64,000 nt of DNA from Betaproteobacteria bacterium (GTDB lineage Bacteria > Pseudomonadota > Gammaproteobacteria > Burkholderiales > CAIKXV01). The notes under the pieces were generated by a model. It saw only the letters and a program-made list of their open reading frames with translations, was not told the origin of the DNA and searched no databases. Made by a program: the position numbers and the translations under genes. Positions 1 to 64,000 of this stretch are shown one piece after another. The stretch lies in contig CANGYF010000012.1 of NCBI GenBank assembly GCA_947458265.1, positions 62,001-126,000 of the forward strand, in the 5' to 3' direction. Within the stretch, counting starts at the first letter, position 1; each line of letters opens with the position of its first letter.

Positions 1-1
1 G

Positions 2-466
2 GGCGATCAACTGCTTCACCGACTTCACCGGCAGGCTCGGGTGGACGGTCAGCACATTGGGCAGGGTCGCCGCGACCGTCACCGGCACGAAGTCGCGAAG
101 GGTGTCGTACGGCGGCTTCTTCGCCAGTACCTGGTTCAGCACGATGGCGCTCGCCGCCATCAGCTGGGTGTAGCCATCGGGAGCCGCACGCGCGACGAAC
201 TCGGTGCCGAGGACCTGGCCGGCACCCGGTCTGTTCTCGACCAGCACCGACTGCCCGAAGACCTCGGTCAGGCGCGCCGCCAGCACGCGCGTGACGATGT
301 CCGTGCCGCCGCCAGGCGAGGTGGGCACGATGATGCGCACTGGCTTGGCCGGCCAGGCGGGCGCCTGCGCCGCCACGATCGCGGGAAGGAGAGCGGCGGC
401 ACAGGCCGCCGCGGCTGCAGCGGCTATAGCAGCAAAGGGCCTGGAAGGATTCAACGAGGCGGTCAT
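2..466 (-). CDS. Bug-family (TctC-like) tripartite tricarboxylate receptor, 3' end outside window
   Basis: N-terminal 155 residues of a periplasmic solute-binding protein of the Bug/TctC family; the C-terminus lies beyond base 1. It begins with an Ala-rich signal peptide of about 33 residues, followed by the family hallmarks WPAKPVRIIVP, a PGGGTD loop that contacts the ligand carboxylate, ENRPGAG and APDGYT. These receptors bind carboxylates or related small molecules and normally serve TctAB transporters, but most paralogues in this lineage are orphans. The gene follows the SMP-30-like gene on the same strand after about 107 bases, so the two may be cotranscribed and share a substrate. The ligand cannot be told from sequence. 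Confidence 0.9.
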   Translation of the reverse strand, partial: MTASLNPSRPFAAIAAAAAAACAAALLPAIVAAQAPAWPAKPVRIIVPTSPGGGTDIVTRVLAARLTEVFGQSVLVENRPGAGQVLGTEFVARAAPDGYTQLMAASAIVLNQVLAKKPPYDTLRDFVPVTVAATLPNVLTVHPSLPVKSVKQLIA

Positions 467-573
467 GGGGTCCTCACGAGGTGTGGCGCATCCGTCTGCC
501 CGCTTCGCGGGTCACGATGCGATCGTCCGACGATATCCGGCCACGCACGCCCGGCGGCGCGGCCGGAGGGTAT

Positions 574-1494
574 TCACTGGTGGGAGTACAACTGGAGCCC
601 CGGCACCGGCAGTTCGCAGCGCAGGATGGTGCCGCGATACGAATCGGTGATGTACAGGTGCCGGCCCTCCGGCCCGCCATAGGCCATGTTGGTCAGCCGT
701 CCGCCGCCGTCGGGTGCACGGATGCCGTAGAGGAACTCGCCGGCCGGGCTCATCAGCCAGACGATGCCCACCCTTGCATGGCCGACCGCAAGGTTGCCCT
801 TCGCATCCACCGCCAGCCCGTCCGGCCCATGCATGCCCGGCAGGTAGCCGAACACGCCGCACTTGCTCGGCACGCCATCGCGCAGCGGCAGGTGCCACAT
901 GCAGTTGGTGCGGGTCATCGCGACGTACACCGCCGACTCGTCGGGTGAGAGCGCGATGCCGTTGGGGCTCGGTCCGTTATCGATCAGGCACTCGAGCTTT
1001 CGGTCGGGCGTGGCACGCCAGACGCGGCCGGTCTGGTCATGCACGCCGGTCTGCCCCTGGTCGGTGAAGTACAGGTCGCCGTTGCTGGCGAACACCAGGT
1101 CGTTGACGCCCTTGAAACCCTCGGAGCGCGCATGGGTGATCCACGGCTCGACCTTGCCGGTGGCCGGGTCGCAGGTCATCACGCCGAGGCGGTAATCGGT
1201 GATGAACAGGCGGCCGTCCTTGTGTACCGCCAGCCCGTTCGGCCAGCCGTCGTATTCCGCCGCCACGCTCACCTGCGCGTCGGGCGTGATCCGGAAGATG
1301 CGCCCGAACGGGATGTCGACCACGTACAGGTTGCCTGCGCGGTCGAACGCCGGCCCTTCGAGGAAGCAGCCGAGCTTCGACCCGGGATGGTTGGATTCGA
1401 TCCAGGTCGACGGCTGGCCCGACTTGCTCAGGTGGGCAGGAATGGTCGCGAAGACTTCCGCGACGAGTTCGGTCGGTGGATTGAAGAAGCGCAT
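574..1494 (-). CDS. SMP-30/gluconolactonase/LRE family protein
   Basis: A 306-residue six-bladed beta-propeller protein of the SMP-30/gluconolaconase family, which hydrolyses sugar lactones or related esters using a divalent metal. The expected metal ligands are present in family context: Glu46 in LEGPAF, Asn178 in SPNGIALSPDE and Asp225 in GPDGLAVD; Asn131 in GVNDLVF also fits. There is no signal peptide, so a cytosolic enzyme is likely. It starts 45 bases from the divergent Bug gene at 1540 and precedes another Bug gene on its own strand, suggesting a small uptake-and-catabolism unit for a sugar acid or lactone. The true substrate is unknown; some family members are not lactonases. Confidence 0.85.
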   Translation of the reverse strand: MRFFNPPTELVAEVFATIPAHLSKSGQPSTWIESNHPGSKLGCFLEGPAFDRAGNLYVVDIPFGRIFRITPDAQVSVAAEYDGWPNGLAVHKDGRLFITDYRLGVMTCDPATGKVEPWITHARSEGFKGVNDLVFASNGDLYFTDQGQTGVHDQTGRVWRATPDRKLECLIDNGPSPNGIALSPDESAVYVAMTRTNCMWHLPLRDGVPSKCGVFGYLPGMHGPDGLAVDAKGNLAVGHARVGIVWLMSPAGEFLYGIRAPDGGGRLTNMAYGGPEGRHLYITDSYRGTILRCELPVPGLQLYSHQ

Positions 1495-1539
1495 GGGTCT
1501 ATCCTATTGAAAACAGAAGTGCGAAGCGAGGAGGAGACA

Positions 1540-2646
1540 ATGGCACACGATCGGCAGGCGTGCGCAGCACCCGTGCGCGCCGCAAACCTTGCGCGGCCGA
1601 CCCGCCCGGCCGGGTCCGCGCGCCACGCGCGCCCGGCACGCTTCGCGGGCACTGCGCTGCCCGCCGCGGTCGCCACTTCGGTCACCACTACGGTCGCCGC
1701 CGCGCTGGTGATGCTGCCGTGTCTTGCGCAGGCGCAGGGCCAGGCACAGGCCTGGCCGCAAAAGGCAGTGCGCATCATCGTGCCGCAGTCGCCCGGCGGC
1801 TCCACCGACGCGATGGCGCGCCTGCTCGCAGCCCGCCTCGGAGAGGCGCTCGGGCATGCGGTGCTGATCGACAACCGGCCCGGGGCCGGCAGCCTCGTCG
1901 GCACGGAACTCGCGGTGCGCGCCAGCCCCGACGGCTACACCACGCTGGTGGTGTCTTCGTCGATCACCATCAACCCGAGCATGCATGCGAAGCTGTCGTT
2001 CGATCCGCAGCGCGACCTCGCGCCGATCACCCAACTCTCGGCCTTCCCGAACGTGCTGGTGGCAAACGTCGGCTTTCCCGCGAAGAGCGTGCAGGACCTG
2101 GTCGCCCACGCGAAGGCCCGCCCCGGACAGGTTGCCTACAGTTCCGCCGGCAGCGGCACCGGCACCCACCTGTCGGCCGAACTGTTCAAGAACCTGACCG
2201 GCGTCGACCTGCTTCACGTGCCCTACAAGGGGGGCGGGCCATCGGTCAATGCACTGCTGGCCGGCGAAGCGCAGGTGTCGTTCGCCACCCTGCCGTCGGT
2301 GCTGTCGCAGGTACGCTCCAGCCGGCTGCGCCCGCTGGGCGTCACCACCACCCGGCGCAGCTTCGCACTGCCCGATGTACCGACCATCGCAGAGGCAGGC
2401 ATCGCCGGCTATGAGCATGTCCAGTGGATCGGCTTCCTGGCACCGGCAGGCACGCCTGGCCCGGTGATCGCCCGCCTCAATGCCGAGGCGGTGCGTGCGG
2501 TGCACAGCCCGGAACTGAAGCCTGCGCTGGCCAGCGAGGGGGCAGAGCCGGTCGGCAACACGCCCCAGCAGTTCGCCGCCATCATCCGCAGCGAGACACT
2601 GCGCATCGCCCAGGTCGTGCGCAAGGCCGGCATCAAGGCCGACTGA
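1540..2646 (+). CDS. Bug-family (TctC-like) tripartite tricarboxylate receptor
   Basis: A 368-residue periplasmic Bug receptor. ATG at 1540 is chosen because GAGGAGGAGA sits just upstream; an open frame extends further 5' but runs antisense through the SMP-30 gene. The leader is unusually long: about 37 Arg/Ala/Pro-rich residues come before the hydrophobic core, with predicted cleavage near residue 67 (CLAQAQG). The mature part has the usual blocks WPQKAVRIIVP, SPGGSTD, DNRPGAG, SPDGYT and VPYKGGGPS. It is divergent from the SMP-30-like gene. Its last 14 bases overlap the 3' end of the convergent MmgE/PrpD gene. A later start that shortens the leader is possible. Confidence 0.9.
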   Translation: MAHDRQACAAPVRAANLARPTRPAGSARHARPARFAGTALPAAVATSVTTTVAAALVMLPCLAQAQGQAQAWPQKAVRIIVPQSPGGSTDAMARLLAARLGEALGHAVLIDNRPGAGSLVGTELAVRASPDGYTTLVVSSSITINPSMHAKLSFDPQRDLAPITQLSAFPNVLVANVGFPAKSVQDLVAHAKARPGQVAYSSAGSGTGTHLSAELFKNLTGVDLLHVPYKGGGPSVNALLAGEAQVSFATLPSVLSQVRSSRLRPLGVTTTRRSFALPDVPTIAEAGIAGYEHVQWIGFLAPAGTPGPVIARLNAEAVRAVHSPELKPALASEGAEPVGNTPQQFAAIIRSETLRIAQVVRKAGIKAD

Positions 2647-4054
2647 GCAGCCGGCGCAGCGCGCGCACGTCGGGCAGGCGGTCGATCGTCCAGATCGCAT
2701 CCACCAGCGCTGCCGCGCGACGTTTGCCGAGCGCGGGCTGGAGCAGCGGGACGCACTTGCGCTCGAGGTCGGCACGAACCATCGGCCGGGTCGCGCTGCC
2801 CAGCACCGCACGGGTGTGGTGGCGCACGACCGTGCTGCGCGCCTTGCCCTGGGGTCCGCCGGGCCGCGCCAGCGTGATCTCGACGATCGCCTGCGTGGTC
2901 TTAGTCTTCGACAGTGCGGCGCTGCCGACCAGCTGCACCTTCTCCTTGAGCGCCAGCACGTCGCGGTCGCGCGAGCGCGCCGGGTCGTGCGACGCCTCGA
3001 AGCTGATGTCGCCGTCGAGCAGCATGATCGCGACCAGGTGCTGCAGGTTTATGTTCGACATCTTGCGGCCGCTGACCGTACGCGCGCCCTGCTCGTCGAC
3101 CGTGATGTGCACCTTCTCGACTTCACCAGCCCGGATCGCATGGCGGTCGATCAGGGTCGACAGGGCATCGAGCGGTGCCTGTATCGGATAGCCGACCGGC
3201 CAGCGCTTGATCGCGGTCTGCATGATGTCGTAGCGCGTGCCCAGGCCCTTCACGAACTCCTGCGGCCGGATGAACGGCTCGAAGGCATGCAGGAAGCCGC
3301 GGTCGCCGCTGAATACGTCTTCCACGCCCGTGAAGCCCGATGCGACCATGGTGGCAGCAGTGACGCCGTTGCGTGCCGGCATGCCGCCGAAGTCGAACGC
3401 CTTCTCGACGTGCTCGACGTCCCGCGCCCAGCAGGACAGGCCGCTCGCCTGCTGCGCCGCATAGGAAAGCAGGTGGCGCGCCTGGCGCACGTCGATGTTC
3501 GCCAGCGCACCGGCCGCGGCCGCCGAGCCGAAGGTGCCGCCGAAGCTGTGCGTCGAGTGGCCGGCGCTGCGGAAGTGCTCGATGCCCAGGGCCATCGAAG
3601 TGCGCGCGCACACGTCGTAGCCGAGCACGATCGCGCGCAGCAGGTCGCGGCCGCTCGACTTCTGCCGCTCGGCCATCGCCAGTGCCGCCGGCACGATGCT
3701 GCAGCCAGGATGCACCAGCGCGAGGTAGTACGCGTCGTCGGTCTCGTCGGAATGGGCGAGCATGCCGTTGGCCAGCGCGGCATTGACTGCGCTGGTACGC
3801 GTGCCGGTGGTGAGGATCGTGGCCTCGGGCGTACCGCCCATCGCCGTGACGTACTCGATCGCACGCCGGCCCGGCAGCAGCGGTGCGCCGGATACCATCG
3901 CAGCGATGGTGTCGAGCAGGTGCAGCTTCGCGCGCTCGACCACTTCGGCCGGCAGCGCGCGGCGCGGCGTCGCCGCGATGTAGGACGCCAGCGCCAGCAT
4001 CAGCGCCGATACCGGCTCGGCCGTAGGCCCGGGTTTGCCCTTGTTTCGAGTCAT
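2633..4054 (-). CDS. MmgE/PrpD family protein
   Basis: A 473-residue protein of the MmgE/PrpD superfamily, named for 2-methylcitrate dehydratase but including itaconate-forming and other dehydratases or isomerases, many uncharacterised. Typical features are the N-terminal helical stretch ending in LHLLDTIAAMVSG, the GHSTHSFGGTFGSAAAAG segment near residues 165-180, and RWPVGYPIQAPLDAL in the second domain. GAGGAGGAAA lies six to seven bases before the ATG. No prpB or prpC is nearby, so methylcitrate metabolism is not supported. In this lineage such genes often sit beside Bug receptors in catabolic clusters, as here. The gene stands alone on its strand, after ctaB. Confidence 0.85.
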   Translation of the reverse strand: MTRNKGKPGPTAEPVSALMLALASYIAATPRRALPAEVVERAKLHLLDTIAAMVSGAPLLPGRRAIEYVTAMGGTPEATILTTGTRTSAVNAALANGMLAHSDETDDAYYLALVHPGCSIVPAALAMAERQKSSGRDLLRAIVLGYDVCARTSMALGIEHFRSAGHSTHSFGGTFGSAAAAGALANIDVRQARHLLSYAAQQASGLSCWARDVEHVEKAFDFGGMPARNGVTAATMVASGFTGVEDVFSGDRGFLHAFEPFIRPQEFVKGLGTRYDIMQTAIKRWPVGYPIQAPLDALSTLIDRHAIRAGEVEKVHITVDEQGARTVSGRKMSNINLQHLVAIMLLDGDISFEASHDPARSRDRDVLALKEKVQLVGSAALSKTKTTQAIVEITLARPGGPQGKARSTVVRHHTRAVLGSATRPMVRADLERKCVPLLQPALGKRRAAALVDAIWTIDRLPDVRALRRLLSRP

Positions 4055-4109
4055 TGCGCGTTTCCTCCTCGTTGCCCGCGTCGCGGCGGGGTTACCAGCG
4101 CTCCGGTGT

Positions 4110-5009
4110 TTAGTAGTTCCAGGGCGCGTAGTGGTCGAGCAGCAGTGCCGCGAAGATCAGCGTCAGGTAGAGGATGGAGTAGCGGAAGGTGCGCCGCGCG
4201 AGCCAGTCGCTGTAGTTCGTGTACAGCCGCCATGCATACCAGAGGAACACGCCGCCCAGGACCACCGCCGACACCATGTACAGCCAGCCGCTCATGCGGA
4301 TGGCGAACGGCAACAGGGAGCAGGCGAACAGGATCACCGTGTAGAGCAGCACCGACAGCTGGGTGAATCGGTCGCCGTGGGTGACCGGCAGCATCGGGAT
4401 GCCCGCCTTCGCATACTCGTGCTTGCGGTAGAGCGCGAGCGCCCAGAAGTGCGGCGGCGTCCAGGCGAAGATGATCAGGAACAGCACCAGCGCGGCCGGC
4501 GACACCTCGCCGGTGATCGCGGCCCAGCCGAGTACCGGCGGCATCGCGCCCGAGGCACCACCGATCACGATGTTCTGCGGCGTCAGCGGCTTGAGCACCA
4601 CGGTGTAGATGATTGCGTAGCCGACGAAGGTGGCGAGGGTGAGCCACATGGTCAGCGTGTTCACCAGGTTGTGCAGCACGAGCAGGCCGACGCCGCCGAA
4701 CACGCCGGCGAACACCAGCGTCTGCAGCGAATTGACGTTGCCGCTGGGCAGCGGCCGGCCGCGGGTGCGCGCCATCACTGCGTCGATCTTCTGCTCGATC
4801 AGGCAGTTGACGGCGGCGGCCGCACCGGCGACCAGCGCGATGCCGATCGTGGCGAACAGCGCCGGCGACAACGGCGGCAGCGTGCCCGGCTCGGTCGCGA
4901 GGAACATGCCGATCACCGCCGTGAACACGATCAGCGACACCACGCGCGGCTTGGTCAGCTCATAGAACTGGCGCAGGGTGCCACCGTTCAGGGCGAGTGT
5001 CTGGGACAT
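4110..5009 (-). CDS. ctaB: Protoheme IX farnesyltransferase (heme O synthase)
   Basis: A 299-residue UbiA-superfamily membrane prenyltransferase that adds a farnesyl group to heme b to give heme o, the first step towards heme a for the aa3 oxidase. About eight to nine hydrophobic segments are visible. The prenyl-diphosphate/Mg2+ motif is present as NCLIEQKID (residues 68-76) followed by [14 protein letters not shown], and TKPRV near residue 20 is typical. It lies 79 bases after ctaA on the same strand, at the downstream end of the oxidase and heme A region. The sco gene often found next to ctaB is absent; an MmgE/PrpD gene follows instead. Confidence 0.96.
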
Positions 5010-5088
5010 CGATCGGGTCTCGTCAGCTTCAGCCGCGGCAAGCAGTTATCCGGCGCGGCGATGGCCCGGGCTTGGGTATGTGTTCAGG

Positions 5089-6168
5089 TCAGGCGTGCAC
5101 GGCCTGCGTGGGGCCTTTCCTCGCCTCATTCGTGGGCTGACCGGTGCGCACTTGAACGCCAGCCGGGCGCGTCACCATGAATTTTAGCATCACGACGGAA
5201 CAAAGCAGCAGGGCCGCGCCGAAGTTGTGCAGGGTAGCGAGCCAGAGCGGCAGCAGCCATACCACGTTCAGGATGCCGATCGTCACCTGTGCCACGAGCA
5301 GCAGCAGCATCGCGGTGGCAGCCACGGACACGCCGGGGATGCGCAGTGCGAACAGGCCGAGCACACCGAGGTAGGCCGTGATCACCAGCGCGCCGACCCG
5401 ATGCGCCCACTGGATCGCGTTCAGCGACTCGTGCGACAGCGGCGATCCGTCGGGCGCCTCGCCCAGATCGCGCAGGACATGGAAGCCGTGCTGGAAGTCC
5501 ATCGGCGGCAGGAACGTGCCGTGGCAGGTCGGGAAGTCGAGGCAGGTCAGCGCCGCGTAGTTCGTGCTGACCCAGCCGCCGAGGATGATCTGCCCGATCA
5601 GCAGCACGATGCCCCCGGCAACCCATGGAACCAGCCGCGCGGCGCGCTCGACCGCGACCCGGCTGCGATCGACGAACTCGCCGATCGCCATCCGGAACAG
5701 CACGGACAGGATCAGCATGCCGCCGAGCAGGTGCAGCGTGACGACGCCGGGCTTGAGCAGCAGCGTGACAGTGAACTTGCCGAGCATCGCCTGCACCAGC
5801 AGCAGGAGCAGGAGACCCGTGCCCAGCCAGTGGGCGTCGCTGCCCGGCAGGCGTACCGCGGACGCGGCCTGGCGCAGCCGGTTGCGCCAGGCGATCACTG
5901 CGATGCCGAGGATCAGCAGACCGAGCGACATCGCCAGGTAGCGATGGATCATTTCGACCCAACCCTTGAACGGATCGATCTCGGCACCGGGGAAACGTTC
6001 GCTCGCGCGGGCAATCTCGGCCGCGGTATCGGGTGCCGTCAGCTGGCCATAGCAGCCCGGCCAGTCGGGACAACCGAGGCCGGAATCGGTCAGGCGGGTA
6101 TAGGCACCGACGACCACGACGATGATCGTGAGCAACGGTGCGAGCAGCAGGAGTTTTCTGTACATCAT
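5089..6168 (-). CDS. ctaA: Heme A synthase (COX15/CtaA family)
   Basis: A 359-residue polytopic membrane enzyme that oxidises the C8 methyl of heme o to a formyl group, giving heme a. It opens with MMYRKLLLLAPLLTIIVVVV then GAYTRLTDSGLGCPDWPGCYG, a conserved block with a cysteine pair. Eight hydrophobic segments follow; histidines such as those in EMIHRY, GVVTLHLLGG, QWAHR and TLHNFGA match the heme-ligand positions of COX15. Start ATG at 6168 overlaps the stop of the preceding Sco-like gene as ATGA, implying translational coupling; ATG 6165 is the alternative. The order Sco-like gene, ctaA, ctaB supplies heme a to CoxA. Confidence 0.95.
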   Translation of the reverse strand: MMYRKLLLLAPLLTIIVVVVGAYTRLTDSGLGCPDWPGCYGQLTAPDTAAEIARASERFPGAEIDPFKGWVEMIHRYLAMSLGLLILGIAVIAWRNRLRQAASAVRLPGSDAHWLGTGLLLLLLVQAMLGKFTVTLLLKPGVVTLHLLGGMLILSVLFRMAIGEFVDRSRVAVERAARLVPWVAGGIVLLIGQIILGGWVSTNYAALTCLDFPTCHGTFLPPMDFQHGFHVLRDLGEAPDGSPLSHESLNAIQWAHRVGALVITAYLGVLGLFALRIPGVSVAATAMLLLLVAQVTIGILNVVWLLPLWLATLHNFGAALLLCSVVMLKFMVTRPAGVQVRTGQPTNEARKGPTQAVHA

Positions 6169-6872
6169 CCGATCCTCGAGTACTTGAGCAGCCGTGTCAT
6201 GTCCTTGCGGATGCGCGTGGCATCGGCATCCGGCGGATAGCGCATCATCAGGTTGCCGAGCGGGTCGACCAGCCACATATGGTCGCGCAGCGTGCTACCC
6301 GATTGCACCGGCAGCGCATCGAGCAACGCCTTCGGCGGGCGGCGCACGACCCAGGTGCCGGCATAGGGTTCATGCAGGCGGGCCGCAGGCTCGCTGCCGT
6401 CATCGACCAGCCACACGCGCTCGACCCGCTCCATTTCCTTGCCCTGCATGGTGCGCAACTGGCGCAGCTGCCAGATCTTGCGCTCGCAGCGCGCATCGCA
6501 TTCGGCACCATCGGCCATCACCAGGAACCACTTGCCACGCAGGGTCGGTGCCTCCTGCTGCACCGGCGACGTACCCGGCAACGGCGCGCCGGCCGGGGCC
6601 ACGGGTCCGCCAGGACCCGGGGTAGTGGCTGCGCCGGGACCCGGGGTAGCGGGGACACCGGCGGCCACGGCCGCCGCAGGGGGCACGACCGGGACCATGG
6701 GCTCCAGCGCGATCTCCGGCAGCACCACTGGCTGCACCAGTTCGCCGTAGTTGCTGTACTCGCCCGGCTTCCAGAAGAACCAGAGCAGGTAGGGACCGAA
6801 CGCCGGCGTGGCGCAGACCAGCACCAGCACGATCAGCGGCAACTTGCGGCGAAACCCGAGCGGCAGCTTCAT
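6165..6872 (-). CDS. Membrane-anchored Sco/thioredoxin-fold-like oxidase assembly protein
   Basis: A 235-residue protein with one N-terminal transmembrane segment (about residues 11-32) and a periplasmic domain. The domain core reads RGKWFLVMADG, then CDARC (a CxxxC pair as in Sco copper chaperones), then KIWQLRQLRTMQGKEMERV, and ends with DPLGNLMMRYPPDADATRIRKDMTRLLKYSRIG. Genes of this type sit between SURF1 and ctaA in many betaproteobacteria, so a role in oxidase maturation (copper delivery or thiol redox) is inferred, not shown. It overlaps both the SURF1 stop and the ctaA start by ATGA. A Gly/Pro-rich insert carries a DNA direct repeat (6613-6649). Confidence 0.75.
   Translation of the reverse strand: MKLPLGFRRKLPLIVLVLVCATPAFGPYLLWFFWKPGEYSNYGELVQPVVLPEIALEPMVPVVPPAAAVAAGVPATPGPGAATTPGPGGPVAPAGAPLPGTSPVQQEAPTLRGKWFLVMADGAECDARCERKIWQLRQLRTMQGKEMERVERVWLVDDGSEPAARLHEPYAGTWVVRRPPKALLDALPVQSGSTLRDHMWLVDPLGNLMMRYPPDADATRIRKDMTRLLKYSRIG
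6613..6649. repeat. 13-bp direct repeat encoding a Gly-Pro-rich insert
   Basis: GGACCCGGGGTAG occurs at 6613-6625 and again at 6637-6649, a period of 24 bases or eight codons. On the coding (minus) strand it encodes successive TPGPG units in the periplasmic linker of the Sco-like protein. It is in frame, so copy-number change would only alter linker length. Confidence 0.8.
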
Positions 6873-7717
6873 GTCGCCTCCGTTTGGTGGATCGATGCAC
6901 CGGTGCGGCGCAGGCTGAGCACCAGCCAGACGATCACCCCGATGGCGGCGAAACTGAACCATTGCAGGGCATAGCCGCGGTGCTTGTCGATGCCTGCATC
7001 GGGCCGCGGCCAGTTGCGCGCGAGCGTGTCGGATGCGCCGGTGCCGGGCCCGCTCCCCTCGAGTGCCGCGGTCTGCAGCAGGGCCACAGGCAGCAGATCG
7101 AGCGTCCAGCGTTCCCTTGCCCGTTCGATCGTCCAGTTCTGCCAGCGAAGTGCGTCGTCGGTGCCGGCCCGCAATTCCATGAAACGCTCGCCCGGCACGA
7201 AGGCCAGGCCCTGTACGCGCACCTCGCCCGCAGGCGTCTCGACCACGGGCAGGCGCTCGCGCTGGCGCGGCGCCGCGATCCATCCGCGGTTGACCAGCAG
7301 CACGCGGTCGCTGCCGGACAGCCGCAGCGGCGTCAGCACTTCGTAGCCCGGGACACCGTCGCGCAGGCGGTTGTCGAGGAATACAACCCGACCGGCGTCG
7401 AAGCGACCCGTCGCCTCGACCGGATGCCAGGCGAAAGAGGCCGGATCGGCGGGCGGGACCGACTGCACGGGCACCGGCGGTGCCTCGGCTGCAGCCTCGA
7501 TGCGCTGCTGCAACGCGACCTTGTAGGCCGCGCGGTCGAGCTGCCAGCGACCGGCCGACAGCGTGAGCACGAGCACCGCCAGCAGCACAAGCGTAGGAAT
7601 CCACTCGGGGCGGAAACGACGCGGGCCGGCGGCAGCACGGCCGGGAACAGCCACTGCCGAAGACGGCGGCGGCACTGCATCGGCTAGACTTCCTGTTCCA
7701 TTACCGGACGTTGCCAT
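6869..7717 (-). CDS. SURF1 family cytochrome oxidase biogenesis protein
   Basis: A 282-residue protein with the SURF1 layout: cytoplasmic leader, transmembrane segment near residues 39-56, a periplasmic domain and a second transmembrane segment at about 250-268. Family motifs include LGRWQL-like SAGRWQLDRAAYK, RVVFLDNRLRDGVPGYEVLTPL, VLLVNRGWI and HRGYALQWFSFA near the end. SURF1 helps insert heme a into oxidase subunit I. AGGA lies five bases before the ATG. Its start codon overlaps, on the opposite strand, that of the DUF2909 gene (CATG at 7715-7718), so each gene's Shine-Dalgarno lies in the other's coding sequence. The 3' end overlaps the next gene by ATGA. Confidence 0.93.
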   Translation of the reverse strand: MATSGNGTGSLADAVPPPSSAVAVPGRAAAGPRRFRPEWIPTLVLLAVLVLTLSAGRWQLDRAAYKVALQQRIEAAAEAPPVPVQSVPPADPASFAWHPVEATGRFDAGRVVFLDNRLRDGVPGYEVLTPLRLSGSDRVLLVNRGWIAAPRQRERLPVVETPAGEVRVQGLAFVPGERFMELRAGTDDALRWQNWTIERARERWTLDLLPVALLQTAALEGSGPGTGASDTLARNWPRPDAGIDKHRGYALQWFSFAAIGVIVWLVLSLRRTGASIHQTEAT

Positions 7718-7919
7718 GACTATCCTGATCGTCGGCTTTCTGGTGCTGATCCTGGCCAGCCTGGGGTCGGCGCTGTTCTACCTGTTCAACGACAGGGGAA
7801 ACTCGACCCGCACGGTCCGAGCGCTCACGCTGCGCGTCGGCCTGTCGGTGGCGTTATTCCTGTTGCTGATGCTCGCGCATTTCAGCGGGCTGATCACGCT
7901 TCGCGGCTCTGCCCTATAG
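7716..7919 (+). CDS. Twin transmembrane protein (DUF2909 family)
   Basis: A 67-residue membrane protein with two hydrophobic helices (about 2-22 and 43-62) joined by FNDRGNSTRTVRALTLRVG. The NDRG..RTVRALT..R pattern is typical of DUF2909 proteins found beside cytochrome oxidase genes of betaproteobacteria; their function is not established. It is the only plus-strand gene within the oxidase region and is back to back with SURF1, sharing two bases of start codon. The Shine-Dalgarno is weak (CCGGA, nine to ten bases upstream). Confidence 0.85.
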   Translation: MTILIVGFLVLILASLGSALFYLFNDRGNSTRTVRALTLRVGLSVALFLLLMLAHFSGLITLRGSAL

Positions 7920-8028
7920 CAAATTCTGCGAGCGGCACGCTTGTGACAGCACTGGCGGTTCCCGGCAGCGTCTGGTTGCAGAGGACGCAGGGCGAGAATC
8001 GCGCCTGAAGCCGCACGCGCCCTCACCG

Positions 8029-8048
8029 GGGGCCGGATACGCGGCCCC
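8029..8048. terminator. GC-rich hairpin between convergent DUF2909 and coxC
   Basis: GGGGCCG (8029-8035) and CGGCCCC (8042-8048) form a 7-bp stem around a six-base loop, with a further GC-rich palindromic stretch just downstream. It lies in the 178-base gap between two convergent genes. There is no T-run on either side, so intrinsic termination is uncertain. Confidence 0.35.
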
Positions 8049-8097
8049 GGAGGGCCGCAGGCGCCAGACCGGCAGGCGCCCCGTTCGACAGCCTGTG

Positions 8098-8967
8098 TTA
8101 CAGCGCGTAGACGACGACGAACAGCAGCAGCCAGACGACGTCGACGAAGTGCCAGTACCAGGCGACGCCCTCGAAGCCGAAGTGGTTCTCAGGCGTGAAA
8201 TGACCCTTCGCGCAGCGGATCGTGATCACGATCAGCATGATGGTGCCGATCGTCACGTGGAAGCCGTGGAACCCGGTCAGCATGAAGAACGTCGCGCCGT
8301 AGGCACCCATGTCGAGCTGCAGGTTCAGGTCGCGCCAGGCGTGCACATACTCGTAGCCCTGAACGAACAGGAACACCGTGCCCAGGACGATCGTGGCAAC
8401 CATCCAGCGCACCAGCGCCGGCCGGTTGTTGGCGAGCAGAGCCCAATGCGCCAGCGTGATCGTGACGCCGGAGGCCAGCAGCAGCATCGTGTTGATTGCC
8501 GGCAGGCCGAACGCGGAGATCGTCTGGAACGACTCGCGGATGCCCGGGCCAGCGACCGGCCAGGACGCCGTGAACTCCGGCCAGAGCAGGCGGCTGTCGA
8601 GGCTGCCAAGGTCCGGCACCGAGATCACCCGCATGTAGAACAGCACACCGAAGAACGCGGCGAAGAACATCACCTCGGAGAAGATGAACCAGCCCATCGA
8701 CCAGCGGAAGGAGATGTCGACCCGCTTGCTGTACAGGCCACCTTCGCTCTCGCCGATCACCGTACCGAACCAGCCGAACATCATGTAGAACAGGATGCAC
8801 AGCCCGCCGATCAGCATGAACTTGCCCCAGCCGACATCGTTCATCCAGAGTGTCGTGCCCAGCGCCATGAAGAACAGCGCGAACGACCCGAAGATCGGCC
8901 AGGTCGAAGGCTGCGGGACGAAGTAGTGGGGGGCAGTGCTGCTGCTGGCGGTGGCCGACTGGCTCAT
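8098..8967 (-). CDS. coxC: Cytochrome c oxidase subunit III
   Basis: A 289-residue subunit III of the aa3 oxidase with seven predicted membrane helices. Diagnostic stretches are PSTWPIFGSFALF, WSMGWFIFSEVMFFAAFFG, QGYEYVHAW, FFMLTGFHGFHVTIGT and AVAWYWHFVDVVWLLLF-like GVAWYWHFVDVVWL near the C-terminus. ATG 8967 is chosen because GGAG lies seven bases before it; a TTG two codons upstream is less likely. It follows ctaG by 28 bases on the same strand. Subunit III stabilises the catalytic core and the D-pathway of proton uptake. Confidence 0.96.
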   Translation of the reverse strand: MSQSATASSSTAPHYFVPQPSTWPIFGSFALFFMALGTTLWMNDVGWGKFMLIGGLCILFYMMFGWFGTVIGESEGGLYSKRVDISFRWSMGWFIFSEVMFFAAFFGVLFYMRVISVPDLGSLDSRLLWPEFTASWPVAGPGIRESFQTISAFGLPAINTMLLLASGVTITLAHWALLANNRPALVRWMVATIVLGTVFLFVQGYEYVHAWRDLNLQLDMGAYGATFFMLTGFHGFHVTIGTIMLIVITIRCAKGHFTPENHFGFEGVAWYWHFVDVVWLLLFVVVYAL

Positions 8968-8995
8968 GGGCAACTCCGTTGGACCTTGGCGGTCT

Positions 8996-9655
8996 CTACT
9001 GGATCTTCGATTGCGGTGCCGTCACCCCTGCCGGTGCGGCCGCCGTGGCCAGCGGGGTACCCGCCTGGGCACGGCCAGCCACCTCGAAGAAGGTGAACGA
9101 CAGGGTGATTGTATTCACATCGGACGGCAAGGATGGATCGACCACGAAGGCGATTGGCATCTGCCGCGTCTCGCCGGCGGCCATCTCCTGCTTGTCGAAG
9201 CAGAAGCATTCGATCTTGCGGAAGAACTGCGCGGCCAGCATGGGGCCGTAGCTGGGGATGGCCTGCCCGGTGACCGCACGGCCGGCGACGTTCGAAACCT
9301 CGTAGACCACCGTAGCGATCTCGCCCGGATGCACCCGCACGCTGGTCTCGAGCGGCTTGAAGGTCCAGGGCAGGTTGCTGCGCAGGTTGGCATCGAACTC
9401 GACGGTGACGCTGCGGCTGGTGTCGACCTGGGTATTCGCCGGCTTGTGGTCGTCGCGCTTGACGATGCGGTTGATGCCGGTGACGTCGCAGAGCTTCTCG
9501 TAGAACGGCACCAGCGCGAAGCCGAAGCCGAACATGAGGCCGGTGACCACCAGCAGTTTGCGAAGGGTCACCCGGTTGTCGGAAGCCGTGTCGCCGGCGT
9601 CCGGGCCGCCATGCCCGGGTTGCATCGGCGCCGGCCTGTCGTTGCCGCCGTCCAT
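8996..9655 (-). CDS. ctaG: Cytochrome c oxidase assembly protein CtaG/Cox11
   Basis: A 219-residue Cox11-type copper chaperone that delivers copper to the CuB site of subunit I. There is one transmembrane segment (about residues 35-52), followed by a periplasmic immunoglobulin-like domain. FYEKLCDVTGI and the copper-binding FFRKIECFCFDKQ motif with its CxC pair are present, and FVVDPSLPSDVNTITLSFTFF closes the domain. The Ala-rich tail of about 25 residues is not conserved. Its ATG overlaps the stop of the 55-residue gene upstream by one base (TGATG), so the two are probably translationally coupled. Confidence 0.95.
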   Translation of the reverse strand: MDGGNDRPAPMQPGHGGPDAGDTASDNRVTLRKLLVVTGLMFGFGFALVPFYEKLCDVTGINRIVKRDDHKPANTQVDTSRSVTVEFDANLRSNLPWTFKPLETSVRVHPGEIATVVYEVSNVAGRAVTGQAIPSYGPMLAAQFFRKIECFCFDKQEMAAGETRQMPIAFVVDPSLPSDVNTITLSFTFFEVAGRAQAGTPLATAAAPAGVTAPQSKIQ

Positions 9656-9822
9656 CAGCCAGCCATCCTTGCCACCTGGTAGATGTAGAAGGCAAACACC
9701 AGGACAGCGGCCGCCCCGAGCATCAGCGCGGTACGCAGGGCTTTACGCCGCTGGGTGCGCTGACGCTCGTCGGCCGACAGGTTATCGAGGTCGATGCCTG
9801 GCATGGCGTCGCTGTCCGTCAT
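9655..9822 (-). CDS. Cytochrome oxidase small assembly protein
   Basis: A 55-residue protein with an acidic N-terminal segment (MTDSDAMPGIDLDNLSADER), a basic patch QRRKALR, and one C-terminal membrane helix LMLGAAAVLVFAFYIYQVARM. It lies four bases after the coxA stop and overlaps the ctaG start by one base. Genes of this size and layout occur at this position in many betaproteobacterial oxidase operons and are annotated as small assembly proteins. The start at 9822 gives the conserved size; the open frame extends upstream only antisense to nothing useful and inside coxA. Function inferred from position. Confidence 0.75.
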   Translation of the reverse strand: MTDSDAMPGIDLDNLSADERQRTQRRKALRTALMLGAAAVLVFAFYIYQVARMAG

Positions 9823-9826
9823 CTGC

Positions 9827-11413
9827 TCAGCGCACCACCGGCGGGGTCTCGAACGTGTGGTGGGGCGCCGGCGACGGCACCGTCCACTCGAGGCCCTGCG
9901 CACCTTCCCACGGCTTGTCTGCCGCCTTCTCGCCACCGCGGATGCAGCTGACCACGATGTACAGGAAGAGCAGTTGGGTGATACCGAAGCCGAACGCGCC
10001 GATGGTGGAGATCATGTTGAAGTCGGCGAACTGCAGCGCGTAGTCGGGTACGCGGCGCGGCATGCCGGCCAGGCCGAGGAAGTGCTGCACGAAGAAGGTG
10101 ATGTTGAAGAAGATCACCGACAGCCAGAAGTGAGCCTTGCCCAGCGTCTCGTTGTACATGTGGCCGGTCCATTTCGGCAGCCAGTAGTACACGCCGGCGA
10201 ACAGCGCAAACAGCGAACCCGCCACCAGCACGTAGTGGAAGTGCGCAACCACGAAGTAGGTGTCGTGCAGCTGGATGTCGATCGGGGTGATCGCCAGGAT
10301 CAGGCCGGTGAAGCCGCCCATCGTGAACACGAAGATGAAGCCGCAGGCGAACAGCATCGGGGTCTCGAAGGTCATCGAGCCCTTCCACATCGTCGCTACC
10401 CAGTTGAACACCTTCACGCCGGTGGGCACTGCAATGAGCATCGTCGCGTACATGAAGAACAGCTGGGCGGTCGCCGGCATGCCGACGGTGAACATGTGGT
10501 GCGCCCACACGATGAACGACAGGATGGCGATCGACGAGGTGGCGTACACCATGGAGGTGTAGCCGAACAGCGGCTTGCGGGCGAAGGCCGGGATGATCTC
10601 CGACACGATGCCGAAGGCCGGCAGGATCATGATGTAGACCTCGGGGTGCCCGAAGAACCAGAACACGTGCTGGAACAGCACCGGGTCGCCGCCGCCGGCC
10701 GCGTTGAAGAAGTGGGTGTCGAAGTGGCGGTCGGTCAGGATCATGGTGATCGCGCCAGCCAGCACCGGCATCACGGCGATCAGCAGGTAGGCGGTGATCA
10801 GCCAGGTCCAGCAGAACAGCGGCATCTTCATCAGCGTCATGCCGGGGGCGCGCATGTTCAGGATCGTGGTGACGATGTTGATCGAACCCATGATCGACGA
10901 GGCGCCGAGGATGTGCAGCGCGAAGATCGCCAGGTCCATGCCGGGACCCATCTGCACCGACAGCGGCGGGTAGAGCGTCCAGCCGCCGGCTGCCGCGCCA
11001 CCGGGCACGAAGAACGAGATCACCAGCAGCAGGGCTGCCGGGGGCAGAAGCCAGAAGCTCCAGTTGTTCATCCGCGCGAAGGCCATGTCGGCCGCGCCGA
11101 TCTGCAGCGGGATCATCCAGTTCGCGAAGCCGACGAAGGCCGGCATGATCGCGCCGAACACCATGATCACGCCGTGCATCGTGGTGAGCTGGTTGAACAC
11201 TTCGGGCTCGACCAGCTGCAGGCCGGGCTGGAACAGCTCGGAGCGCAGCGCCAGGGCGAGGATGCCGCCCACCAGGAACATCGTGAAGCTGAACCACAGG
11301 TACATCGTGCCGATGTCCTTGTGGTTGGTCGTCGTGATCCAGCGCATCAGCCCGGTCGGCTGGGCGTGCGCGTGGTGGTCATGGACGGCCGGATGGGAAT
11401 GGGTGGCCTGCAT
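9827..11413 (-). CDS. coxA: Cytochrome c oxidase subunit I
   Basis: A 528-residue heme-copper oxidase catalytic subunit with twelve membrane helices. It carries the heme a and a3/CuB ligands in their usual settings: [28 protein letters not shown] (CuB His and the cross-linked Tyr), [10 protein letters not shown] (two CuB His) and [13 protein letters not shown] (heme a3 and a His). The HPEVYI and MGG..G elements make it an A1-type (aa3) enzyme. GGGAGAC precedes the ATG. It follows coxB by 87 bases and precedes the small assembly gene and ctaG on the same strand. Confidence 0.98.
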
Positions 11414-11500
11414 GTTTCGTCTCCCTGGTGTACCTGGCGTAACGGGTTGTGCGCGATATTTCGATGAAGATTCGGGGCGTGTCGCTGCCGGTGGATCCGG

Positions 11501-12526
11501 TCAGCCGCCGCTGGCGCTGCGCGCCGCGACGGAGGTCGCCGCGCGTGCCGGGACATCGGCCGCCGGCGCTGCTGCAGCCGGGGCGACCGGTGCCGCGACC
11601 GCCGGGGTGGCGGGCGCTGCGGCAGCGGGGGCGGCGGGCGCTGCTGCGGCTGGCGCAGGCGCCGCACCGGCACCGGCCGTACGGGCTTTCTGCCGCTCGG
11701 CTGCCCAGGCACGGAAGTCCTCGACCGACTTCACCTCGACCACGATCGGCATGAAACCATGTTCCTTGCCGCACAGTTCGGCGCAGACGCCGCGGTAGAC
11801 GCCCACGGCAGTGGCCTTGAACCAGGTATCGCGGATGAAGCCCGGGATCGCGTCCTGCTTCACGCCGAGGGCAGGCACCCACCACGCATGCAGCACGTCG
11901 TTGGCGGTGGTGAGGATGCGGACCTTCTTGCCCACCGGCACCACAAGCCGGTTGTCGACATCGAGCAGGTAGTCGGCATCCTTCGGCTTGACGTTCGTGC
12001 GTTCCTCGTAGGAGGTGGCCAGCGCGGAGTAGAACGCGATGCCGTCGGCGACATCCTTCAGGTCGCCCTCGCCCTTCAGGTAGTCGTAGCCCCACTGCCA
12101 CTGGTAGCCGGTGGCCTTGATGGTGAGGTCGGGCGACGAGGTGTCCTTCATCGCGATCACCGTCTTCGTGGCCGGCCAGGCCATCAGGATCAGGATCACG
12201 AACGGCACCACCGTCCAGACGATCTCGACCGTGGTGTTCTCGTGGAACTGGGCCGGCTCGTGGCCTGCCGATTTCCGGTGGTAGATGATCGCGTAGAACA
12301 TCGCGCTGAACACCGCCACGAAGATCACGGCGCAGAAGATCAGGACGAGCGTGTGCAGGTCGTAGATCTGAGAGGCGATCTCGCTGACCGGCGGTTGCAG
12401 GTTGTACTTCGACGCGGCCTGGTAGGCCGGGCCTGCAGCCTCCTGCGCGAAGGATGCCGCGGGGAGCAGCAGGCTGGCGATGCCGGCCAGGGCCGAAGGA
12501 ATGCGGGGGTGGTGCGGAAGATTCAT
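11501..12526 (-). CDS. coxB: Cytochrome c oxidase subunit II
   Basis: A 341-residue subunit II: signal peptide (cleavage near FAQE, residue 28), two membrane helices, and a periplasmic cupredoxin domain. The CuA site is intact: His in DVLHAWWVPALG, then CAELCGKEHGFM with both cysteines, Glu, His and Met. There is no C-terminal cytochrome c domain. Instead the last 60 or so residues are almost only Ala and Pro with some Val, an unusual tail. ATG 12526 is preceded by GGAG at six bases. It is the first gene of the run coxB-coxA-small protein-ctaG-coxC; a 104-base gap separates it from the DUF2244 gene. Confidence 0.96.
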   Translation of the reverse strand: MNLPHHPRIPSALAGIASLLLPAASFAQEAAGPAYQAASKYNLQPPVSEIASQIYDLHTLVLIFCAVIFVAVFSAMFYAIIYHRKSAGHEPAQFHENTTVEIVWTVVPFVILILMAWPATKTVIAMKDTSSPDLTIKATGYQWQWGYDYLKGEGDLKDVADGIAFYSALATSYEERTNVKPKDADYLLDVDNRLVVPVGKKVRILTTANDVLHAWWVPALGVKQDAIPGFIRDTWFKATAVGVYRGVCAELCGKEHGFMPIVVEVKSVEDFRAWAAERQKARTAGAGAAPAPAAAAPAAPAAAAPATPAVAAPVAPAAAAPAADVPARAATSVAARSASGG

Positions 12527-12630
12527 GAAGACTCCGGTGTGCGATGCGACCTGCAGCCGTGGCATTGATTTCGGAAGGATATCGGAAGCGGTTTTCGGTG
12601 GTGCTGTTCGGTGCGTTCGACCAAGTGAGC

Positions 12631-13152
12631 TCAGGCAGCCGCGGCGCGCGCGTGGCGGATGCGGGTGACCAGGTAATCGGCCGCGGCAGTGCGCTCGACC
12701 TCGGTCATCAGGTGCCCGATCGGGTGCACCCGGCCATGCGAACGCAGCGCGAGGACGCTCTTGCGCGCGATGCCGGCCGGCTCGAACACGACCTGCACCC
12801 AGTGCAGGTTGAAACGCAATTCTTCAGTACGGCCGCGCACCGAGCGCCGCAAAACCAGCTCGTGCCCGCTGGCACTGACCGTCTCGTAGTCGCTGTCACC
12901 GGCGCGCAGCCAGCGGAACGCGAAAACGATCATCGCCATCTCGAGTCCGGCGAACGGCATGACCAGCCAGGCACCCTGCGCGGCCACGACCAGTGCCACG
13001 ACCAGCACCGGTACGCACATGCCGGCGGCCACCCAGTTCCGTACAGCGGGCGACAGCGAGCGGTTCGGACGGGCAGTCAGGCTCAGGCCGACTGTCGGGT
13101 CAGAACGCTTCCGGTCTTCCGATGGCACCGCGGTGATCGCAACGGATCCCAC
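12631..13152 (-). CDS. DUF2244 domain-containing membrane protein
   Basis: A 173-residue protein of the DUF2244 family, with two adjacent hydrophobic helices (NWVAAGMCVPVLVVALVVAA and the following LVMPFAGLEMAMIVFAFRWL) and a basic C-terminal domain ending in EVERTAAADYLVTRIRHA. The core LTARPNRSLSP opens the family domain. GTG at 13152 is preferred because GAGG lies five bases upstream and the length then matches the family; the frame stays open to 13440 but that part has no family features. DUF2244 genes are common just upstream of coxB in proteobacteria, so an oxidase-related role is plausible; it is unproven. Confidence 0.75.
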   Translation of the reverse strand: MGSVAITAVPSEDRKRSDPTVGLSLTARPNRSLSPAVRNWVAAGMCVPVLVVALVVAAQGAWLVMPFAGLEMAMIVFAFRWLRAGDSDYETVSASGHELVLRRSVRGRTEELRFNLHWVQVVFEPAGIARKSVLALRSHGRVHPIGHLMTEVERTAAADYLVTRIRHARAAAA

Positions 13153-13556
13153 ATCGGCCTCGATCGTAGTGATTTCGAATCTCCCTGCGCGGCTGGCAAC
13201 CGACGAGCCAGTACAGGACAACAGCCTGACCGGCGGCGGGCTTCTCGGACGGGCCCGCTGGCCGGGATTCGCGGCCCTGCGGACCGCTCGACGGACACGG
13301 CCGAAGCCGCTCTGGAACTGCGGCCACGAGGCCGTATCTACTGCTTGCAGGCAAGCCACAGCCATACCTGCGATGAACGCGATGCGGACAGCATCAGGCG
13401 ACTCACCGTCGCTGTCCGGACTTGTCCCGGTGGTCGCCACAGCCCGTGAGGGAGGCGCTGCAACGGCACTCTGAGGAACCCCGGGCCTACCTTCAGGCCG
13501 GGTCAGACACGGCCTTTCGACGCGCCCGCGAATCTAGCACAGCAGGCATGGCAGCT
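13153..13556. other. 404-base intergenic stretch between bioD and the DUF2244 gene
   Basis: No convincing gene is visible. An open frame continues upstream from the DUF2244 gene to 13440 and contains a short hydrophobic run, but it has no Shine-Dalgarno and no recognisable domain. The stretch should hold the end of the biotin operon transcript and probably promoter elements for the DUF2244/cox genes; I found no clear hexamer pair. Confidence 0.5.
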
Positions 13557-15201
<1,645 letters not shown>

Positions 15202-15205
<4 letters not shown>

Positions 15206-15987
15206 GGCGAAGGCAGGGGCTGGGGCGACGGGTGACGCTCGGCAGTGGCAAGCGCTTCGATCGTAGCGGCAAGCAGCGCCGCGTGTACGACGGGCAATGC
15301 GTGCCCACCTCCCGCCACCGGCAGCCAGCGCGCGCCCGACACTGCGCCGGCCATCGCCCGGGCCGCCTGTACTGGCACCAGCGCATCCTGCATTCCGTGC
15401 ACAACGGCCACCGGCATGCCGAGGCCGTGCAGCACCCCGCGCAGGTCCGCCTCGCGCAGGCAGTCCAGCCCCGCCAGCAGGTCGGCACGGAATGCGGATG
15501 CCGCTTCCCCGGGGCCCGGCCGGTCGAACGACCGGCGCAGGCGCCGCAACAGGTTCGGTGCGTCGGCCGAGCCCATCGCGCTGAGCGAAGCCAGGCGCGA
15601 CTGCGCGGACGGCAGCGAGGTCGCCGCAAGCGTACGGAACGCGTCGAAGTCCGCCATCGGCATCCCGGGCAGTTGGTCGTCGCCGGCGACGAAGCGCGGC
15701 GTCGCACCGGCCAGCACCATCGCGGCGATCGCCCCCGCATCGACCGATGCGCGGGTGATCGCCACCGTCGCGCCGAGCGACCAGGCACAGATGCCGAACG
15801 GCGCCGCGGCCCCGGCTGTCACCGCCGCCACGCGCCGGTCGATCGCGGCGGCAGCCTCGCGGCAGGCCACCGCCTCCACCCTGAGCCCGGTCGGCAGCGC
15901 GGCACGCAGTTCATCGAACACCGATGGTCCGAACCCCCAGCCCGGCAGCAGCAGCCAGTCGGCGATCGGACACTCGCGCTCAACCAT
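15202..15987 (-). CDS. bioH: Pimeloyl-ACP methyl ester esterase BioH-like
   Basis: A 261-residue alpha/beta hydrolase that would remove the methyl ester from pimeloyl-ACP methyl ester, ending chain elongation for biotin. The catalytic triad is visible as Ser70 in CAWSLGA, Asp201 in MQDALVP and His229 in GGGHALP, and the N-terminal LLLPGWGFG carries the oxyanion-hole region. The nucleophile elbow has Ala in place of the usual first Gly. It overlaps bioF by eight bases and bioC by four. Position between bioF and bioC supports BioH over a generic hydrolase. Confidence 0.85.
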
Positions 15988-17158
15988 GCCGCGCCTCGAT
16001 GTCATGCAGGGCCTCGCACAGACGGTCGACCTGCTGCAGCGTGTGCGCGGCCGACAGCGACACGCGCAGGCGCGCGCTGCCGGTCGGGACGGTCGGTGGA
16101 CGGATCGCCGGCACCAGCAGGCCGACTTCGGCCAGTCGCGCCGACAGCGCCACCGCCTCGGCCGAACCTCCGACCACCCATGGCTGTATCGCGGTCGACG
16201 ACGGCAGCGCACGCCCGCTGCGCAATCCCCGCACGCCGTCCTGCCAGCGCCGGACCAGCGCGGCGAGGTGCTCGCGCCGCTGCGGTTCCTGCTCGATCAG
16301 GCGCAGGCTCTCCTGCAGGCCGCACGCGATCATCGGCGGCAATGCCGTGGTGAAGACATAGGTGCGTGCCGACTGCACCAGGGTGTCGATCACCTCGGGC
16401 GCGGCGGCCACGAAGGCCCCGAACACGCCGGCCGCCTTGCTGAGCGTACCCATGTAGATCACCCGGTCGAGCACCTCTGCCGGATCGATGCCGAAATGCG
16501 CCAGGCAGCCGCGCCCTTCACCGAGCACGCCGAAGCCATGGGCATCGTCGACCAGCAGCCAGGCGTCGAAACGCGCCGCCAGTTCGAGCAGCGCCGGCAG
16601 CGGCGCGATGTCGCCATCCATGCTGAACACGCCATCGACCATGATCATCCGCACCCGGGCCTGGCTGCCGGCCAGCTGGCGCTCCAGCGCCGCCAGGTCG
16701 CCATGCGGATGGCGGTGGAAGGTCGCGCGCGACAGCAGCGCACCATCGTTCAGGCAGGCATGGTTCAGTCGGTCGCCGAAGACGGCGTCACCGCGCCCGA
16801 GCAATGCGGTCGCCACGCCGAGGTTGGCCATGTAGCCGGTCGAGAACAGCAGCGCCGCCGGAAAGCCGGAGAAGCGCGCGAGCGCCTGCTCGAGCGCCTC
16901 GTGCGCATCGCTGTGCCCGGTCAGCAGGTGCGAGGCGCCGGCACCGGTGCCATGGCGCTGCGCGCCCTCGGTTACCGCACGCACGATGCCGGGATGCGCG
17001 GCGAGCCCGAGGTAGTCGTTGCTGCAGAACGACACGCATTCGCGGCCGTCGATGGTCACGCAGACGCCCTGCGGCGAATCCAGCCGACGCCGTGTACGGC
17101 GCAGCGATTCGGCCTCCAGCCCGGCGAGCCGCGCTGAGAGGTCGGACAGCCTGGTCAC
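15980..17158 (-). CDS. bioF: 8-amino-7-oxononanoate synthase
   Basis: A 392-residue PLP-dependent alpha-oxoamine synthase that condenses pimeloyl-ACP (or CoA) with L-alanine. Signatures are CVSFCSNDYLGLAAHP, HGTGAGASHLLTGHSDAHEALE, DDAHGFGVLGEGRGCL (PLP-ring Asp and His), and TLSKAAGVFGAFVA, where the Lys forms the Schiff base. GTG at 17158 gives MTRLSDL as the start, six bases after the bioB stop, which suits an operon. Length is normal for the family. Confidence 0.95.
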   Translation of the reverse strand: MTRLSDLSARLAGLEAESLRRTRRRLDSPQGVCVTIDGRECVSFCSNDYLGLAAHPGIVRAVTEGAQRHGTGAGASHLLTGHSDAHEALEQALARFSGFPAALLFSTGYMANLGVATALLGRGDAVFGDRLNHACLNDGALLSRATFHRHPHGDLAALERQLAGSQARVRMIMVDGVFSMDGDIAPLPALLELAARFDAWLLVDDAHGFGVLGEGRGCLAHFGIDPAEVLDRVIYMGTLSKAAGVFGAFVAAAPEVIDTLVQSARTYVFTTALPPMIACGLQESLRLIEQEPQRREHLAALVRRWQDGVRGLRSGRALPSSTAIQPWVVGGSAEAVALSARLAEVGLLVPAIRPPTVPTGSARLRVSLSAAHTLQQVDRLCEALHDIEARHG

Positions 17159-17164
17159 TTCGCC

Positions 17165-18163
17165 TCAGTGCCCCGTGGCAGGCTCGAGCCCGTGGATGCC
17201 CAGACGGTCGAACAGCGCATGGTCGCGCTCGACGTCGGGATTGCCGGTGGTGAGCAGCCGGTCGCCGTAGAACACCGAGTTGGCCCCGGCAAGGAAGCAC
17301 AGCGCCTGCACCGCCTCGGACATCTCTTCGCGCCCGGCCGACAGCCGCACCATCGCGCGCGGCATCGTGATGCGCGCCACAGCGACGGTACGCACGAACT
17401 CGAGCGGATCGAGCGCGTCCTCGTTCTCGAGCGGCGTGCCCGGCACCCGCACCAGGTGGTTGATCGGCACGCTCTCGGGACAGGGATCGAGGTTGGCCAG
17501 CGTGGCGATCAGCCCGGCGCGCTGGCGCCGGGTCTCGCCCATGCCGACGATGCCGCCGCAGCAGACGTTCATGCCCGCCGAACGCACCTGCGCCAGCGTG
17601 TCCAGCCGGTCCTGCTGGGTGCGCGTGGACACGATGTCGCCGTAGAACTCGGGCGCGGTATCGAGGTTGTGGTTGTAGTAGTCGAGCCCTGCCTCGCGCA
17701 GTTGCCCTGCCTGCCCCGGCTTCAGCATGCCGAGGGTCGCGCAGGTCTCCAGGCCCAGGGCCCGTACCTGGCGCACCATCGCCAATACCGGCTCGAGGTC
17801 GCGCTGCTTCGGGCTGCGCCACGCGGCGCCCATGCAGAAGCGGGTGGCACCGTTGGCCTTCGCGCTGCGCGCGGCTTCGACCACCGCATCCACGGACATC
17901 ATCGGCTCATTGTCCACGCCGGTGTCATGGCGCGCGGCCTGCGGGCAGTAGCCGCAATCCTCGGGGCAGCCGCCGGTCTTGATGGACAGCAGCGTGGAGC
18001 GCTGCACCGCGTTCGGATCGTGGTTCTCGCGGTGCACGGTCTGGGCCCGGAACATGAGGTCCGCGAACGGCAGGTCGAACAGCGCGACCACCGCATCCAC
18101 CGACCACGGTTGCGGGCGGGACGGGGAATCGGGGCATTGCGGGTGTTTCTCTAGGGTATCCAT
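17165..18163 (-). CDS. bioB: Biotin synthase
   Basis: A 332-residue radical SAM enzyme that inserts sulfur into dethiobiotin. The 4Fe-4S motif CPEDCGYC places Cys66, Cys70 and Cys73, and the 2Fe-2S ligands are in [19 protein letters not shown] and [26 protein letters not shown] and [12 protein letters not shown] are also diagnostic. ATG 18163 is chosen by comparison with family length; the open frame upstream runs antisense into comF. This is the first gene of the five-gene biotin operon. No BirA-type operator is visible in the short gap to comF. Confidence 0.97.
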
Positions 18164-18220
18164 GGACTCAGGCTGCGTGACGATGGCGGGCTCGCTGCAT
18201 CGAACGATGATCGGTCGCCC

Positions 18221-19165
18221 ATGCCTCGATGTCAAACCACCCACACCGGACTGCCTGCAGAAGTCGCGGGCACCCTCGATACGGTCCGCGTCGACACCGT
18301 CCACCACGGGGCACCGGTGACGGCAGGCACGCCGCCCGGATCATGGTGGCAGAGGCTGCGCAGTGCCTGGGCGGACGCCCCGCCGTGTGCGCTGTGCGAG
18401 GGCGGCTGCCAGGCGGGCATGCTGCTGTGCGCCGGCTGCCATCGCGACCTGCCCTGGCTCGACGCCGACCGCTGCCCGCGCTGCGGCGATGCGGCGCCGC
18501 CGTCGGGCGGCGGCGGCGTGCAGGCCTGCTGCGAACGCTGCCGGCGCGATCCGCCACCGTGCACCGTGCGGCTGGCGGCGCTCGATTACCGTTTCCCGGT
18601 CGATGCGATGGTGCGCCGGCTCAAGTTCGAAGGTGGGCTCTGGCTGGTGCCAGTGCTGGCCGGCCTGCTGCTCGAACGCTGCAGCGGTGCGCAGCGACCC
18701 GACTGCCTGCTTCCGGTGCCGCTGTCGGACCGGCGGCTCGCCGAGCGCGGCTTCAACCAGTCGGCCGAGATCGCACGAGTCTTGGGAAGGCATACCGGCA
18801 TCCCGCTGCAGCCGCTGCTGCTGCGCCGTGCGCGCGATACCCGGCCGCAATCCGGCCTGCCGCTGGCCGAACGTGCCGGCAACCTGCGCGGTGCCTTCGT
18901 CGTCGACCGGCCAGTGCGCGGCCTGCATGTCGCGCTCGTCGACGATGTCGCCACCACCGGTGCGACCGGTGCCGAGGCGGCGCGCGCCCTGTTGCGCGAG
19001 GGCGCGGCGCGGGTCGACCTGTGGACGGTCGCCCAGACCCTGCGCGGGCACGATGGAGTCGGTCTCATTGATCGTCGAGGAGGACAGCGGATCCGGGGTC
19101 AGTCCTTCGGGCCGGTGTGCCAGGCCGGCCAGCGTTCCAGCACCGCCGGGCTGTCGCTGCGGTAG
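18221..19165 (+). CDS. comF: ComF family protein (phosphoribosyltransferase-like)
   Basis: A protein of up to 314 residues with the ComF layout: an N-terminal zinc-binding region with paired cysteines ([28 protein letters not shown]) and a type I PRTase-like domain with [30 protein letters not shown] and the PRPP-binding loop [14 protein letters not shown]. ComF takes part in DNA uptake during transformation in some bacteria. The start is uncertain: ATG 18221 lacks a good Shine-Dalgarno, and GTG 18317 after ACGGGG is a good alternative. The last 40 or so residues lack family similarity and overlap the convergent DUF2889 gene by 67 bases. Confidence 0.88.
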
Positions 19166-19656
19166 ATGTGGCAGGAATCGATCTGGTAGGGGCGCTTGTC
19201 GGATGGCCGCTGAAGGTCGCGTTCGGCACGCGCCCGCCCGGTGGCCTGATAGGCAGTGGTCGCCATCGGACCGAGCAGTTCCAGCAGGTGGGTGCAGCCG
19301 CGCGTGCCACCCAGCACCTCCAGGGTACGGCGGCGCCAGCCCGGCCCGATCTTCAGGCCGACCAGCGCCTTGAAGGCCGGGGCGATGTCGCCGCAGCCGC
19401 TGTAGGGCGAGGCTTCGGTGACCGCCTCGCAGTCGTGGATCAGGAAATCGAGGTCGATGGTCAGCCGGATGCGCATCTGGTGGATCGGATCGCCGGCGGC
19501 GCGCGACTTGCCGCCATCGCGCCGCTGGTGGTCATGGGTCTTCACGTCGACCATGAAGCCCTCGATATCCCACAGGCCGTCCTCGCGCTGGAAGCCCTGG
19601 CATTCGACGCGGCGGACATGGATCGCGGTACGCGGGGCAGGTTCGGACAGTGGCAT
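19099..19656 (-). CDS. DUF2889 domain-containing protein
   Basis: A 185-residue protein of the DUF2889 family of unknown function. Characteristic blocks are RRVECQGFQREDGLWDIEGF near the N-terminus, GDPIHQMRIRLTIDLDFLIHD, SPYSGCGDIAPAFKALVGLKIGPGW and GGTRGCTHLLELLGPMATTAYQ. There is no signal peptide or membrane segment. The gene lies 38 bases after the DUF1289 gene on the same strand and converges on comF. Related genes elsewhere often sit in aromatic or acyl-CoA catabolic neighbourhoods, but nothing here fixes a role. Confidence 0.85.
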   Translation of the reverse strand: MPLSEPAPRTAIHVRRVECQGFQREDGLWDIEGFMVDVKTHDHQRRDGGKSRAAGDPIHQMRIRLTIDLDFLIHDCEAVTEASPYSGCGDIAPAFKALVGLKIGPGWRRRTLEVLGGTRGCTHLLELLGPMATTAYQATGRARAERDLQRPSDKRPYQIDSCHIYRSDSPAVLERWPAWHTGPKD

Positions 19657-19694
19657 CTTGAAAACGTCGCTTCGGCGGTTGGAGGGGACTGCAA

Positions 19695-19943
19695 TCAGCC
19701 CGCAGGCTGCGCTACGGATCGGCTGCGTCGCGCGGCCACGCGTTCGAGCACTGCCCGCTGCTCTTCGGCGGTGTAGATCGACCAGTGGGCGATCTCGTCG
19801 AGCGAGCGCAGGCAGCCGCTGCAGGCGTCGAGGGTCTTGTCGTAGAGGCAGACCAGCACGCAGGGCGATGCTACCGGCGCCTCGGCATCCGCCGCATCGG
19901 CAGTCCCGGGAAACGATCGGGAAGTCGGGAGCGTCACGGTCAT
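19695..19943 (-). CDS. DUF1289 domain-containing Fe-S-type cysteine protein
   Basis: An 82-residue protein whose core matches DUF1289: SPCVLVCLYDKTLDACSGCLRSLDEIAHWSIYTAEEQRAVLERV. Four cysteines in the spacing CxxxC...CxxC suggest a metal or Fe-S site; family function is unknown. ATG 19943 gives a 30-residue non-conserved leader; ATG 19994 would add 17 Arg-rich residues. It lies 151 bases downstream of the HMG-CoA lyase gene. Confidence 0.82.
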   Translation of the reverse strand: MTVTLPTSRSFPGTADAADAEAPVASPCVLVCLYDKTLDACSGCLRSLDEIAHWSIYTAEEQRAVLERVAARRSRSVAQPAG

Positions 19944-20094
19944 GGCCTCGGTGTCCTGCAGTCGGGAAGCGCGCCTGCGGCGCGTCGGGGTCATATTGTC
20001 GGGCATGCCGCGCTGCAGCGCCAGCCTGCGCCGCAGGGCGCCGCCACGCCACCGCCAGCCGCACGCCAGCTGCGTCGGAGCCGACGGCACGCGA

Positions 20095-21060
20095 TCAAGA
20101 AGGCGCCTGGCTGCGTTCGCGCTCGGCCAGACGCGCGCGCGCCGCGCGCGATCCCGTCCGGCGCCCCAGTGCCTCGCTGATGAAGCAGCCGGCATCGACC
20201 AGCCGGTCGAAATCGACGCCGGTCTCGATGCCCATGCCGTGCAGCATCCAGACCACGTCCTCGGTCGCGACATTGCCGGTTGCACCGGGCGAATACGGGC
20301 AACCGCCGAGACCGGCCACCGATGCATCGACCGTCGCCACACCGTGCTCGAGCATCGCGAGCGTATTGGCCAGCCCCTGTCCCCAGGTGTCGTGGAAATG
20401 TCCGGCCAGCCGCGCGGCCGGCACCTGAGCGATCAGCAGATCGAACAACCGGTGCACGGACCCCGCCGTGCCGATGCCGGTGGTGTCGCCGATCGACACC
20501 TCGTAGCAGCCGAGGTCGAGCAACCGGCGCGTCACGTCGAGCACGCGCGCGGCGGCCACCTCGCCTTCGTAAGGACAGCCGAACGCCACCGAGACGTATC
20601 CGCGCACCCGCCAGCCCTGCGCAAGCGCGGCGCGGGTGACCTCGGCGAATCGCGCAAGCCCTTCGTCGATGGTGCAGTGGGTGTTCTTCAGCGAAAACGC
20701 CTCGCTGGCCGCCGAGAACACCGCGATCTCTTCCAGCGCGATGCCGCTTGCCTGCTGGTACGCAAGCGCGGTCTCGAGCCCCTTCATGTTCGGCACCAGC
20801 ACCGGAAACCGCGTGCCGGGCCGCCGCGCGATCGCCGACAGCACCTCGGCGGTCCCGGCCATCTGCGGCACCCATTTCGGCGACACGAACGCGCCCGACT
20901 CGACCATCGAGAGGCCGGCCGACGCGAGCCGGTCGATCAGTGCCACGCGCGTGGCCACCGGGATGCTGCCGGGCTCGTTCTGCAGCCCGTCGCGCGGCCC
21001 GACCTCGACCACGCGCACGGCAGCGGGCAGCAGGCCAACCCTGTTCGTGGCCACGCTCAT
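20095..21060 (-). CDS. Hydroxymethylglutaryl-CoA lyase
   Basis: A 321-residue TIM-barrel lyase that splits HMG-CoA to acetoacetate and acetyl-CoA, the last step of leucine breakdown. The catalytic RDGLQNE is at residues 23-29; metal ligands lie in GHFHDTWGQGLAN, and the glycine-rich loop with the catalytic Cys is GLGGCPYSPGATGN. Its ATG overlaps the stop of the enoyl-CoA hydratase gene upstream by four bases. In other betaproteobacteria the partner genes for isovaleryl-CoA dehydrogenase and methylcrotonyl-CoA carboxylase are adjacent; they are not in this window. Confidence 0.94.
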   Translation of the reverse strand: MSVATNRVGLLPAAVRVVEVGPRDGLQNEPGSIPVATRVALIDRLASAGLSMVESGAFVSPKWVPQMAGTAEVLSAIARRPGTRFPVLVPNMKGLETALAYQQASGIALEEIAVFSAASEAFSLKNTHCTIDEGLARFAEVTRAALAQGWRVRGYVSVAFGCPYEGEVAAARVLDVTRRLLDLGCYEVSIGDTTGIGTAGSVHRLFDLLIAQVPAARLAGHFHDTWGQGLANTLAMLEHGVATVDASVAGLGGCPYSPGATGNVATEDVVWMLHGMGIETGVDFDRLVDAGCFISEALGRRTGSRAARARLAERERSQAPS

Positions 21061-21872
21061 CGCTTCGCTTCGGCGACCCAGCGGGCGGTGCGCTTTTCCA
21101 GGAATGCGGTGACACCCTCGCGGCCTTCAGGGCTGGCGCGCAGCGCAGCGATCCGGCGCGCCGATTCCACGACAAGTGCCTCGTCGATCGGGCGCGCTGC
21201 CGCTTCGGCGACCCAGGCCTTGCACTCGGCCAGCGCACCCGGGCCACCGAGCAGCAGTTGCCCGGCCAGCGCATCGATCCTGGCATCGAGCGCCGCGGCC
21301 TCGACCACCTCGTGAACCAACCCGAGCCGGAGTGCCTCGGCTGCGTCGAACCTCTCCGCGGTGAGGCAGTAGCGCCGCGCCTGGCGCTCGCCGATGGCAG
21401 CCACGACATAGGGCGTGATGACGGCCGGGATCATGCCCAGCCGGACTTCCGTGAGGCAGAACGTGGCCTCGGGCGCCGCCACTGCGATATCGCAGCAGGC
21501 GACCAGCCCGAGGCCGCCGGCGAACGCCGACCCGTGCACACGCGCCAGGGTCGGCTTGCGAAACGTGTAGAGCACATGCATCAGCCGTGCCAGCCCCAGC
21601 GCATCCTCGACGTTCTGCGCCTCGGAGTAGCCAGCCATGCGCTGCATCCAGTTGAGGTTGGCGCCCGCGGAAAAACTCCGGCCGCTGGCCGCAAGCACGA
21701 CCACCCGCACCGCAGCATCGGCGTCCAGGTCGTGCAGCGCGCGGGTCAGCGCCGCGATCATCGCGTCGTCGAACGCGTTGTGTATTTCGGGCCGGTCCAG
21801 CGTCACCGTGGCGATGCCCCGGGCATCGGTGGCGACGGTGATGCCGGTCAGGGCGTCAGGTGATGGAGCCAT
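21057..21872 (-). CDS. Enoyl-CoA hydratase, probable methylglutaconyl-CoA hydratase
   Basis: A 271-residue crotonase. The CoA-binding/oxyanion segment reads GRSFSAGANLNWMQRM, and the NLNWM form with GSAFAGGLGLVACCDIAVA is typical of 3-methylglutaconyl-CoA hydratases (LiuC). GGAGGG lies eight bases before ATG 21872. It is coupled by ATGA to HMG-CoA lyase, which uses its product, so a leucine-degradation pair is a sound inference. A general short-chain enoyl-CoA hydratase is the alternative. Confidence 0.88.
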   Translation of the reverse strand: MAPSPDALTGITVATDARGIATVTLDRPEIHNAFDDAMIAALTRALHDLDADAAVRVVVLAASGRSFSAGANLNWMQRMAGYSEAQNVEDALGLARLMHVLYTFRKPTLARVHGSAFAGGLGLVACCDIAVAAPEATFCLTEVRLGMIPAVITPYVVAAIGERQARRYCLTAERFDAAEALRLGLVHEVVEAAALDARIDALAGQLLLGGPGALAECKAWVAEAAARPIDEALVVESARRIAALRASPEGREGVTAFLEKRTARWVAEAKR

Positions 21873-21972
21873 GGCGAATCCCTCCGGTAAGCCGGGATTG
21901 TGCCGCAGGCAGGGGCGTCGCGAAAACGCCAGGGCCCGCAGCGTATCCGCCTGGGACGCCCCTGGACCGCCG

Positions 21973-22950
21973 TCAATCAGCGAACTGACCCGCCTTGGCG
22001 ATGATCGGCCCCCACAAGGCGATCTCCTTCGCCAGGTGCGTACGCAACCCTTCGGGCGTCGCCAGCGCCGGAGCCACGCTGACAGCGCCGAACTCGGCGA
22101 TACGGGCATTGAACGACGCATCAGTGATGGTTGCGTTCAGTGCCTTGTTCAGGCGCTCGAGCACCGGCCGGGGCGTTCCCCGGGGGGCGTACAGCCCGTG
22201 CCAGACGTTGAGTTCGAAACCGCTCAGGCCCTGTTCGGCCAGGGTCGGCACATCGGGCAACTGCGTCAGGCGCTTCGGCGACGTGACCCCGATGGCGCGG
22301 ACCTTGCCCGCCTTGATCTGGCCGACCGTATTGCTGGTCTGGTCGCAGAGCAGATCCACCTGCCCGCCGAGCAGATCGCTCATGGCCGGCGCCGTCCCCT
22401 TGTAGGGGACGGTGGTGAGGTCGATACCGATCGAGCTCATGAACAACAGGCCACAGAGGTGCGAAGCAGCGCCCAGCCCGGCATTGGCGATTGTGGTCTT
22501 CTCGCGGTTGCTCTTGAGGTAGCCAATCAGGTCCTTCAGGCCGGTGACCGGCAGGTTCCCCCGCGTCAACAGGGTCATCGGCACATCCGCGACCTGGCCG
22601 ATCGGCTCGAGGTCTTTCAACGGATCGAAAGGCAGCCGCTTGTAGAGCGCCGGAGCGGTCGACATGCCGATGTGCATCAGCAGCACCGTGTAGCCATCGG
22701 GCGCGGCGCGTGCGACCTTGTTGACGCCGATGGTGCCACCGGCGCCAGGCGCGTTCTCGACCACGACGGTCTGCTTGAAGGTCGCCTGGAACTGCTGAGC
22801 GAGCAGTCGCGCCATCGTGTCGGTCGGTCCACCGGCCGCAAAGGGAACGACGACCGACACCGGGCGCGTCGGGTACTCCTGACCGCTGCTTACGGCGGAA
22901 AGCAGGCACAGGGAAAGCCCCACGGGCCAGGCGGCGATTTTCAGATTCAT
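21973..22950 (-). CDS. Bug-family (TctC-like) tripartite tricarboxylate receptor
   Basis: A 325-residue periplasmic receptor with a signal peptide of about 23 residues (LLSAVSSGQEYP). Family blocks are YPTRPVSVVVPFAAGGPTD, ENAPGAGGTIG, APDGYTVLL, TVPYKGTAPAMSDLLGGQVD and GKVRAIGVTSPKRL. GGAGGAG lies six bases before the ATG. No TctA or TctB gene accompanies it. It lies 100 bases upstream of the leucine-type hydratase on the same strand; no shared substrate can be claimed. Confidence 0.93.
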   Translation of the reverse strand: MNLKIAAWPVGLSLCLLSAVSSGQEYPTRPVSVVVPFAAGGPTDTMARLLAQQFQATFKQTVVVENAPGAGGTIGVNKVARAAPDGYTVLLMHIGMSTAPALYKRLPFDPLKDLEPIGQVADVPMTLLTRGNLPVTGLKDLIGYLKSNREKTTIANAGLGAASHLCGLLFMSSIGIDLTTVPYKGTAPAMSDLLGGQVDLLCDQTSNTVGQIKAGKVRAIGVTSPKRLTQLPDVPTLAEQGLSGFELNVWHGLYAPRGTPRPVLERLNKALNATITDASFNARIAEFGAVSVAPALATPEGLRTHLAKEIALWGPIIAKAGQFAD

Positions 22951-23079
22951 TGCGACTCCTCCGGTTTGAATGTCATCCGGACGCCACTCGTCTTCGCGCG
23001 CTGGCTCCGGGTCGATCCCTGAAAAGATCCACAGTCTATTACAGACCGGCCGCGTTCCCTGCTCCACCCGATCTGTTGT

Positions 23080-23718
23080 CTAGAACCGGCCGTCGGCCAG
23101 CCAGCGCTCGATCTGGTCGAGCCGGTCGTTGCCCCAGAACGGTTCGCCGTCGACGATGAAGTATGGAGAGCCGAACACGCCGCGCTCGATCGCGCACTGT
23201 GTCTCGGCGCGCGGGCGCTCCTTCGCCGCCGGGTCGGACAGGGCCTCTGCCAGGGCCGGGCCCGCAATGCCCATCTCCGCCGCCACCTCGACGGTGACCT
23301 GCGGACTGGAGATGTCCCGGCCGTCCGCAAAGTAGGCACGGAAAAGGGCCCGTGCCAGCCGGTTCGCCGTCTGCGGATCCTGCGCCGCCAGCCAGTAGAA
23401 CGCGCGGCAGGCGGCCTGTCCGCTGATCGGGAACTTCGACGGCTGCCGCCATGCGATGCCGTGGAAGCGAGCGGTGCGGGCGACGTCGATGCGGGCGTAG
23501 TCGCCCTTCATCGGCATGGACGGCAGCGGACGGCCGCCGCTGACCTCGAACACCAGCCCGAGCAGGATAGGCCGCCACTGCACCGCGCGTCCGTGCGCCT
23601 TCGCGATCGCATCGATGCGATGCGCCGCGAAGTAGCCGTAGGGGGACGAGAAGTCGAAGAAGAACTCGATCGGGCCGGCGGACGCGCCGCCGGCCTGGCC
23701 CGCCTCGCCGGAAGCCAT
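23080..23718 (-). CDS. 2-hydroxychromene-2-carboxylate isomerase-like protein (DsbA superfamily)
   Basis: A 212-residue thioredoxin-fold protein of the HCCA isomerase / kappa-GST group. The N-terminal FDFSSPYGYFAAHRIDAIA (residues 21-39) is the family signature, with the catalytic Ser at 24 or 25; GVFGSPYFIVDGEPFWGNDRLDQIERWL closes it. HCCA isomerase acts with glutathione in naphthalene degradation, but many relatives outside aromatic pathways have no known substrate. It follows the thiolase gene after two bases, so they are cotranscribed. Confidence 0.85.
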   Translation of the reverse strand: MASGEAGQAGGASAGPIEFFFDFSSPYGYFAAHRIDAIAKAHGRAVQWRPILLGLVFEVSGGRPLPSMPMKGDYARIDVARTARFHGIAWRQPSKFPISGQAACRAFYWLAAQDPQTANRLARALFRAYFADGRDISSPQVTVEVAAEMGIAGPALAEALSDPAAKERPRAETQCAIERGVFGSPYFIVDGEPFWGNDRLDQIERWLADGRF

Positions 23719-23720
23719 GC

Positions 23721-24902
23721 TCAGGCCAGTTCGATCGCCATCGCAACCGCCTCGCCGCCGCCGATGCACAGCGTGGCCATGCCGCGCTTGCCACCGCGCG
23801 CCTGCAGCGCCGACAGCAGCGTGACGACGATACGCGCACCGGAGGCGCCGATCGGATGGCCGAGCGCGCAGGCGCCGCCGTTCACGTTGACCTTCTCCTC
23901 GGGCAGCTTGAGGTCGTGGATCGCAGCCATGGTCACTACCGCGAACGCCTCGTTGACCTCGAACAGGTCCACGTTGTCGACCGACCAGCCGGTGGCGGCG
24001 AACAGTTTCTGCATCGCGCCGACCGGGGCGGTGGTGAACCACTGCGGCTCGTGCGAATGGCTGGCCTGGGCGACGATGGTCGCCAGCGGCTTCAGGCCGC
24101 GCTTCTCGGCCTCCGACTTGCGCATCATCACCAGCGCGGCGGCACCGTCGGAGATCGAACTGGAGTTGGCCGGGGTCACCGTACCGTCCTTCTTGAACAC
24201 CGGCTTGAGCGACGGGATCTTGTCGATCTTCGCCTTCAGCGGCTGCTCGTCGATCTTGATGACCGTCTCGCCCTTCGAGGTCTTGAGGGTGATCGGGGTG
24301 ATCTCGGCATCGAAGGCGCCGCCGTTGATGGCAGCCTGCGCGCGGGTGGTCGACTGGATCGCGAACCGGTCCTGCGCCTCGCGGCTGAACTGGTAGCGGG
24401 TCGCGGTCTCTTCCGCGAACACGCCCATCAGCTTGCCCTTGTCGTAGGCATCCTCGAGGCCGTCCAGGAACATCGAATCCTTGATCTCGCCATGGCCCAG
24501 CCGCATGCCGCCCCGTGCCTTGGGGATCAGGTAGGGGGCGTTGGTCATGCTTTCCATGCCGCCAGCCACCATCACCGAGGCGGAGCCGGCAAGCAGCTGG
24601 TCGCGCGCGAACATCATCGCCTGCATACCAGAGCCGCACATCTTGTTGATGGTGGTGCAGTGCGTGCCGATCGGCAGGGCGGCGCCGAGTGCTGCCTGGC
24701 GGGCCGGGGCCTGGCCCTGGCCGGACATCAGCACGTTGCCCATGATGACCTCGTCGACATCGGCGGCAGAAATGCCGGCGCGCTCGACCGCCGCCTTGAT
24801 CGCCGCGGCCCCAAGGACCGACGCAGTCACGTTCGAGAAATCGCCCTGGAACCCGCCCATGGGCGTGCGGGCGGCGCCGACGATGACGACTGGATCGTTC
24901 AT
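23721..24902 (-). CDS. Acetyl-CoA acetyltransferase (thiolase)
   Basis: A 393-residue thiolase. The acyl-accepting Cys89 lies in NKMCGSGM; GGACALGHPIGASG and ATLCIGGGEAVAM carry the other His and Cys. Size and residues fit biosynthetic acetoacetyl-CoA thiolases (PhaA/AtoB type). GAGGAG lies about eight bases before the ATG. It is divergent from phaC across 218 bases with overlapping promoter elements, so it may supply acetoacetyl-CoA to polyhydroxybutyrate synthesis; a degradative role is equally possible on sequence alone. Confidence 0.94.
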   Translation of the reverse strand: MNDPVVIVGAARTPMGGFQGDFSNVTASVLGAAAIKAAVERAGISAADVDEVIMGNVLMSGQGQAPARQAALGAALPIGTHCTTINKMCGSGMQAMMFARDQLLAGSASVMVAGGMESMTNAPYLIPKARGGMRLGHGEIKDSMFLDGLEDAYDKGKLMGVFAEETATRYQFSREAQDRFAIQSTTRAQAAINGGAFDAEITPITLKTSKGETVIKIDEQPLKAKIDKIPSLKPVFKKDGTVTPANSSSISDGAAALVMMRKSEAEKRGLKPLATIVAQASHSHEPQWFTTAPVGAMQKLFAATGWSVDNVDLFEVNEAFAVVTMAAIHDLKLPEEKVNVNGGACALGHPIGASGARIVVTLLSALQARGGKRGMATLCIGGGEAVAMAIELA

Positions 24903-24944
24903 GCAGATGCTCCTCGTTTGATTGTGGCCGCGCTGCGATGCGAT

Positions 24945-24973
24945 TTGTGCCATGCAGCAAGGGCGCCTAATAT
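24945..24973 (+). promoter_or_regulatory. Candidate sigma-70 promoter for phaC
   Basis: TTGTGC (24945-24950) and TAATAT (24968-24973) are separated by 17 bases, on the plus strand. Match is moderate (three and four of six). It would give a long 5' leader of about 140 bases before phaC. It overlaps a minus-strand candidate at 24969-24997. Confidence 0.35.
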
Positions 24974-24997
24974 ACGCCCCGTCGGGCTCCCGGACAA
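24969..24997 (-). promoter_or_regulatory. Candidate sigma-70 promoter for the thiolase gene
   Basis: On the minus strand TTGTCC (24997-24992) and TATATT (24974-24969) are 17 bases apart; the -10 matches five of six and the -35 four of six consensus bases. The predicted start lies about 60 bases before the thiolase ATG. Its -10 shares bases with the opposing phaC candidate. Confidence 0.45.
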
Positions 24998-25120
24998 CGA
25001 AGGCGGGGCCGCCCGGCCACGGCCGGCTGCCAGCCGATCGCAGGCAGCCGCACAGTTCGCGGCACCGGGCCGACCGCCCGCCGCCACCCGCTCCAGGACC
25101 GAGAGAAGGCAGGAACCACG

Positions 25121-27054
25121 ATGGCCGAATCCAGACCCACCGGCGCAGCCGGCAACCCCGCGGCGGGCGCGACTGCAGCGCCAGCGCCCGTCGACACCGC
25201 TGAGATGGCACGCCAGTTCACCGAACTCGCGCAGCGCAGTTCGCAGCTGGTGATGAGCTACTTCGAGCGCATGGCCAAGGAACCCGGCGCTCCGTCGATG
25301 GACGAGGCCGGCGTCGGACGCGCGTTCACCGAGGCGTTCCAGCAGATCTGGAGCGATCCGATGAAGCTGATGCAGCTGCAGATGAACATGTGGGGCGACT
25401 ACATGAACCTCTGGCAGTCGACCTGGCTGAAGGCGATGGGCATGTCGGTCGCGCCGGTGGCCGAGGCGGCCCGGGGCGACAAGCGGTTCAAGCACGAGGA
25501 CTGGGAAAACAACCTCGTGTTCAACTACCTGAAGCAGTCCTACCTGATTGCCGCCCGCCACACCCATGGCGCGATGACCGGCGTCGAGGGACTCGACGAG
25601 AACGCGCGCAAGAAGGTCGACTTCTTCACCCGCCAGTACATCGACGCACTGGCGCCGACCAACTTCGCGATGACCAACCCGGAAGTCCTGCGCGCGACAA
25701 TCGACACCGGCGGCCGCAACCTGCTCGCCGGCCTGGACAACCTGCTGGGCGACCTGGAGCGCAGCGGCGGCAGCCAGCTGCGCATCAGCATGACCGACCG
25801 CAGCCAGTTCAAGCTGGGCGAGAACATCGCGGTCACACCGGGCAAGGTCGTGTACCAGAACCCGCTGATGCAGCTGATCCAGTACACGCCCTCGACCGCG
25901 AAGGTGCTGAAGCGGCCGCTGCTGATCGTGCCGCCCTGGATCAACAAGTTCTACATCCTCGACCTGCGCGAGAAGAATTCGTTCATCAAGTGGGCGGTCG
26001 ACCAGGGCCACACCGTGTTCGTGATCTCCTGGGTGAACCCCGACGCGACCCTCGCCGACAAGGGCTTCGACGACTACCTGAAGCTCGGCCCGCTGGCCGC
26101 GCTCGACGCAGTGCGCGACATCACCGGCGAGCCGGATGCCAACGTGATCGGCTACTGCCTCGGCGGCACGCTGCTCGCGAGCGGGCTGGCCTGGCTGAAG
26201 GCGAAGGGCCAGGCCAAGCGGGTTGCCAGCGCGACCTTCTTCACCGCGATGATCGACTTCTCGGAGCCGGGTGAGCTCGGCGTGTTCATCGACGAGGAGC
26301 AGCTCGACAGCCTCGAACGCAAGATGGCGAAGCGTGGCTACCTCGAGGGCCACGAGATGGCGGCCACTTTCAACCTGATGCGCGCCAACGACCTGATCTG
26401 GTCGTTCGTCGTGAACAACTACCTGATGGGCAAGGATCCGTTCCCGTTCGACCTGCTCTACTGGAACTCCGACTCCACCCGCATGCCGGCGGCGATGCAC
26501 GGCTTCTACCTGCGCAACATGTACCTGAAGAACCTGCTGCGCCGGCCCGGCGGCATCACGCTCGACGGCGTGCCGATCGATGTCTCGAAGATCGAGACCC
26601 CGGCCTACTTCCTGTCGACGATCGAGGACCACATCGCGCCGTGGAAGTCGACCTATGTCGGCGCAGGCCTGCTCGCCGGCCCGGTGCAGTTCACGCTCGC
26701 CGGTTCCGGCCATATCGCCGGGGTGATCAACCCGCCGGCGGCGAAGAAGTACCAGCACTGGACCAGCCCTGCACCGCTGACCGCAGGCGCGGACGAATGG
26801 CTCGCACAGGCGCAGTCGCATGAGGGCTCATGGTGGCCGCACTGGCAGCAGTGGGTTTCGAGTGGCTTCGGCGGCGGTGAAGTCGATGCGCGCAAGCCCG
26901 GCAGCGCTTCGCATCCGGCGTTCGAAGATGCGCCCGGCTCGTACGTGAAGCAGGCGATCGAACCGGGCGCGCAGGCCAGTTCCGCGCCCGCTGCGCCTGC
27001 CGAACCTGCCGCGCCTGCGGCACCCGCTGCCCGGGCCGGCCGCAAGGTGAAATC

Positions 27055-27058
<4 letters not shown>
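25121..27058 (+). CDS. phaC: Class I poly(R)-hydroxyalkanoate synthase
   Basis: A 645-residue PHA synthase that polymerises (R)-3-hydroxyacyl-CoA into storage polyester at the granule surface. The lipase-like box GYCLGG has the nucleophile Cys346; Asp503 (STIEDHIAPW) and His531 (GSGHIAGVINPP) complete the triad. KHEDWENNLVFNYLKQSYL and PPWINKFYILDLREKNSFIKW are typical of class I enzymes. About 40 residues of Ala/Pro-rich tail follow the catalytic domain, longer than usual. AGGA precedes the ATG. The stop overlaps the next gene as ATGA. No phaB, phaR or phasin gene is in the window. Confidence 0.97.
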
Positions 27059-27906
<848 letters not shown>

Positions 27907-27943
27907 GCAGCCCGGCCCCGGCCGGCCTTTCGAGACGACACCG

Positions 27944-28738
27944 ATGATCCAGCCCAGCTACCAGAACCTGCGCCATGACCAGCCCGAGCCGGGCATCCAC
28001 CTGGTGACGATCGACCGGCCCAAGGCCCTCAATGCGCTGGACAGTGCGACGCTCGCGGAACTCGCCCGCGTGGTGGCCGGAGTGGCCGCAGACGCCGAGG
28101 CACGTGCGCTGCTTCTGACCGGCGGTGGTACGAAGGCCTTCGTGGCCGGCGCAGACATCTCGGAGATGCAGGCGCTGTCGCCGGAACAGGCACGCTCGTT
28201 TTCGTCCAGGGCCTCCCGGATGTTCCTGGACATGGAGGCGCTGCCGATACCGGTGATCGCGCTGGTCAACGGCTACGCGCTCGGCGGCGGCTGCGAACTG
28301 GCGCTGGCCTGCGACTGGATCGTCGCGGCGGACAACGCCGTCTTCGGGCAGCCGGAAGTCAACCTGGGCATTCCGCCCGGCTTCGGCGGAACGCAGCGGC
28401 TGCCACGCCGGATAGCACCAGGCAAGGCCATGGAACTGCTCGTGACCGGCCGCCAGGTGAGGGCAGACGAAGCCGTCGCCATCGGACTTGCGAACGAGAA
28501 GGTCGCCGCCGACGCCCTGCTCGCACGAGGCGTCGAACTCGCTCGTACGATCGCATCGAAGGGGCCATTCGCCGTGCGCCTGGTCAAGCAGGCCTGGCAG
28601 CGCGGCCAGTCGCTCGATCTGGCACAGGCCTGCGCGGTCGAATCCGACCTGTTCGGGCTGGCCTTCTCCACCGCCGACCAGAAGGAAGGGATGCGCGCGT
28701 TCATCGAGAAGCGCCCCCCGGTTTTCGGCGGCCGCTGA
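27944..28738 (+). CDS. Enoyl-CoA hydratase/isomerase (crotonase)
   Basis: A 264-residue crotonase-type hydratase. FVAGADISEMQ and GYALGGGCELALACDW form the CoA/oxyanion site, and both glutamates expected for water addition are present (GGCELALACD; FGQPEVNLGIPPGFGGTQRL). It follows the 3-hydroxyacyl-CoA dehydrogenase by 37 bases in the phaC operon, so it probably interconverts crotonyl-CoA and (S)-3-hydroxybutyryl-CoA. A hairpin with a T-run directly after the stop suggests it ends the transcript. Confidence 0.93.
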   Translation: MIQPSYQNLRHDQPEPGIHLVTIDRPKALNALDSATLAELARVVAGVAADAEARALLLTGGGTKAFVAGADISEMQALSPEQARSFSSRASRMFLDMEALPIPVIALVNGYALGGGCELALACDWIVAADNAVFGQPEVNLGIPPGFGGTQRLPRRIAPGKAMELLVTGRQVRADEAVAIGLANEKVAADALLARGVELARTIASKGPFAVRLVKQAWQRGQSLDLAQACAVESDLFGLAFSTADQKEGMRAFIEKRPPVFGGR

Positions 28739-28739
28739 A

Positions 28740-28784
28740 CGCGCGCCTGCGAGCACAGGCAGGCGCGCGCTGCACGGACTTTTT
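28740..28784 (+). terminator. Rho-independent terminator after the phaC operon
   Basis: An 11-bp stem (28740-28750 with 28759-28769; arm CGCGCGCCTGC-like, GC-only but for one A-T pair) with an eight-base loop begins two bases after the hydratase stop. TTTTT at 28780-28784 follows after ten bases. The distance from stem to T-run is longer than ideal. Confidence 0.6.
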
Positions 28785-28836
28785 CACGCTTCACAGCGGC
28801 AGAAAATCACGGCTCGACAGAGCCTTCTGCACGGCA

Positions 28837-28854
28837 TTGATCCAAACGGATCAA
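28837..28854. promoter_or_regulatory. Operator-like inverted repeat upstream of the PEP-CTERM gene
   Basis: TTGATCC (28837-28843) and GGATCAA (28848-28854) are perfect inverted copies around AAAC. The site is centred about 72 bases before the predicted start of transcription. The 8-base gap between TTGAT and ATCAA excludes an FNR box. The binding factor is unknown. Confidence 0.45.
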
Positions 28855-28869
28855 CAGGCCGGTTCATCC

Positions 28870-28883
28870 GTGAATTCCATCAC
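28870..28883. promoter_or_regulatory. CRP/FNR-family-like binding site (GTGA-N6-TCAC)
   Basis: GTGA (28870-28873) and TCAC (28880-28883) are exactly six bases apart, the core of a CRP site. The centre is at 28876.5; with the -10 below and a start near 28918 this is -41.5, the position of a class II activator site next to the -35 element. Regulator identity is inferred from the motif only. Confidence 0.5.
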
Positions 28884-28911
28884 TTGAGCGCGCGACGGTT
28901 TTCCCTATCCT
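28884..28911 (+). promoter_or_regulatory. Candidate promoter of the PEP-CTERM gene
   Basis: TTGAGC (28884-28889) and TATCCT (28906-28911), 16 bases apart, each match four of six consensus positions. The weak match suits an activator-dependent promoter, and a CRP-like site abuts the -35. Confidence 0.45.
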
Positions 28912-28964
28912 CGGACCCGAACTGGAAGCTTCTCCCGCTTCCAACCACCGGACCTGGGAACAAG

Positions 28965-29669
28965 ATGATGGACACGAAATCTCTCGTTGCAGCAGTTTCC
29001 GCAGCCGCGCTCGGCCTGGCTGCATCGGCAGCCAGCGCCGGGGTGGTCGTCTCCATCGGCGGCACGGCGCTCGCGGGCCAGGGCCAGACCTCGGCATTCA
29101 ACGGCCAGGCCGGTTACACCACGTTCGACTTCAACAGCGTCGCGCTGGAAAGCCTGCAGGCCCCGTACAGCGGCAACGGTCGCGTCGTGGTCAACAGCCT
29201 GGGCGGCCAGTATGCGACGCCGCAGACCGGCGCCAACCCGAACACCAGCCGCTACCTGGCGGTGCCGAAGCAGACCTCGGGCACGATGGCGGTGACCGTG
29301 ATTGCACCGACACTGTCGAACTACTTCGGCCTGTGGTGGGGTTCGGTAGACAACTACAACAGCATCGCCTTCTTCAACGGCAGCACGCAGGTCGCGAGCT
29401 ACACCGGTGGGACGCTGCTCGCCTTCCCGGATCCGGACCTCACGCCCGGCGCGCAGAGCCAGGCGGCCTACTTCAACTTCACGTTCAACGGCGGCGATGC
29501 GTTCGATCGCGTCGTGCTGACCTCGACCCAGTTCGCACTGGAGTCCGACAACCATGTGTTCGGCACCAGCGTGGTACCGGTGCCGGGCGCCGCAGCACTC
29601 ATGATGTCGGGCATCCTGGCCATGCTGTTCGCCGTACGGCGGCAGCGCAAGAACCTGCAGGTCGCCTGA
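28965..29669 (+). CDS. PEP-CTERM sorting domain protein (VPxPG variant)
   Basis: A 234-residue exported protein. It has a signal peptide with cleavage near ASA-GVVV (residue 25), a beta-rich body with YFGLWWGSVDNYNSIAFFNG, and a C-terminal tripartite tail: VVPVPGAAALMM, a hydrophobic helix to LFAVR, and RRQRKN. This is the VPxPG/VPLPAA variant of the PEP-CTERM signal recognised by exosortase, usually tied to exopolysaccharide or biofilm matrix. No exosortase gene is in the window. GGGA is six bases before the first of two adjacent ATGs. The body fits no enzyme family I know. Confidence 0.82.
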   Translation: MMDTKSLVAAVSAAALGLAASAASAGVVVSIGGTALAGQGQTSAFNGQAGYTTFDFNSVALESLQAPYSGNGRVVVNSLGGQYATPQTGANPNTSRYLAVPKQTSGTMAVTVIAPTLSNYFGLWWGSVDNYNSIAFFNGSTQVASYTGGTLLAFPDPDLTPGAQSQAAYFNFTFNGGDAFDRVVLTSTQFALESDNHVFGTSVVPVPGAAALMMSGILAMLFAVRRQRKNLQVA

Positions 29670-29671
29670 GA

Positions 29672-29720
29672 GCGACCCCGGCGGCGCGGCCCTCTCCGGG
29701 GGGTCCGGGGTCGCGCCGCC
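29672..29720. terminator. Alternative hairpins between convergent PEP-CTERM and Bug genes
   Basis: GCGACCCCGG (29672-29681) pairs with CCGGGGTCGC (29705-29714), or GGCGGCGCG (29680-29688) pairs with CGCGCCGCC (29712-29720). The two stems share bases and exclude each other. The site begins three bases after a stop codon in a convergent gap, so bidirectional termination is plausible; no T-run is present. Confidence 0.45.
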
Positions 29721-29785
29721 GTACTGCAGGCGGAAGTACCGTCACCTCGTTGCCGCCGTGCACGGACCGGCTGGCGGATCGAGGG

Positions 29786-30817
29786 TCAGTCGGGACGGAT
29801 TCCGCGCTCGCGGATCAACCGGCCCAGGCGGTCTGCATCCGACTTCATCAAGGCGGCGAACTCGGCGACGGTACCTCCAAGCGGATCGGCGCCGATGCCG
29901 ACGATCTGCTGGCGCACTTCCGGTTGCTTGAGGATGCCGTTGATCTCGCGGTTCAGGCGCTCGACGATCGGCCCCGGGGTCCCGCGCGGGGAGAGGAACC
30001 CGAACCAGATGGTCGCCTCGAACCCGGGCAGGCCGGCCTCGGAGACGGTCGGCAGGTCGGGCAGCACGTCGGAGCGCTTGAGGCTGGTGATCGCCAGCGC
30101 ACGCACCCGGCCGGCCTTCATCTGCGGGATGCCCACCAGCAGGTTCGGGAAGGTCATCGGGATCTCGTTGCCCAGCACCGCGGCGAGCGCCGGGCCGATG
30201 CCCTTGAACACGATGGCGGTCATGTCGACCTTGCCCATCTGCGCCATCAGTTCGCCGGCCAGGTGCGGCGGGCTGCCGACGCCGGACGTGCCGTAGTTCA
30301 TCTTGCCCGGGTTGGCGCGGGTCCAGGCCAGCAGTTCCTGGATGTTGTTCACCGGCAACGACGGATGCACGACGACGATGAACGGCGAGCTGGCCGCGAG
30401 CGCTACGGGTGCGAAGTCACGCAATGGATCGAACGAGAGCTTCGGATACAGCGCGGACATGGCTACGTGCGAGTTGTTCACGACGATCATCGTGTAGCCG
30501 TCCGGGGCGGCACGGGCCGCGATCTCGGTGCCGACGACGCCACCGGCACCCGGCCGGTTGTCGACCACCACCGACTGGCCCAGCCGCTCCTGCAGCCGCG
30601 ATCCGACCATGCGCGCGATCGCGTCGTTGCCGCCGCCCGGTGCCAGCGGCACCAGGATGCGGATCGGCTTCACCGGGAAGTCCCCCGCCTGCGCGAACGC
30701 GGCCGATGGTGCAACGATCGTGCACAACGCACACAATGCGGCGCGCAGCGGCGCTTTCGAGAATGCGCCAACACCCGCCTGCCGTACCGGTTTCCCTGCC
30801 CTGGTCTTGCGTGTCAC
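29786..30817 (-). CDS. Bug-family (TctC-like) tripartite tricarboxylate receptor
   Basis: A 343-residue periplasmic receptor. GTG at 30817 is chosen because GGAGGAG lies five bases upstream; it gives a signal peptide of about 42 residues ending AAFAQAG. Blocks are FPVKPIRILVPLAPGGGND, DNRPGAGGVVG, APDGYTMI, SFDPLRDFAPVAL and VPLPVNN-like VHPSLPVNNIQELL. It is divergent from an alpha/beta hydrolase gene 100 bases away and convergent with the PEP-CTERM gene. The ligand is unknown and no transporter membrane genes are present. Confidence 0.93.
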   Translation of the reverse strand: MTRKTRAGKPVRQAGVGAFSKAPLRAALCALCTIVAPSAAFAQAGDFPVKPIRILVPLAPGGGNDAIARMVGSRLQERLGQSVVVDNRPGAGGVVGTEIAARAAPDGYTMIVVNNSHVAMSALYPKLSFDPLRDFAPVALAASSPFIVVVHPSLPVNNIQELLAWTRANPGKMNYGTSGVGSPPHLAGELMAQMGKVDMTAIVFKGIGPALAAVLGNEIPMTFPNLLVGIPQMKAGRVRALAITSLKRSDVLPDLPTVSEAGLPGFEATIWFGFLSPRGTPGPIVERLNREINGILKQPEVRQQIVGIGADPLGGTVAEFAALMKSDADRLGRLIRERGIRPD

Positions 30818-30917
30818 TGGATCTCCTCCTTCGTTGGCCGCGCTTCCACTTCGGGTGCCGGTGCCCTCGATCTGTACCGGACGCCTCGGGGAGCGTCTTC
30901 CTGCGGAGTATATGTGC

Positions 30918-31769
30918 ATGAGAACGGAACTGATCACCCTGCCCACCGACACCACGCCGATCGATGGCGCTTTCTATCTGCCGGATGACAGGCCCCCGGT
31001 CGGCAGCGTGCTGCTGTTCCACGGCAACCGGATGAGCTTCCTCTGGGGCGCGCCACGCTTCCTGCCGCCGGTGCTGACCCGGCTCGGCTACGCCTGTCTG
31101 GCGTTCAACCGTCGCGGCCATGACATCATGAGCATCCGCGATTCACGCCAGGCCGAGGGCGCGGCCTGGCAGATGACGCACGAGGCGATCGAAGACAACC
31201 GGATCGCAGCGTGCTGGCTGGGCGAGCAGGGGCTGCCCGACCCGGTGGTGATCGGCCACAGCAATGGCGGCATGCTGGCGGTTCGCCATGTCGCCGACCA
31301 TCCGCGCACGCCCGGGCTGGTGCTGCTGTCGGCCCAGTGCGGCGGCACGGCGATGGTGCGCCACGCGGCGACTGCCGGCGCGCTCGACGGCCTCGACCTC
31401 GACACGGTGGCCGCGACCGCCCGCCGGATGGTCGCCGAAGGCCGCGGACGCGAACTGATGCACCTTCCCGGCTGGTGGTACGTATCGAGCGCCGAGAGCT
31501 TTCTCGACCGGATGGAAGCACTGCCCGACACGCTGGGCCTCGCACCGCAGGTGCACTGCCCGAGCCTCTACCTGCGCGGCGACAGCGAACCGCCAGAGCT
31601 GTACCCGGCGGAGGCCTTCGCCCGGCTGTCCGCCGGGCCGTGCACGGTCTCGATCGTGGACCGCTGCGACCATTTCTACCGGGGCCGGGAGGCGGAGGTC
31701 GCGAGCCGGGTCGCCGGCTGGTTCGAGCAGACATTTGCCGCAGCGCGACAGGAAACCCGCAACTCCTGA
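30918..31769 (+). CDS. Alpha/beta hydrolase
   Basis: A 283-residue cytosolic alpha/beta hydrolase of the serine-hydrolase type. The nucleophile Ser115 is in VIGHSNGGM; FNRRGHD precedes it, LRGDSEPPELYP offers the acid, and VDRCDHFYRGRE the His. VLLFHGNRMSFLWGAPRFLPPVL forms the oxyanion region. ATG 30918 has GGAG at nine bases; in-frame ATG 30912 is only three bases from it and less likely. The substrate cannot be assigned. The next gene, aceE, is on the same strand after 216 bases. Confidence 0.82.
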   Translation: MRTELITLPTDTTPIDGAFYLPDDRPPVGSVLLFHGNRMSFLWGAPRFLPPVLTRLGYACLAFNRRGHDIMSIRDSRQAEGAAWQMTHEAIEDNRIAACWLGEQGLPDPVVIGHSNGGMLAVRHVADHPRTPGLVLLSAQCGGTAMVRHAATAGALDGLDLDTVAATARRMVAEGRGRELMHLPGWWYVSSAESFLDRMEALPDTLGLAPQVHCPSLYLRGDSEPPELYPAEAFARLSAGPCTVSIVDRCDHFYRGREAEVASRVAGWFEQTFAAARQETRNS

Positions 31770-31866
31770 GGCAACTGGCCATGGCGCGATGCAGCAAGTT
31801 TCCACCCGTCACGAGATCGTTTCCCGTAGGGTCCAAGGACGCTCCGGAACGTGAAATAGCGCGCGC

Positions 31867-31889
31867 TATACTCGCCGCGATCACGTGAT
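31867..31889 (+). promoter_or_regulatory. Putative -10 element and palindrome upstream of aceE
   Basis: TATACT (31867-31872, five of six -10 bases) lacks a good -35 at 17 bases (CCGGAA). Eight bases later comes the perfect 10-bp palindrome ATCACGTGAT (31880-31889), which would overlap the transcription start. It could be a repressor site for the pyruvate dehydrogenase genes. It does not match the enterobacterial PdhR box. Confidence 0.35.
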
Positions 31890-31985
31890 TCGTCCGCCGA
31901 TCGCAGCAGTGCCACGCAAGCCACGAGCGCGCGTCGGCATTGTCCTGCCGGACGACCGTTCAACTTCTACCCAAGGTCACCCCCC

Positions 31986-34673
31986 ATGGATTCGACGGAC
32001 ATGCACGCTGGCGCAACACCCGACCACGATCCCGCCGAGACGCAGGAGTGGATCGATGCGCTCAAGGGCGTGCTCGAGAACGAAGGACCGGAACGCGCGC
32101 ACTTCCTGCTCGAGAAGCTGGTCGATGTCGCGCGGCGCAGCGGCGGCTACCTGCCGTTCAGCGCACAGACGGCCTACCTGAACAGCATCCCGCCTCACAT
32201 GGAGGCGAAGTCGCCGGGCAACCATGAGCTCGAGCACCGCATCCGGTCGATCATCCGCTGGAACGCGATGGCGATGGTGATCCGCGCGAACAAGCATTCG
32301 TCGGAACTCGGCGGCCATATCGCCAGCTTCGCGTCGGCTGCCACGCTGTACGACGTCGGCTTCAACCACTTCTTCCACGCGCCGTCCGAGAACCACGGCG
32401 GCGACCTGGTGTTCTTCCAGGGCCACTCGTCGCCGGGCGTGTATGCCCGCGCATTCCTCGAAGGGCGCATCACGCAGGAACAGCTCGACAACTTCAGGCG
32501 CGAGGTCGACGGCAAGGGCGTGTCGTCCTATCCGCATCCCTGGCTGATGCCCGATTTCTGGCAGTTCCCGACCGTGTCGATGGGCCTGGGCCCGCTGCAG
32601 GCGATCTACCAGGCGCGCTTCATGAAGTACCTGCACGATCGCGGCATCGTCGACACCTCCAAGCGGAAGGTCTTCGCCTACATGGGCGACGGCGAGATGG
32701 ACGAGCCGGAATCGCTCGGCGCGATCTCGCTCGCCGCACGCGAGCGCCTCGACAACCTCGTGTTCGTGATCAACTGCAACCTGCAGCGGCTCGATGGCCC
32801 GGTGCGCGGCAACGGCAAGATCATCCAGGAACTCGAGGCCGATTTCCGCGGCACCGGCTGGAACGTGATCAAGGTGATCTGGGGTTCCTACTGGGACCCG
32901 CTGCTGGCGAAGGACAAGTCCGGCCTGCTGCTCAAGCGCATGGAGGAATGCGTCGACGGCGAGTACCAGACCTTCAAGTCGAAGGACGGCGCCTACGTGC
33001 GCGAGCACTTCTTCGGCAAGTACCCCGAGCTGCGCGAGATGGTATCGACGATGTCCGACGAGGACATCTGGCGCCTGAACCGCGGCGGCCACGACCCGCA
33101 CAAGATGTATGCAGCCTACAAGGCGGCCACCGAGCACAAGGGCCAGCCGACGGTGATCCTCGCCAAGACCATCAAGGGCTATGGCATGGGCGAGTCCGGC
33201 GAAGGCCAGAACATCACCCACCAGCAGAAGAAGATGGGCACGGTGTCGATCCGCGCCTTCCGCGACCGCTTCGGCATCCCGATCCCGGACGACCAGCTCG
33301 ACGAGGTGCCGCTGTACAAGCCGGCCGAGGACAGCGCGGAGATGAAGTACCTGCGCGAACGCATCGCCGCGATGGGTGGCTCGGTGCCGCAGCGCCGGCG
33401 CGAGGCAGCGCCGCTCGAGGTACCGCCGCTGTCGGCCTTCGAGTCGGTGCTCAAGTCGACCGAAGACCGCGAGATCTCCACCACGATGGCGTTCGTGCGC
33501 ATCCTGGGCACGCTGGTGCGCGACAAGGCGATCGGCAAGCTGATCGTGCCGATCGTGCCCGACGAGTCGCGCACCTTCGGCATGGAAGGCATGTTCCGGC
33601 AGCTGGGCATCTACTCGTCGGTCGGGCAGCTGTACAAGCCCGAGGATGCCGACCTGCTGATGTTCTACAAGGAAGACAAGAAGGGCCAGATCCTCCAGGA
33701 AGGCATCAACGAGGCAGGGGCCATGTCCTCGTGGGTCGCCGCGGCCACCGCCTACAGCGTGCACGGGGTCACGATGATCCCGTTCTTCATCTTCTACTCG
33801 ATGTTCGGCTTCCAGCGCGTGGGCGACCTATGCTGGCTCGCGGGCGACTCGCGCGCGCGCGGCTTCCTGCTGGGCGGCACCGCCGGCCGCACCACGCTCA
33901 ACGGCGAGGGTCTGCAGCACGAGGACGGGCACAGCCACCTGATGGCGGCGACCATCCCCAACTGCATCACCTACGACCCCACCTTCGCCTACGAGCTCGC
34001 GGTGATCATCCAGGACGGCCTGCGCCGGATGTATGCCGACGGCGAGGACATCTACTACTACATCACCGTGATGAACGAGAACTACGCCCATCCGGCGATG
34101 CCGGCGGGTGCGGAGGCGGACATCCTGAAGGGGATGTACCTGCTCCGCGAAGCCGCCACCACGAAGAAGGACAAGGCACCGAAGGTGCAACTGCTCGGCA
34201 GCGGCACCATCCTGCGCGAGGTGATCGCAGCAGCCGAACTGCTCGAGCAGGATTTCGGCGTGAAGGCCGACATCTGGAGCGCGACCAGCTTCAACGAACT
34301 GCGCCGTGACGGCATCGACGTCGAGCGGTGGAACATGCTGCACCCGACGGAAGCACCGCGCGAGTCCCACGTACAGAAGTGCCTGAAGGACCGCAGCGGT
34401 CCGGTGATCGCGGCGACCGACTACATGCGCAACTTCGCCGACCAGATCCGGCCGTATGTGCGCGGCCGCTACGTGGTGCTGGGCACCGACGGCTTCGGGC
34501 GCTCCGACACCCGCAAGAACCTCCGCCGCTTCTTCGAGGTCGACCGCCACTATGTCGCGGTGGCTGCGCTCAAGGCGCTGGCCGACGAAGGTACGATCAC
34601 GATCGAGAAGGTGGCGGAGGCGATCGACCGCTACGGGATCGATGCCGACAAACCGAATCCGACGACGGTGTAG
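31986..34673 (+). CDS. aceE: Pyruvate dehydrogenase E1 component, homodimeric type
   Basis: An 895-residue thiamine-diphosphate enzyme that decarboxylates pyruvate and passes the acetyl group to lipoyl-E2. The ThDP/Mg motif runs from GDGEMDE (234-240) to NCN (263-265); HASFASAATLYDVGFNHFF-like GGHIASFASAATLYDVGFNHFF, HSSPGVYARAFLEGR and EGLQHEDGHSH are typical. Length is normal for the single-chain proteobacterial E1. AAGG lies upstream of the ATG. It is followed after four bases by the E2 gene; no lpd (E3) gene follows, so E3 is encoded elsewhere. Confidence 0.97.
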   Translation: MDSTDMHAGATPDHDPAETQEWIDALKGVLENEGPERAHFLLEKLVDVARRSGGYLPFSAQTAYLNSIPPHMEAKSPGNHELEHRIRSIIRWNAMAMVIRANKHSSELGGHIASFASAATLYDVGFNHFFHAPSENHGGDLVFFQGHSSPGVYARAFLEGRITQEQLDNFRREVDGKGVSSYPHPWLMPDFWQFPTVSMGLGPLQAIYQARFMKYLHDRGIVDTSKRKVFAYMGDGEMDEPESLGAISLAARERLDNLVFVINCNLQRLDGPVRGNGKIIQELEADFRGTGWNVIKVIWGSYWDPLLAKDKSGLLLKRMEECVDGEYQTFKSKDGAYVREHFFGKYPELREMVSTMSDEDIWRLNRGGHDPHKMYAAYKAATEHKGQPTVILAKTIKGYGMGESGEGQNITHQQKKMGTVSIRAFRDRFGIPIPDDQLDEVPLYKPAEDSAEMKYLRERIAAMGGSVPQRRREAAPLEVPPLSAFESVLKSTEDREISTTMAFVRILGTLVRDKAIGKLIVPIVPDESRTFGMEGMFRQLGIYSSVGQLYKPEDADLLMFYKEDKKGQILQEGINEAGAMSSWVAAATAYSVHGVTMIPFFIFYSMFGFQRVGDLCWLAGDSRARGFLLGGTAGRTTLNGEGLQHEDGHSHLMAATIPNCITYDPTFAYELAVIIQDGLRRMYADGEDIYYYITVMNENYAHPAMPAGAEADILKGMYLLREAATTKKDKAPKVQLLGSGTILREVIAAAELLEQDFGVKADIWSATSFNELRRDGIDVERWNMLHPTEAPRESHVQKCLKDRSGPVIAATDYMRNFADQIRPYVRGRYVVLGTDGFGRSDTRKNLRRFFEVDRHYVAVAALKALADEGTITIEKVAEAIDRYGIDADKPNPTTV

Positions 34674-34677
34674 GCGC

Positions 34678-35997
34678 ATGGCAAACACGATGGAAGTGAA
34701 GGTCCCCGACATCGGCGACTTCAAGGACGTGCCGGTGGTCGAGATCATGGTCTCGGTCGGGGCGCGCATCGAGAAGGAAGACCCGCTGGTCTCGCTGGAA
34801 TCCGACAAGGCGACGATCGAGGTACCGGCCCCGGCGGCCGGCACCGTACGGTCGATCGAGCTCAAGGTGGGCGACAAGGTGTCACAGGGCACGCTGGTAC
34901 TGGTGCTCGAGGCGGACGACACGGCAGGCGCGCCAGCCGTGGCCGCGGCCGTACCTGCACCCGCGCCTGCACCGGCTGCGCCGCCCCCTGCGCCCGCAGC
35001 ACCGGCACCGGCTGCAGTCGCGCCAGCCCCGCCGCCGGCCGCGGTCGACGCCTCAGGCGGCGACGAGCCCGCTGCCTCCGGAGGCCTGCATGCGTCGCCG
35101 TCGATCCGCCGCTTCGCACGCGAACTCGGCGTGAACCTGTCGCGGGTGTCTGCAAGCGGCCCGAAGGGCCGCATCCTCCTGGAGGACGTGCAGTCGTTCG
35201 TCAAGCAGGCACTGTCAGCTCCGGCCCCGGCTGCCGCTGCCGCAGGTGGGAACCTGCCGTTCAACCTGCCGCCGATGCCCCAGGTCGACTTCGCGAAGTT
35301 CGGCCCGGTCGAGTCGCTGCCGCTGAGCCGCATCCAGAAGCTGTCAGGCCCGAACCTGCACCGCAACTGGGTGAGCATCCCGCATGTCACCCAGTTCGAC
35401 GAGGTCGACATCACCGAGCTGGAAGCGTTCCGCAAGGCCCAGGTCGAGGCGCTCAGGAAGCAGGGCGTGCGCCTGACCGTGCTGGCCTTCCTGGTCAAGG
35501 CAGTGGCCGGCGCGCTGCGCGAATTCCCCACCTTCAATGCTTCGCTCGCGCCCGGCGGCGATGCGCTGGTGCTGAAGAAGTATTTCCATGTCGGCGTGGC
35601 AGTGGACACACCGGACGGGCTGGTGGTGCCGGTGATCCGCGACTGCGATCGCAAGAGCGTGTCCGACATCGCCCGCGAACTGGCCTCGCTGTCCGAGGCC
35701 GCACGCGAGCGCAAGCTCAAGCCGGCCGACATGCAGGGCGGCTGTTTCTCGATCTCCAGCCTCGGCGGCATCGGTGGCACCGCCTTCACGCCGATCATCA
35801 ATGCGCCGGAGGTGGCGATCCTCGGCGTGTCGAAGTCGACGATGCGGCCGGTGTTCGTCGACGGCACCTTCGTGCCGCGGCTGATGCTGCCACTTTCGCT
35901 GTCCTACGATCACCGGGTCATCGACGGCGCCACGGGGGCACGCTTCATCACGCACCTGAACGGGCTGCTGGCCGACGTGCGCAGGCTGCTTCTCTGA
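34678..35997 (+). CDS. aceF: Dihydrolipoyllysine-residue acetyltransferase (pyruvate dehydrogenase E2)
   Basis: A 439-residue E2 core. It has one lipoyl domain (residues 5-80, lipoyl Lys44 in ESDKATIEVP), an Ala/Pro-rich linker (85-135), the E1/E3-binding domain (138-175, HASPSIRRFARELGVNLSRV) and the acetyltransferase domain ending SYDHRVIDGA with catalytic His412 and Asp416. Many beta- and gammaproteobacterial AceF proteins carry two or three lipoyl domains, so one is on the low side. It starts four bases after the aceE stop. Confidence 0.97.
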   Translation: MANTMEVKVPDIGDFKDVPVVEIMVSVGARIEKEDPLVSLESDKATIEVPAPAAGTVRSIELKVGDKVSQGTLVLVLEADDTAGAPAVAAAVPAPAPAPAAPPPAPAAPAPAAVAPAPPPAAVDASGGDEPAASGGLHASPSIRRFARELGVNLSRVSASGPKGRILLEDVQSFVKQALSAPAPAAAAAGGNLPFNLPPMPQVDFAKFGPVESLPLSRIQKLSGPNLHRNWVSIPHVTQFDEVDITELEAFRKAQVEALRKQGVRLTVLAFLVKAVAGALREFPTFNASLAPGGDALVLKKYFHVGVAVDTPDGLVVPVIRDCDRKSVSDIARELASLSEAARERKLKPADMQGGCFSISSLGGIGGTAFTPIINAPEVAILGVSKSTMRPVFVDGTFVPRLMLPLSLSYDHRVIDGATGARFITHLNGLLADVRRLLL

Positions 35998-36031
35998 TGG
36001 CGGGCGAAGCCGCCGCCGGGCGGCACAACCT

Positions 36032-36694
36032 TTGAAGCCGATCGGTATCCTCGGGGGCACCTTCAACCCGGTCCACTTCGGGCACCTGCGCATTGCCGAG
36101 GAACTCGGCGATGCACTCGACCTGGACGAAGTGCGGCTGATGCCAGCCAACATGCCGCCCCTGCGCACCGTCCCGGTGGTATCGGGCGCGGAACGGCTGC
36201 ACATGGTTCGGTTGGCGATCGCCGGCAACCGCCGGCTGGTGGCCGACGAGCGCGAGGTGGCCAAGACCTCGCTCTGCTACACGGTGGACACCCTCGCGGA
36301 ACTGCGCGCCGAGTTCGGCCCGGAGCGGCCGATCTGCCTGATGGTCGGCGCCGATGCCTTCGCCCGGCTGCACCGCTGGCACCGCTGGCGCGACCTGTTC
36401 CAGCTGGCGCATTTCGCGGTCGCCGAGCGCGGCGGGCATGCCTCGATCGCCACCGCTCCGCTCGACCATGAACTGGCTGCCGAACTGCGCGCCCGTCGCG
36501 TATCCGAGGTGGGCCTGCTCGCCGAGCAGCCAGCCGGCGCGATCTACCTGGCCCCGACCAGCGTGCTTCAGATCTCGGCCACGCGGATCCGGGGTCTGAT
36601 CGCGCGCGGAGCGAGCGCGCGATACTTGCTGCCGCAGCCCGTGCTCGACTACATTCATGAACGTGGCATCTACCAGCAGGCTGAAGATCAATGA
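36032..36694 (+). CDS. nadD: Nicotinate-nucleotide adenylyltransferase
   Basis: A 220-residue enzyme that adenylylates nicotinate mononucleotide to deamido-NAD. GGTFNPVHFGHL (residues 8-19) holds the nucleotidyltransferase HxGH-type site, GADAFARLHRWHRW the substrate loop, and ISATRIR the second ATP motif. The start is TTG at 36032: no in-frame ATG or GTG exists between the aceF stop and the conserved N-terminus, so a weak start is forced. It begins 34 bases after aceF and leads into rsfS, the usual nadD-rsfS-rlmH order. Confidence 0.95.
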   Translation: MKPIGILGGTFNPVHFGHLRIAEELGDALDLDEVRLMPANMPPLRTVPVVSGAERLHMVRLAIAGNRRLVADEREVAKTSLCYTVDTLAELRAEFGPERPICLMVGADAFARLHRWHRWRDLFQLAHFAVAERGGHASIATAPLDHELAAELRARRVSEVGLLAEQPAGAIYLAPTSVLQISATRIRGLIARGASARYLLPQPVLDYIHERGIYQQAEDQ

Positions 36695-36704
36695 TCGAGT
36701 GCGC

Positions 36705-37079
36705 ATGAGAATAGACGCGATGAAGCGCGCGGTGATCGACGCGCTGGAGGACGTGAAGGCCAAGGACATCGTCGCCTTCAACGTGACGAAGATGACGACG
36801 CTGTGCGACTGGGTGGTGATCGCTTCTGGCGACTCGAACCGCCAGACGAAGGCGCTGGCCGTGAACGTGCGCAACAAGCTGAAGGAGGCCGGTGCCGAGG
36901 TGATCGGCATCGAGGGCGAGGCCGTGGGCGAGTGGATCCTCGTCGACCTGGGCAAGGTGATCGTGCACATCATGCAGCCGACCATCCGCGCGCACTACAA
37001 CCTCGAGGAACTGTGGGCGCCCCCGCCGCGTACCCGCCGCCGCGCGAGCGGCGCCGCCACGGCAGAACCGACGGCCTGA
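36705..37079 (+). CDS. rsfS: Ribosomal silencing factor RsfS
   Basis: A 124-residue Iojap-family protein that binds ribosomal protein uL14 and blocks subunit joining in starvation. VIDALEDVKAKDIVAFNV, TLCDWVVIASGDSNRQTKALA and EGEAVGEWILVDLGKVIVHIM are the family core, ending HYNLEELW. A basic, Ala-rich tail of about 20 residues follows. ATG 36705 with GAG at six bases is preferred; ATG 36720 is possible, and an upstream GTG-type frame overlaps nadD. Confidence 0.94.
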   Translation: MRIDAMKRAVIDALEDVKAKDIVAFNVTKMTTLCDWVVIASGDSNRQTKALAVNVRNKLKEAGAEVIGIEGEAVGEWILVDLGKVIVHIMQPTIRAHYNLEELWAPPPRTRRRASGAATAEPTA

Positions 37080-37097
37080 CCAGGCCAAGCCGCGGCG

Positions 37098-37568
37098 ATG
37101 CGCTTCCGGGTGATTGCCGTCGGCGAGCGCGTCCCGGCCTGGATCGACGCCGGCATCGCCGACTACCTCGGGCGCCTGCCGCGGCAGTACCGGCTGGAAG
37201 TGGCGACGGTGAAGGCCAGCCCGCGCACGCAGGGCAAGCCGGTGGCCGCGATGATGGAGGCAGAGGCAGCACGTCTGGAGGCCGCGACGCCCGACGGGTT
37301 CGTGCGAGTGGCGCTCGACGAGCACGGGCGCTCGCTCGACACCCGTGCCTTCGCGGCCGCGATCGAGCGCTGGCGCACCCACGCACCCGGCATCGCCTTC
37401 TGGATCGGCGGCCCGGACGGCCTCGAACCGGCGCTCGCCGCCCGGGCCTCGATGACCCTGGCGCTGTCGGCCCTGACACTGCCGCATGCGCTGGCACGAC
37501 TGGTGCTGGTAGAGCAGATCTATCGCTGCGTATCGCTTCTCGAGCATCATCCGTACCATCGCGAGTGA
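37098..37568 (+). CDS. rlmH: 23S rRNA (pseudouridine1915-N3)-methyltransferase
   Basis: A 156-residue SPOUT methyltransferase that modifies the tip of helix 69. The knot region FWIGGPDGLEPAL carries the SAM-binding Gly-rich loop, and LPHALARLVLVEQIYRCVSLLEHHPYHRE is the hallmark C-terminus. It lies 18 bases after rsfS, in the conserved nadD-rsfS-rlmH-maf-rng order. GHPYHR is usual; here the first residue is His. Confidence 0.96.
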   Translation: MRFRVIAVGERVPAWIDAGIADYLGRLPRQYRLEVATVKASPRTQGKPVAAMMEAEAARLEAATPDGFVRVALDEHGRSLDTRAFAAAIERWRTHAPGIAFWIGGPDGLEPALAARASMTLALSALTLPHALARLVLVEQIYRCVSLLEHHPYHRE

Positions 37569-37586
37569 AAACCGCTCCCCCTGAGG

Positions 37587-37619
37587 CCGTTCGGTCGCGG
37601 CCGAACGGTCGAACGACCG
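37587..37619. repeat. Overlapping hairpins between rlmH and maf
   Basis: CCGTTCGG (37587-37594) pairs with CCGAACGG (37601-37608) around TCGCGG. CGGTCG (37606-37611) pairs with CGACCG (37614-37619) around AA. The second stem uses the last bases of the first, so only one can form. The structure lies in the 5' leader of maf, 17 bases before its ATG, with no T-run; it could be an attenuator, RNA-processing site or internal terminator. Confidence 0.5.
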
Positions 37620-37635
37620 CCCGAGTGAACGTCCC

Positions 37636-38259
37636 ATGACCACTGGCCGCCCCCTGCTGTACCTGGCATCGCACAGTCCACGGCGCCGCGAACTGCTGCG
37701 ACAGATCAACGTGCGCTTCGAGACGCTGCTGCTGCGCTCCGACCGGATGCGAGGCAGCGACGTGGAGGAGATCCCGCGCGCGGGCGAGGCTCCGACCGAC
37801 TACGTGACTCGCATCACCCTGGAGAAGGCCCGGATGGGCGCGGCCCGCGCGCGCGAACGCGGCATGACCCCGGGCCTGGTGCTGGCGGCCGACACCGAGG
37901 TGGTGATCGACGGCGAGGCGCTGGGCAAGCCACTCGATGCAGCCGCCGCGACGCAGATGCTGACCCGACTGTCGGGCCGCAGCCACGAGGTGCTGTCCGC
38001 GGTCGCAGTCGCCACCGGTGAAGCCGAGATCGACATCCGCCTCGCCCGCAGCGTGGTCTCGCTGAAGGTGCTCGATCCGGTCGAGGTGCGCCGATACGTG
38101 TCGAGCGGCGAGCCCCTCGACAAGGCCGGGGCCTACGCGATCCAGGGGCTCGGTGCGTTGTTCGTCACACGCCTGGAGGGCAGCTACTCGGCGGTCATGG
38201 GCCTGCCGCTGTTCGAGACGGCTGAACTGCTGCGCAACAACGGGTTCGACCTGCCATGA
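37636..38259 (+). CDS. Maf/YhdE family nucleotide pyrophosphatase
   Basis: A 207-residue Maf-fold house-cleaning pyrophosphatase, likely acting on dTTP/UTP or modified pyrimidine nucleotides. Motifs are LASHSPRRRELLRQI at the N-terminus, YVTRITLEKARMG, LAADTEVVIDGEALGKP, MLTRLSGRSHEVLSAVAV and GAYAIQGLGALFVTRLEGSYSAVMGLPLFE. It ends with ATGA overlap to rng. Substrate group is inferred from the QG..FV form. Confidence 0.93.
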   Translation: MTTGRPLLYLASHSPRRRELLRQINVRFETLLLRSDRMRGSDVEEIPRAGEAPTDYVTRITLEKARMGAARARERGMTPGLVLAADTEVVIDGEALGKPLDAAAATQMLTRLSGRSHEVLSAVAVATGEAEIDIRLARSVVSLKVLDPVEVRRYVSSGEPLDKAGAYAIQGLGALFVTRLEGSYSAVMGLPLFETAELLRNNGFDLP

Positions 38260-39719
38260 GCGAAGACATCCTGGTCAACGTCACACCGCAGGAGACACGG
38301 GTCGCCGTCGTCGAACAGGGCAGCGTCCAGGAGTTGCACATCGAGCGCACCCGCAGCCGCGGCCTGGTGGGCAACATCTACATGGGTCGGGTGGCACGGG
38401 TGCTGCCGGGCATGCAGTCGGCGTTCATCGATGTCGGGCTGGAGCGCGCCGCGTTCCTCCACGTCGGCGACATCTTCGGCCATCGCCACGGGACGACGCC
38501 CGCCGAGCCGGCGCGGCCGATAGAGAAGATCCTCATGGAAGGCCAGCCGCTGCTGGTGCAGGTGATCAAGGATCCGATCGGCACCAAGGGCGCGCGCCTG
38601 TCCACCCAGATCAGCCTGGCGGGGCGGCTGCTGGTCTACCTGCCGCAGGACCCGCACATCGGTATCTCGCAGCGCATCGAGAACGAGGCCGAACGCGACC
38701 ACCTGCGCGAGATGGTCGAGCGGGCCCGACCGGCCGATGAGCACGGCGGCTTCATCATCCGCACCGTCGCCGAGACGGCGACAGAGCGCGAACTGGCCGG
38801 CGACGTGGCCTACCTGCGCGCCCTGTGGGCGTCCATCCAGGAGACGGTCGGCAGCGCCGCAGCGCCGTCGCTGGTGCACGAAGACCTGAGCCTCGCGCTG
38901 CGCGTACTGCGCGACATGTTCAACGAGGACACTGGTCGGGTGATCATCGATTCGCGCGAGACATACCAGCGCGCCTGCGCGTTCGCCGAGCGCTTCATGC
39001 CGGAGATCCTGCCCCGGGTACAGCACTACGTGGGCGAGTTGCCGGTGTTCGACGTGTATGCGGTCGAGAGCGAGATCGAGCGCGCGCTGGCGCGCCGGGT
39101 CGACCTGAAGTCCGGTGGCTACGTGATCTTCGACCAGACCGAGGCGATGACCACGGTCGACGTGAACACCGGCGGCTTCGTCGGCGCGCGCAACTTCGAC
39201 GACACCATCTTCAAGACCAACCTCGAAGCCTGCCTGGTGATCGCGCGCCAGCTGCGCCTGCGCAACCTGGGCGGCATCATCATCCTCGACTTCATCGACA
39301 TGGACAACCCGGAGCACCGGGATGCCGTGCTCGGCGAACTGAAGAAGGCGCTGGCCCGAGACCGTACGCGGCTCACGGTGAACGGCTTCACCAGCCTGGG
39401 GCTGGTCGAGATGACGCGCAAGCGCACCCGCGAGAGCCTCGCGCACATCCTGTGCGAGCCCTGCCCGACCTGCAGCGGCCGGGGCGAGGTGAAGACCGCA
39501 CAGACCATCTGCTACACCATCCTGCGCGAACTGCTGCGCGAGGCGCGCCAGTTCAACGCGCGCGAGTACCGGATCCTCGCATCGCAGCCGGTGATCGACA
39601 TGTTCCTGGACGAGGAATCGCACAACCTCGCGATGCTGGGCGACTTCATCGGCAAGCCGATCTCGCTGCAGGTCGAGACCGCCTACGGACAGGAGCAGTA
39701 CGACGTCATCCTGAAGTAG
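38256..39719 (+). CDS. rng: Ribonuclease G
   Basis: A 487-residue endoribonuclease of the RNase E/G family that matures the 16S rRNA 5' end and degrades mRNA. It has an S1 domain (about 38-125), the catalytic metal ligands Asp302 (TVDVNTGGFVG) and Asp345 (ILDFIDMDN), and the zinc-link CPTC with Cys403 and Cys406. It lacks the long C-terminal scaffold of RNase E. The ATG overlaps the maf stop by four bases. It converges on the dynamin-like gene, with only 34 bases between. Confidence 0.96.
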   Translation: MSEDILVNVTPQETRVAVVEQGSVQELHIERTRSRGLVGNIYMGRVARVLPGMQSAFIDVGLERAAFLHVGDIFGHRHGTTPAEPARPIEKILMEGQPLLVQVIKDPIGTKGARLSTQISLAGRLLVYLPQDPHIGISQRIENEAERDHLREMVERARPADEHGGFIIRTVAETATERELAGDVAYLRALWASIQETVGSAAAPSLVHEDLSLALRVLRDMFNEDTGRVIIDSRETYQRACAFAERFMPEILPRVQHYVGELPVFDVYAVESEIERALARRVDLKSGGYVIFDQTEAMTTVDVNTGGFVGARNFDDTIFKTNLEACLVIARQLRLRNLGGIIILDFIDMDNPEHRDAVLGELKKALARDRTRLTVNGFTSLGLVEMTRKRTRESLAHILCEPCPTCSGRGEVKTAQTICYTILRELLREARQFNAREYRILASQPVIDMFLDEESHNLAMLGDFIGKPISLQVETAYGQEQYDVILK

Positions 39720-39753
39720 GGCCAACCGGATGGCGCAGGGGTGCCCCGGGGCC

Positions 39754-41718
39754 TCAGGCTGCCTGTGCCGGCCGCGCCGGCGAAGGTTCAGGCAGCTGCC
39801 CGGGAGCCTCCACTGGCGGTATCAGCACCTGCCGGACTGCTTCGAGTTCCTCGACATGCCGCTGCAGCGCCGCCTCGAGACGCTCGAGTTGATTGGTGCG
39901 CGTCTCGAGGTTCCGTACGTTCTCGGAGATCTTGCGCAGGCTGTCCAGCCGGCGCTCGAGCATCTCTTCATGCTCCTTCAGCTGCATGGTCAGCGGCGAC
40001 AGCGCGCGGTTGAGCCAGTCGTCGACCTCTGCCGAGACCCGCTGGAAGATCGACTTCGCCTCGACCACCAGCATGTCGTAGAACTTGCGGATCACGATGC
40101 CCTGCGGCTGCATCACGGTGGTCGGGTTCGAGCAGAACGCGCTCGTGCCCTGCTTGAGCTGCAGCATCTGCTCGCCGTAGCGGGCGAGCGAGAGTTGCGG
40201 CGGCGACAACCGTGCGAAGCCGTACTTCTCGTGGAAGCTTTCGTAGACCGTGTCCACCAGGCCCTTGATCTGGTTGGCGAAACCCGTGATCTTGCCGGTC
40301 TCCTGCTCGAAGTGGTCGAACAGCTGCTGCATCATGCGCATCAGGCGCACGGTGAACAGCTGGTCGCCCAGCCTCCTGCGGTAGTCCTGGCAGATGCCTT
40401 CGATCAGGTCGGGGTCGAGGTTGGACTGCAGGATCAGGCCCTGCTTCATCACCACCGCATGCGTGTTGCGGAAGTTCTGCACGGTCTGCTGGTAGGCGGC
40501 GCGGTCCTGCTCGAGCTTGAGCATCATGGTCTTCACCATGCCCTTGTTCTTGCCGCGCAGGCTGACAAGCTCGGCGAGTTCAGCATGGGTCGAGCGCAGC
40601 TTCGCCATCACCGTCTCGTAGGAGGCGTCCACCAGCACGCCGAACTCGCCCGCGACGCGCTCGGCGATGATGCGGCGGCGTTCCGGGATCATCCGGGCGA
40701 GCAGGGATTCCAGGGCGTGCACGCCGCTGCGCTCGAGCAGCGCCGGGTCGCCCTTGATGCGGGCGATCAGCGCCTTCTGCGCCGACATCGGAAGCACGCT
40801 CTGCCGCGGCAGGTTCAGGATCCGCGCCGTGACGTCGAGCTGACCGGTCACCGCCTGCGCAATCTCGCTGTCGCTCTTGAGATCATCCCAGATCAGGTCG
40901 ACCTTGTTCAGCACCGCGACCGAGCGTACCGCGTTGTTCTGCACATGGCGCTGCCAGAGCTCCATGTCGCTGCGCGTGACGCCGGTGTCCATCGCCAGCA
41001 GGAACAGCACTGCATGGGCGTTCGGGATCATCGACAGCGTCAGCTCGGGCTCGGTGCCGAGCGCGTTCAGGCCAGGGGTGTCGAGGATCGCCAGGCCGGC
41101 CTTGAGCATCGGGTGCGGGAAGTTGATCAGCGCATGGCGCCAGGCCGGCACCAACACCTCGCCCGGGCCGGCGCCGAGCGCGGCCGACAGATCGGGGCTC
41201 TCGTCGTTGTACAGGCCCAGTCTGCGGGCTTGCTCGATGCTGACCCGCTTGCTCTCGACGACCTTGGCAAGCGTGGCCGCCAGTTCGTCCGCGTCGTCGA
41301 GGTGCAGCGAGATCCGGATCCACTCGATCGGCTTGCGCTTGAGCGCAGCGACGCTCTCGTCGGTTTCTCGCGTCTCGATCGGCAGCAGCCGAAGATAAGG
41401 CGCCTCGCCCGGATCGTGGAAAATCTCGGTCGGGCACATGGTGGTCCGACCGATGTCCGATGGCAGCAGCCGACGCTTGTAGTGCGAGAAGAACAACGCA
41501 TTGATGAGCTCGGTCTTGCCGCGTGAGTACTCGGCGATGAAGGCCAGCATCATCCGGTCGGTGCGCAGGCTCTCGATCAGGTCGTACATGCGCAGGGACT
41601 GCTCGACGTTCACCTGCTGGGAGGTGTCCAGCCGCGTCCGGAAGGACTCGATCGCCCCTACCAGCCGGTCGCGCCAGGCCTGGTATTCGAGGACGTCCTT
41701 TTCGAGGGAGCTGTTCAT
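39754..41718 (-). CDS. Dynamin-family GTPase
   Basis: A 654-residue bacterial dynamin-like protein. GTPase motifs: P-loop AEYSRGKTELINALF (G1 residues 62-69 read A-E-Y-S-R-G-K-T, so Ala replaces the first Gly), G2 TT at 92-93, G3 DTPGLN (213-218) and G4 NKVD (271-274). Long helices follow, with heptad-like EEMLERRLDSLRKISENVRNLETRTNQLERLEAAL near the C-terminus, then a Pro-rich tail. No transmembrane paddle is obvious. Such proteins remodel membranes; the target is unknown. It is a single gene, with 170 bases upstream to yggT. Confidence 0.88.
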   Translation of the reverse strand: MNSSLEKDVLEYQAWRDRLVGAIESFRTRLDTSQQVNVEQSLRMYDLIESLRTDRMMLAFIAEYSRGKTELINALFFSHYKRRLLPSDIGRTTMCPTEIFHDPGEAPYLRLLPIETRETDESVAALKRKPIEWIRISLHLDDADELAATLAKVVESKRVSIEQARRLGLYNDESPDLSAALGAGPGEVLVPAWRHALINFPHPMLKAGLAILDTPGLNALGTEPELTLSMIPNAHAVLFLLAMDTGVTRSDMELWQRHVQNNAVRSVAVLNKVDLIWDDLKSDSEIAQAVTGQLDVTARILNLPRQSVLPMSAQKALIARIKGDPALLERSGVHALESLLARMIPERRRIIAERVAGEFGVLVDASYETVMAKLRSTHAELAELVSLRGKNKGMVKTMMLKLEQDRAAYQQTVQNFRNTHAVVMKQGLILQSNLDPDLIEGICQDYRRRLGDQLFTVRLMRMMQQLFDHFEQETGKITGFANQIKGLVDTVYESFHEKYGFARLSPPQLSLARYGEQMLQLKQGTSAFCSNPTTVMQPQGIVIRKFYDMLVVEAKSIFQRVSAEVDDWLNRALSPLTMQLKEHEEMLERRLDSLRKISENVRNLETRTNQLERLEAALQRHVEELEAVRQVLIPPVEAPGQLPEPSPARPAQAA

Positions 41719-41888
41719 CCGGGGGTGACGTGAGGCGCTGCGTGGAGTGGCTGGGGTCTGCGGGGCGAGGATGTATGGTCAGGCTATGGCTTGATCAATG
41801 ACGGCGAGCGGCGACGATTCTTGAGCCGGCAGGGACAAATAGCGCCCGACACCGGCCCCGGAAAGCTGCTGCAGACGTCAGAACAGCG

Positions 41889-42494
41889 TCAGAACAACAT
41901 CAGCAACATCCGCGTCAGGCCGCCCACGACCAGGATCAGGGCCAGCTGGCACAGGATCAGCAGCACCAGCGGCGACAGGTCGAAACCTGACACCGGCTTC
42001 ATCCGGCGCTGGATCGGGCGCAGGAAAGGGCGCAACAACAAGTCAAGCAGCGGTGCCAACGGCGAGTGAGGGTTCACCCACGAGACCACCATCTGCACAA
42101 TCAGTGCGGCGATCATCGTATAGATGAACAACCGGACCAGCTGGACCAGCGCCGCGACCGCCGACAGCCCGACGCTGGCGCCGATACCTGTGGTCCCGAC
42201 CCCCACCCCACCGGCCATGTCAAGCACCAGCCGAGGTTCGATCAACGACAGCGCGATGTTCAGCACCCAGGCGACCAGCCAGGCCAGCAGCAGCGTGGCC
42301 AGGTCCAGGCCCCAGAGCCCGGGCACGACCCGGCGCAGCGGCTTCACGCCCCAGTTGGTCACCGACGCCAGCAGGCCCGACAGCGGGTTGTTGAAAGGCG
42401 CCCGGGCGGCCTGCAGCCAGAAGCGCAGCAGCAGTGCGAAGATCAGCAGCGTACCGAGCGTATCGACCAGGAAAGCCAGTGCCTGCGCGATCAT
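41889..42494 (-). CDS. YggT family membrane protein
   Basis: A 201-residue inner-membrane protein with two YGGT repeats (about 10-90 and 115-195), each with two helices; VNPHSPLAPLLDLLLRPFLRPIQR is the typical conserved block, and NPLSGLLASVTNWGVKPLRRVVP is its N-terminal equivalent. YggT proteins may act in osmotic or ion stress or in division; the function is unproven. It overlaps the proC stop by ATGA. Confidence 0.9.
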   Translation of the reverse strand: MIAQALAFLVDTLGTLLIFALLLRFWLQAARAPFNNPLSGLLASVTNWGVKPLRRVVPGLWGLDLATLLLAWLVAWVLNIALSLIEPRLVLDMAGGVGVGTTGIGASVGLSAVAALVQLVRLFIYTMIAALIVQMVVSWVNPHSPLAPLLDLLLRPFLRPIQRRMKPVSGFDLSPLVLLILCQLALILVVGGLTRMLLMLF

Positions 42495-43309
42495 CGTGGG
42501 TCCCTGCCCGACTCTTCGCCCAGTTCGACCGCCCGCACGTTCGCCGCGTGGACGGCGCCGGCGACCAGCGCGTGCAGCCCACCGGCCTCGAGCGCGGCGA
42601 TGCCGCGTTCAGTGGTACCGCCCTTCGACGTGACCCGGGCGCGCAACACGGCCGGCGGTTCGGCATCGCCGGCAGCGAGGTTGGCAGCCCCGGCAAAGGT
42701 CGCCAGCGCCAGCTGGCGCGCCTGTGCGGCATCGAAGCCGACGCCCTGCGCGGCAGCCTCCAGGGCCTCGATCATCATGAACACATAGGCAGGCCCGCTT
42801 CCGGACACTGCGGTGACCGCGTCGATCAGGGCCTCGCGATCGACCCAGAGGACCTGCCCGACCGCGCCGAGGATGCGCTCGACGCTTGCCCGGTCTTCGC
42901 CCGGGAGCTGGGGCCCGGCGTACAGGCCGGCGATGCCCTGGCCGATCAGGGCCGGTGTGTTCGGCATCGCGCGGGCGATGCGGTCGTAACCGCCCAGCCA
43001 GCGCGCGAGGTCGGCGGTACGGATGCCGGCAGCGATGGTCACCACCAGTTGCCCGTCCAGCAGGGGCGCAAGGCCGCCCGCGACGTTGCGGACCTGCTGC
43101 GGCTTGACTGCCAGCACCACGCAGTCGCTGCCGGCCAGCGCGTCCGCGGCCGCATCGCAGGTGCGGATGCCGAAGCGCTGCGCCAGGCGCTCGCGCTGCC
43201 CGGCGTCGACATCCACTGCAGAGACTGAATCGGCGGACAGGCCGCTCTTGAGCAGGCCGCCGATCATGGCCGAGGCCATGTTTCCGCCGCCGATGAAACA
43301 CACCTTCAT
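42491..43309 (-). CDS. proC: Pyrroline-5-carboxylate reductase
   Basis: A 272-residue enzyme that reduces pyrroline-5-carboxylate to proline with NAD(P)H. The dinucleotide motif is FIGGGNMASAMIGGL (residues 5-19), VLAVKPQQ and RAMPNTPALIGQG follow, and AVSGSGPAYVFMMIEALEAAA with TSKGGTTERGIAALE forms the substrate site. GGGAG lies eight bases before the ATG. The order yggS-like gene, proC, yggT is common in proteobacteria. Confidence 0.96.
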   Translation of the reverse strand: MKVCFIGGGNMASAMIGGLLKSGLSADSVSAVDVDAGQRERLAQRFGIRTCDAAADALAGSDCVVLAVKPQQVRNVAGGLAPLLDGQLVVTIAAGIRTADLARWLGGYDRIARAMPNTPALIGQGIAGLYAGPQLPGEDRASVERILGAVGQVLWVDREALIDAVTAVSGSGPAYVFMMIEALEAAAQGVGFDAAQARQLALATFAGAANLAAGDAEPPAVLRARVTSKGGTTERGIAALEAGGLHALVAGAVHAANVRAVELGEESGRDPR

Positions 43310-43367
43310 CGATGCAACTCCCGCAGGAATGGACCGGCGTTCGCCGGAAAAGGGTCTTGAGTTTGCG

Positions 43368-44090
43368 TCAAGTGCGCTCCTCCGGGTCACCGGACGGCGC
43401 AGCCGCCGGGGTCCGTACCCCGAAGATGGCGGTACCGACACGAACCCAGGTGGCGCCCTCGGCGATCGCCGCCTCGAGGTCGTCGGACATGCCCATCGAC
43501 AAGGTGTCGACGGCCAGGCCAGCGACCTGCAGCCGGCGCAGCATCTGCGCAAGGCGGGCAAACGGCCGCCGCTGGGCATCCATGCCATCGGCCGGGGCGG
43601 GGATGCACATCAGTCCGCGCAGCCGCAGCCCCGGCAGCGCTGCCACCGCCTGCGCGAGCGCGGGCAGTTCCGCCTCGGATACGCCCGCCTTGGTCGCCTC
43701 GCCGCTGACGTTGACCTGCAGGCAGATCGACAGCGGGCCAAGCCCGGCGGGCCGCTGATCCGACAGCCGCTGTGCGATCCTGAGGCTGGAGACCGAATGG
43801 ACCCAGTGGAAGTGCTCGGCCACCGGGCGCGTCTTGTTGCTCTGGAGCGGGCCGATGAAGTGCCATTCGATGCCGGGATCGTCGACCTGCGCGATCTTGT
43901 CGACCGCCTCCTGGACGTAGTTTTCGCCGAACGCCTGCTGTCCGGCGGCACGCGCGGCGATGACCGCGTCCGCGCCGAATGTCTTGCTCACCGCGAGCAG
44001 TCCGATCGTCGCCGGATCACGGCCGGCATGCAGCGCCGCCGCGGCGATGCGCGCACGAACAGCTTGCAAGTTGTCGACGATGGCTCCCAT
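43368..44090 (-). CDS. PLP homeostasis protein (YggS/PROSC family)
   Basis: A 240-residue PLP-binding TIM-barrel protein that controls pyridoxal phosphate levels. The PLP Lys36 lies in LLAVSKTF; GENYVQEAVDKI, WHFIGPLQSNKTR and LSMGMSDDLEAAIAEGATWVRVGTAIFG are family blocks. It is 58 bases upstream of proC on the same strand and divergent from pilT. Seven 11-bp tandem repeats lie just upstream of its start. Confidence 0.95.
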   Translation of the reverse strand: MGAIVDNLQAVRARIAAAALHAGRDPATIGLLAVSKTFGADAVIAARAAGQQAFGENYVQEAVDKIAQVDDPGIEWHFIGPLQSNKTRPVAEHFHWVHSVSSLRIAQRLSDQRPAGLGPLSICLQVNVSGEATKAGVSEAELPALAQAVAALPGLRLRGLMCIPAPADGMDAQRRPFARLAQMLRRLQVAGLAVDTLSMGMSDDLEAAIAEGATWVRVGTAIFGVRTPAAAPSGDPEERT

Positions 44091-44115
44091 AATTTAAACG
44101 CGACGCGTCAAGGAC

Positions 44116-44192
44116 TTGAATGCGGGTCGGATGCGGATTGAGTGCAGGTTGAATGCGGGTCGGGTGCGGGTCGGATGCGGGTTGCAGGCAGG
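44116..44192. repeat. Seven tandem 11-bp repeats between yggS-like gene and pilT
   Basis: Units at 44116, 44127, 44138, 44149, 44160, 44171 and 44182, each 11 bases: TTGAATGCGGG, TCGGATGCGGA, TTGAGTGCAGG, TTGAATGCGGG, TCGGGTGCGGG, TCGGATGCGGG, TTGCAGGCAGG. Consensus is T-Y-G-R-R-T-G-C-G-G-G; copies one and four are identical. The array starts 26 bases before the minus-strand ATG and ends about 160 bases before pilT, so it lies in both 5' regions. Confidence 0.85.
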
Positions 44193-44350
44193 CCGCAACG
44201 GTCATACGGAACGGCAGTACGCCAGCCGGCGCTAAAGGGCGGGCTTTTCCAGCCGATCTACATCTGTTGCGTAGCCCTGCGCATCCACGCACCGTGGGTG
44301 CGGCGCAGTGTTCGCAGTGTCGTATCGAATTCAACCGCCGGGAAAGTATA

Positions 44351-45391
44351 GTGGACATATCCGAACTGCTCGCATTCGTGGTCAAGAACAAGGCCTCCGA
44401 CCTCCACCTGTCTGCGGGCCTGCCGCCGATGATCCGGGTGCATGGGGACGTGCGCCGGATCAACCTGCCGCCGCTGGAGCACAAGGACGTGCACGGCATG
44501 GTGTACGACATCATGAACGACCAGCAGCGGAAGACCTACGAGGAAAACCTCGAGATCGATTTCTCGTTCGCGATCCCCAACCTGGCGCGATTCCGGGTCA
44601 ATGCGTTCGTGCAGCAGCGCGGCGCGGCCGCGGTGCTGCGGACCATTCCGTCCAAGGTGCTGTCGCTGGAAGAGATCAAGGCGCCGCCGATCTTCGCCGA
44701 GATCTCGAACCAGCCGCGCGGCATCGTGCTGGTCACTGGCCCGACCGGCTCGGGCAAGTCGACCACGCTGGCGGCGATGGTCGACCATGTCAACAACAAC
44801 GACTACGGGCACATCCTCACCATCGAGGATCCGATCGAGTTCGTGCACGAGAGCAAGAAGTGCCTGATCAACCAGCGCGAGGTCGGTCCGCACACCCTGT
44901 CGTTCTCGAACGCGCTGCGCTCGGCGCTGCGCGAGGATCCGGATATCATCCTCGTGGGCGAGTTGCGCGACCTCGAGACCATCCGGCTGGCACTCACCGG
45001 CGCCGAGACCGGCCACCTGGTGTTCGGCACGCTGCATACCAGTTCCGCGGCCAAGACGGTCGACCGTATCATCGACGTGTTTCCGGCGGCCGAGAAGGAG
45101 ATGGTGCGGGCGATGCTGTCCGAGTCGCTGCGCGCGGTGATCTCGCAGACCCTGCTCAAGACCAAGGACGGCACCGGACGGGTCGCGGCGCACGAGATCA
45201 TGGTCGGCACTCCGGCCATCCGCAACCTGATCCGCGAGAACAAGATCGCGCAGATGTATTCCGCGATCCAGACGGGCCAGACCTTCGGCATGCAGACCCT
45301 CGACCAGAACCTGCAGGAGCTGGTCAAGCGTAACATCGTGTCGTCGGCGGAAGCGAAGATGAAGGCCGCGAACAAGGACAACTTCCAGTAG
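44351..45391 (+). CDS. pilT: Type IV pilus retraction ATPase PilT
   Basis: A 346-residue hexameric ATPase that powers type IV pilus retraction, hence twitching motility and DNA uptake. Walker A GPTGSGKST is at residues 130-138; the Asp box TIEDPIEFVH, His-box TLHTSSAAKTVDRIIDVFP and the C-terminal AIRNLIRENKIAQMYSAIQTG needed for retraction are present. GTG 44351 is the start, preceded by GGGAAA; it gives the standard length and N-terminus MDISELL. pilU follows after 60 bases. Confidence 0.97.
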   Translation: MDISELLAFVVKNKASDLHLSAGLPPMIRVHGDVRRINLPPLEHKDVHGMVYDIMNDQQRKTYEENLEIDFSFAIPNLARFRVNAFVQQRGAAAVLRTIPSKVLSLEEIKAPPIFAEISNQPRGIVLVTGPTGSGKSTTLAAMVDHVNNNDYGHILTIEDPIEFVHESKKCLINQREVGPHTLSFSNALRSALREDPDIILVGELRDLETIRLALTGAETGHLVFGTLHTSSAAKTVDRIIDVFPAAEKEMVRAMLSESLRAVISQTLLKTKDGTGRVAAHEIMVGTPAIRNLIRENKIAQMYSAIQTGQTFGMQTLDQNLQELVKRNIVSSAEAKMKAANKDNFQ

Positions 45392-45451
45392 CCCTCCCGG
45401 ACACGCCGGCGCATCCGCACCCGCATCGAACAAGGCAAGGACCCCCACCGA

Positions 45452-46588
45452 ATGGAACGCGATCAGGCCATCAAGTTCGTCCACGAGCTGCTGCGCGTCA
45501 TGATCAGCAAGAAGGCATCCGACCTGTTCATCACAGCGGGCTTCCCGCCGGCATTCAAGCTCGACGGCAAGGTGGTGCCGGTGTCGAACCAGACTCTGAC
45601 GCCTACCCACACCGCCGACCTCGCGCGCTCGATCATGAACGACCGGCAGGCGGCCGAATTCGAGGCCACGCGCGAGTGCAACTTCGCGATCAGCCCGCCG
45701 GGCATAGGCCGCTTCCGGGTCAATGCCTTCATGCAGCAGGGCCGGGTCGGCCTGGTGCTGCGGGTGATCACCTCGACCATCCCGAAGTTCGAGGACCTCG
45801 GCTTGCCCGCCGTGCTCAAGGACGTGGCGATGACCAAGCGCGGCCTGGTCATCTTCGTCGGCGCGACCGGCTCGGGCAAGTCGACCTCGCTCGCGGCGCT
45901 GATCGGCTACCGCAACGAGAACAGCTACGGCCACATCATCACCGTCGAAGACCCGGTCGAGTTCGTGCACGAGCACAAGAACTGCATCGTCACCCATCGC
46001 GAGGTCGGGGTCGACACCGAGTCCTGGCACACCGCGCTGAAGAACACGCTGCGCCAGGCACCGGACGTGATCCTGATCGGCGAGGTACGCGACCGCGAGA
46101 CGATGGACTACGCGATCGCCTTCGCCGAGACCGGCCACCTGGCCATGTGCACGCTGCATGCGAACAACGCCAACCAGGCGCTGGACCGGATCATCAACTT
46201 CTTCCCGGAAGAGCGGCGGCCGCAGCTGCTGATGGACCTGTCCCTGAACCTCAAGGGCATTGTTTCGCAGCGACTGATCCCCAGGCGCGAGGGCAAGGGC
46301 CGCGTCGCCGCGGTCGAGGTACTGCTCAACTCGCCCCTGGTCACCGACCTCGTGTTCAAGGGAGACGTGCACGAGATCAAGGAAGTGATGAAGAAGTCGC
46401 GCGAGATGGGCATGCAGACCTTCGACCAGGCCCTGTTCGACCTCTACGAAGCCGGCGCCATCAGCTACGAAGACGGCCTGCGCAATGCCGACTCGCTCAA
46501 CGACCTGCGCCTTCAGATCAAGCTGCACAGCACCGACGCCAAGGACCGCGACGTCATGGGCGGCATCGACCACCTCAACATCGTCTGA
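45452..46588 (+). CDS. pilU: Type IV pilus ATPase PilU
   Basis: A 378-residue PilT paralogue that assists retraction with PilT. Walker A GATGSGKST is at residues 137-145, with TVEDPVEFVHEHK and TLHANNANQALDRIINFFPEERR. KKASDLFITAGFPPAFKLDGKV and the longer C-terminus (to DHLNIV) separate PilU from PilT. A 22-bp inverted repeat begins 16 bases after its stop. Confidence 0.96.
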   Translation: MERDQAIKFVHELLRVMISKKASDLFITAGFPPAFKLDGKVVPVSNQTLTPTHTADLARSIMNDRQAAEFEATRECNFAISPPGIGRFRVNAFMQQGRVGLVLRVITSTIPKFEDLGLPAVLKDVAMTKRGLVIFVGATGSGKSTSLAALIGYRNENSYGHIITVEDPVEFVHEHKNCIVTHREVGVDTESWHTALKNTLRQAPDVILIGEVRDRETMDYAIAFAETGHLAMCTLHANNANQALDRIINFFPEERRPQLLMDLSLNLKGIVSQRLIPRREGKGRVAAVEVLLNSPLVTDLVFKGDVHEIKEVMKKSREMGMQTFDQALFDLYEAGAISYEDGLRNADSLNDLRLQIKLHSTDAKDRDVMGGIDHLNIV

Positions 46589-46604
46589 ACACCGGGTCAC
46601 ACGC

Positions 46605-46657
46605 AAATCCGGGTCAGAGACGAATTACCTGTGGAAATTCGTCTCTGACCCGGATTT
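46605..46657. repeat. 22-bp perfect inverted repeat between convergent pilU and methyltransferase genes
   Basis: The arm at 46605-46626 is the exact reverse complement of 46636-46657, with a 9-base loop (46627-46635). Each arm contains GGGTCAGAGACGAATT or its complement, and a partial copy (CCGGGTCA) also occurs at 46593-46600. The hairpin sits in the 81-base gap between two convergent stop codons and could act as a bidirectional terminator. Its length, AT/GC-mixed sequence and short loop also resemble REP-like or miniature transposon elements. Confidence 0.85.
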
Positions 46658-46669
46658 CCGTCCCGCTCG

Positions 46670-47818
46670 TCAGCGGTGCGGGCCGGCGACCATGCGGAAC
46701 TCGAACAGGCGGCATTCGATCGCGCCGTTGAACAGGACGGTGCGCTTCGACGCCTTCAGGCCGAGTTGCCCGGGCAGCTTCATCTCGGGCGAGATCAGGT
46801 ATGCAGTCCAGCCGGCGAACGCGGCCTTGAGCGCGGAACCGAGCTGGGGATAGAACAGCTCCAGCGATTCGCGGCTTTCCATGCGCACGCCATACGGAGG
46901 GTTCGACACCAGCACGCCCTCGGCCGCCGGTGCCTGCCGGCGACGGACATCGACCACCTCGAACTGCACCGCCCGGTCGACGCCGGCCCGCGCAGCATTG
47001 GCGCGCGCGGCAACCACCGCGGAACCTTCCCGGTCCGAACCGAACACCGCGACCTGCCGGCGACCGCGGTCGACCCGTCCGCCGGCGTCGTCGAGCAGGC
47101 TCTTCCACAACCCGGCATCGAAGTTGCGCAGCCGCTCGAAGCCGAAGCTGCGGCCGAGGCCAGGCGCGATGCCGAGCGTCAACTGCGCCGCCTCGATCGC
47201 GATCGTGCCGCTACCGCACATCGGGTCCAGGAACGGCGTGCCGGGCTGCCAGCCCGACAGTGCCACCATGCCGGCTGCCAGGTTCTCGCGCAGCGGCGCC
47301 TCGCCCGAATCCTCGCGCCAGCCGCGCTTGAACAGCGGGTCTCCGGACAGGTCGAGGTATACGGTCATCGAATCGACGGTGAGGAACAGCTGTACCCTCA
47401 CGTCGGGCGTGACGGTATCCACGCTCGGCCGCACGCCCTGCTTCTCGCGGAAGCGGTCGCAGATCGCATCCTTCACCCGCAGCGTCGCGAACTCCAGGCT
47501 GCGCAGCGGCGAGCGGATCGCCGACACGTCCACCCGCAGCGTCCGTTCGACGCTGAACAGCGACGGCCAGTCGATCGCCTTCACGAACGCATAGACGTCC
47601 TGTTCGTTCGAATAGCGTCCCTCGCCCAGGCTGAGCAGGATGCGGCTGGCGACCCGGCTCTCGAGGTTGGCCCGGTAGCCGACGGCAAGGTCGCCGACGA
47701 AACCGACACCGCCGGGCACCGCGGCGACGCGCGTGGCTCCCAGCCGGGACAGTTCCACGACCAGCGTTTCCTCCAGCCCGCGCGGGCATGGCGCAAAATA
47801 ACGGTTCGACGCGGTCAC
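46670..47818 (-). CDS. THUMP-domain class I SAM-dependent RNA methyltransferase (RlmL-like)
   Basis: A 382-residue protein with an N-terminal ferredoxin-like/THUMP module (residues 1-160) and a Rossmann methyltransferase domain containing FLDPMCGSGTIAIEAAQ (motif I) and the N-methyl catalytic SNPPYGVRM. It matches the N2-guanine-methylating half of RlmL, which modifies 23S rRNA G2445; the second methyltransferase half of enterobacterial RlmL is absent. GTG at 47818 gives MTASNRYFAPCPRGLEE; the frame stays open further upstream, antisense to the acyl-CoA synthetase gene. Confidence 0.88.
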   Translation of the reverse strand: MTASNRYFAPCPRGLEETLVVELSRLGATRVAAVPGGVGFVGDLAVGYRANLESRVASRILLSLGEGRYSNEQDVYAFVKAIDWPSLFSVERTLRVDVSAIRSPLRSLEFATLRVKDAICDRFREKQGVRPSVDTVTPDVRVQLFLTVDSMTVYLDLSGDPLFKRGWREDSGEAPLRENLAAGMVALSGWQPGTPFLDPMCGSGTIAIEAAQLTLGIAPGLGRSFGFERLRNFDAGLWKSLLDDAGGRVDRGRRQVAVFGSDREGSAVVAARANAARAGVDRAVQFEVVDVRRRQAPAAEGVLVSNPPYGVRMESRESLELFYPQLGSALKAAFAGWTAYLISPEMKLPGQLGLKASKRTVLFNGAIECRLFEFRMVAGPHR

Positions 47819-47892
47819 CGGCAACCGCCGCTCGTTCCGGACTCCAGTAACCTCGCCAACAATCGCATGCGTGCTCCACCAGGAACGCCAGG

Positions 47893-49602
47893 ATGAACAA
47901 CCTCGCACAGCTGCTGCAGCGTCATGCGGGCACGCCGGACAAGGTGCTGTACCGGCAATGGGAAGCCCGCACGAGAGCCGATGGCAGCGCCGAAGCTGCG
48001 GCGTGGCACGATTATACGGTCGCGCAGGTGATCGCCCTCGCCGCTCGCTGGCAGCAGGCATTCCGGATGCGCGGCTTCGAGAAGGGCGACCGTATCGCGA
48101 TCTGCCTGAAGAACGGCGTGCAGTGGGTCGCGATCGACCAGGCCGCGCTCGGCATGGGACTGGTCGTTGTGCCGCTGTACGTGATCGACAACGCCGAGAA
48201 CATCGCCTGGTGCATCGGCAATTCCGACGCCCGGCTGCTGGTGCTGGACACGCCGCGTGCCCTGCCCCGCCTGCGCGAACTGATGCCGGCCCTGCCAGCG
48301 GTGGTCTGCATCGAGGCTCCCGCGGCGCCGGCGCCCGGGGGTACCCCCGAGCCCGACACCCTGGCTACCTTCCTGCCGGCATCCGCGCCGGGGTTCGAGG
48401 TCGAGCCGCTCGAGCCCGATGCGCTGGCGACCATCGTCTACACCTCGGGCACCACCGGCAAGCCCAAGGGCGTGAAGCTGGGTCACGCCGGCATCCTCGC
48501 CAACGTCGAGGCGAGTTCGAAGGTGCTCGAGCTGCGCGGCACCGACACCTCGCTCTCGGTGCTGCCGATGTCGCACATGTTCGAGCGTACCTGCGGCTAC
48601 TACCTGATGCTCCATGGCGGGGTGTGCGTCGCCTATGCGCGCGGTATCCAGCAGTTGGGCGAGGATCTCCTCTCGATCCGCCCGACGCTGCTGGTCGCGG
48701 TACCCCGGCTGTTCGAACGCTTTCTCGCGCGCATCGAACAGGCCGTTGCCGGATCGGCGATGAAGCGCGCCCTGTTCAGGATCACCGTACGCTACGGCTG
48801 GAAGGTGTTCCTGGGCGAGGCGAACCTCTTCCAGCGCATGGCCTACGCACGGCTGCAGCCGCTGGTCGCGGCGCCGATCCTCGAGAAACTGGGCGGCCGG
48901 CTGCGCCTGGCCGCGGCGGGCGGCGCGAAGCTCGAACTGCGCATCGCACGGACCTTCATCGGGCTGGGCCTGAAGATGATCCAGGGCTACGGCCTGACCG
49001 AGGCGTCGCCGGTCATCGCAGGCAATCGCGAGGACGACAACGATCCGAGTTCGGTCGGCCAGTTGCTCGATGGGCTCGAATCGCGCATCTCCGAGGCGGG
49101 CGAACTGCTGGTGCGCGGCCCCTCCGTGATGCAGGGCTACTGGCGCAACCCCGAGGCCACCGCCAAGGTGCTGTCGCCCGACGGCTGGCTCAACACCGGC
49201 GACATCGTCGAGATCCGCGACGGCAAGATCTACATCCGCGGCCGTTCCAAGGACATCATCGTGCTTTCCAACGGCGAGAAGTTCCCACCCGAGGAGGCCG
49301 AGGCAGCCCTGCTCGACAACCCGGTTTTCGAGCAGGTGATGCTGGTCGGGGAGGGACGCCATTTCCTCTCGCTGGCCGCGGTGACCCAGGAGACCGACGA
49401 GAAGAAACTGGTTCGCCTGGCCAACCAGCAATTGAAGGACTTCCCGCGCTACGTCAGGGTGCGCCGGGTAATCGCGGTGAAGGAACCGTGGACCATCGAC
49501 AACGGCATGCTGACACCGACGCTGAAGGTAAAGCGGGCGGTGGTCTGCCAGCGCCTCGCGCATTCGATCGAGGCGGTGTACGGATCGGATCAGGAGGACT
49601 GA
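47893..49602 (+). CDS. Long-chain fatty acid--CoA ligase (AMP-forming)
   Basis: A 569-residue ANL-superfamily acyl-CoA synthetase. The P-loop YTSGTTGKPKG is at residues 183-193; GYGLTEASPVIA, GWLNTGDIVEIRDGKIYIRGRSKDIIVLSNGEKF and the late MLTPTLKVKR carry the remaining core motifs, including the adenylation Lys. It would activate fatty acids for beta-oxidation or lipid recycling. AGGA is eight bases before the ATG. It is divergent from the RNA methyltransferase gene across 74 bases. Confidence 0.92.
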   Translation: MNNLAQLLQRHAGTPDKVLYRQWEARTRADGSAEAAAWHDYTVAQVIALAARWQQAFRMRGFEKGDRIAICLKNGVQWVAIDQAALGMGLVVVPLYVIDNAENIAWCIGNSDARLLVLDTPRALPRLRELMPALPAVVCIEAPAAPAPGGTPEPDTLATFLPASAPGFEVEPLEPDALATIVYTSGTTGKPKGVKLGHAGILANVEASSKVLELRGTDTSLSVLPMSHMFERTCGYYLMLHGGVCVAYARGIQQLGEDLLSIRPTLLVAVPRLFERFLARIEQAVAGSAMKRALFRITVRYGWKVFLGEANLFQRMAYARLQPLVAAPILEKLGGRLRLAAAGGAKLELRIARTFIGLGLKMIQGYGLTEASPVIAGNREDDNDPSSVGQLLDGLESRISEAGELLVRGPSVMQGYWRNPEATAKVLSPDGWLNTGDIVEIRDGKIYIRGRSKDIIVLSNGEKFPPEEAEAALLDNPVFEQVMLVGEGRHFLSLAAVTQETDEKKLVRLANQQLKDFPRYVRVRRVIAVKEPWTIDNGMLTPTLKVKRAVVCQRLAHSIEAVYGSDQED

Positions 49603-49650
49603 CCCGTGCCACCGCGGACGCCCGGGCTGGAGGGAAGTTTGCGCCCCTGC

Positions 49651-49677
49651 TCAAGTGACAGTGGGCGCTGCCGCTAA
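49651..49677 (+). promoter_or_regulatory. Sigma-28 (FliA)-like promoter before the GAF gene
   Basis: TCAAGTGA (49651-49658), an 11-base spacer, then GCCGCTAA (49670-49677). The -10 matches seven of eight bases of the flagellar consensus GCCGATAA, and the TCAAGT -35 matches the form reported for Pseudomonas-type FliA promoters; spacing is that of the consensus. A start near 49684 would leave a leader of about 33 bases before GTG 49718. Confidence 0.6.
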
Positions 49678-49717
49678 GGATGACTAGGTCCATCAGGCCC
49701 ATTCCAACAGATCCGCC

Positions 49718-50215
49718 GTGATACCCGCTCCGATACCTCCGAATGAAGCACAGCGGCTGCGCGCCCTGCGCGAGCTGCTCATCCTGGATACCCCGCCCGA
49801 AGCGCGCTTCGATCGCATCACTGACTTCGCCGCCAGCGAGTTCGGCGTGGCGATCGCGCTGGTCAGTCTGGTCGACGAGGAGCGCCAGTGGTTCAAGGCA
49901 CGAACCGGCACCGAGGCCTGCGACACTGCGCGCGACATCTCGATCTGCGGCCATGCGATCATGGGAAGCGAAGTGTTCGTGGTAGAGGATGCCGCCCGGG
50001 ATCCACGCTTCGCCGACAACCCGCTGGTCACCGGCGATCCGTTCATCCGGTTCTATGCGGGTGCACCGTTGATCCTTCCCGACGGCATGGCGGTCGGTAC
50101 GCTGTGCGTGATCGACACGGAACCGCGGATCTTCTCGCGCATCGACCAGGCGATCCTGTCCGCGCTGCGCGACGTCGCGGTGGAGGAGCTCCTGCGCCAG
50201 GCGCGCGAATCATGA
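49718..50215 (+). CDS. GAF domain-containing protein
   Basis: A 165-residue, single-domain GAF protein. NEAQRLRALRELLILDTPPEARFDRITDFAASEFGVAIALVSLVDEERQWFKA and ISICGHAIMGSEVFVVEDAARDPRFADNPLVTG are the classic block found N-terminal in diguanylate cyclases and kinases; here no output domain follows. Ligand unknown. The start is GTG 49718, with no in-frame ATG. The stop overlaps the next start as ATGA, so the two proteins are probably made together. Confidence 0.88.
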   Translation: MIPAPIPPNEAQRLRALRELLILDTPPEARFDRITDFAASEFGVAIALVSLVDEERQWFKARTGTEACDTARDISICGHAIMGSEVFVVEDAARDPRFADNPLVTGDPFIRFYAGAPLILPDGMAVGTLCVIDTEPRIFSRIDQAILSALRDVAVEELLRQARES

Positions 50216-50604
50216 GCCAGTTGGCCGACGCGTGCAGCCTGCCCGATGTCCTGGTCGCCGAGCCCGACGTGCTGCTGCGTCGTGCGGTGAAGCAGGTCGC
50301 CGGGGAGATAGGGATCGCACGGGTGCACGAAACGCCCGATATCCATGGCGCGGTCCGTGAGATGGAACTGCGACCGTTCTCGGCGCTGGTGATCGCGCTC
50401 GACCACGAGGGCGATGCGTTCGACCTGCTGACGCTGCTGCGCTGCGGCCAATACCCTTCCGGGGCGTCCACGCCGGCTGCGGTGCTACTGCGCACCGGCC
50501 AGGAGGGCGCCGCAGTGCGCCTGGCCTCGCTGGGCGTGCGCGAGACCCTGGACGGCCCGCACAGCGTCAGGCGCGTGCTCGATCTGATCGGGCGGCTGGT
50601 GTAG
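50212..50604 (+). CDS. Degenerate receiver-like protein paired with GAF protein
   Basis: A 130-residue protein with an apparent CheY-like alternating fold: LPDVLVAEPDVLLRRAVKQVAGE resembles the DDE...LR start of receivers, and FSALVIALDHEGDAFDLLTLLR resembles the beta3-loop with a possible phosphoacceptor Asp. The conserved KP of the last loop is replaced (ETLDGPHSVRRVLDLI), so signalling by phosphorylation is doubtful. ATGA overlap with the GAF gene and the sigma-28-like promoter upstream suggest a motility-linked role. Assignment rests on visual fold pattern only. Confidence 0.6.
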   Translation: MSQLADACSLPDVLVAEPDVLLRRAVKQVAGEIGIARVHETPDIHGAVREMELRPFSALVIALDHEGDAFDLLTLLRCGQYPSGASTPAAVLLRTGQEGAAVRLASLGVRETLDGPHSVRRVLDLIGRLV

Positions 50605-50616
50605 GCACCGGCGCCC

Positions 50617-51042
50617 TCACCTCGGCAGCACCAGCACCACCTCGAACTCGATCCGGTCCCAGGGGTTGCGCGCCTCGCGCAGCCGCGAGATGCGTGCCTC
50701 CAGGGCCGCACCCAGGTCCATCTGCCGCGCCACCTGGGGATTGTCCCGGCGCGGCACGTAGCCGAGCTTTACCTCGCGCCACTCCACGCGGATCGCGTTC
50801 GGATCGTGCGGATTGCCTGGCTCGCGCACCAGCGCCAACGGGTCGCCGACCTGCATCTGCGCGAACAACGGCCCGGCGGCATGGAACTGGAAGCCTGCCA
50901 GCGGCGAGCTGCGCACCACGATCATCGATTCGACGGTCGGGCCAGCAGTTGCCGCTGCACCCGTGCACGCCAGCGCAAGCCAGGCCGCAAGCCAGGCGGC
51001 CAGCACCACCGGCCGCGTTGCTACCGACATCGCCATCGACAT
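50617..51042 (-). CDS. Exported HIRAN domain protein
   Basis: A 141-residue protein with a signal peptide (hydrophobic VVLAAWLAAWLALACTGAAATAG, residues 11-33) and a HIRAN domain: SPLAGFQFHAAGPLFAQMQVGDPLALVREPGNPHDPNAIRVEW then KLGYVPRRDNPQVARQMD. HIRAN domains are known from helicases and DNA-repair proteins, where they bind 3' DNA ends; a secreted stand-alone copy must do something else. Three in-frame ATGs (51042, 51036, 51030) compete. It lies 14 bases downstream of the hemJ-like gene. Confidence 0.82.
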   Translation of the reverse strand: MSMAMSVATRPVVLAAWLAAWLALACTGAAATAGPTVESMIVVRSSPLAGFQFHAAGPLFAQMQVGDPLALVREPGNPHDPNAIRVEWREVKLGYVPRRDNPQVARQMDLGAALEARISRLREARNPWDRIEFEVVLVLPR

Positions 51043-51056
51043 CGCCCGACCCCGCC

Positions 51057-51473
51057 TCAGAACGGCTTGACCACCACCAGCACCACCACCGCGAACAGCC
51101 CCAGCACCGGCAACTCGTTCATCCAGCGGTAGAACACGTGGCTGCGCAGGTTGCCACCGGCCTTGAACACGCCAAGCACCCGGCCGCACCAGAGGTGGTA
51201 GACGACCAGCAGCACGGTGAGCGCGAGCTTGGCATGCAGCCAGCCACCGCCGAACCCGTACGCCAGCCAGAGCGCCGACCCGAACACCAGCGCCAGCACC
51301 CCCAGCGGCGTCATGAACCGGTAGAGCTTGTGCGCCATCAGCAGCAGCCGCTCGCGCTCGGCAGTGCTGTCGGCGGGGACCATCGCCAGGTTGACGAAGA
51401 TGCGCGGCAGGTAGAACAACCCGGCAAACCAGCTGGTCACGAAGATGATGTGGAGGGCCTTGATCCAGAGCAT
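51057..51473 (-). CDS. hemJ: Protoporphyrinogen IX oxidase HemJ-like / CopD family membrane protein
   Basis: A 138-residue protein with four membrane helices. MLWIKALHIIFVTSWFAGLFYLPRIFVNL and WLHAKLALTVLLVVYHLWCGRVL match HemJ; His8 and Lys82 correspond to the conserved His and Lys held to be essential in this family. HemJ oxidises protoporphyrinogen IX in many proteobacteria lacking HemG or HemY. It is sometimes annotated as a CopD family protein. The next gene on the strand encodes the exported HIRAN protein. Confidence 0.85.
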   Translation of the reverse strand: MLWIKALHIIFVTSWFAGLFYLPRIFVNLAMVPADSTAERERLLLMAHKLYRFMTPLGVLALVFGSALWLAYGFGGGWLHAKLALTVLLVVYHLWCGRVLGVFKAGGNLRSHVFYRWMNELPVLGLFAVVVLVVVKPF

Positions 51474-51501
51474 GTCGGCAGGGTCGGTACTATTGAAGGT
51501 T

Positions 51502-52320
51502 TCAGCGTAACAGCCGCCGGCGCGCCAGCACCAGCGCGATATGGAAGGCCAGGAGGCCATAACCCACCAGCACCGCGAGGTGCAGCAGAACCTGGCCAGG
51601 TACCTCGCCGGCCAGCAGCGGCCGTGCGATCGCCACTGCATGGGTCAATGGCAGGGCAGCCGACACCGCCTGCAGCCAGGCCGGCAGCTGGTCGACCGGG
51701 AAGAACACGCCGCACACCAGCATCATCGGCGTGACCACCAGGGTGAAGTAGTACATGAAGAAATCGTAGCTCGGCGCAAGTGCAGTAACGATCAGCCCGA
51801 GGCTGGCGAAGCACAGTCCGATCAGCAGCGCGAGCGGGATCAGCCAGAGCACCATCCACGACTGCGCCAGCCCGAGCAGCCACACCACGACCAGGATGGC
51901 CACGCCGGAGAACAGGCTCTTGGTCGCCGCCCACAGCGCCTCGCCGGTGACGATGTCGTCGAGCGACAGCGGCGCGTTCAGGATCGCATCCCAGGTACGC
52001 TGCACGTGCATGCGCGAGAACGCGGAATAGAGCGCCTCGAAGGTCGCGGTGTTCATCGTGCTGTAGCAGATGGTGCCAGCGGCCAGGAACGCGATGTACG
52101 GCAGCCCGTCGATGGACGGGATCATCGAGCCGAGACCGTAGCCGAGCGCGAGCATGTAGAACGCCGGATCGGCGAAGTTGCCGAGCATCGACGGGATCGC
52201 CAGCTTGCGCCAGACAAGGAAGTTACGCCGCCAGACATGCAGGCTGCGCAGGCTGAACGACGGGAGCCGGTAGACCGACGCACGCGCCGTCGAAGGCAGG
52301 GAGGGGGTCGCTGCAGCCAT
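51502..52320 (-). CDS. ABC-2 type transporter permease (NodJ-like)
   Basis: A 272-residue inner-membrane permease with about six helices. LVWRKLAIPSMLGNFADPAFYMLALGYGLG at the N-terminus and VVTPMMLVCGVFFPVDQLPAWLQAVSAALPLTHAVAIARPLLAGEVP near the C-terminus match NodJ-type ABC-2 permeases. It starts three bases after the stop of the ATPase gene. The cargo is unknown; nodulation-type lipooligosaccharide export is not implied, as such pairs are common in non-symbiotic bacteria. Confidence 0.92.
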   Translation of the reverse strand: MAAATPSLPSTARASVYRLPSFSLRSLHVWRRNFLVWRKLAIPSMLGNFADPAFYMLALGYGLGSMIPSIDGLPYIAFLAAGTICYSTMNTATFEALYSAFSRMHVQRTWDAILNAPLSLDDIVTGEALWAATKSLFSGVAILVVVWLLGLAQSWMVLWLIPLALLIGLCFASLGLIVTALAPSYDFFMYYFTLVVTPMMLVCGVFFPVDQLPAWLQAVSAALPLTHAVAIARPLLAGEVPGQVLLHLAVLVGYGLLAFHIALVLARRRLLR

Positions 52321-52323
52321 CGT

Positions 52324-53244
52324 TCAGTCGCGCATCTCGCGTCCGGTCAGCTTCAGGAACAGGTCTTCCAGGTTCGCCGGCCGATGCAGGTGGCGCAGCC
52401 CCGGCCAGCCGGCGAGGCTCGCGACCAGCGGACCCGCATCGTGCGCGTAGCAGAACACCGTCTCGCCGCTGCGCTCGCAGCGTTCGCTGTTCGGCCTCGC
52501 ATGGGTCGATGCCCACGCGTCGACGCCGTCGCCGTACACCTCGACCACCTGCGGCTCGATGTGCTCGGCGATCAGCATCCGCGGCTCGCCGGTGGCGATC
52601 ACACGCCCCTGGTCGAGCACCGACAGCCGGGTGCACAGGCGCTCGGCCTCTTCCATGAAGTGGGTGGTCAGCAGCAGCGTCTTGCCTTGCGCCGTGAGCT
52701 GCTTGAGTCGGTCCCAGATGACATGGCGGGCCTGCGGGTCGAGCCCGGTGGTCGGCTCGTCGAGGATGACCAGGTCGGGATCGTTGACCAGCGCCCGCGC
52801 CACGGTCAACCGGCGCTTCATGCCACCCGACAGCGCCTGGATCTTCGCGTCGCCGCGGCCGGTGAGGTTGGCGAACTCCAGCAGATCCGGGATGCGTGCC
52901 TTCACCTGCGCATCGGACAGGCCGAAGTAGCGGCCGAACACCAACAGGTTCTCGCTCACCGTGAAGTCGGGATCGAGGCTGTCGATCTGCGGCACCACGC
53001 CGACCCGCTGCCGTGCCTCGCGCGCCTGCCGCGGCAGGTCGAAGCCGAACAGGTCGATCGAACCGGCATCCGCCTCGGCCAGCCCGAGGCACAGCTTGAG
53101 CGTCGTGGTCTTGCCCGCGCCGTTCGGTCCGAGCAGCCCGAAGCACTCCCCGGCGCGCAGTTCCAGATCCACGCCGGCAACCACTTCCCGGCCACCGTAG
53201 GACTTGCGCAGCCCGCTGATACGCGCGACGGTCGCGGGATTCAT
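52324..53244 (-). CDS. ABC transporter ATP-binding protein (NodI-like)
   Basis: A 306-residue ABC ATPase. Walker [10 protein letters not shown] is at residues 39-47; Q-loop [26 protein letters not shown], signature [33 protein letters not shown] and H-loop [12 protein letters not shown] are complete. The [15 protein letters not shown] stretch is typical of NodI. It overlaps the alpha/beta hydrolase stop by four bases and precedes the permease by three, making one export unit. Confidence 0.94.
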
Positions 53245-53879
53245 TCGACGCCGGCGCTCGCCAGCGCGCGGCGTACCAGCCGCGCCAGCACCGGCAGCCG
53301 GCCATGGAAGAAATGACCGGTGCCGGGCACCAGCGACACCGGCAGTTCCTGCGGCCGCGCCCAGTCGAGCACCAGCCGCAACGGCACCACGTCGTCGTCC
53401 TCGCCGTGGATCACCACGGTCGAGCCGCTCACTGGCCCCACTTCGAAGCGGCCAACCGCCGGGGCGACCAGCACCACCAGCGCGAACGGCGCATCGGCTG
53501 CCTCTGCGCGAGCCGCCAACCGGCTGGCCACGAAGCCGCCGAACGAGAAGCCGGCGAGCGCCGCAGGCAGCGGCCCGAACCGCTCGCGCAGCGCATCCAT
53601 CACGAGCGACAGGTCGTCGGTCTCGCCGCGGCCCTCGTCATGCACGCCTTCGGACTCGCCGACGCCACGGAAGTTCGGCCGCGCCACCACATGCCCGGCC
53701 TCGAAGAACACGCGCGCAAGCGTGGTCACCACCTTGTTCTCGTTGGTGCCACCGAACAGCGGATGCGGATGCGCGATCAGCGCAATGCCCCGCCGGTCCG
53801 CGCCCGGATCGTTCAGCTTTACCTCGATGTTGCCCGCCGCGCCGCGGAGGTCGAAGCGGCTCAGCGTCGACGGCTTCAT
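53241..53879 (-). CDS. Alpha/beta hydrolase (serine aminopeptidase S33 / dienelactone hydrolase-like)
   Basis: A 212-residue short alpha/beta hydrolase. [15 protein letters not shown] and [12 protein letters not shown] precede the nucleophile Ser112 in [23 protein letters not shown] supplies the Asp and [10 protein letters not shown] the His. This compact form is widespread in proteobacteria with no assigned substrate. It is translationally coupled to the ABC ATPase gene (ATGA) and lies four bases after the ferredoxin gene. Confidence 0.85.
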
Positions 53880-53883
53880 TGGC

Positions 53884-54192
53884 TCAGACCCGCAACCGCT
53901 CCACCGGGCGGCCATTCACCAGGTGTTCTTCGATGATCTCGTCGATGTCGCTACGGTCGACGTAGGTGTACCAGACCGCTTCCGGGTAGACGACCATCAC
54001 CGGTCCGACCTCGCAGCGATCGAGGCAGCCGGCCATGTTCACCCGGACCTTGCCCTCACCCGACAGGCCGAGCGTCTTGACCCGCTTCTTCGCATAGTCG
54101 CGCACCTCGGATGCAGCGTGGTCATTGCAGCACGAAGCGCCGGATTCGCGCTGGTTGCAGCAGAAGAAGACATGATGGCGGTAGTGGCTCAT
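53884..54192 (-). CDS. Thioredoxin-like (2Fe-2S) ferredoxin
   Basis: A 102-residue protein of the thioredoxin-like [2Fe-2S] ferredoxin group. YRHHVFFCCNQRESGASCC supplies the first cluster cysteines, and MAGCLDRCEVGPVMVVYPEAVWYTYVDRSDIDEIIEEHL the second pair and the conserved close. Single-domain members are common upstream of alpha/beta hydrolases in betaproteobacteria; their electron partners are unknown. Confidence 0.9.
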   Translation of the reverse strand: MSHYRHHVFFCCNQRESGASCCNDHAASEVRDYAKKRVKTLGLSGEGKVRVNMAGCLDRCEVGPVMVVYPEAVWYTYVDRSDIDEIIEEHLVNGRPVERLRV

Positions 54193-54233
54193 CGGCAGGT
54201 CCGCGGTGGGGGTGCGGCATTATAGCCAGCAGG

Positions 54234-55400
54234 TCACCGGACCCGACCACCGGCAGGCCCTGCCCCGGCCAGCACGTCACGGCGCAGCAGCCGGCGCATC
54301 CGGAACAGGTACCACGCCGCCGCCAGCGGCCACAGCTCCGCCATCGTGCGCGCGAGCCCGGTGTAGTTGAGCAGCTGGCCGTAGTTCCAGCGGAACGGCC
54401 ACAGCGCTTCCAGCGGCGGCAGCGGGTTCTCGTACAGGTGGATCGACAGGAAGGAGACGAACAGCACGAAGATGGCAGCTCCGGTCACCGCCATCCGCGG
54501 CAGCGCGATCATGACCGCCGCGAGCAACGCACCGGCACCCATGCCGGCGAGCACCTCGTCAGACAGCCAGATGAATGCCGCCTCGGACCTGAGCATCGCC
54601 AGGCCAGCGCCGAACTTGATCGCCGCCGCCATCGCCAGCAGCGACAACATCGCCACCAGCGCATGCCAACGCTTGCGCATCAGCGCCATCACGAACAGGC
54701 CGATCGCCAGCGTGTTCACCGCGACTGCGACGGCCGAACCGACGGAGAAGCCGCGCGGCGGGATGAAGCCGGTCCCCGGGATCGGTACCGTGTCGGGCAG
54801 CGCACGCACCGACATCAGCGGCAGCGACGGGTCGAGCTGGGTGAGGAACCACAGCGCGACCAGCGCGAGCCCCGGCTCGGCGACCCGCCCGGGCAGGCAC
54901 CAGCGGCGGCGCAGGTCGCGTACACGGGCCCACAGCGGCATTCGTCCGGTACGCGCTGCGAGCAGCGCACCGAGCAGCGTGCCCACCGTATTCAGGATCA
55001 GGTCGACACTGGAGGCCACGCGTCCGGGCAGGTACATCTGCGCGGTCTCCAGCCCGAAGCTCAGCGCACTGCCGGCGAGGGTTGCCAGCAGTACCGCGAG
55101 CAGCGGTCGTATCCAGCGCATCGTCGCCAGGGTCAGCAGCAGGCCCAGCGGCAGGTAGGCTGCGCCGTTGATCAACAGGTCGAAGCGCTGCCAGCGGCGG
55201 GGCCAGGGTTCGTCGAGGAAGGCCAGCGGTGGCACGCCGGGCGTGGCCCAGCCACTGAACGGCGACAGGCTCGCATAGACGATGACCAGCAGGTAAGCTC
55301 CGGCGAAATACCACGCAAGCCGGCTCTCCCGCGCCTGAGCAAGCCGGAAATCGGTTACGACATGCGTGACGACTTCAGTATCCGGCCCCGCAGGATTCAT
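54234..55400 (-). CDS. VanZ family membrane protein
   Basis: A 388-residue polytopic membrane protein. The N-terminal half is VanZ-like: YASLSPFSGW, RWQRFDLLINGAAYLPLGLLL and SALSFGLETAQMYLPGRVASSVDLILNTVGTLLGALL. The second half adds about six helices. VanZ relatives affect cell-envelope or lipoglycopeptide tolerance, but most are uncharacterised. Its start lies two bases from the divergent DHH gene; a later start (one of several GTG codons in the first 15 residues) would widen this gap. Confidence 0.85.
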   Translation of the reverse strand: MNPAGPDTEVVTHVVTDFRLAQARESRLAWYFAGAYLLVIVYASLSPFSGWATPGVPPLAFLDEPWPRRWQRFDLLINGAAYLPLGLLLTLATMRWIRPLLAVLLATLAGSALSFGLETAQMYLPGRVASSVDLILNTVGTLLGALLAARTGRMPLWARVRDLRRRWCLPGRVAEPGLALVALWFLTQLDPSLPLMSVRALPDTVPIPGTGFIPPRGFSVGSAVAVAVNTLAIGLFVMALMRKRWHALVAMLSLLAMAAAIKFGAGLAMLRSEAAFIWLSDEVLAGMGAGALLAAVMIALPRMAVTGAAIFVLFVSFLSIHLYENPLPPLEALWPFRWNYGQLLNYTGLARTMAELWPLAAAWYLFRMRRLLRRDVLAGAGPAGGRVR

Positions 55401-55402
55401 CG

Positions 55403-56365
55403 ATGAAATTCTATGACGTTTTCAATGGCGACGCCGATGGCCTGTGCGCGCTGCACCAGCTGCGCCTGGCCGAGCCGCGAGACGCGGTGCTGGTCACCGG
55501 CACCAAGCGCGACATCGAACTCCTCGCCCGGGTCGATGCAGGTCGCGGCGACGAGATCACCGTGTTCGACATCTCGCTCGAGGTCAACCGTGAAGCCCTG
55601 ATGCAGGTACTCGATACCGGGGCCCGGGTACGCTGGTTCGACCACCATTTCGCCGGCACCGTTCCGCAGCGGCCGGGTTTCCGGGCGCATATCGACGGGT
55701 CTGCCGATACCTGCACCAGCCTGATCGTCGACCGCTTCCTGAACGGCAAGTATCGCGCATGGGCGGTGGTCGCGGCGTTCGGCGACAACCTGCGCGAGGC
55801 CGCCTGGAAGGCCGCCGAGCCGCTCGAGATGAACGACATGCAGATGCACACGCTGCGCGTGCTCGGCGAATGCCTGAACTACAACGCCTACGGCGAATCG
55901 CTCGACGACCTGCACTACCAACCCGACGAGCTCTACGAGACGCTGCGCCGCTACGAGAACCCGCTCGATTTCGTCGTCGCCGAGCCAGTGTACGAAGTGC
56001 TGCGTACCGCGCTGTCCGACGACCTGGCACGCGCCGCCGACCTGGAGCCGTCGGTGGTGAGCGAATCCGGCGCCGCGTTCATCCTGCCCGACGCCGCCTG
56101 GTCACGACGCATCTCCGGCTTCTTCAGCAACCAGCTCGCCAACGCCTTCCCGATGCGCGCGCATGCAGTGCTCACCGTGCGCGCCGGCGGCTACCTGGTC
56201 AGCGTACGCGCACCGGCCAGCATCCCCGCCGGCGCCGACGCCCTGTGCCGGCAGTTCGAGACTGGCGGTGGGCGGTCACGCGCGGCCGGCATCCAGCTGC
56301 TGCCGGAAGCCGACCTGCCGCGCTTCCTCGCCGCCTTCGAGAAGGCCTGGCCCGGCCGCGACTAG
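55403..56365 (+). CDS. DHH family phosphoesterase
   Basis: A 320-residue phosphoesterase of the DHH superfamily. DVFNGDADGLCALHQLRL carries the first metal Asps (10 and 12), VFDISLE the next, and WFDHHFAG (Asp80-His81-His82) the signature; later GGGRSRAAGIQLLPEADLP matches a DHHA1-like substrate domain. Such proteins cleave short nucleotides or cyclic dinucleotide products. It is a single plus-strand gene divergent from the VanZ gene. Confidence 0.88.
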   Translation: MKFYDVFNGDADGLCALHQLRLAEPRDAVLVTGTKRDIELLARVDAGRGDEITVFDISLEVNREALMQVLDTGARVRWFDHHFAGTVPQRPGFRAHIDGSADTCTSLIVDRFLNGKYRAWAVVAAFGDNLREAAWKAAEPLEMNDMQMHTLRVLGECLNYNAYGESLDDLHYQPDELYETLRRYENPLDFVVAEPVYEVLRTALSDDLARAADLEPSVVSESGAAFILPDAAWSRRISGFFSNQLANAFPMRAHAVLTVRAGGYLVSVRAPASIPAGADALCRQFETGGGRSRAAGIQLLPEADLPRFLAAFEKAWPGRD

Positions 56366-56455
56366 AAGATGGTCTGACGGACGGCCCCGCCGCTGGAGGC
56401 AGGGCAGGCTCCGGTGTATCGTGCGGCATCTCCAACCGGACGACCGCACCTGCAC

Positions 56456-57340
56456 ATGACCGCCAGCACGATCCCGACCTGCGTCCCCCACGACCCCGCC
56501 CCCCGCGCACCGAAGGTGCCGTTCCCGGCCCACGCCTGCGACACCCATGCCCACGTGTGCGGACCGGCCGAACGCTACCCGTACTGGTCGGAGCGCATCT
56601 ACACCCCGCCGGATGCCCTGCTCTCCGAGTACCGGCACATGCTCGACACGATCGGCTGCGAGCGGGCGGTGCTGGTGCAGCCCAGCATCTATGACGTCGA
56701 CAACCGCGCGATGCTCGACGCACTGGCCGCCGACCCGAAGCGGCTGCGCGGCGTTGCGGTAGTACCGTTCGACGTGCCGGTCGCCGAACTCGAGCGCCTG
56801 CACGCGGCCGGCGTGCGCGGCGTCCGTTGCAACATCGTCGACCTGAAGACGGGCAAGGGCCAGCTGCCGCTCGACGCGCTCAGGACCCTCGCCAACAAGG
56901 TGAAGCCGTTCGGCTGGCATGTCGAGTTCCTGATGCACGTGGACGAGTTCCCCGACCTGGACCGCCAGCTCGCCGGCTTCCCGGTGCCGATGGTGTTCGG
57001 CCATCTGGGCTACGTTCCCACCAGCAAGGGCACCTCCGACGCCGGCTTCCAGGCACTGATCCGGCTGATGAAGGACGGCGCGGCCTGGGCCAAGATGACC
57101 GCCCCCTACCGCCTCACCGGCACCGAGATGCCCTACCCCGACACTGACGACTTCGCGTTCGCGCTGGTCGATGCCGCCCCGCAGCGACTCGTCTGGGGCA
57201 CCGACTGGCCGCATGTGATCGTCAAGACGCGCATGCCGAACGACGGCGACATCGCCGACCTGCTCAGCCACTGGGTGCCGGACGTGGCGGTGCGCAACCG
57301 CATACTGGTGGACAACGCGGCGGCACTGTACGGGTTCTGA
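56456..57340 (+). CDS. Amidohydrolase of the PDC-hydrolase (LigI-like) group
   Basis: A 294-residue TIM-barrel metal hydrolase. DTHAHVCGPAERYPY holds His31 and His33; GHLGYVPTSKGTSDAGF and LVWGTDWPHVIVKTRMPNDGDI hold the later metal His/Asp. These forms are typical of 2-pyrone-4,6-dicarboxylate lactonase and related amidohydrolase-2 proteins. No lig or pca gene is near, so the substrate is open. ATG 56456 is used; a GTG at 56414 would add 14 residues. It converges on the M50/HlyD gene. Confidence 0.85.
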   Translation: MTASTIPTCVPHDPAPRAPKVPFPAHACDTHAHVCGPAERYPYWSERIYTPPDALLSEYRHMLDTIGCERAVLVQPSIYDVDNRAMLDALAADPKRLRGVAVVPFDVPVAELERLHAAGVRGVRCNIVDLKTGKGQLPLDALRTLANKVKPFGWHVEFLMHVDEFPDLDRQLAGFPVPMVFGHLGYVPTSKGTSDAGFQALIRLMKDGAAWAKMTAPYRLTGTEMPYPDTDDFAFALVDAAPQRLVWGTDWPHVIVKTRMPNDGDIADLLSHWVPDVAVRNRILVDNAAALYGF

Positions 57341-57400
57341 GCCGGCCTGTTGACCGGCGGACTCACCCCGCAGAGGTGCCGGGACCGCTGCGGCGATCGG

Positions 57401-59545
57401 TCAGAATGCGCCCTGGCGGAACAGTGCCGCGGCGATGGCTGACAGCCAGCGGCGTCCCGGGCTGTCCGGGCGGGCGTCGATATGGACTGCGACGCGCCTG
57501 ACCGCGACGCGGCCGGGCAGTGGGTCATCGCCCTCGATCACGACCCGGTAGAGCGCATCCACCGGTGCCAGACCACCGCCAGGCCCGGCGGGCAGGACCT
57601 CGACCGGACCACCGTGGCCGTCGGCGAGCAACCGGTGCGGCAGCCGCTGGACGCGTGCGCCATCGATCGCCGCGAGGCGGCCGGAGAGCCGGTGCCCACT
57701 GCCTGCAACGATCACCGTCACGGCATCGCCGGTGCGGATGCGCGACAGATCGGCCTCGGCAACCAGCGCCTCGACCTGCCAGCCTTGTGCGTGCACCAGC
57801 CAGGCAATCGGCGTGGCGGCATCGATCCAGCTGCCCGGAGCGAGCAGCGGGTCGACATCGCGAACCGTGCCGGCACGCTCGGCCACGATGCGAAGGCGGG
57901 CGAGCTCGGTGGCGCGCGCACCAGCCTCGGCGCGCCAGCGCTGGCTCTGGCGATCGGCAATGACCTGGCGCGCAGCGCCATCCTGATCCAGGCCGACCGC
58001 GCCGCCAGCGGCACGCCGGTAACCCTCGGCCACCGCCAGCGCACGCCGGCGCTCGTCGTCCTCGCGCGGCGCATGCAGCTCGGCGAGTACATCGCCGGCC
58101 TGCACCGTCTGGCCATCGCTCACCGACAGGCGTTCGATGCGACCGGCGTAGGGGGCGTATACCGCCTGCTCGCCCGCCGAGCGCAGCACGCCGGGTGCCT
58201 GCACCCGGGTCGGCCAGGGCAGGAGCAGCGCGATCAGCGGCAGGCCGATGGCCAGCAGAAGCACGAGGATGCGCGATCCGCGTACGGCCGCACGCTGCTG
58301 CCACCACGCTCGCAGCTCGGTGGCAACCGGACGTCCGATGAATACCCAGAGTTCGACCACGAACAGCAGGATGCCCAGCGCCTTGAAGAACAGGTGGTAG
58401 ACCAGCAGCGCGATACCGACGAACACCACCAGACGGTAGAGCCAGGTGACCAGCGCGAAGGCCACCAGCAGCGCGCCACGGCCCGGCGGCAGGCTCTCGG
58501 GCACCGGCGATTCCAGGCCGAGCACGACCCGCCGCAGCCAGCGTCGCGCATGGGCGCCGGCACGCTCGTGCAGGGCCGGGAAATCCAGCCAGTCGCACAG
58601 GATGAAGTAGCCGTCGAAACGCATGAACGGGCTGGCATTGACCAGCAGCGTCCAGGTCCAGGAGGTGGTCGCAAGCAGGAACAGCGCGTGGCGCAGGGGC
58701 CCATCGGGGAGCAGGCACCACGCCAGCGTCGCCCACGCCGCCAGCGCCAGCTCGGCGACGATGCCTGCGCTGGCGATCGCCATGCGGTGGCGCGCACGGG
58801 TCAGTTTCCAGCCTTCCCCGGTATCGGTGTAGGCCATCGGCCAGAGCACCACCAGCGCGATGCCCATGTGGCCGACGCGTACGCCATACCGGGTCGCGGT
58901 GAGCGCATGCGCGAGTTCGTGCACCAGCTTGGAGAAGGCGAGCGCGATGAGCAGCGTGGCTCCGCCCTGCCAGCTCAGCAGCGCCCCAGCGCCCGCGCGC
59001 ACCTCGTCCCACTGGCGCGCGGCGAGCAGCAGCCCGGACACGGCAGCCAACACGCTCAGTACGAGGAAGCCGCGGGTCCAGAACATGCCCAGACGGGGCG
59101 CCAGCCAGGCCAGCACGCGTGCCGGGCGCACCAGAGGTATGCGCACGAACAGGTAGTGCTGCAGCCACCAGCGCCAGCCGAAGCGCGGCGGCAACGCCCG
59201 CGCCGGCAACGCACGCAGCAACTGCTGTGCACGCAGGAACGCCGCGAAGGCCTCTACGTCTGCCGGCTCGGCCTGCAGTGCCGTGTCGGCGCGAATCTGC
59301 GCTGCGATCTGCGCGGCATCCCCGAGATGCCAGCGCACCAGCATCTCGAACTCCAGCCAGCCAATCCGGCAGTAACGGTTGGCCACCGGATCGGCGACAT
59401 GCCAGGCCGGCGAGCCGTCGGGGTTGTCGCCGGCACGGTGCAGGCGCAGCTCCTCGCGCAGTTCGGGCCAGGGTACGGGCGCCGCCTGCGCAGGGCGCCC
59501 CGCGGGGATCGCCCCTTCCGCTGCAACGACAGACGAACTCAGCAC
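57401..59545 (-). CDS. PqqD-like / M50 metallopeptidase / HlyD adaptor fusion protein
   Basis: A 714-residue inner-membrane fusion. Residues 25-115 resemble a PqqD-like winged helix (WPELREELRLHRAG...WHVADPVANRYCRIGWLEFEML). Membrane segments follow, with M50 zinc ligands HELAH (209-213) and NASPFMRFDG (303-312). After more helices (to about 440), a HlyD-type biotinyl/lipoyl module starts at VQAPGVLRSAGEQAVYAPYAGRIERL. GTG 59545 overlaps the upstream stop by seven bases; other starts up to 59608 are possible. It is the last gene of the export operon. Proteolysis may activate or release cargo; this is inferred. Confidence 0.85.
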   Translation of the reverse strand: MLSSSVVAAEGAIPAGRPAQAAPVPWPELREELRLHRAGDNPDGSPAWHVADPVANRYCRIGWLEFEMLVRWHLGDAAQIAAQIRADTALQAEPADVEAFAAFLRAQQLLRALPARALPPRFGWRWWLQHYLFVRIPLVRPARVLAWLAPRLGMFWTRGFLVLSVLAAVSGLLLAARQWDEVRAGAGALLSWQGGATLLIALAFSKLVHELAHALTATRYGVRVGHMGIALVVLWPMAYTDTGEGWKLTRARHRMAIASAGIVAELALAAWATLAWCLLPDGPLRHALFLLATTSWTWTLLVNASPFMRFDGYFILCDWLDFPALHERAGAHARRWLRRVVLGLESPVPESLPPGRGALLVAFALVTWLYRLVVFVGIALLVYHLFFKALGILLFVVELWVFIGRPVATELRAWWQQRAAVRGSRILVLLLAIGLPLIALLLPWPTRVQAPGVLRSAGEQAVYAPYAGRIERLSVSDGQTVQAGDVLAELHAPREDDERRRALAVAEGYRRAAGGAVGLDQDGAARQVIADRQSQRWRAEAGARATELARLRIVAERAGTVRDVDPLLAPGSWIDAATPIAWLVHAQGWQVEALVAEADLSRIRTGDAVTVIVAGSGHRLSGRLAAIDGARVQRLPHRLLADGHGGPVEVLPAGPGGGLAPVDALYRVVIEGDDPLPGRVAVRRVAVHIDARPDSPGRRWLSAIAAALFRQGAF

Positions 59546-60906
59546 CCGCACCACTCGCGCAGCGCCGCCAGCGGCCGGCGCAGCAGCAGGTAGCCGAGCA
59601 CGGTCCATTCGCCCGCGATGCGTACCGTCCCGCGCAACCCGACGCGCACGGTCTCGCTGCTCGCCTGAAGGCGCCCGCGCACCCGGTAGCCGGCAATGCC
59701 CTCGGGCGAGTCGACGACCTGGTAGGACGCATGGTCGAGGCTGCCCGACAGGGGCTGCAACGGCGCCACCCGCAGGAACAGCGTCATCGGTGCGCCCGGC
59801 GCCAGGTTGATCGCGTCGGCCACTGGCACCCAGGCCTGGATGCCCGGCTGACCCGGATCGCTCAGCAGCCCGATGCGCTCGCCGGTCTGCACCGGCTTTC
59901 CGGCCCAGTCATCGGGGTGGGAATAGACGAACACACCATCGGCGGGCGCCACCACCTGCAGGCGCGCGAGTTCCGCGGTCAGGCCAGCGATCTCCGCCTC
60001 GCGCTCGCGCACCCGTGCCTCGGCCTGCCCGACTTCCGCGCGCGCCTCCTGTCGGTCGAAGGCGCGCTGCGAGGATTGCAGGAACTCGGCCCGGGTGGTC
60101 GCCATCGATGCCCGCGCCACCGACAGGCGGCTGCGCAGGCTGGTGTCGTCGAACTCGGCGAGCACATCGCCCTTGCGCACCGGGGTGTTGGGCGGCACGC
60201 GCATCGTGCGGATCACGCCGGTCTGCGGCGCCGCGATGACCTGGCTTTCCAGTGAAATCACCTCGGCCGGCGCGAGCGAGTACTCGCGTACCGGCACTGC
60301 CAGCAGCAGCAGGACGGCAAGCACCCCGATCCGGGCACGGCGTGAGCCCGCAGTCATGCGCCAGCGCTCGGCGAGGCGCGGTCGCCGTGACGCCAGCGCC
60401 CACCAGGCGTGCCCGGCCACGCCGGCGGCGGCCGCCAGCCACCAGGACGGACTGCCATCGTCCAGCGCCTCAGGCCACGGCGATTCGCGAGCCAGCACCA
60501 GCACCGCGCGCAGCACGGCGTCCGGTCCGCGCAGCGGCAGCAGCAGCGCATGCGGCGGCAGCCACTCCGACCAGCCATCGGCCAGCCGCGCCGGGAGACT
60601 GCCCGCGTCGGCGGCGAGCATGGCCGCCTCGGGCGGCAGCTCGATGAGGGCTGGCCGCAGCGCATCCACCATCTCGCCGATCCACAGTGCGAACGGCGTG
60701 TCCGCGTCCACCGCCACCAGGCCAGAGTGCGCGAGCAGCGTACCGCGTCCGGCCGTACCGCAGCCCACGATGGCCGCCTGCCGGTACTCGACCAGCGCGC
60801 GCAGTTCGTTGCACAGCACGAAGCTCAGCGCCGGCAGGTCGCGCGCCTCCTGCATCCGCGCGGTGAGCCGCAGATGCACGGCTGCACCCTGGTCGACGAC
60901 CGGCAT
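59539..60906 (-). CDS. HlyD-family adaptor with GAF-like cytosolic N-terminus
   Basis: A 455-residue protein. Residues 1-175 look like a GAF-type cytosolic sensor (ALSFVLCNELRALVEYRQAAIVG..., LLLPLRGPDAVLRAVLVLARES). One membrane helix follows at about 193-206, then a HlyD/MFP periplasmic part: EVISLESQVIAAPQTGVIRTMRVPPNTPVRKGDVLAEFDDTSLRSRL, a coiled-coil hairpin rich in Arg/Glu/Ala (260-315), and the second lipoyl half PADGVFVYSHPDDWAGKPVQTGERIGLL. It starts seven bases after the adaptor gene and overlaps the M50 gene. Confidence 0.85.
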   Translation of the reverse strand: MPVVDQGAAVHLRLTARMQEARDLPALSFVLCNELRALVEYRQAAIVGCGTAGRGTLLAHSGLVAVDADTPFALWIGEMVDALRPALIELPPEAAMLAADAGSLPARLADGWSEWLPPHALLLPLRGPDAVLRAVLVLARESPWPEALDDGSPSWWLAAAAGVAGHAWWALASRRPRLAERWRMTAGSRRARIGVLAVLLLLAVPVREYSLAPAEVISLESQVIAAPQTGVIRTMRVPPNTPVRKGDVLAEFDDTSLRSRLSVARASMATTRAEFLQSSQRAFDRQEARAEVGQAEARVREREAEIAGLTAELARLQVVAPADGVFVYSHPDDWAGKPVQTGERIGLLSDPGQPGIQAWVPVADAINLAPGAPMTLFLRVAPLQPLSGSLDHASYQVVDSPEGIAGYRVRGRLQASSETVRVGLRGTVRIAGEWTVLGYLLLRRPLAALREWCGC

Positions 60907-60913
60907 CCGGGAA

Positions 60914-61774
60914 TCAGCGCCGCGGCACGACCACCCGGCCACTCATGCCGGGCAGCAGGTCGGCGCCGCCGCCTTCGAAGGTCGTCTCGAGTTCGATGGT
61001 CTGGCTGACCGCATCGACCCGCCCTGCCACGCGTGCCACGCGCATCGCGTGACGGCGTCCGGTCTCGTCGATCACGGCGTCGAGCCGCTCGCCCGGCTTG
61101 ATCCAGGCCAGCCACCGCGAGGGTGCATTCACCCTGGCCCTGACCGCACCGCTGCCCACCACATCGATGATCGGCGCGCCAGCCGTGACGCTCTGGCCCG
61201 GCCGGACGTGGATGCGGGCCACCCGTCCGTCGAACGGCGCACGCACCACGCACTGCGCCAGCTGGGCCTCTATCACACGTGTCTGAGCCTGCGCCCGATC
61301 GACCGCCGCGGCGGCCAGCGCCACCTCGATCTCGGCGGCTGACTGCAGCCCCTGCAGGCGAAGCTTGGCTTCATGCTGCAGGCGCGCGGCACTCGCCTCG
61401 GCAACGGCCGCCTCGCGGCGTGCCTCTACCTCGGCGCATTCGAACCGTACCAGCGGACGACCGGCGGCCACCGCGTCACCCAGGCGCACCTCGACTGCGG
61501 ACACCCGGGCCGCAGCCGGCGCCGACATCGCACTCTCCTGGTCAGCAACCACCAGCAGGCGCACTTCGATATCCGTCGCGCGCAGCCGGCCCGCCGCATC
61601 CCCTGGCGCGATCTGCACTGGCACTGGCACTTGCACCGGTACCGCCCCCTGCGCCAGCGACAGCGTCGGCATGCCGTACCCGAGCGCCAGTGCCAGCACG
61701 GCGCACGCCGTGCACGTCCGCCATCTGGACGGGATCCGTCCCAGGACATGACCCGGCGCGTGGTCGGTGTTCAT
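60914..61774 (-). CDS. Periplasmic adaptor subunit (HlyD/RND-type membrane fusion protein)
   Basis: A 286-residue exported adaptor. The signal segment ends near LSLAQGAV (residue 42). Lipoyl halves ESAMSAPAAARVSAVEVRLGDAVAAGRPLVRFECAE and APFDGRVARIHVRPGQSVTAGAPII flank a short helical hairpin (EARREAAVAEASAARLQHEAKLRLQGLQS), and a beta-barrel region follows. There is no RND pump gene nearby. The ATG overlaps the TolC-like stop by ATGA. It would bridge inner-membrane components to the TolC-like channel. Confidence 0.88.
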   Translation of the reverse strand: MNTDHAPGHVLGRIPSRWRTCTACAVLALALGYGMPTLSLAQGAVPVQVPVPVQIAPGDAAGRLRATDIEVRLLVVADQESAMSAPAAARVSAVEVRLGDAVAAGRPLVRFECAEVEARREAAVAEASAARLQHEAKLRLQGLQSAAEIEVALAAAAVDRAQAQTRVIEAQLAQCVVRAPFDGRVARIHVRPGQSVTAGAPIIDVVGSGAVRARVNAPSRWLAWIKPGERLDAVIDETGRRHAMRVARVAGRVDAVSQTIELETTFEGGGADLLPGMSGRVVVPRR

Positions 61775-63654
61775 CGACCCGGGCCGCGAGCGCCCAGCGC
61801 CTCGCGCAGCCGCGCCATCACCGACAGCACCGCGGCCTCGGCGAAGGCCGATAGCGTCTTCGCATCGGAGGTCGCCGACAGCACGCTGGTGTAGTCGGAG
61901 CCGAACACCGGCTTGCCCGCGGCATCGGTGACATCGATCCGCCACGTGGCGCGGCCGCCACCGGCCGGCGGCGGCGTGAACGCGAGCGACAGCCGGAAAG
62001 CATCGTCGACCGTACGCACGCCGACCTGGCTGCGCGCGAGCACGCGTTCGACCGACTCGCGCACGGTGCGTTCATCGCCCTGCCCACCCAGGCCCGCGAT
62101 CGCCACGCGGACCGGCCGCGGTGCGGCTACTTCGGCCACCCCGATGCGAAACGCCTCTCTCTCGCCAGCGGCGAGCGAACTCTCGATCGCCCGCTGCAGG
62201 TCGGGCATTTCGGCCGAGCGGACTTCACCAGGCAGCAGGTCGATGCCGAGCGAGTTCTTCACCCGCCCGAACGCCGCCTGCGCAGCGGCGTAGGCGGTCG
62301 CCTGCTGGTAGCGGGACACCAGTGCGCGGCTCTCGGTGCGCAGCGCCTCGAGTTCGCTCTCCAGGCGGCTGGCCGCGCTGGTGCGTGCGATCGCCGACAG
62401 GCGCTGATCGACCTGGGCGGACTCGCGGGCAAGGTCATGGTCGAGCGTGGTCAGGCGATAGCGCTCCACGGACACTCGAACCTGGGTGATCACCGCCATC
62501 GATAGCGCCATGCGGCGGGCGCTGTCTGTCTGCGCACGCGCCTGGTTGGCACGGCGCATCGTCGGCAGGCCGGTCAACCGCATGAGATTGATCGACACGC
62601 TGGCTCCTGCATCGGCCCAGGTGTTGTTGTAGAGGTACGTATTGGAGTTGTAGCTCGCACCGGCAAAGATGTTCAGGTTGGGAAACATCGACGCCAGTTG
62701 CCGGCGCGCCTCGTTCTGGGTGATCCGCGCCCGGTAGTCTTCCTCGAGCAGCTCCGGACGACGGGTGAGCGCCATGCGCTCCAGTTCGGGCATGTCGACC
62801 GGTACGGCCAGCAGCGGCGGCTCGGCGACATCGGCGATGCGCACCTCGGTGCCCGGGCGTACGTTCATCAGTGCCGCCAGTTCGCGGCGGGCGAACTCCA
62901 TTTCCTGGCGGCGCAGGTTCACCATCGTCATCGCGTCGAGCAGGGCACGCTGATAGGCCAGCGCCTGCGCCGGGGGTAGCACGCCAGCGCGCTCGGCATC
63001 GCGCGAACGCTCGATCGCCGAGCGGATCGCCACCAGCAGGGCATCGGCCTCGCCGGACAGTCGCTGCCCAGCGGCCGCACGCCAGTAGGCACTGCGCACG
63101 TCCTGCACGATGTTCTGCAGGATCTTGCGCCGCCGCTCCTCGGCAATGCTCACCTCGTCCGCAGCCTGCTTGGCGCGGTAGTAGCTGATGCCGAAATCGA
63201 GCACGTTCCATGACAGTTCCGCCCGTGCGGTGCTGAAGGCACGTTCTTCGGATGTCGACGGGCGGAGACTGACCAGCCGGTCCTCGATACCGATGCTGGT
63301 GCCCCCGGAGTCGTTGTTGCGCGACCGGTAGCCGGCATCGGCGACCACCCTCGGCAGCAGGTCCAGGCGAGACACGTCGAGCAGCCCCTGCGACAGCGCG
63401 ATCTCCATCAGCTTGAGGCGGTAGTCGAGGTTGTACTTGAGCGCCCGCGCCAGCGCACCGGAGAAGGTGAGCGGCTCGGTGAGCACTTCGTGGTCGGCGT
63501 ACATCGCGTCGCTGTCGCGGCGTACCCGCTCTTCGATCTGCTCGGCCGTCAGGCGCTCGGGAACGATCGAGCAGCCGGAAAAGGCCAGGACCACTGCGGC
63601 GGCCAGCGCCCAGCGGGTGGATCGCGCGAATCTGCGGGTCGGATCACTCATCAT
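61771..63654 (-). CDS. TolC-family outer-membrane lipoprotein with C-terminal extension
   Basis: A 627-residue TolC-like outer-membrane factor. The leader ends in a lipobox (LAFSGCS, Cys28), so it is probably lipid-anchored. Two TolC repeats with SRLDLLPRVVADAGY and PELLEEDYRARITQNEARRQLASMFPNLNIFAGASY are visible, ending near residue 485. The last 110-130 residues (from VRVAIAGLGGQGDERTVRESVERVLARS) form an extra alpha/beta domain not found in TolC, resembling TolB-N/CsgG-like modules by eye. Two adjacent ATGs compete (63654, 63651); AGGA precedes them. Confidence 0.88.
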   Translation of the reverse strand: MMSDPTRRFARSTRWALAAAVVLAFSGCSIVPERLTAEQIEERVRRDSDAMYADHEVLTEPLTFSGALARALKYNLDYRLKLMEIALSQGLLDVSRLDLLPRVVADAGYRSRNNDSGGTSIGIEDRLVSLRPSTSEERAFSTARAELSWNVLDFGISYYRAKQAADEVSIAEERRRKILQNIVQDVRSAYWRAAAGQRLSGEADALLVAIRSAIERSRDAERAGVLPPAQALAYQRALLDAMTMVNLRRQEMEFARRELAALMNVRPGTEVRIADVAEPPLLAVPVDMPELERMALTRRPELLEEDYRARITQNEARRQLASMFPNLNIFAGASYNSNTYLYNNTWADAGASVSINLMRLTGLPTMRRANQARAQTDSARRMALSMAVITQVRVSVERYRLTTLDHDLARESAQVDQRLSAIARTSAASRLESELEALRTESRALVSRYQQATAYAAAQAAFGRVKNSLGIDLLPGEVRSAEMPDLQRAIESSLAAGEREAFRIGVAEVAAPRPVRVAIAGLGGQGDERTVRESVERVLARSQVGVRTVDDAFRLSLAFTPPPAGGGRATWRIDVTDAAGKPVFGSDYTSVLSATSDAKTLSAFAEAAVLSVMARLREALGARGPGR

Positions 63655-63676
63655 GTTCCTGAATACCTCGTGTCGT

Positions 63677-64000
63677 TCAACCGGCGCGTGCGAGCGTACG
63701 CGCCCCTTCCGTCGCCACGGCCGCCGGCGCGTGCACCACGCGCGGCAGCGTCGACGGCGACTGCCCTTCGCGCACCAGCGCGCGCTCGAGCGCCACCTGG
63801 CGCAACTGCTGGGTGAAGCCCGTCCACGGCGCCGGTGACATGGCGCGCGATGCGCTCGTCCCGTCCTGCGCCACGGCAGGCGCGCCGCGACCCTCCTCAG
63901 GTTGCGATGCCCGATCCGCAACAGGCGGCGGTTCGTCGCGGGCCGCCCGCGCGGCTTCCTCCGGCGCAGCGGTGACAACTTCGCGAAGGCCGAACAGCGG
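63677..64000 (-). CDS. C-terminal fragment of an unknown protein, 5' end outside window
   Basis: The frame is open from the window edge for 107 residues to a TGA at 63677. The sequence is low-complexity, rich in Ala, Pro, Arg and Glu, with a possible amphipathic segment WTGFTQQLRQVALERALVREG. I do not recognise a family. It lies 22 bases upstream of the TolC-like gene on the same strand, so it is in the same operon and could be the C-terminus of the exported substrate, where secretion signals often lie. That is inference from position alone. Confidence 0.6.
   Translation of the reverse strand, partial: PLFGLREVVTAAPEEAARAARDEPPPVADRASQPEEGRGAPAVAQDGTSASRAMSPAPWTGFTQQLRQVALERALVREGQSPSTLPRVVHAPAAVATEGARTLARAG

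Follow-up and report, generated by a model that had tools for sequence, protein, structure and literature searches.

Giant-adhesin type I systems of the LapA/Bap/SiiE type combine HlyD adaptors, a TolC-family outer-membrane protein and a giant repeat cargo. A module made of SecA_DEAD, M50-HlyD, GAF-HlyD and HlyD proteins was predicted in 2015 to function in secretion, with its second SecA suggested to be a co-opted ATPase (Kamneva, Poudel and Ward, PMC4452313); the main text of that study makes no mention of a giant, LEPR, adhesin, PqqD, leader, VCBS or cargo. M50 enzymes are also described as cleaving RiPP precursors, and one of them, EpeP, is thought both to cleave and to export (available part of PMC10885120). 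Finally, giant bacterial proteins may carry an unexplained N-terminal motif, modelled in NCBIfam as LEPR-XLL (NF012209). We found no link in the literature between LEPR-XLL and an M50-HlyD exporter, and the available portions of published papers naming the motif mention neither HlyD nor M50.

We analysed a 64,000-nucleotide stretch of betaproteobacterial DNA (the window) that contains a cassette of four minus-strand genes preceded by a giant repeat gene. Like the 2015 module, which sometimes includes an OEP protein, it has three adaptor proteins (M50-HlyD, GAF-HlyD and HlyD) and no ABC gene; it differs in having no second SecA_DEAD, and in that the TolC and giant genes are usually part of the set. 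The cassette represents a variant, lacking SecA, of a module that is known but uncharacterised; its cargo and signals are newly proposed here. With LapA/Bap/SiiE type I systems it shares HlyD adaptors, a TolC-family protein and giant repeat cargo, whereas it departs from them by the missing ABC gene, a protease fused to an adaptor and an N-terminal motif common to the cargo. Our main reading, to which we assign a probability of roughly 0.6, is that the cassette is dedicated to exporting and processing a giant surface protein: an RRE domain would bind the N-terminal motif and an M50 protease would cleave it.

Composition of the cassette

The four genes lie where the original prediction had placed them, with the types and order it gave (Table 1). 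Its description of junctions that overlap or fall within seven bases is accurate too: the TolC and adaptor genes overlap by 4 bases, the adaptor and GAF-HlyD genes are separated by 7, and the GAF-HlyD and M50-HlyD genes overlap by 70 (16 or <=10 bases with GTG starts at 59554 or 59545).

Table 1. Coordinates of the cassette, the adjoining giant gene and its motif in the window
Feature	Position	Strand	Remarks
RRE (PqqD-like)-M50-HlyD fusion	57401..59608	-	735 aa
GAF-HlyD adaptor	59539..60906	-	455 aa
Periplasmic adaptor, RND_mfp/HlyD family, hydrophobic signal-sequence-like N-terminus	60914..61774	-	286 aa
TolC/OEP-family lipoprotein	61771..63654	-	627 aa, lipobox LAFSGC, C-terminal extension
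Giant VCBS/Ig-repeat gene, 3' end (proposed cargo)	63677..64000	-	runs on to contig end
C-terminal motif of giant protein, WTGFTQQLRQVA	63791..63826	-	begins 49 residues before protein end

The fusion protein consists of a low-confidence tail (to ~40), an RRE domain (~46-133), an M50 membrane core (~145-462) and an adaptor part (465-713). Its metal-site residues, announced as intact from the HELAH and NxxP...DG patterns, are H230, E231 and H234 (HELAH, 230-234), N324 and D332. All five are invariant in 28/28 aligned homologues and in 63/63 members of a second set, which was fetched by a pattern around D332 so that conservation of this residue there is partly due to selection. The core also matches the Peptidase M50 profile (PF02163, 32.9 bits for a cut-off of 27.2), with HExxH and the distal Asp ligand present, and is on these sequence grounds a predicted protease. 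The best 50 of 290 Foldseek matches to the whole fusion are all adaptors, with no M50 structure among the matches listed.

The PqqD-like domain of the original prediction stands as a fold, while a Pfam search of the window protein gave no PqqD match; PF05402 passes its cut-off in one homologue of the fusion (29.9 vs 23.4 bits). The structural model displays the three-strand, three-helix winged-helix fold of RRE/PqqD type at the N-terminus, and this domain aligns with a lasso-peptide B1 protein bearing its leader (6jx3_B; Z 10.9, rmsd 2.7, 82/85 residues). From the model, the N-terminus would be an RRE domain of the leader-binding type, and probably binds a leader. Among NCBIfam models, the fusion is matched best by that for daptide M50 proteases, NF041824 (E 9.5e-48; 163.2 bits, below the cut-off of 300), aligned on residues 76-421, a span covering the M50 core and a portion of the RRE. 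The fusion thus resembles RiPP M50 proteases (daptide NF041824, EpeP, TglG) and the lasso-peptide RRE in its M50 core and leader-binding fold. It is unlike the RiPP proteases in its HlyD adaptor part, and in having partners of thousands of residues instead of small peptides.

The GAF-HlyD adaptor comprises a GAF domain (1-175), a single hydrophobic helix (~189-210) and an HlyD/MacA-like part reaching residue 455. Here again the fold shows the predicted domain clearly (Z 17.1, rmsd 3.1, 160 aligned, over residues 3-175), but Pfam gives no GAF match at E<=1. The 286-aa adaptor matches TIGR01730 (106.2 bits, cut-off 94.9). Both an HlyD-type adaptor and a TolC-type outer-membrane protein of type I secretion are therefore present in the cassette.

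The giant neighbour and its terminal motifs

The truncated gene noticed upstream is real: it ends 22 bases before the TolC start, contains repeats and extends 2,061 bases past the window, where the contig stops. The visible part of the protein (794 aa; L003 6678-9062) is devoid of its N-terminus, as the contig ends inside the gene, and carries VCBS, Big_9 and cadherin-like repeats. It scores 90.4 bits with the BapA/Bap/LapF large adhesin model NF045619, below the cut-off of 180. A repetitive ORF adjoins the cassette in 71/80 loci from relatives, a count based on a composition filter that omits one locus with an adjacent 3,137-aa ORF (L150) and includes two, L109 and L131, in which the repetitive neighbour is a protein of another kind. 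Plasmids of E. coli and Citrobacter also carry all five genes, cassette and giant, together.

Among relatives' loci, 20/24 visible giant starts carry an N-terminal LExRx[MLV]FD[GA]-like motif; the four without it count against the export reading. In the same loci, the motif is found in 0/24 other large ORFs and 1/440 small ORFs; the single case is a piece of a giant gene that has been interrupted. A first count (20/31 large neighbours) was dropped, antisense and unrelated ORFs having been found in the loci inspected, and redone with the composition filter. The motif is a form of LEPR-XLL, with which the relatives' giants share a motif at the N-terminus of giant proteins: NF012209 matches these giants, several over cut-off, and has no match in the window's own genome. 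That negative result, like the missing start of the window's giant gene, counts against the export reading. On 44 of the 80 named genomes, the model exceeds its cut-off in 28 and fails to in 16; it therefore misses part of the near-clade motifs. Planc_extracel, which we take to be a Planctomycetes N-terminal motif family, was absent from a Pfam scan of giant N-termini (Planctomycetes were not among the genomes sampled). The giant N-termini are not hydrophobic, with a median peak of 0.97 (n=21) vs 1.94 for the adaptor and 2.09 for TolC (n=48 each), which suggests that no classical signal peptide is present when the giant protein is made.

At the other end, the giants share an apparently undescribed C-terminal motif, of which the window's protein has a copy that is equalled in score by 3/2,000 shuffles. 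Against shuffled tails, held-out recall is 0.86 at a false-positive rate of 5% and 0.76 at one of 1%. An earlier test against internal windows (recall 0.95 at 2%) was discarded as too lenient because tails differ in composition: a threshold of 4 was exceeded by 25% of tails after shuffling and by 27% of those from other proteins. The motif is missing in several relatives' giants (G119, G279, G323, G306, G056, G229 and G112), which counts against the export reading.

The association between motif and exporter extends genome-wide. LEPR-XLL is found at E<=1e-3 in 28/369 genomes of the class, and 26 of these 28 encode the fusion, compared with 57/369 overall (Fisher p 7e-22). In a second class, LEPR matches at E<=0.1 occur in 7/10 fusion genomes vs 11/180 others (p 2e-6); the fusion count of 10/190 excludes nine of 19 matching genomes, which have the HlyD part only. 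Both p-values ignore genome relatedness. Among LEPR frames entered from contigs that also carry the fusion, 22/27 lie within 6 kb of it. The entries comprise 55 of the 89 matches listed; of the 34 omitted, 30 come from genomes that lack the fusion, and the remaining four from G038 and G482 (one each) and G440 (two, both short), which encode it. The G440 pair is on the same contig as the fusion, though far away, and counting it gives 22/29. These results bear out the expectation that the gene set co-occurs with large repetitive genes, and agree with the original guess that the upstream gene encodes the cargo. Against the export reading, 21/57 fusion genomes have no LEPR match even at E<=0.1, which cut contigs and diverged motifs explain only partly. 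Conversely, G213 and G076 have confident LEPR matches and no match over the M50 part among the matches listed, and G004, a control genome without LEPR, has an RRE-M50 match.

Energy source and alternative explanations

The cassette includes neither an ABC nor an RND gene. Of 80 loci searched with one ABC and one RND query (E<=1e-5), only two have such an ORF within 1 kb of it, on the opposite strand in L123 and in a separate downstream RND set in L176. Neither kind of gene is annotated in the cassette on the two plasmid stretches, and the 2 kb upstream of the window's cassette hold only the giant gene and no RND pump. Neither a pump directly upstream nor a wide co-occurrence with pumps was seen within reach of the loci, which extend only a limited way beyond the giant gene on its upstream side. 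Two ABC genes beside fusions were set aside: that of G229, followed by a NAD-binding protein, is of ABC-F type (PF12848, PF16326; no membrane domain among the best 25 of 43 families), and that of G112 was dropped on position and length only. The claim of a system with no engine holds for the window's branch but not throughout, as the sister branch is reported with a second SecA ATPase. Many sister-branch genomes encode such a protein, in several beside the same exporter genes, while none was found in the 80 loci. Motif type tracks the exporter clade: D[GA] motifs fall on one side of a 100/100 branch and SecA-bearing members on the other, where motifs mostly have SAD in place of D[GA]. Seven distant-clade genomes with SAD-like motifs and no second SecA count against the export reading, as does the fact that no ATPase was found for the cassette.

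An ordinary type I system acting in trans would supply one: an ABC exporter encoded elsewhere would use these adaptors, and the M50 fusion would only trim or release, a role comparable to that of LapG. The window's genome does contain an ABC gene of T1SS type that is unlinked to the cassette (C3:4461-6128; TIGR03375 at 635 bits, cut-off 693), and the canonical adhesin model gives a score, though below its cut-off. A published LEPR-XLL giant with C-terminal RTX and serralysin domains (available part of PMC10868602) would fit a normal type I route as well. We nevertheless consider this explanation unlikely, since the ABC gene is followed by its own HlyD-like adaptor gene, the cassette has no ABC gene in 80 loci and two plasmid stretches, and the best ABC match stays under 320 bits in 7/14 genomes searched, values that we take, on a scale without a T1SS-type control score, to indicate generic exporters.

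A two-step route in which the housekeeping SecA/SecYEG delivers the protein to the periplasm, M50 cuts the leader, and adaptors and TolC carry it outward also appears improbable. It would accommodate the second SecA-like ATPase of many sister-branch genomes, the co-opted ATPase suggested in PMC4452313 and, in the window's genome, the one SecA over the family cut-off (a 935-aa frame; a second match is below it). However, giant N-termini have no hydrophobic signal core, and a chain of thousands of residues would presumably need to stay unfolded in the periplasm. The RRE fold, the daptide model as best match and the activity of M50 enzymes on RiPP precursors could instead point to a RiPP-like peptide maturation and export locus, the giant gene being merely a frequent neighbour. 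This we regard as very unlikely: the LEPR association is genome-wide in two classes, and neither a conserved small gene nor a maturase stood out in gene maps, which were not searched specifically for them.

Proposed mechanism and significance

Under dedicated export and processing, the LExRx[ML]FDGA segment of the giant protein would dock as a leader on the fusion's RRE domain at the inner membrane, in the way that RREs receive RiPP leaders. At or near the leader, the M50 core might then cut, either gating transport or releasing the protein. The conduit to the surface would be formed by the TolC lipoprotein and three adaptors, of which one would be soluble, another would bear a cytoplasmic GAF sensor and the third the protease. 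In the sister branch, the second SecA-like ATPase may push the chain; candidates in the window's branch are the housekeeping SecA, an unlinked ABC exporter and repeat folding outside the cell. We advance more tentatively the possibility of a distinct class of envelope-spanning exporter without a dedicated ATPase, in which the RRE would read the leader, M50 would act as both gate and leader peptidase, GAF would sense a cytoplasmic signal, the C-terminal tag would complete recognition, and movement would come from outside folding or a borrowed SecA.

These observations connect a particular exporter with an N-terminal motif of giant bacterial proteins that has lacked an explanation, propose a cargo for a module that was predicted in 2015 with none, and provide a candidate lock-and-key pair in the RRE domain and the LExRxxFDGA segment. 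If the export reading is true, RiPP-style leader recognition serves to secrete proteins thousands of residues long, and a route of export that relies on none of the ABC, RND and MFS engines would exist in Gram-negative bacteria, among them some E. coli that carry plasmids.

The putative export cassette and its neighbours

Four closely spaced minus-strand genes had been proposed, and all were confirmed (see table). Pfam finds an OEP domain in the first gene and HlyD-type domains in the remaining three, with Peptidase_M50 over its cut-off in the last, which encodes the PqqD-like (RRE)-M50-HlyD fusion. The TolC-like protein carries a lipobox, and the N-terminus of the small adaptor is hydrophobic. 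The incomplete upstream gene of the original prediction is also real: only the 3' portion of this long VCBS/Ig-repeat gene is present, and the gene probably belongs to the operon because its stop lies 22 bases ahead of the TolC start; the contig reaches only 2,061 bases beyond the window.

Within the class, 57 of 369 genomes have the fusion (E<=1e-20), and in relatives with long contigs the cassette genes adjoin ORFs of, for example, 4,381, 10,462, 4,358 and 2,016 aa. We used the best 80 of 590 loci from a collection scan; most are labelled as alpha-, beta- or gammaproteobacteria, and some Nitrospira and sulphate reducers also occur among them. The commonest order is giant, TolC, HlyD, GAF-HlyD, M50, and the giant lies elsewhere in some loci. 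The anticipated co-occurrence with large repetitive genes was borne out: 71 of these best 80 loci have an adjoining repetitive ORF, a count including two (L109 and L131) whose repetitive neighbours are other kinds of protein. Four of the remaining nine stand at a contig end; in L150, a further one, the neighbouring ORF of 3,137 aa was excluded by the composition filter. In four Komagataeibacter loci (L130, L132, L158, L176) giant gene and cassette are on opposite strands, and the giants bear their N-terminal motif almost at the very start, MRLILEQRYLFDGS.

The fusion occurs in 70 plasmid records. Proteins of the set are named there as 'Ig-like domain-containing protein', as 'TolC family protein' or as adaptors. 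Both plasmids that were read, one from E. coli and one from Citrobacter, have the full five-gene set, with giant ORFs of 13,374 and 13,398 bases; tellurium-resistance genes lie close to the cassette on the latter (NZ_CP142906.1). Among complete E. coli genomes, 24 of 5,426 have the E. coli form of the fusion, which is plasmid-borne at 21 of 25 places.

The cassette had been claimed to possess no ABC or RND gene of its own, and this holds across the best 80 of 590 loci. A search with one query for each family identified 16 such ORFs in 12 of the 80 loci. In only two loci does one come within 1 kb, once encoded on the other strand and once as part of a distinct gene set. Most loci stop inside the giant gene, which restricts what can be said about the region upstream of it. 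A separate T1SS-type set on contig C3 of the window's own genome indicates that the strain probably has a canonical type I system too.

Coordinates and sizes of the cassette and other features
Feature	Location	Detail
Four-gene cassette	window 57401-63654	minus strand
C-terminal extension of TolC-like protein beyond OEP domain	window 61776-62247	Pfam DUF6894 match below cut-off, residues 563-584
T1SS-type set, own genome (contig C3)	L233 2-7348	923-aa ORF (incomplete), 419-aa ORF, 696-aa ABC gene, 391-aa HlyD-like gene
GAF-HlyD annotated as two overlapping pieces, Citrobacter plasmid NZ_CP142906.1	L212 18631-19975	
DUF4347 directly after LEPR-XLL motif	L211 2364-2963	
Very long LEPR-XLL frame	G240:C84	14,112 aa
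Very long LEPR-XLL frame	G053:C1	13,848 aa
Very long LEPR-XLL frames	G107:C1	12,249 and 10,327 aa
Very long LEPR-XLL frame	G279:C56	10,477 aa
Very long LEPR-XLL frame	G574:C4	10,025 aa

Terminal motifs of the giant proteins

In a first set, all 11 giant ORFs whose start is visible present LExRx[LMV][FLY]D[GA] or LExRxLLSAD near that start; a 1,010-aa ORF of genome G323, another kind of protein, has no such motif. The motif corresponds to NCBIfam LEPR-XLL (NF012209): 8 of 10 N-termini scanned match that model at E<=10, and four of these reach or exceed its cut-off. Among the best 80 of 590 loci, it occurs in 20 of 24 visible giant starts. The four exceptions are a different, protease-like protein (L109), fragments of interrupted genes (L121 and L130, the N-terminal fragment of the latter carrying the motif) and a protein that starts differently, with what looks like a signal peptide (L131).

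LEPR-XLL and the fusion also occur together at the genome scale: 26 of the 28 genomes (among 369) with LEPR at E<=1e-3 have the fusion (p 7e-22), LEPR at E<=0.1 is present in 36 of 57 fusion genomes (p 1e-20), and in a second class it is found in 7/10 fusion genomes versus 11/180 others (p 2e-6), all p-values being optimistic since the genomes are related by descent. For 22 of the 27 entered LEPR frames that share a contig with a fusion, the distance to it is at most 6 kb. Several LEPR giants show DUF4347 directly after the motif (4 of 5 N-termini scanned); their SHG and YGCD stretches may correspond to a His-Cys dyad as in caspase-like folds.

Giant tails share a second, apparently undescribed motif, [AKR]P[SG][FL]S[EQ]QLRxAA, derived from 61 loci with a visible giant 3' end (57 once near-copies were removed); its start lies at a median distance of 32 residues from the C-terminus. 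When one half of the tails served for training, recall on the held-out half was 0.86 at 5% and 0.76 at 1% false positives (shuffled tails, 30 splits). The window's giant, outside the training set, carries WTGFTQQLRQVA, which 3 of 2,000 shuffles equal in score; the corresponding figures are 8 of 2,000 for the E. coli plasmid giant and 0 of 2,000 for genomes G224 and G162. The motif is absent from the giants of G119, G279, G323, G306, G056, G229 and G112.

SecA, exporter clades and motif types

Secondary SecA proteins encoded alongside M50-HlyD, GAF-HlyD and HlyD have been described (Kamneva, Poudel and Ward 2015, PMC4452313); that study suggested that ATP is hydrolysed by SecA and that the M50 protein may form a pore, and it termed the module's broader role unknown. 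In the distant clade of fusions, a 650-666-aa SecA-like ATPase adjoins the fusion (four proteins scanned; seven genomes in fetched stretches). Of 38 fusion genomes examined, 16 have a second SecA of this kind, 15/22 distant-clade and 1/16 near-clade, clade being assigned by tree for rows included there and otherwise by fusion search score; none of 8 genomes lacking the fusion has one. The sole near-clade case, G303, bears both motif types; in the window's genome a single SecA exceeds the cut-off. In seven genomes combining a distant-clade fusion with SAD-like cargo motifs (G350, G290, G052, G206, G284, G177, G190) a second SecA was not found, and SecA is therefore not universal, even in the distant clade.

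An IQ-TREE analysis of 28 fusions, seven of them without a known motif, separates the two clades with 100/100 support: one side contains all 10 rows from genomes with the D[GA] motif, and on the other side stand the nine rows with SecA together with two SAD/SAN rows that lack it. Thirty LEPR loci read as 19 SAD, three D[GA] (all near-clade), five variants and three unread. Motif type and exporter type thus split together, as would be expected if one recognises the other.

Predicted folds and proposed function

The fusion's AlphaFold model (63 sequences, mean pLDDT 88.2) comprises a three-strand, three-helix domain (55-127), long helices as far as about residue 462, and finally an adaptor part (465-713). 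Residues 46-133 resemble the leader-bound lasso-peptide B1 protein (6jx3_B; Z 10.9, rmsd 2.7, 82/85 aligned), and 465-713 resemble MacA (9qgy_G; Z 16.1, rmsd 3.4, 219 aligned). Every one of 28 aligned homologues, collected by similarity search, retains HELAH, N324 and D332. In the GAF-HlyD model (49 sequences, pLDDT 93.6), residues 3-175 match phytochrome GAF domains (9jry_B; Z 17.1, rmsd 3.1, 160 aligned) and 184-455 match MacA (9qgy_G; Z 16.1, rmsd 7.0, 250 aligned). Given the topology, the RRE and GAF domains would face the cytoplasm.

There is good support, at a probability of about 0.9, for the cassette serving the giant proteins. The RRE would likely read the N-terminal motif, and cleavage of this motif by the M50 domain is plausible. 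M50 proteases act on RiPP precursors, and EpeP is thought both to cleave and to export, according to PMC10885120. LEPR-XLL has been noted in a Vibrio protein of ~8,000 aa with C-terminal RTX and serralysin domains (PMC10868602, in part) and elsewhere, in the literature available to us, is named for a transcript only. The accessible portions of reports naming LEPR-XLL do not mention HlyD or M50, and titles and abstract openings yielded no link between motif and module. The window's branch is a variant, lacking the second SecA, of a module that is known but uncharacterised (PMC4452313), and what is new is the proposed cargo and its signals.
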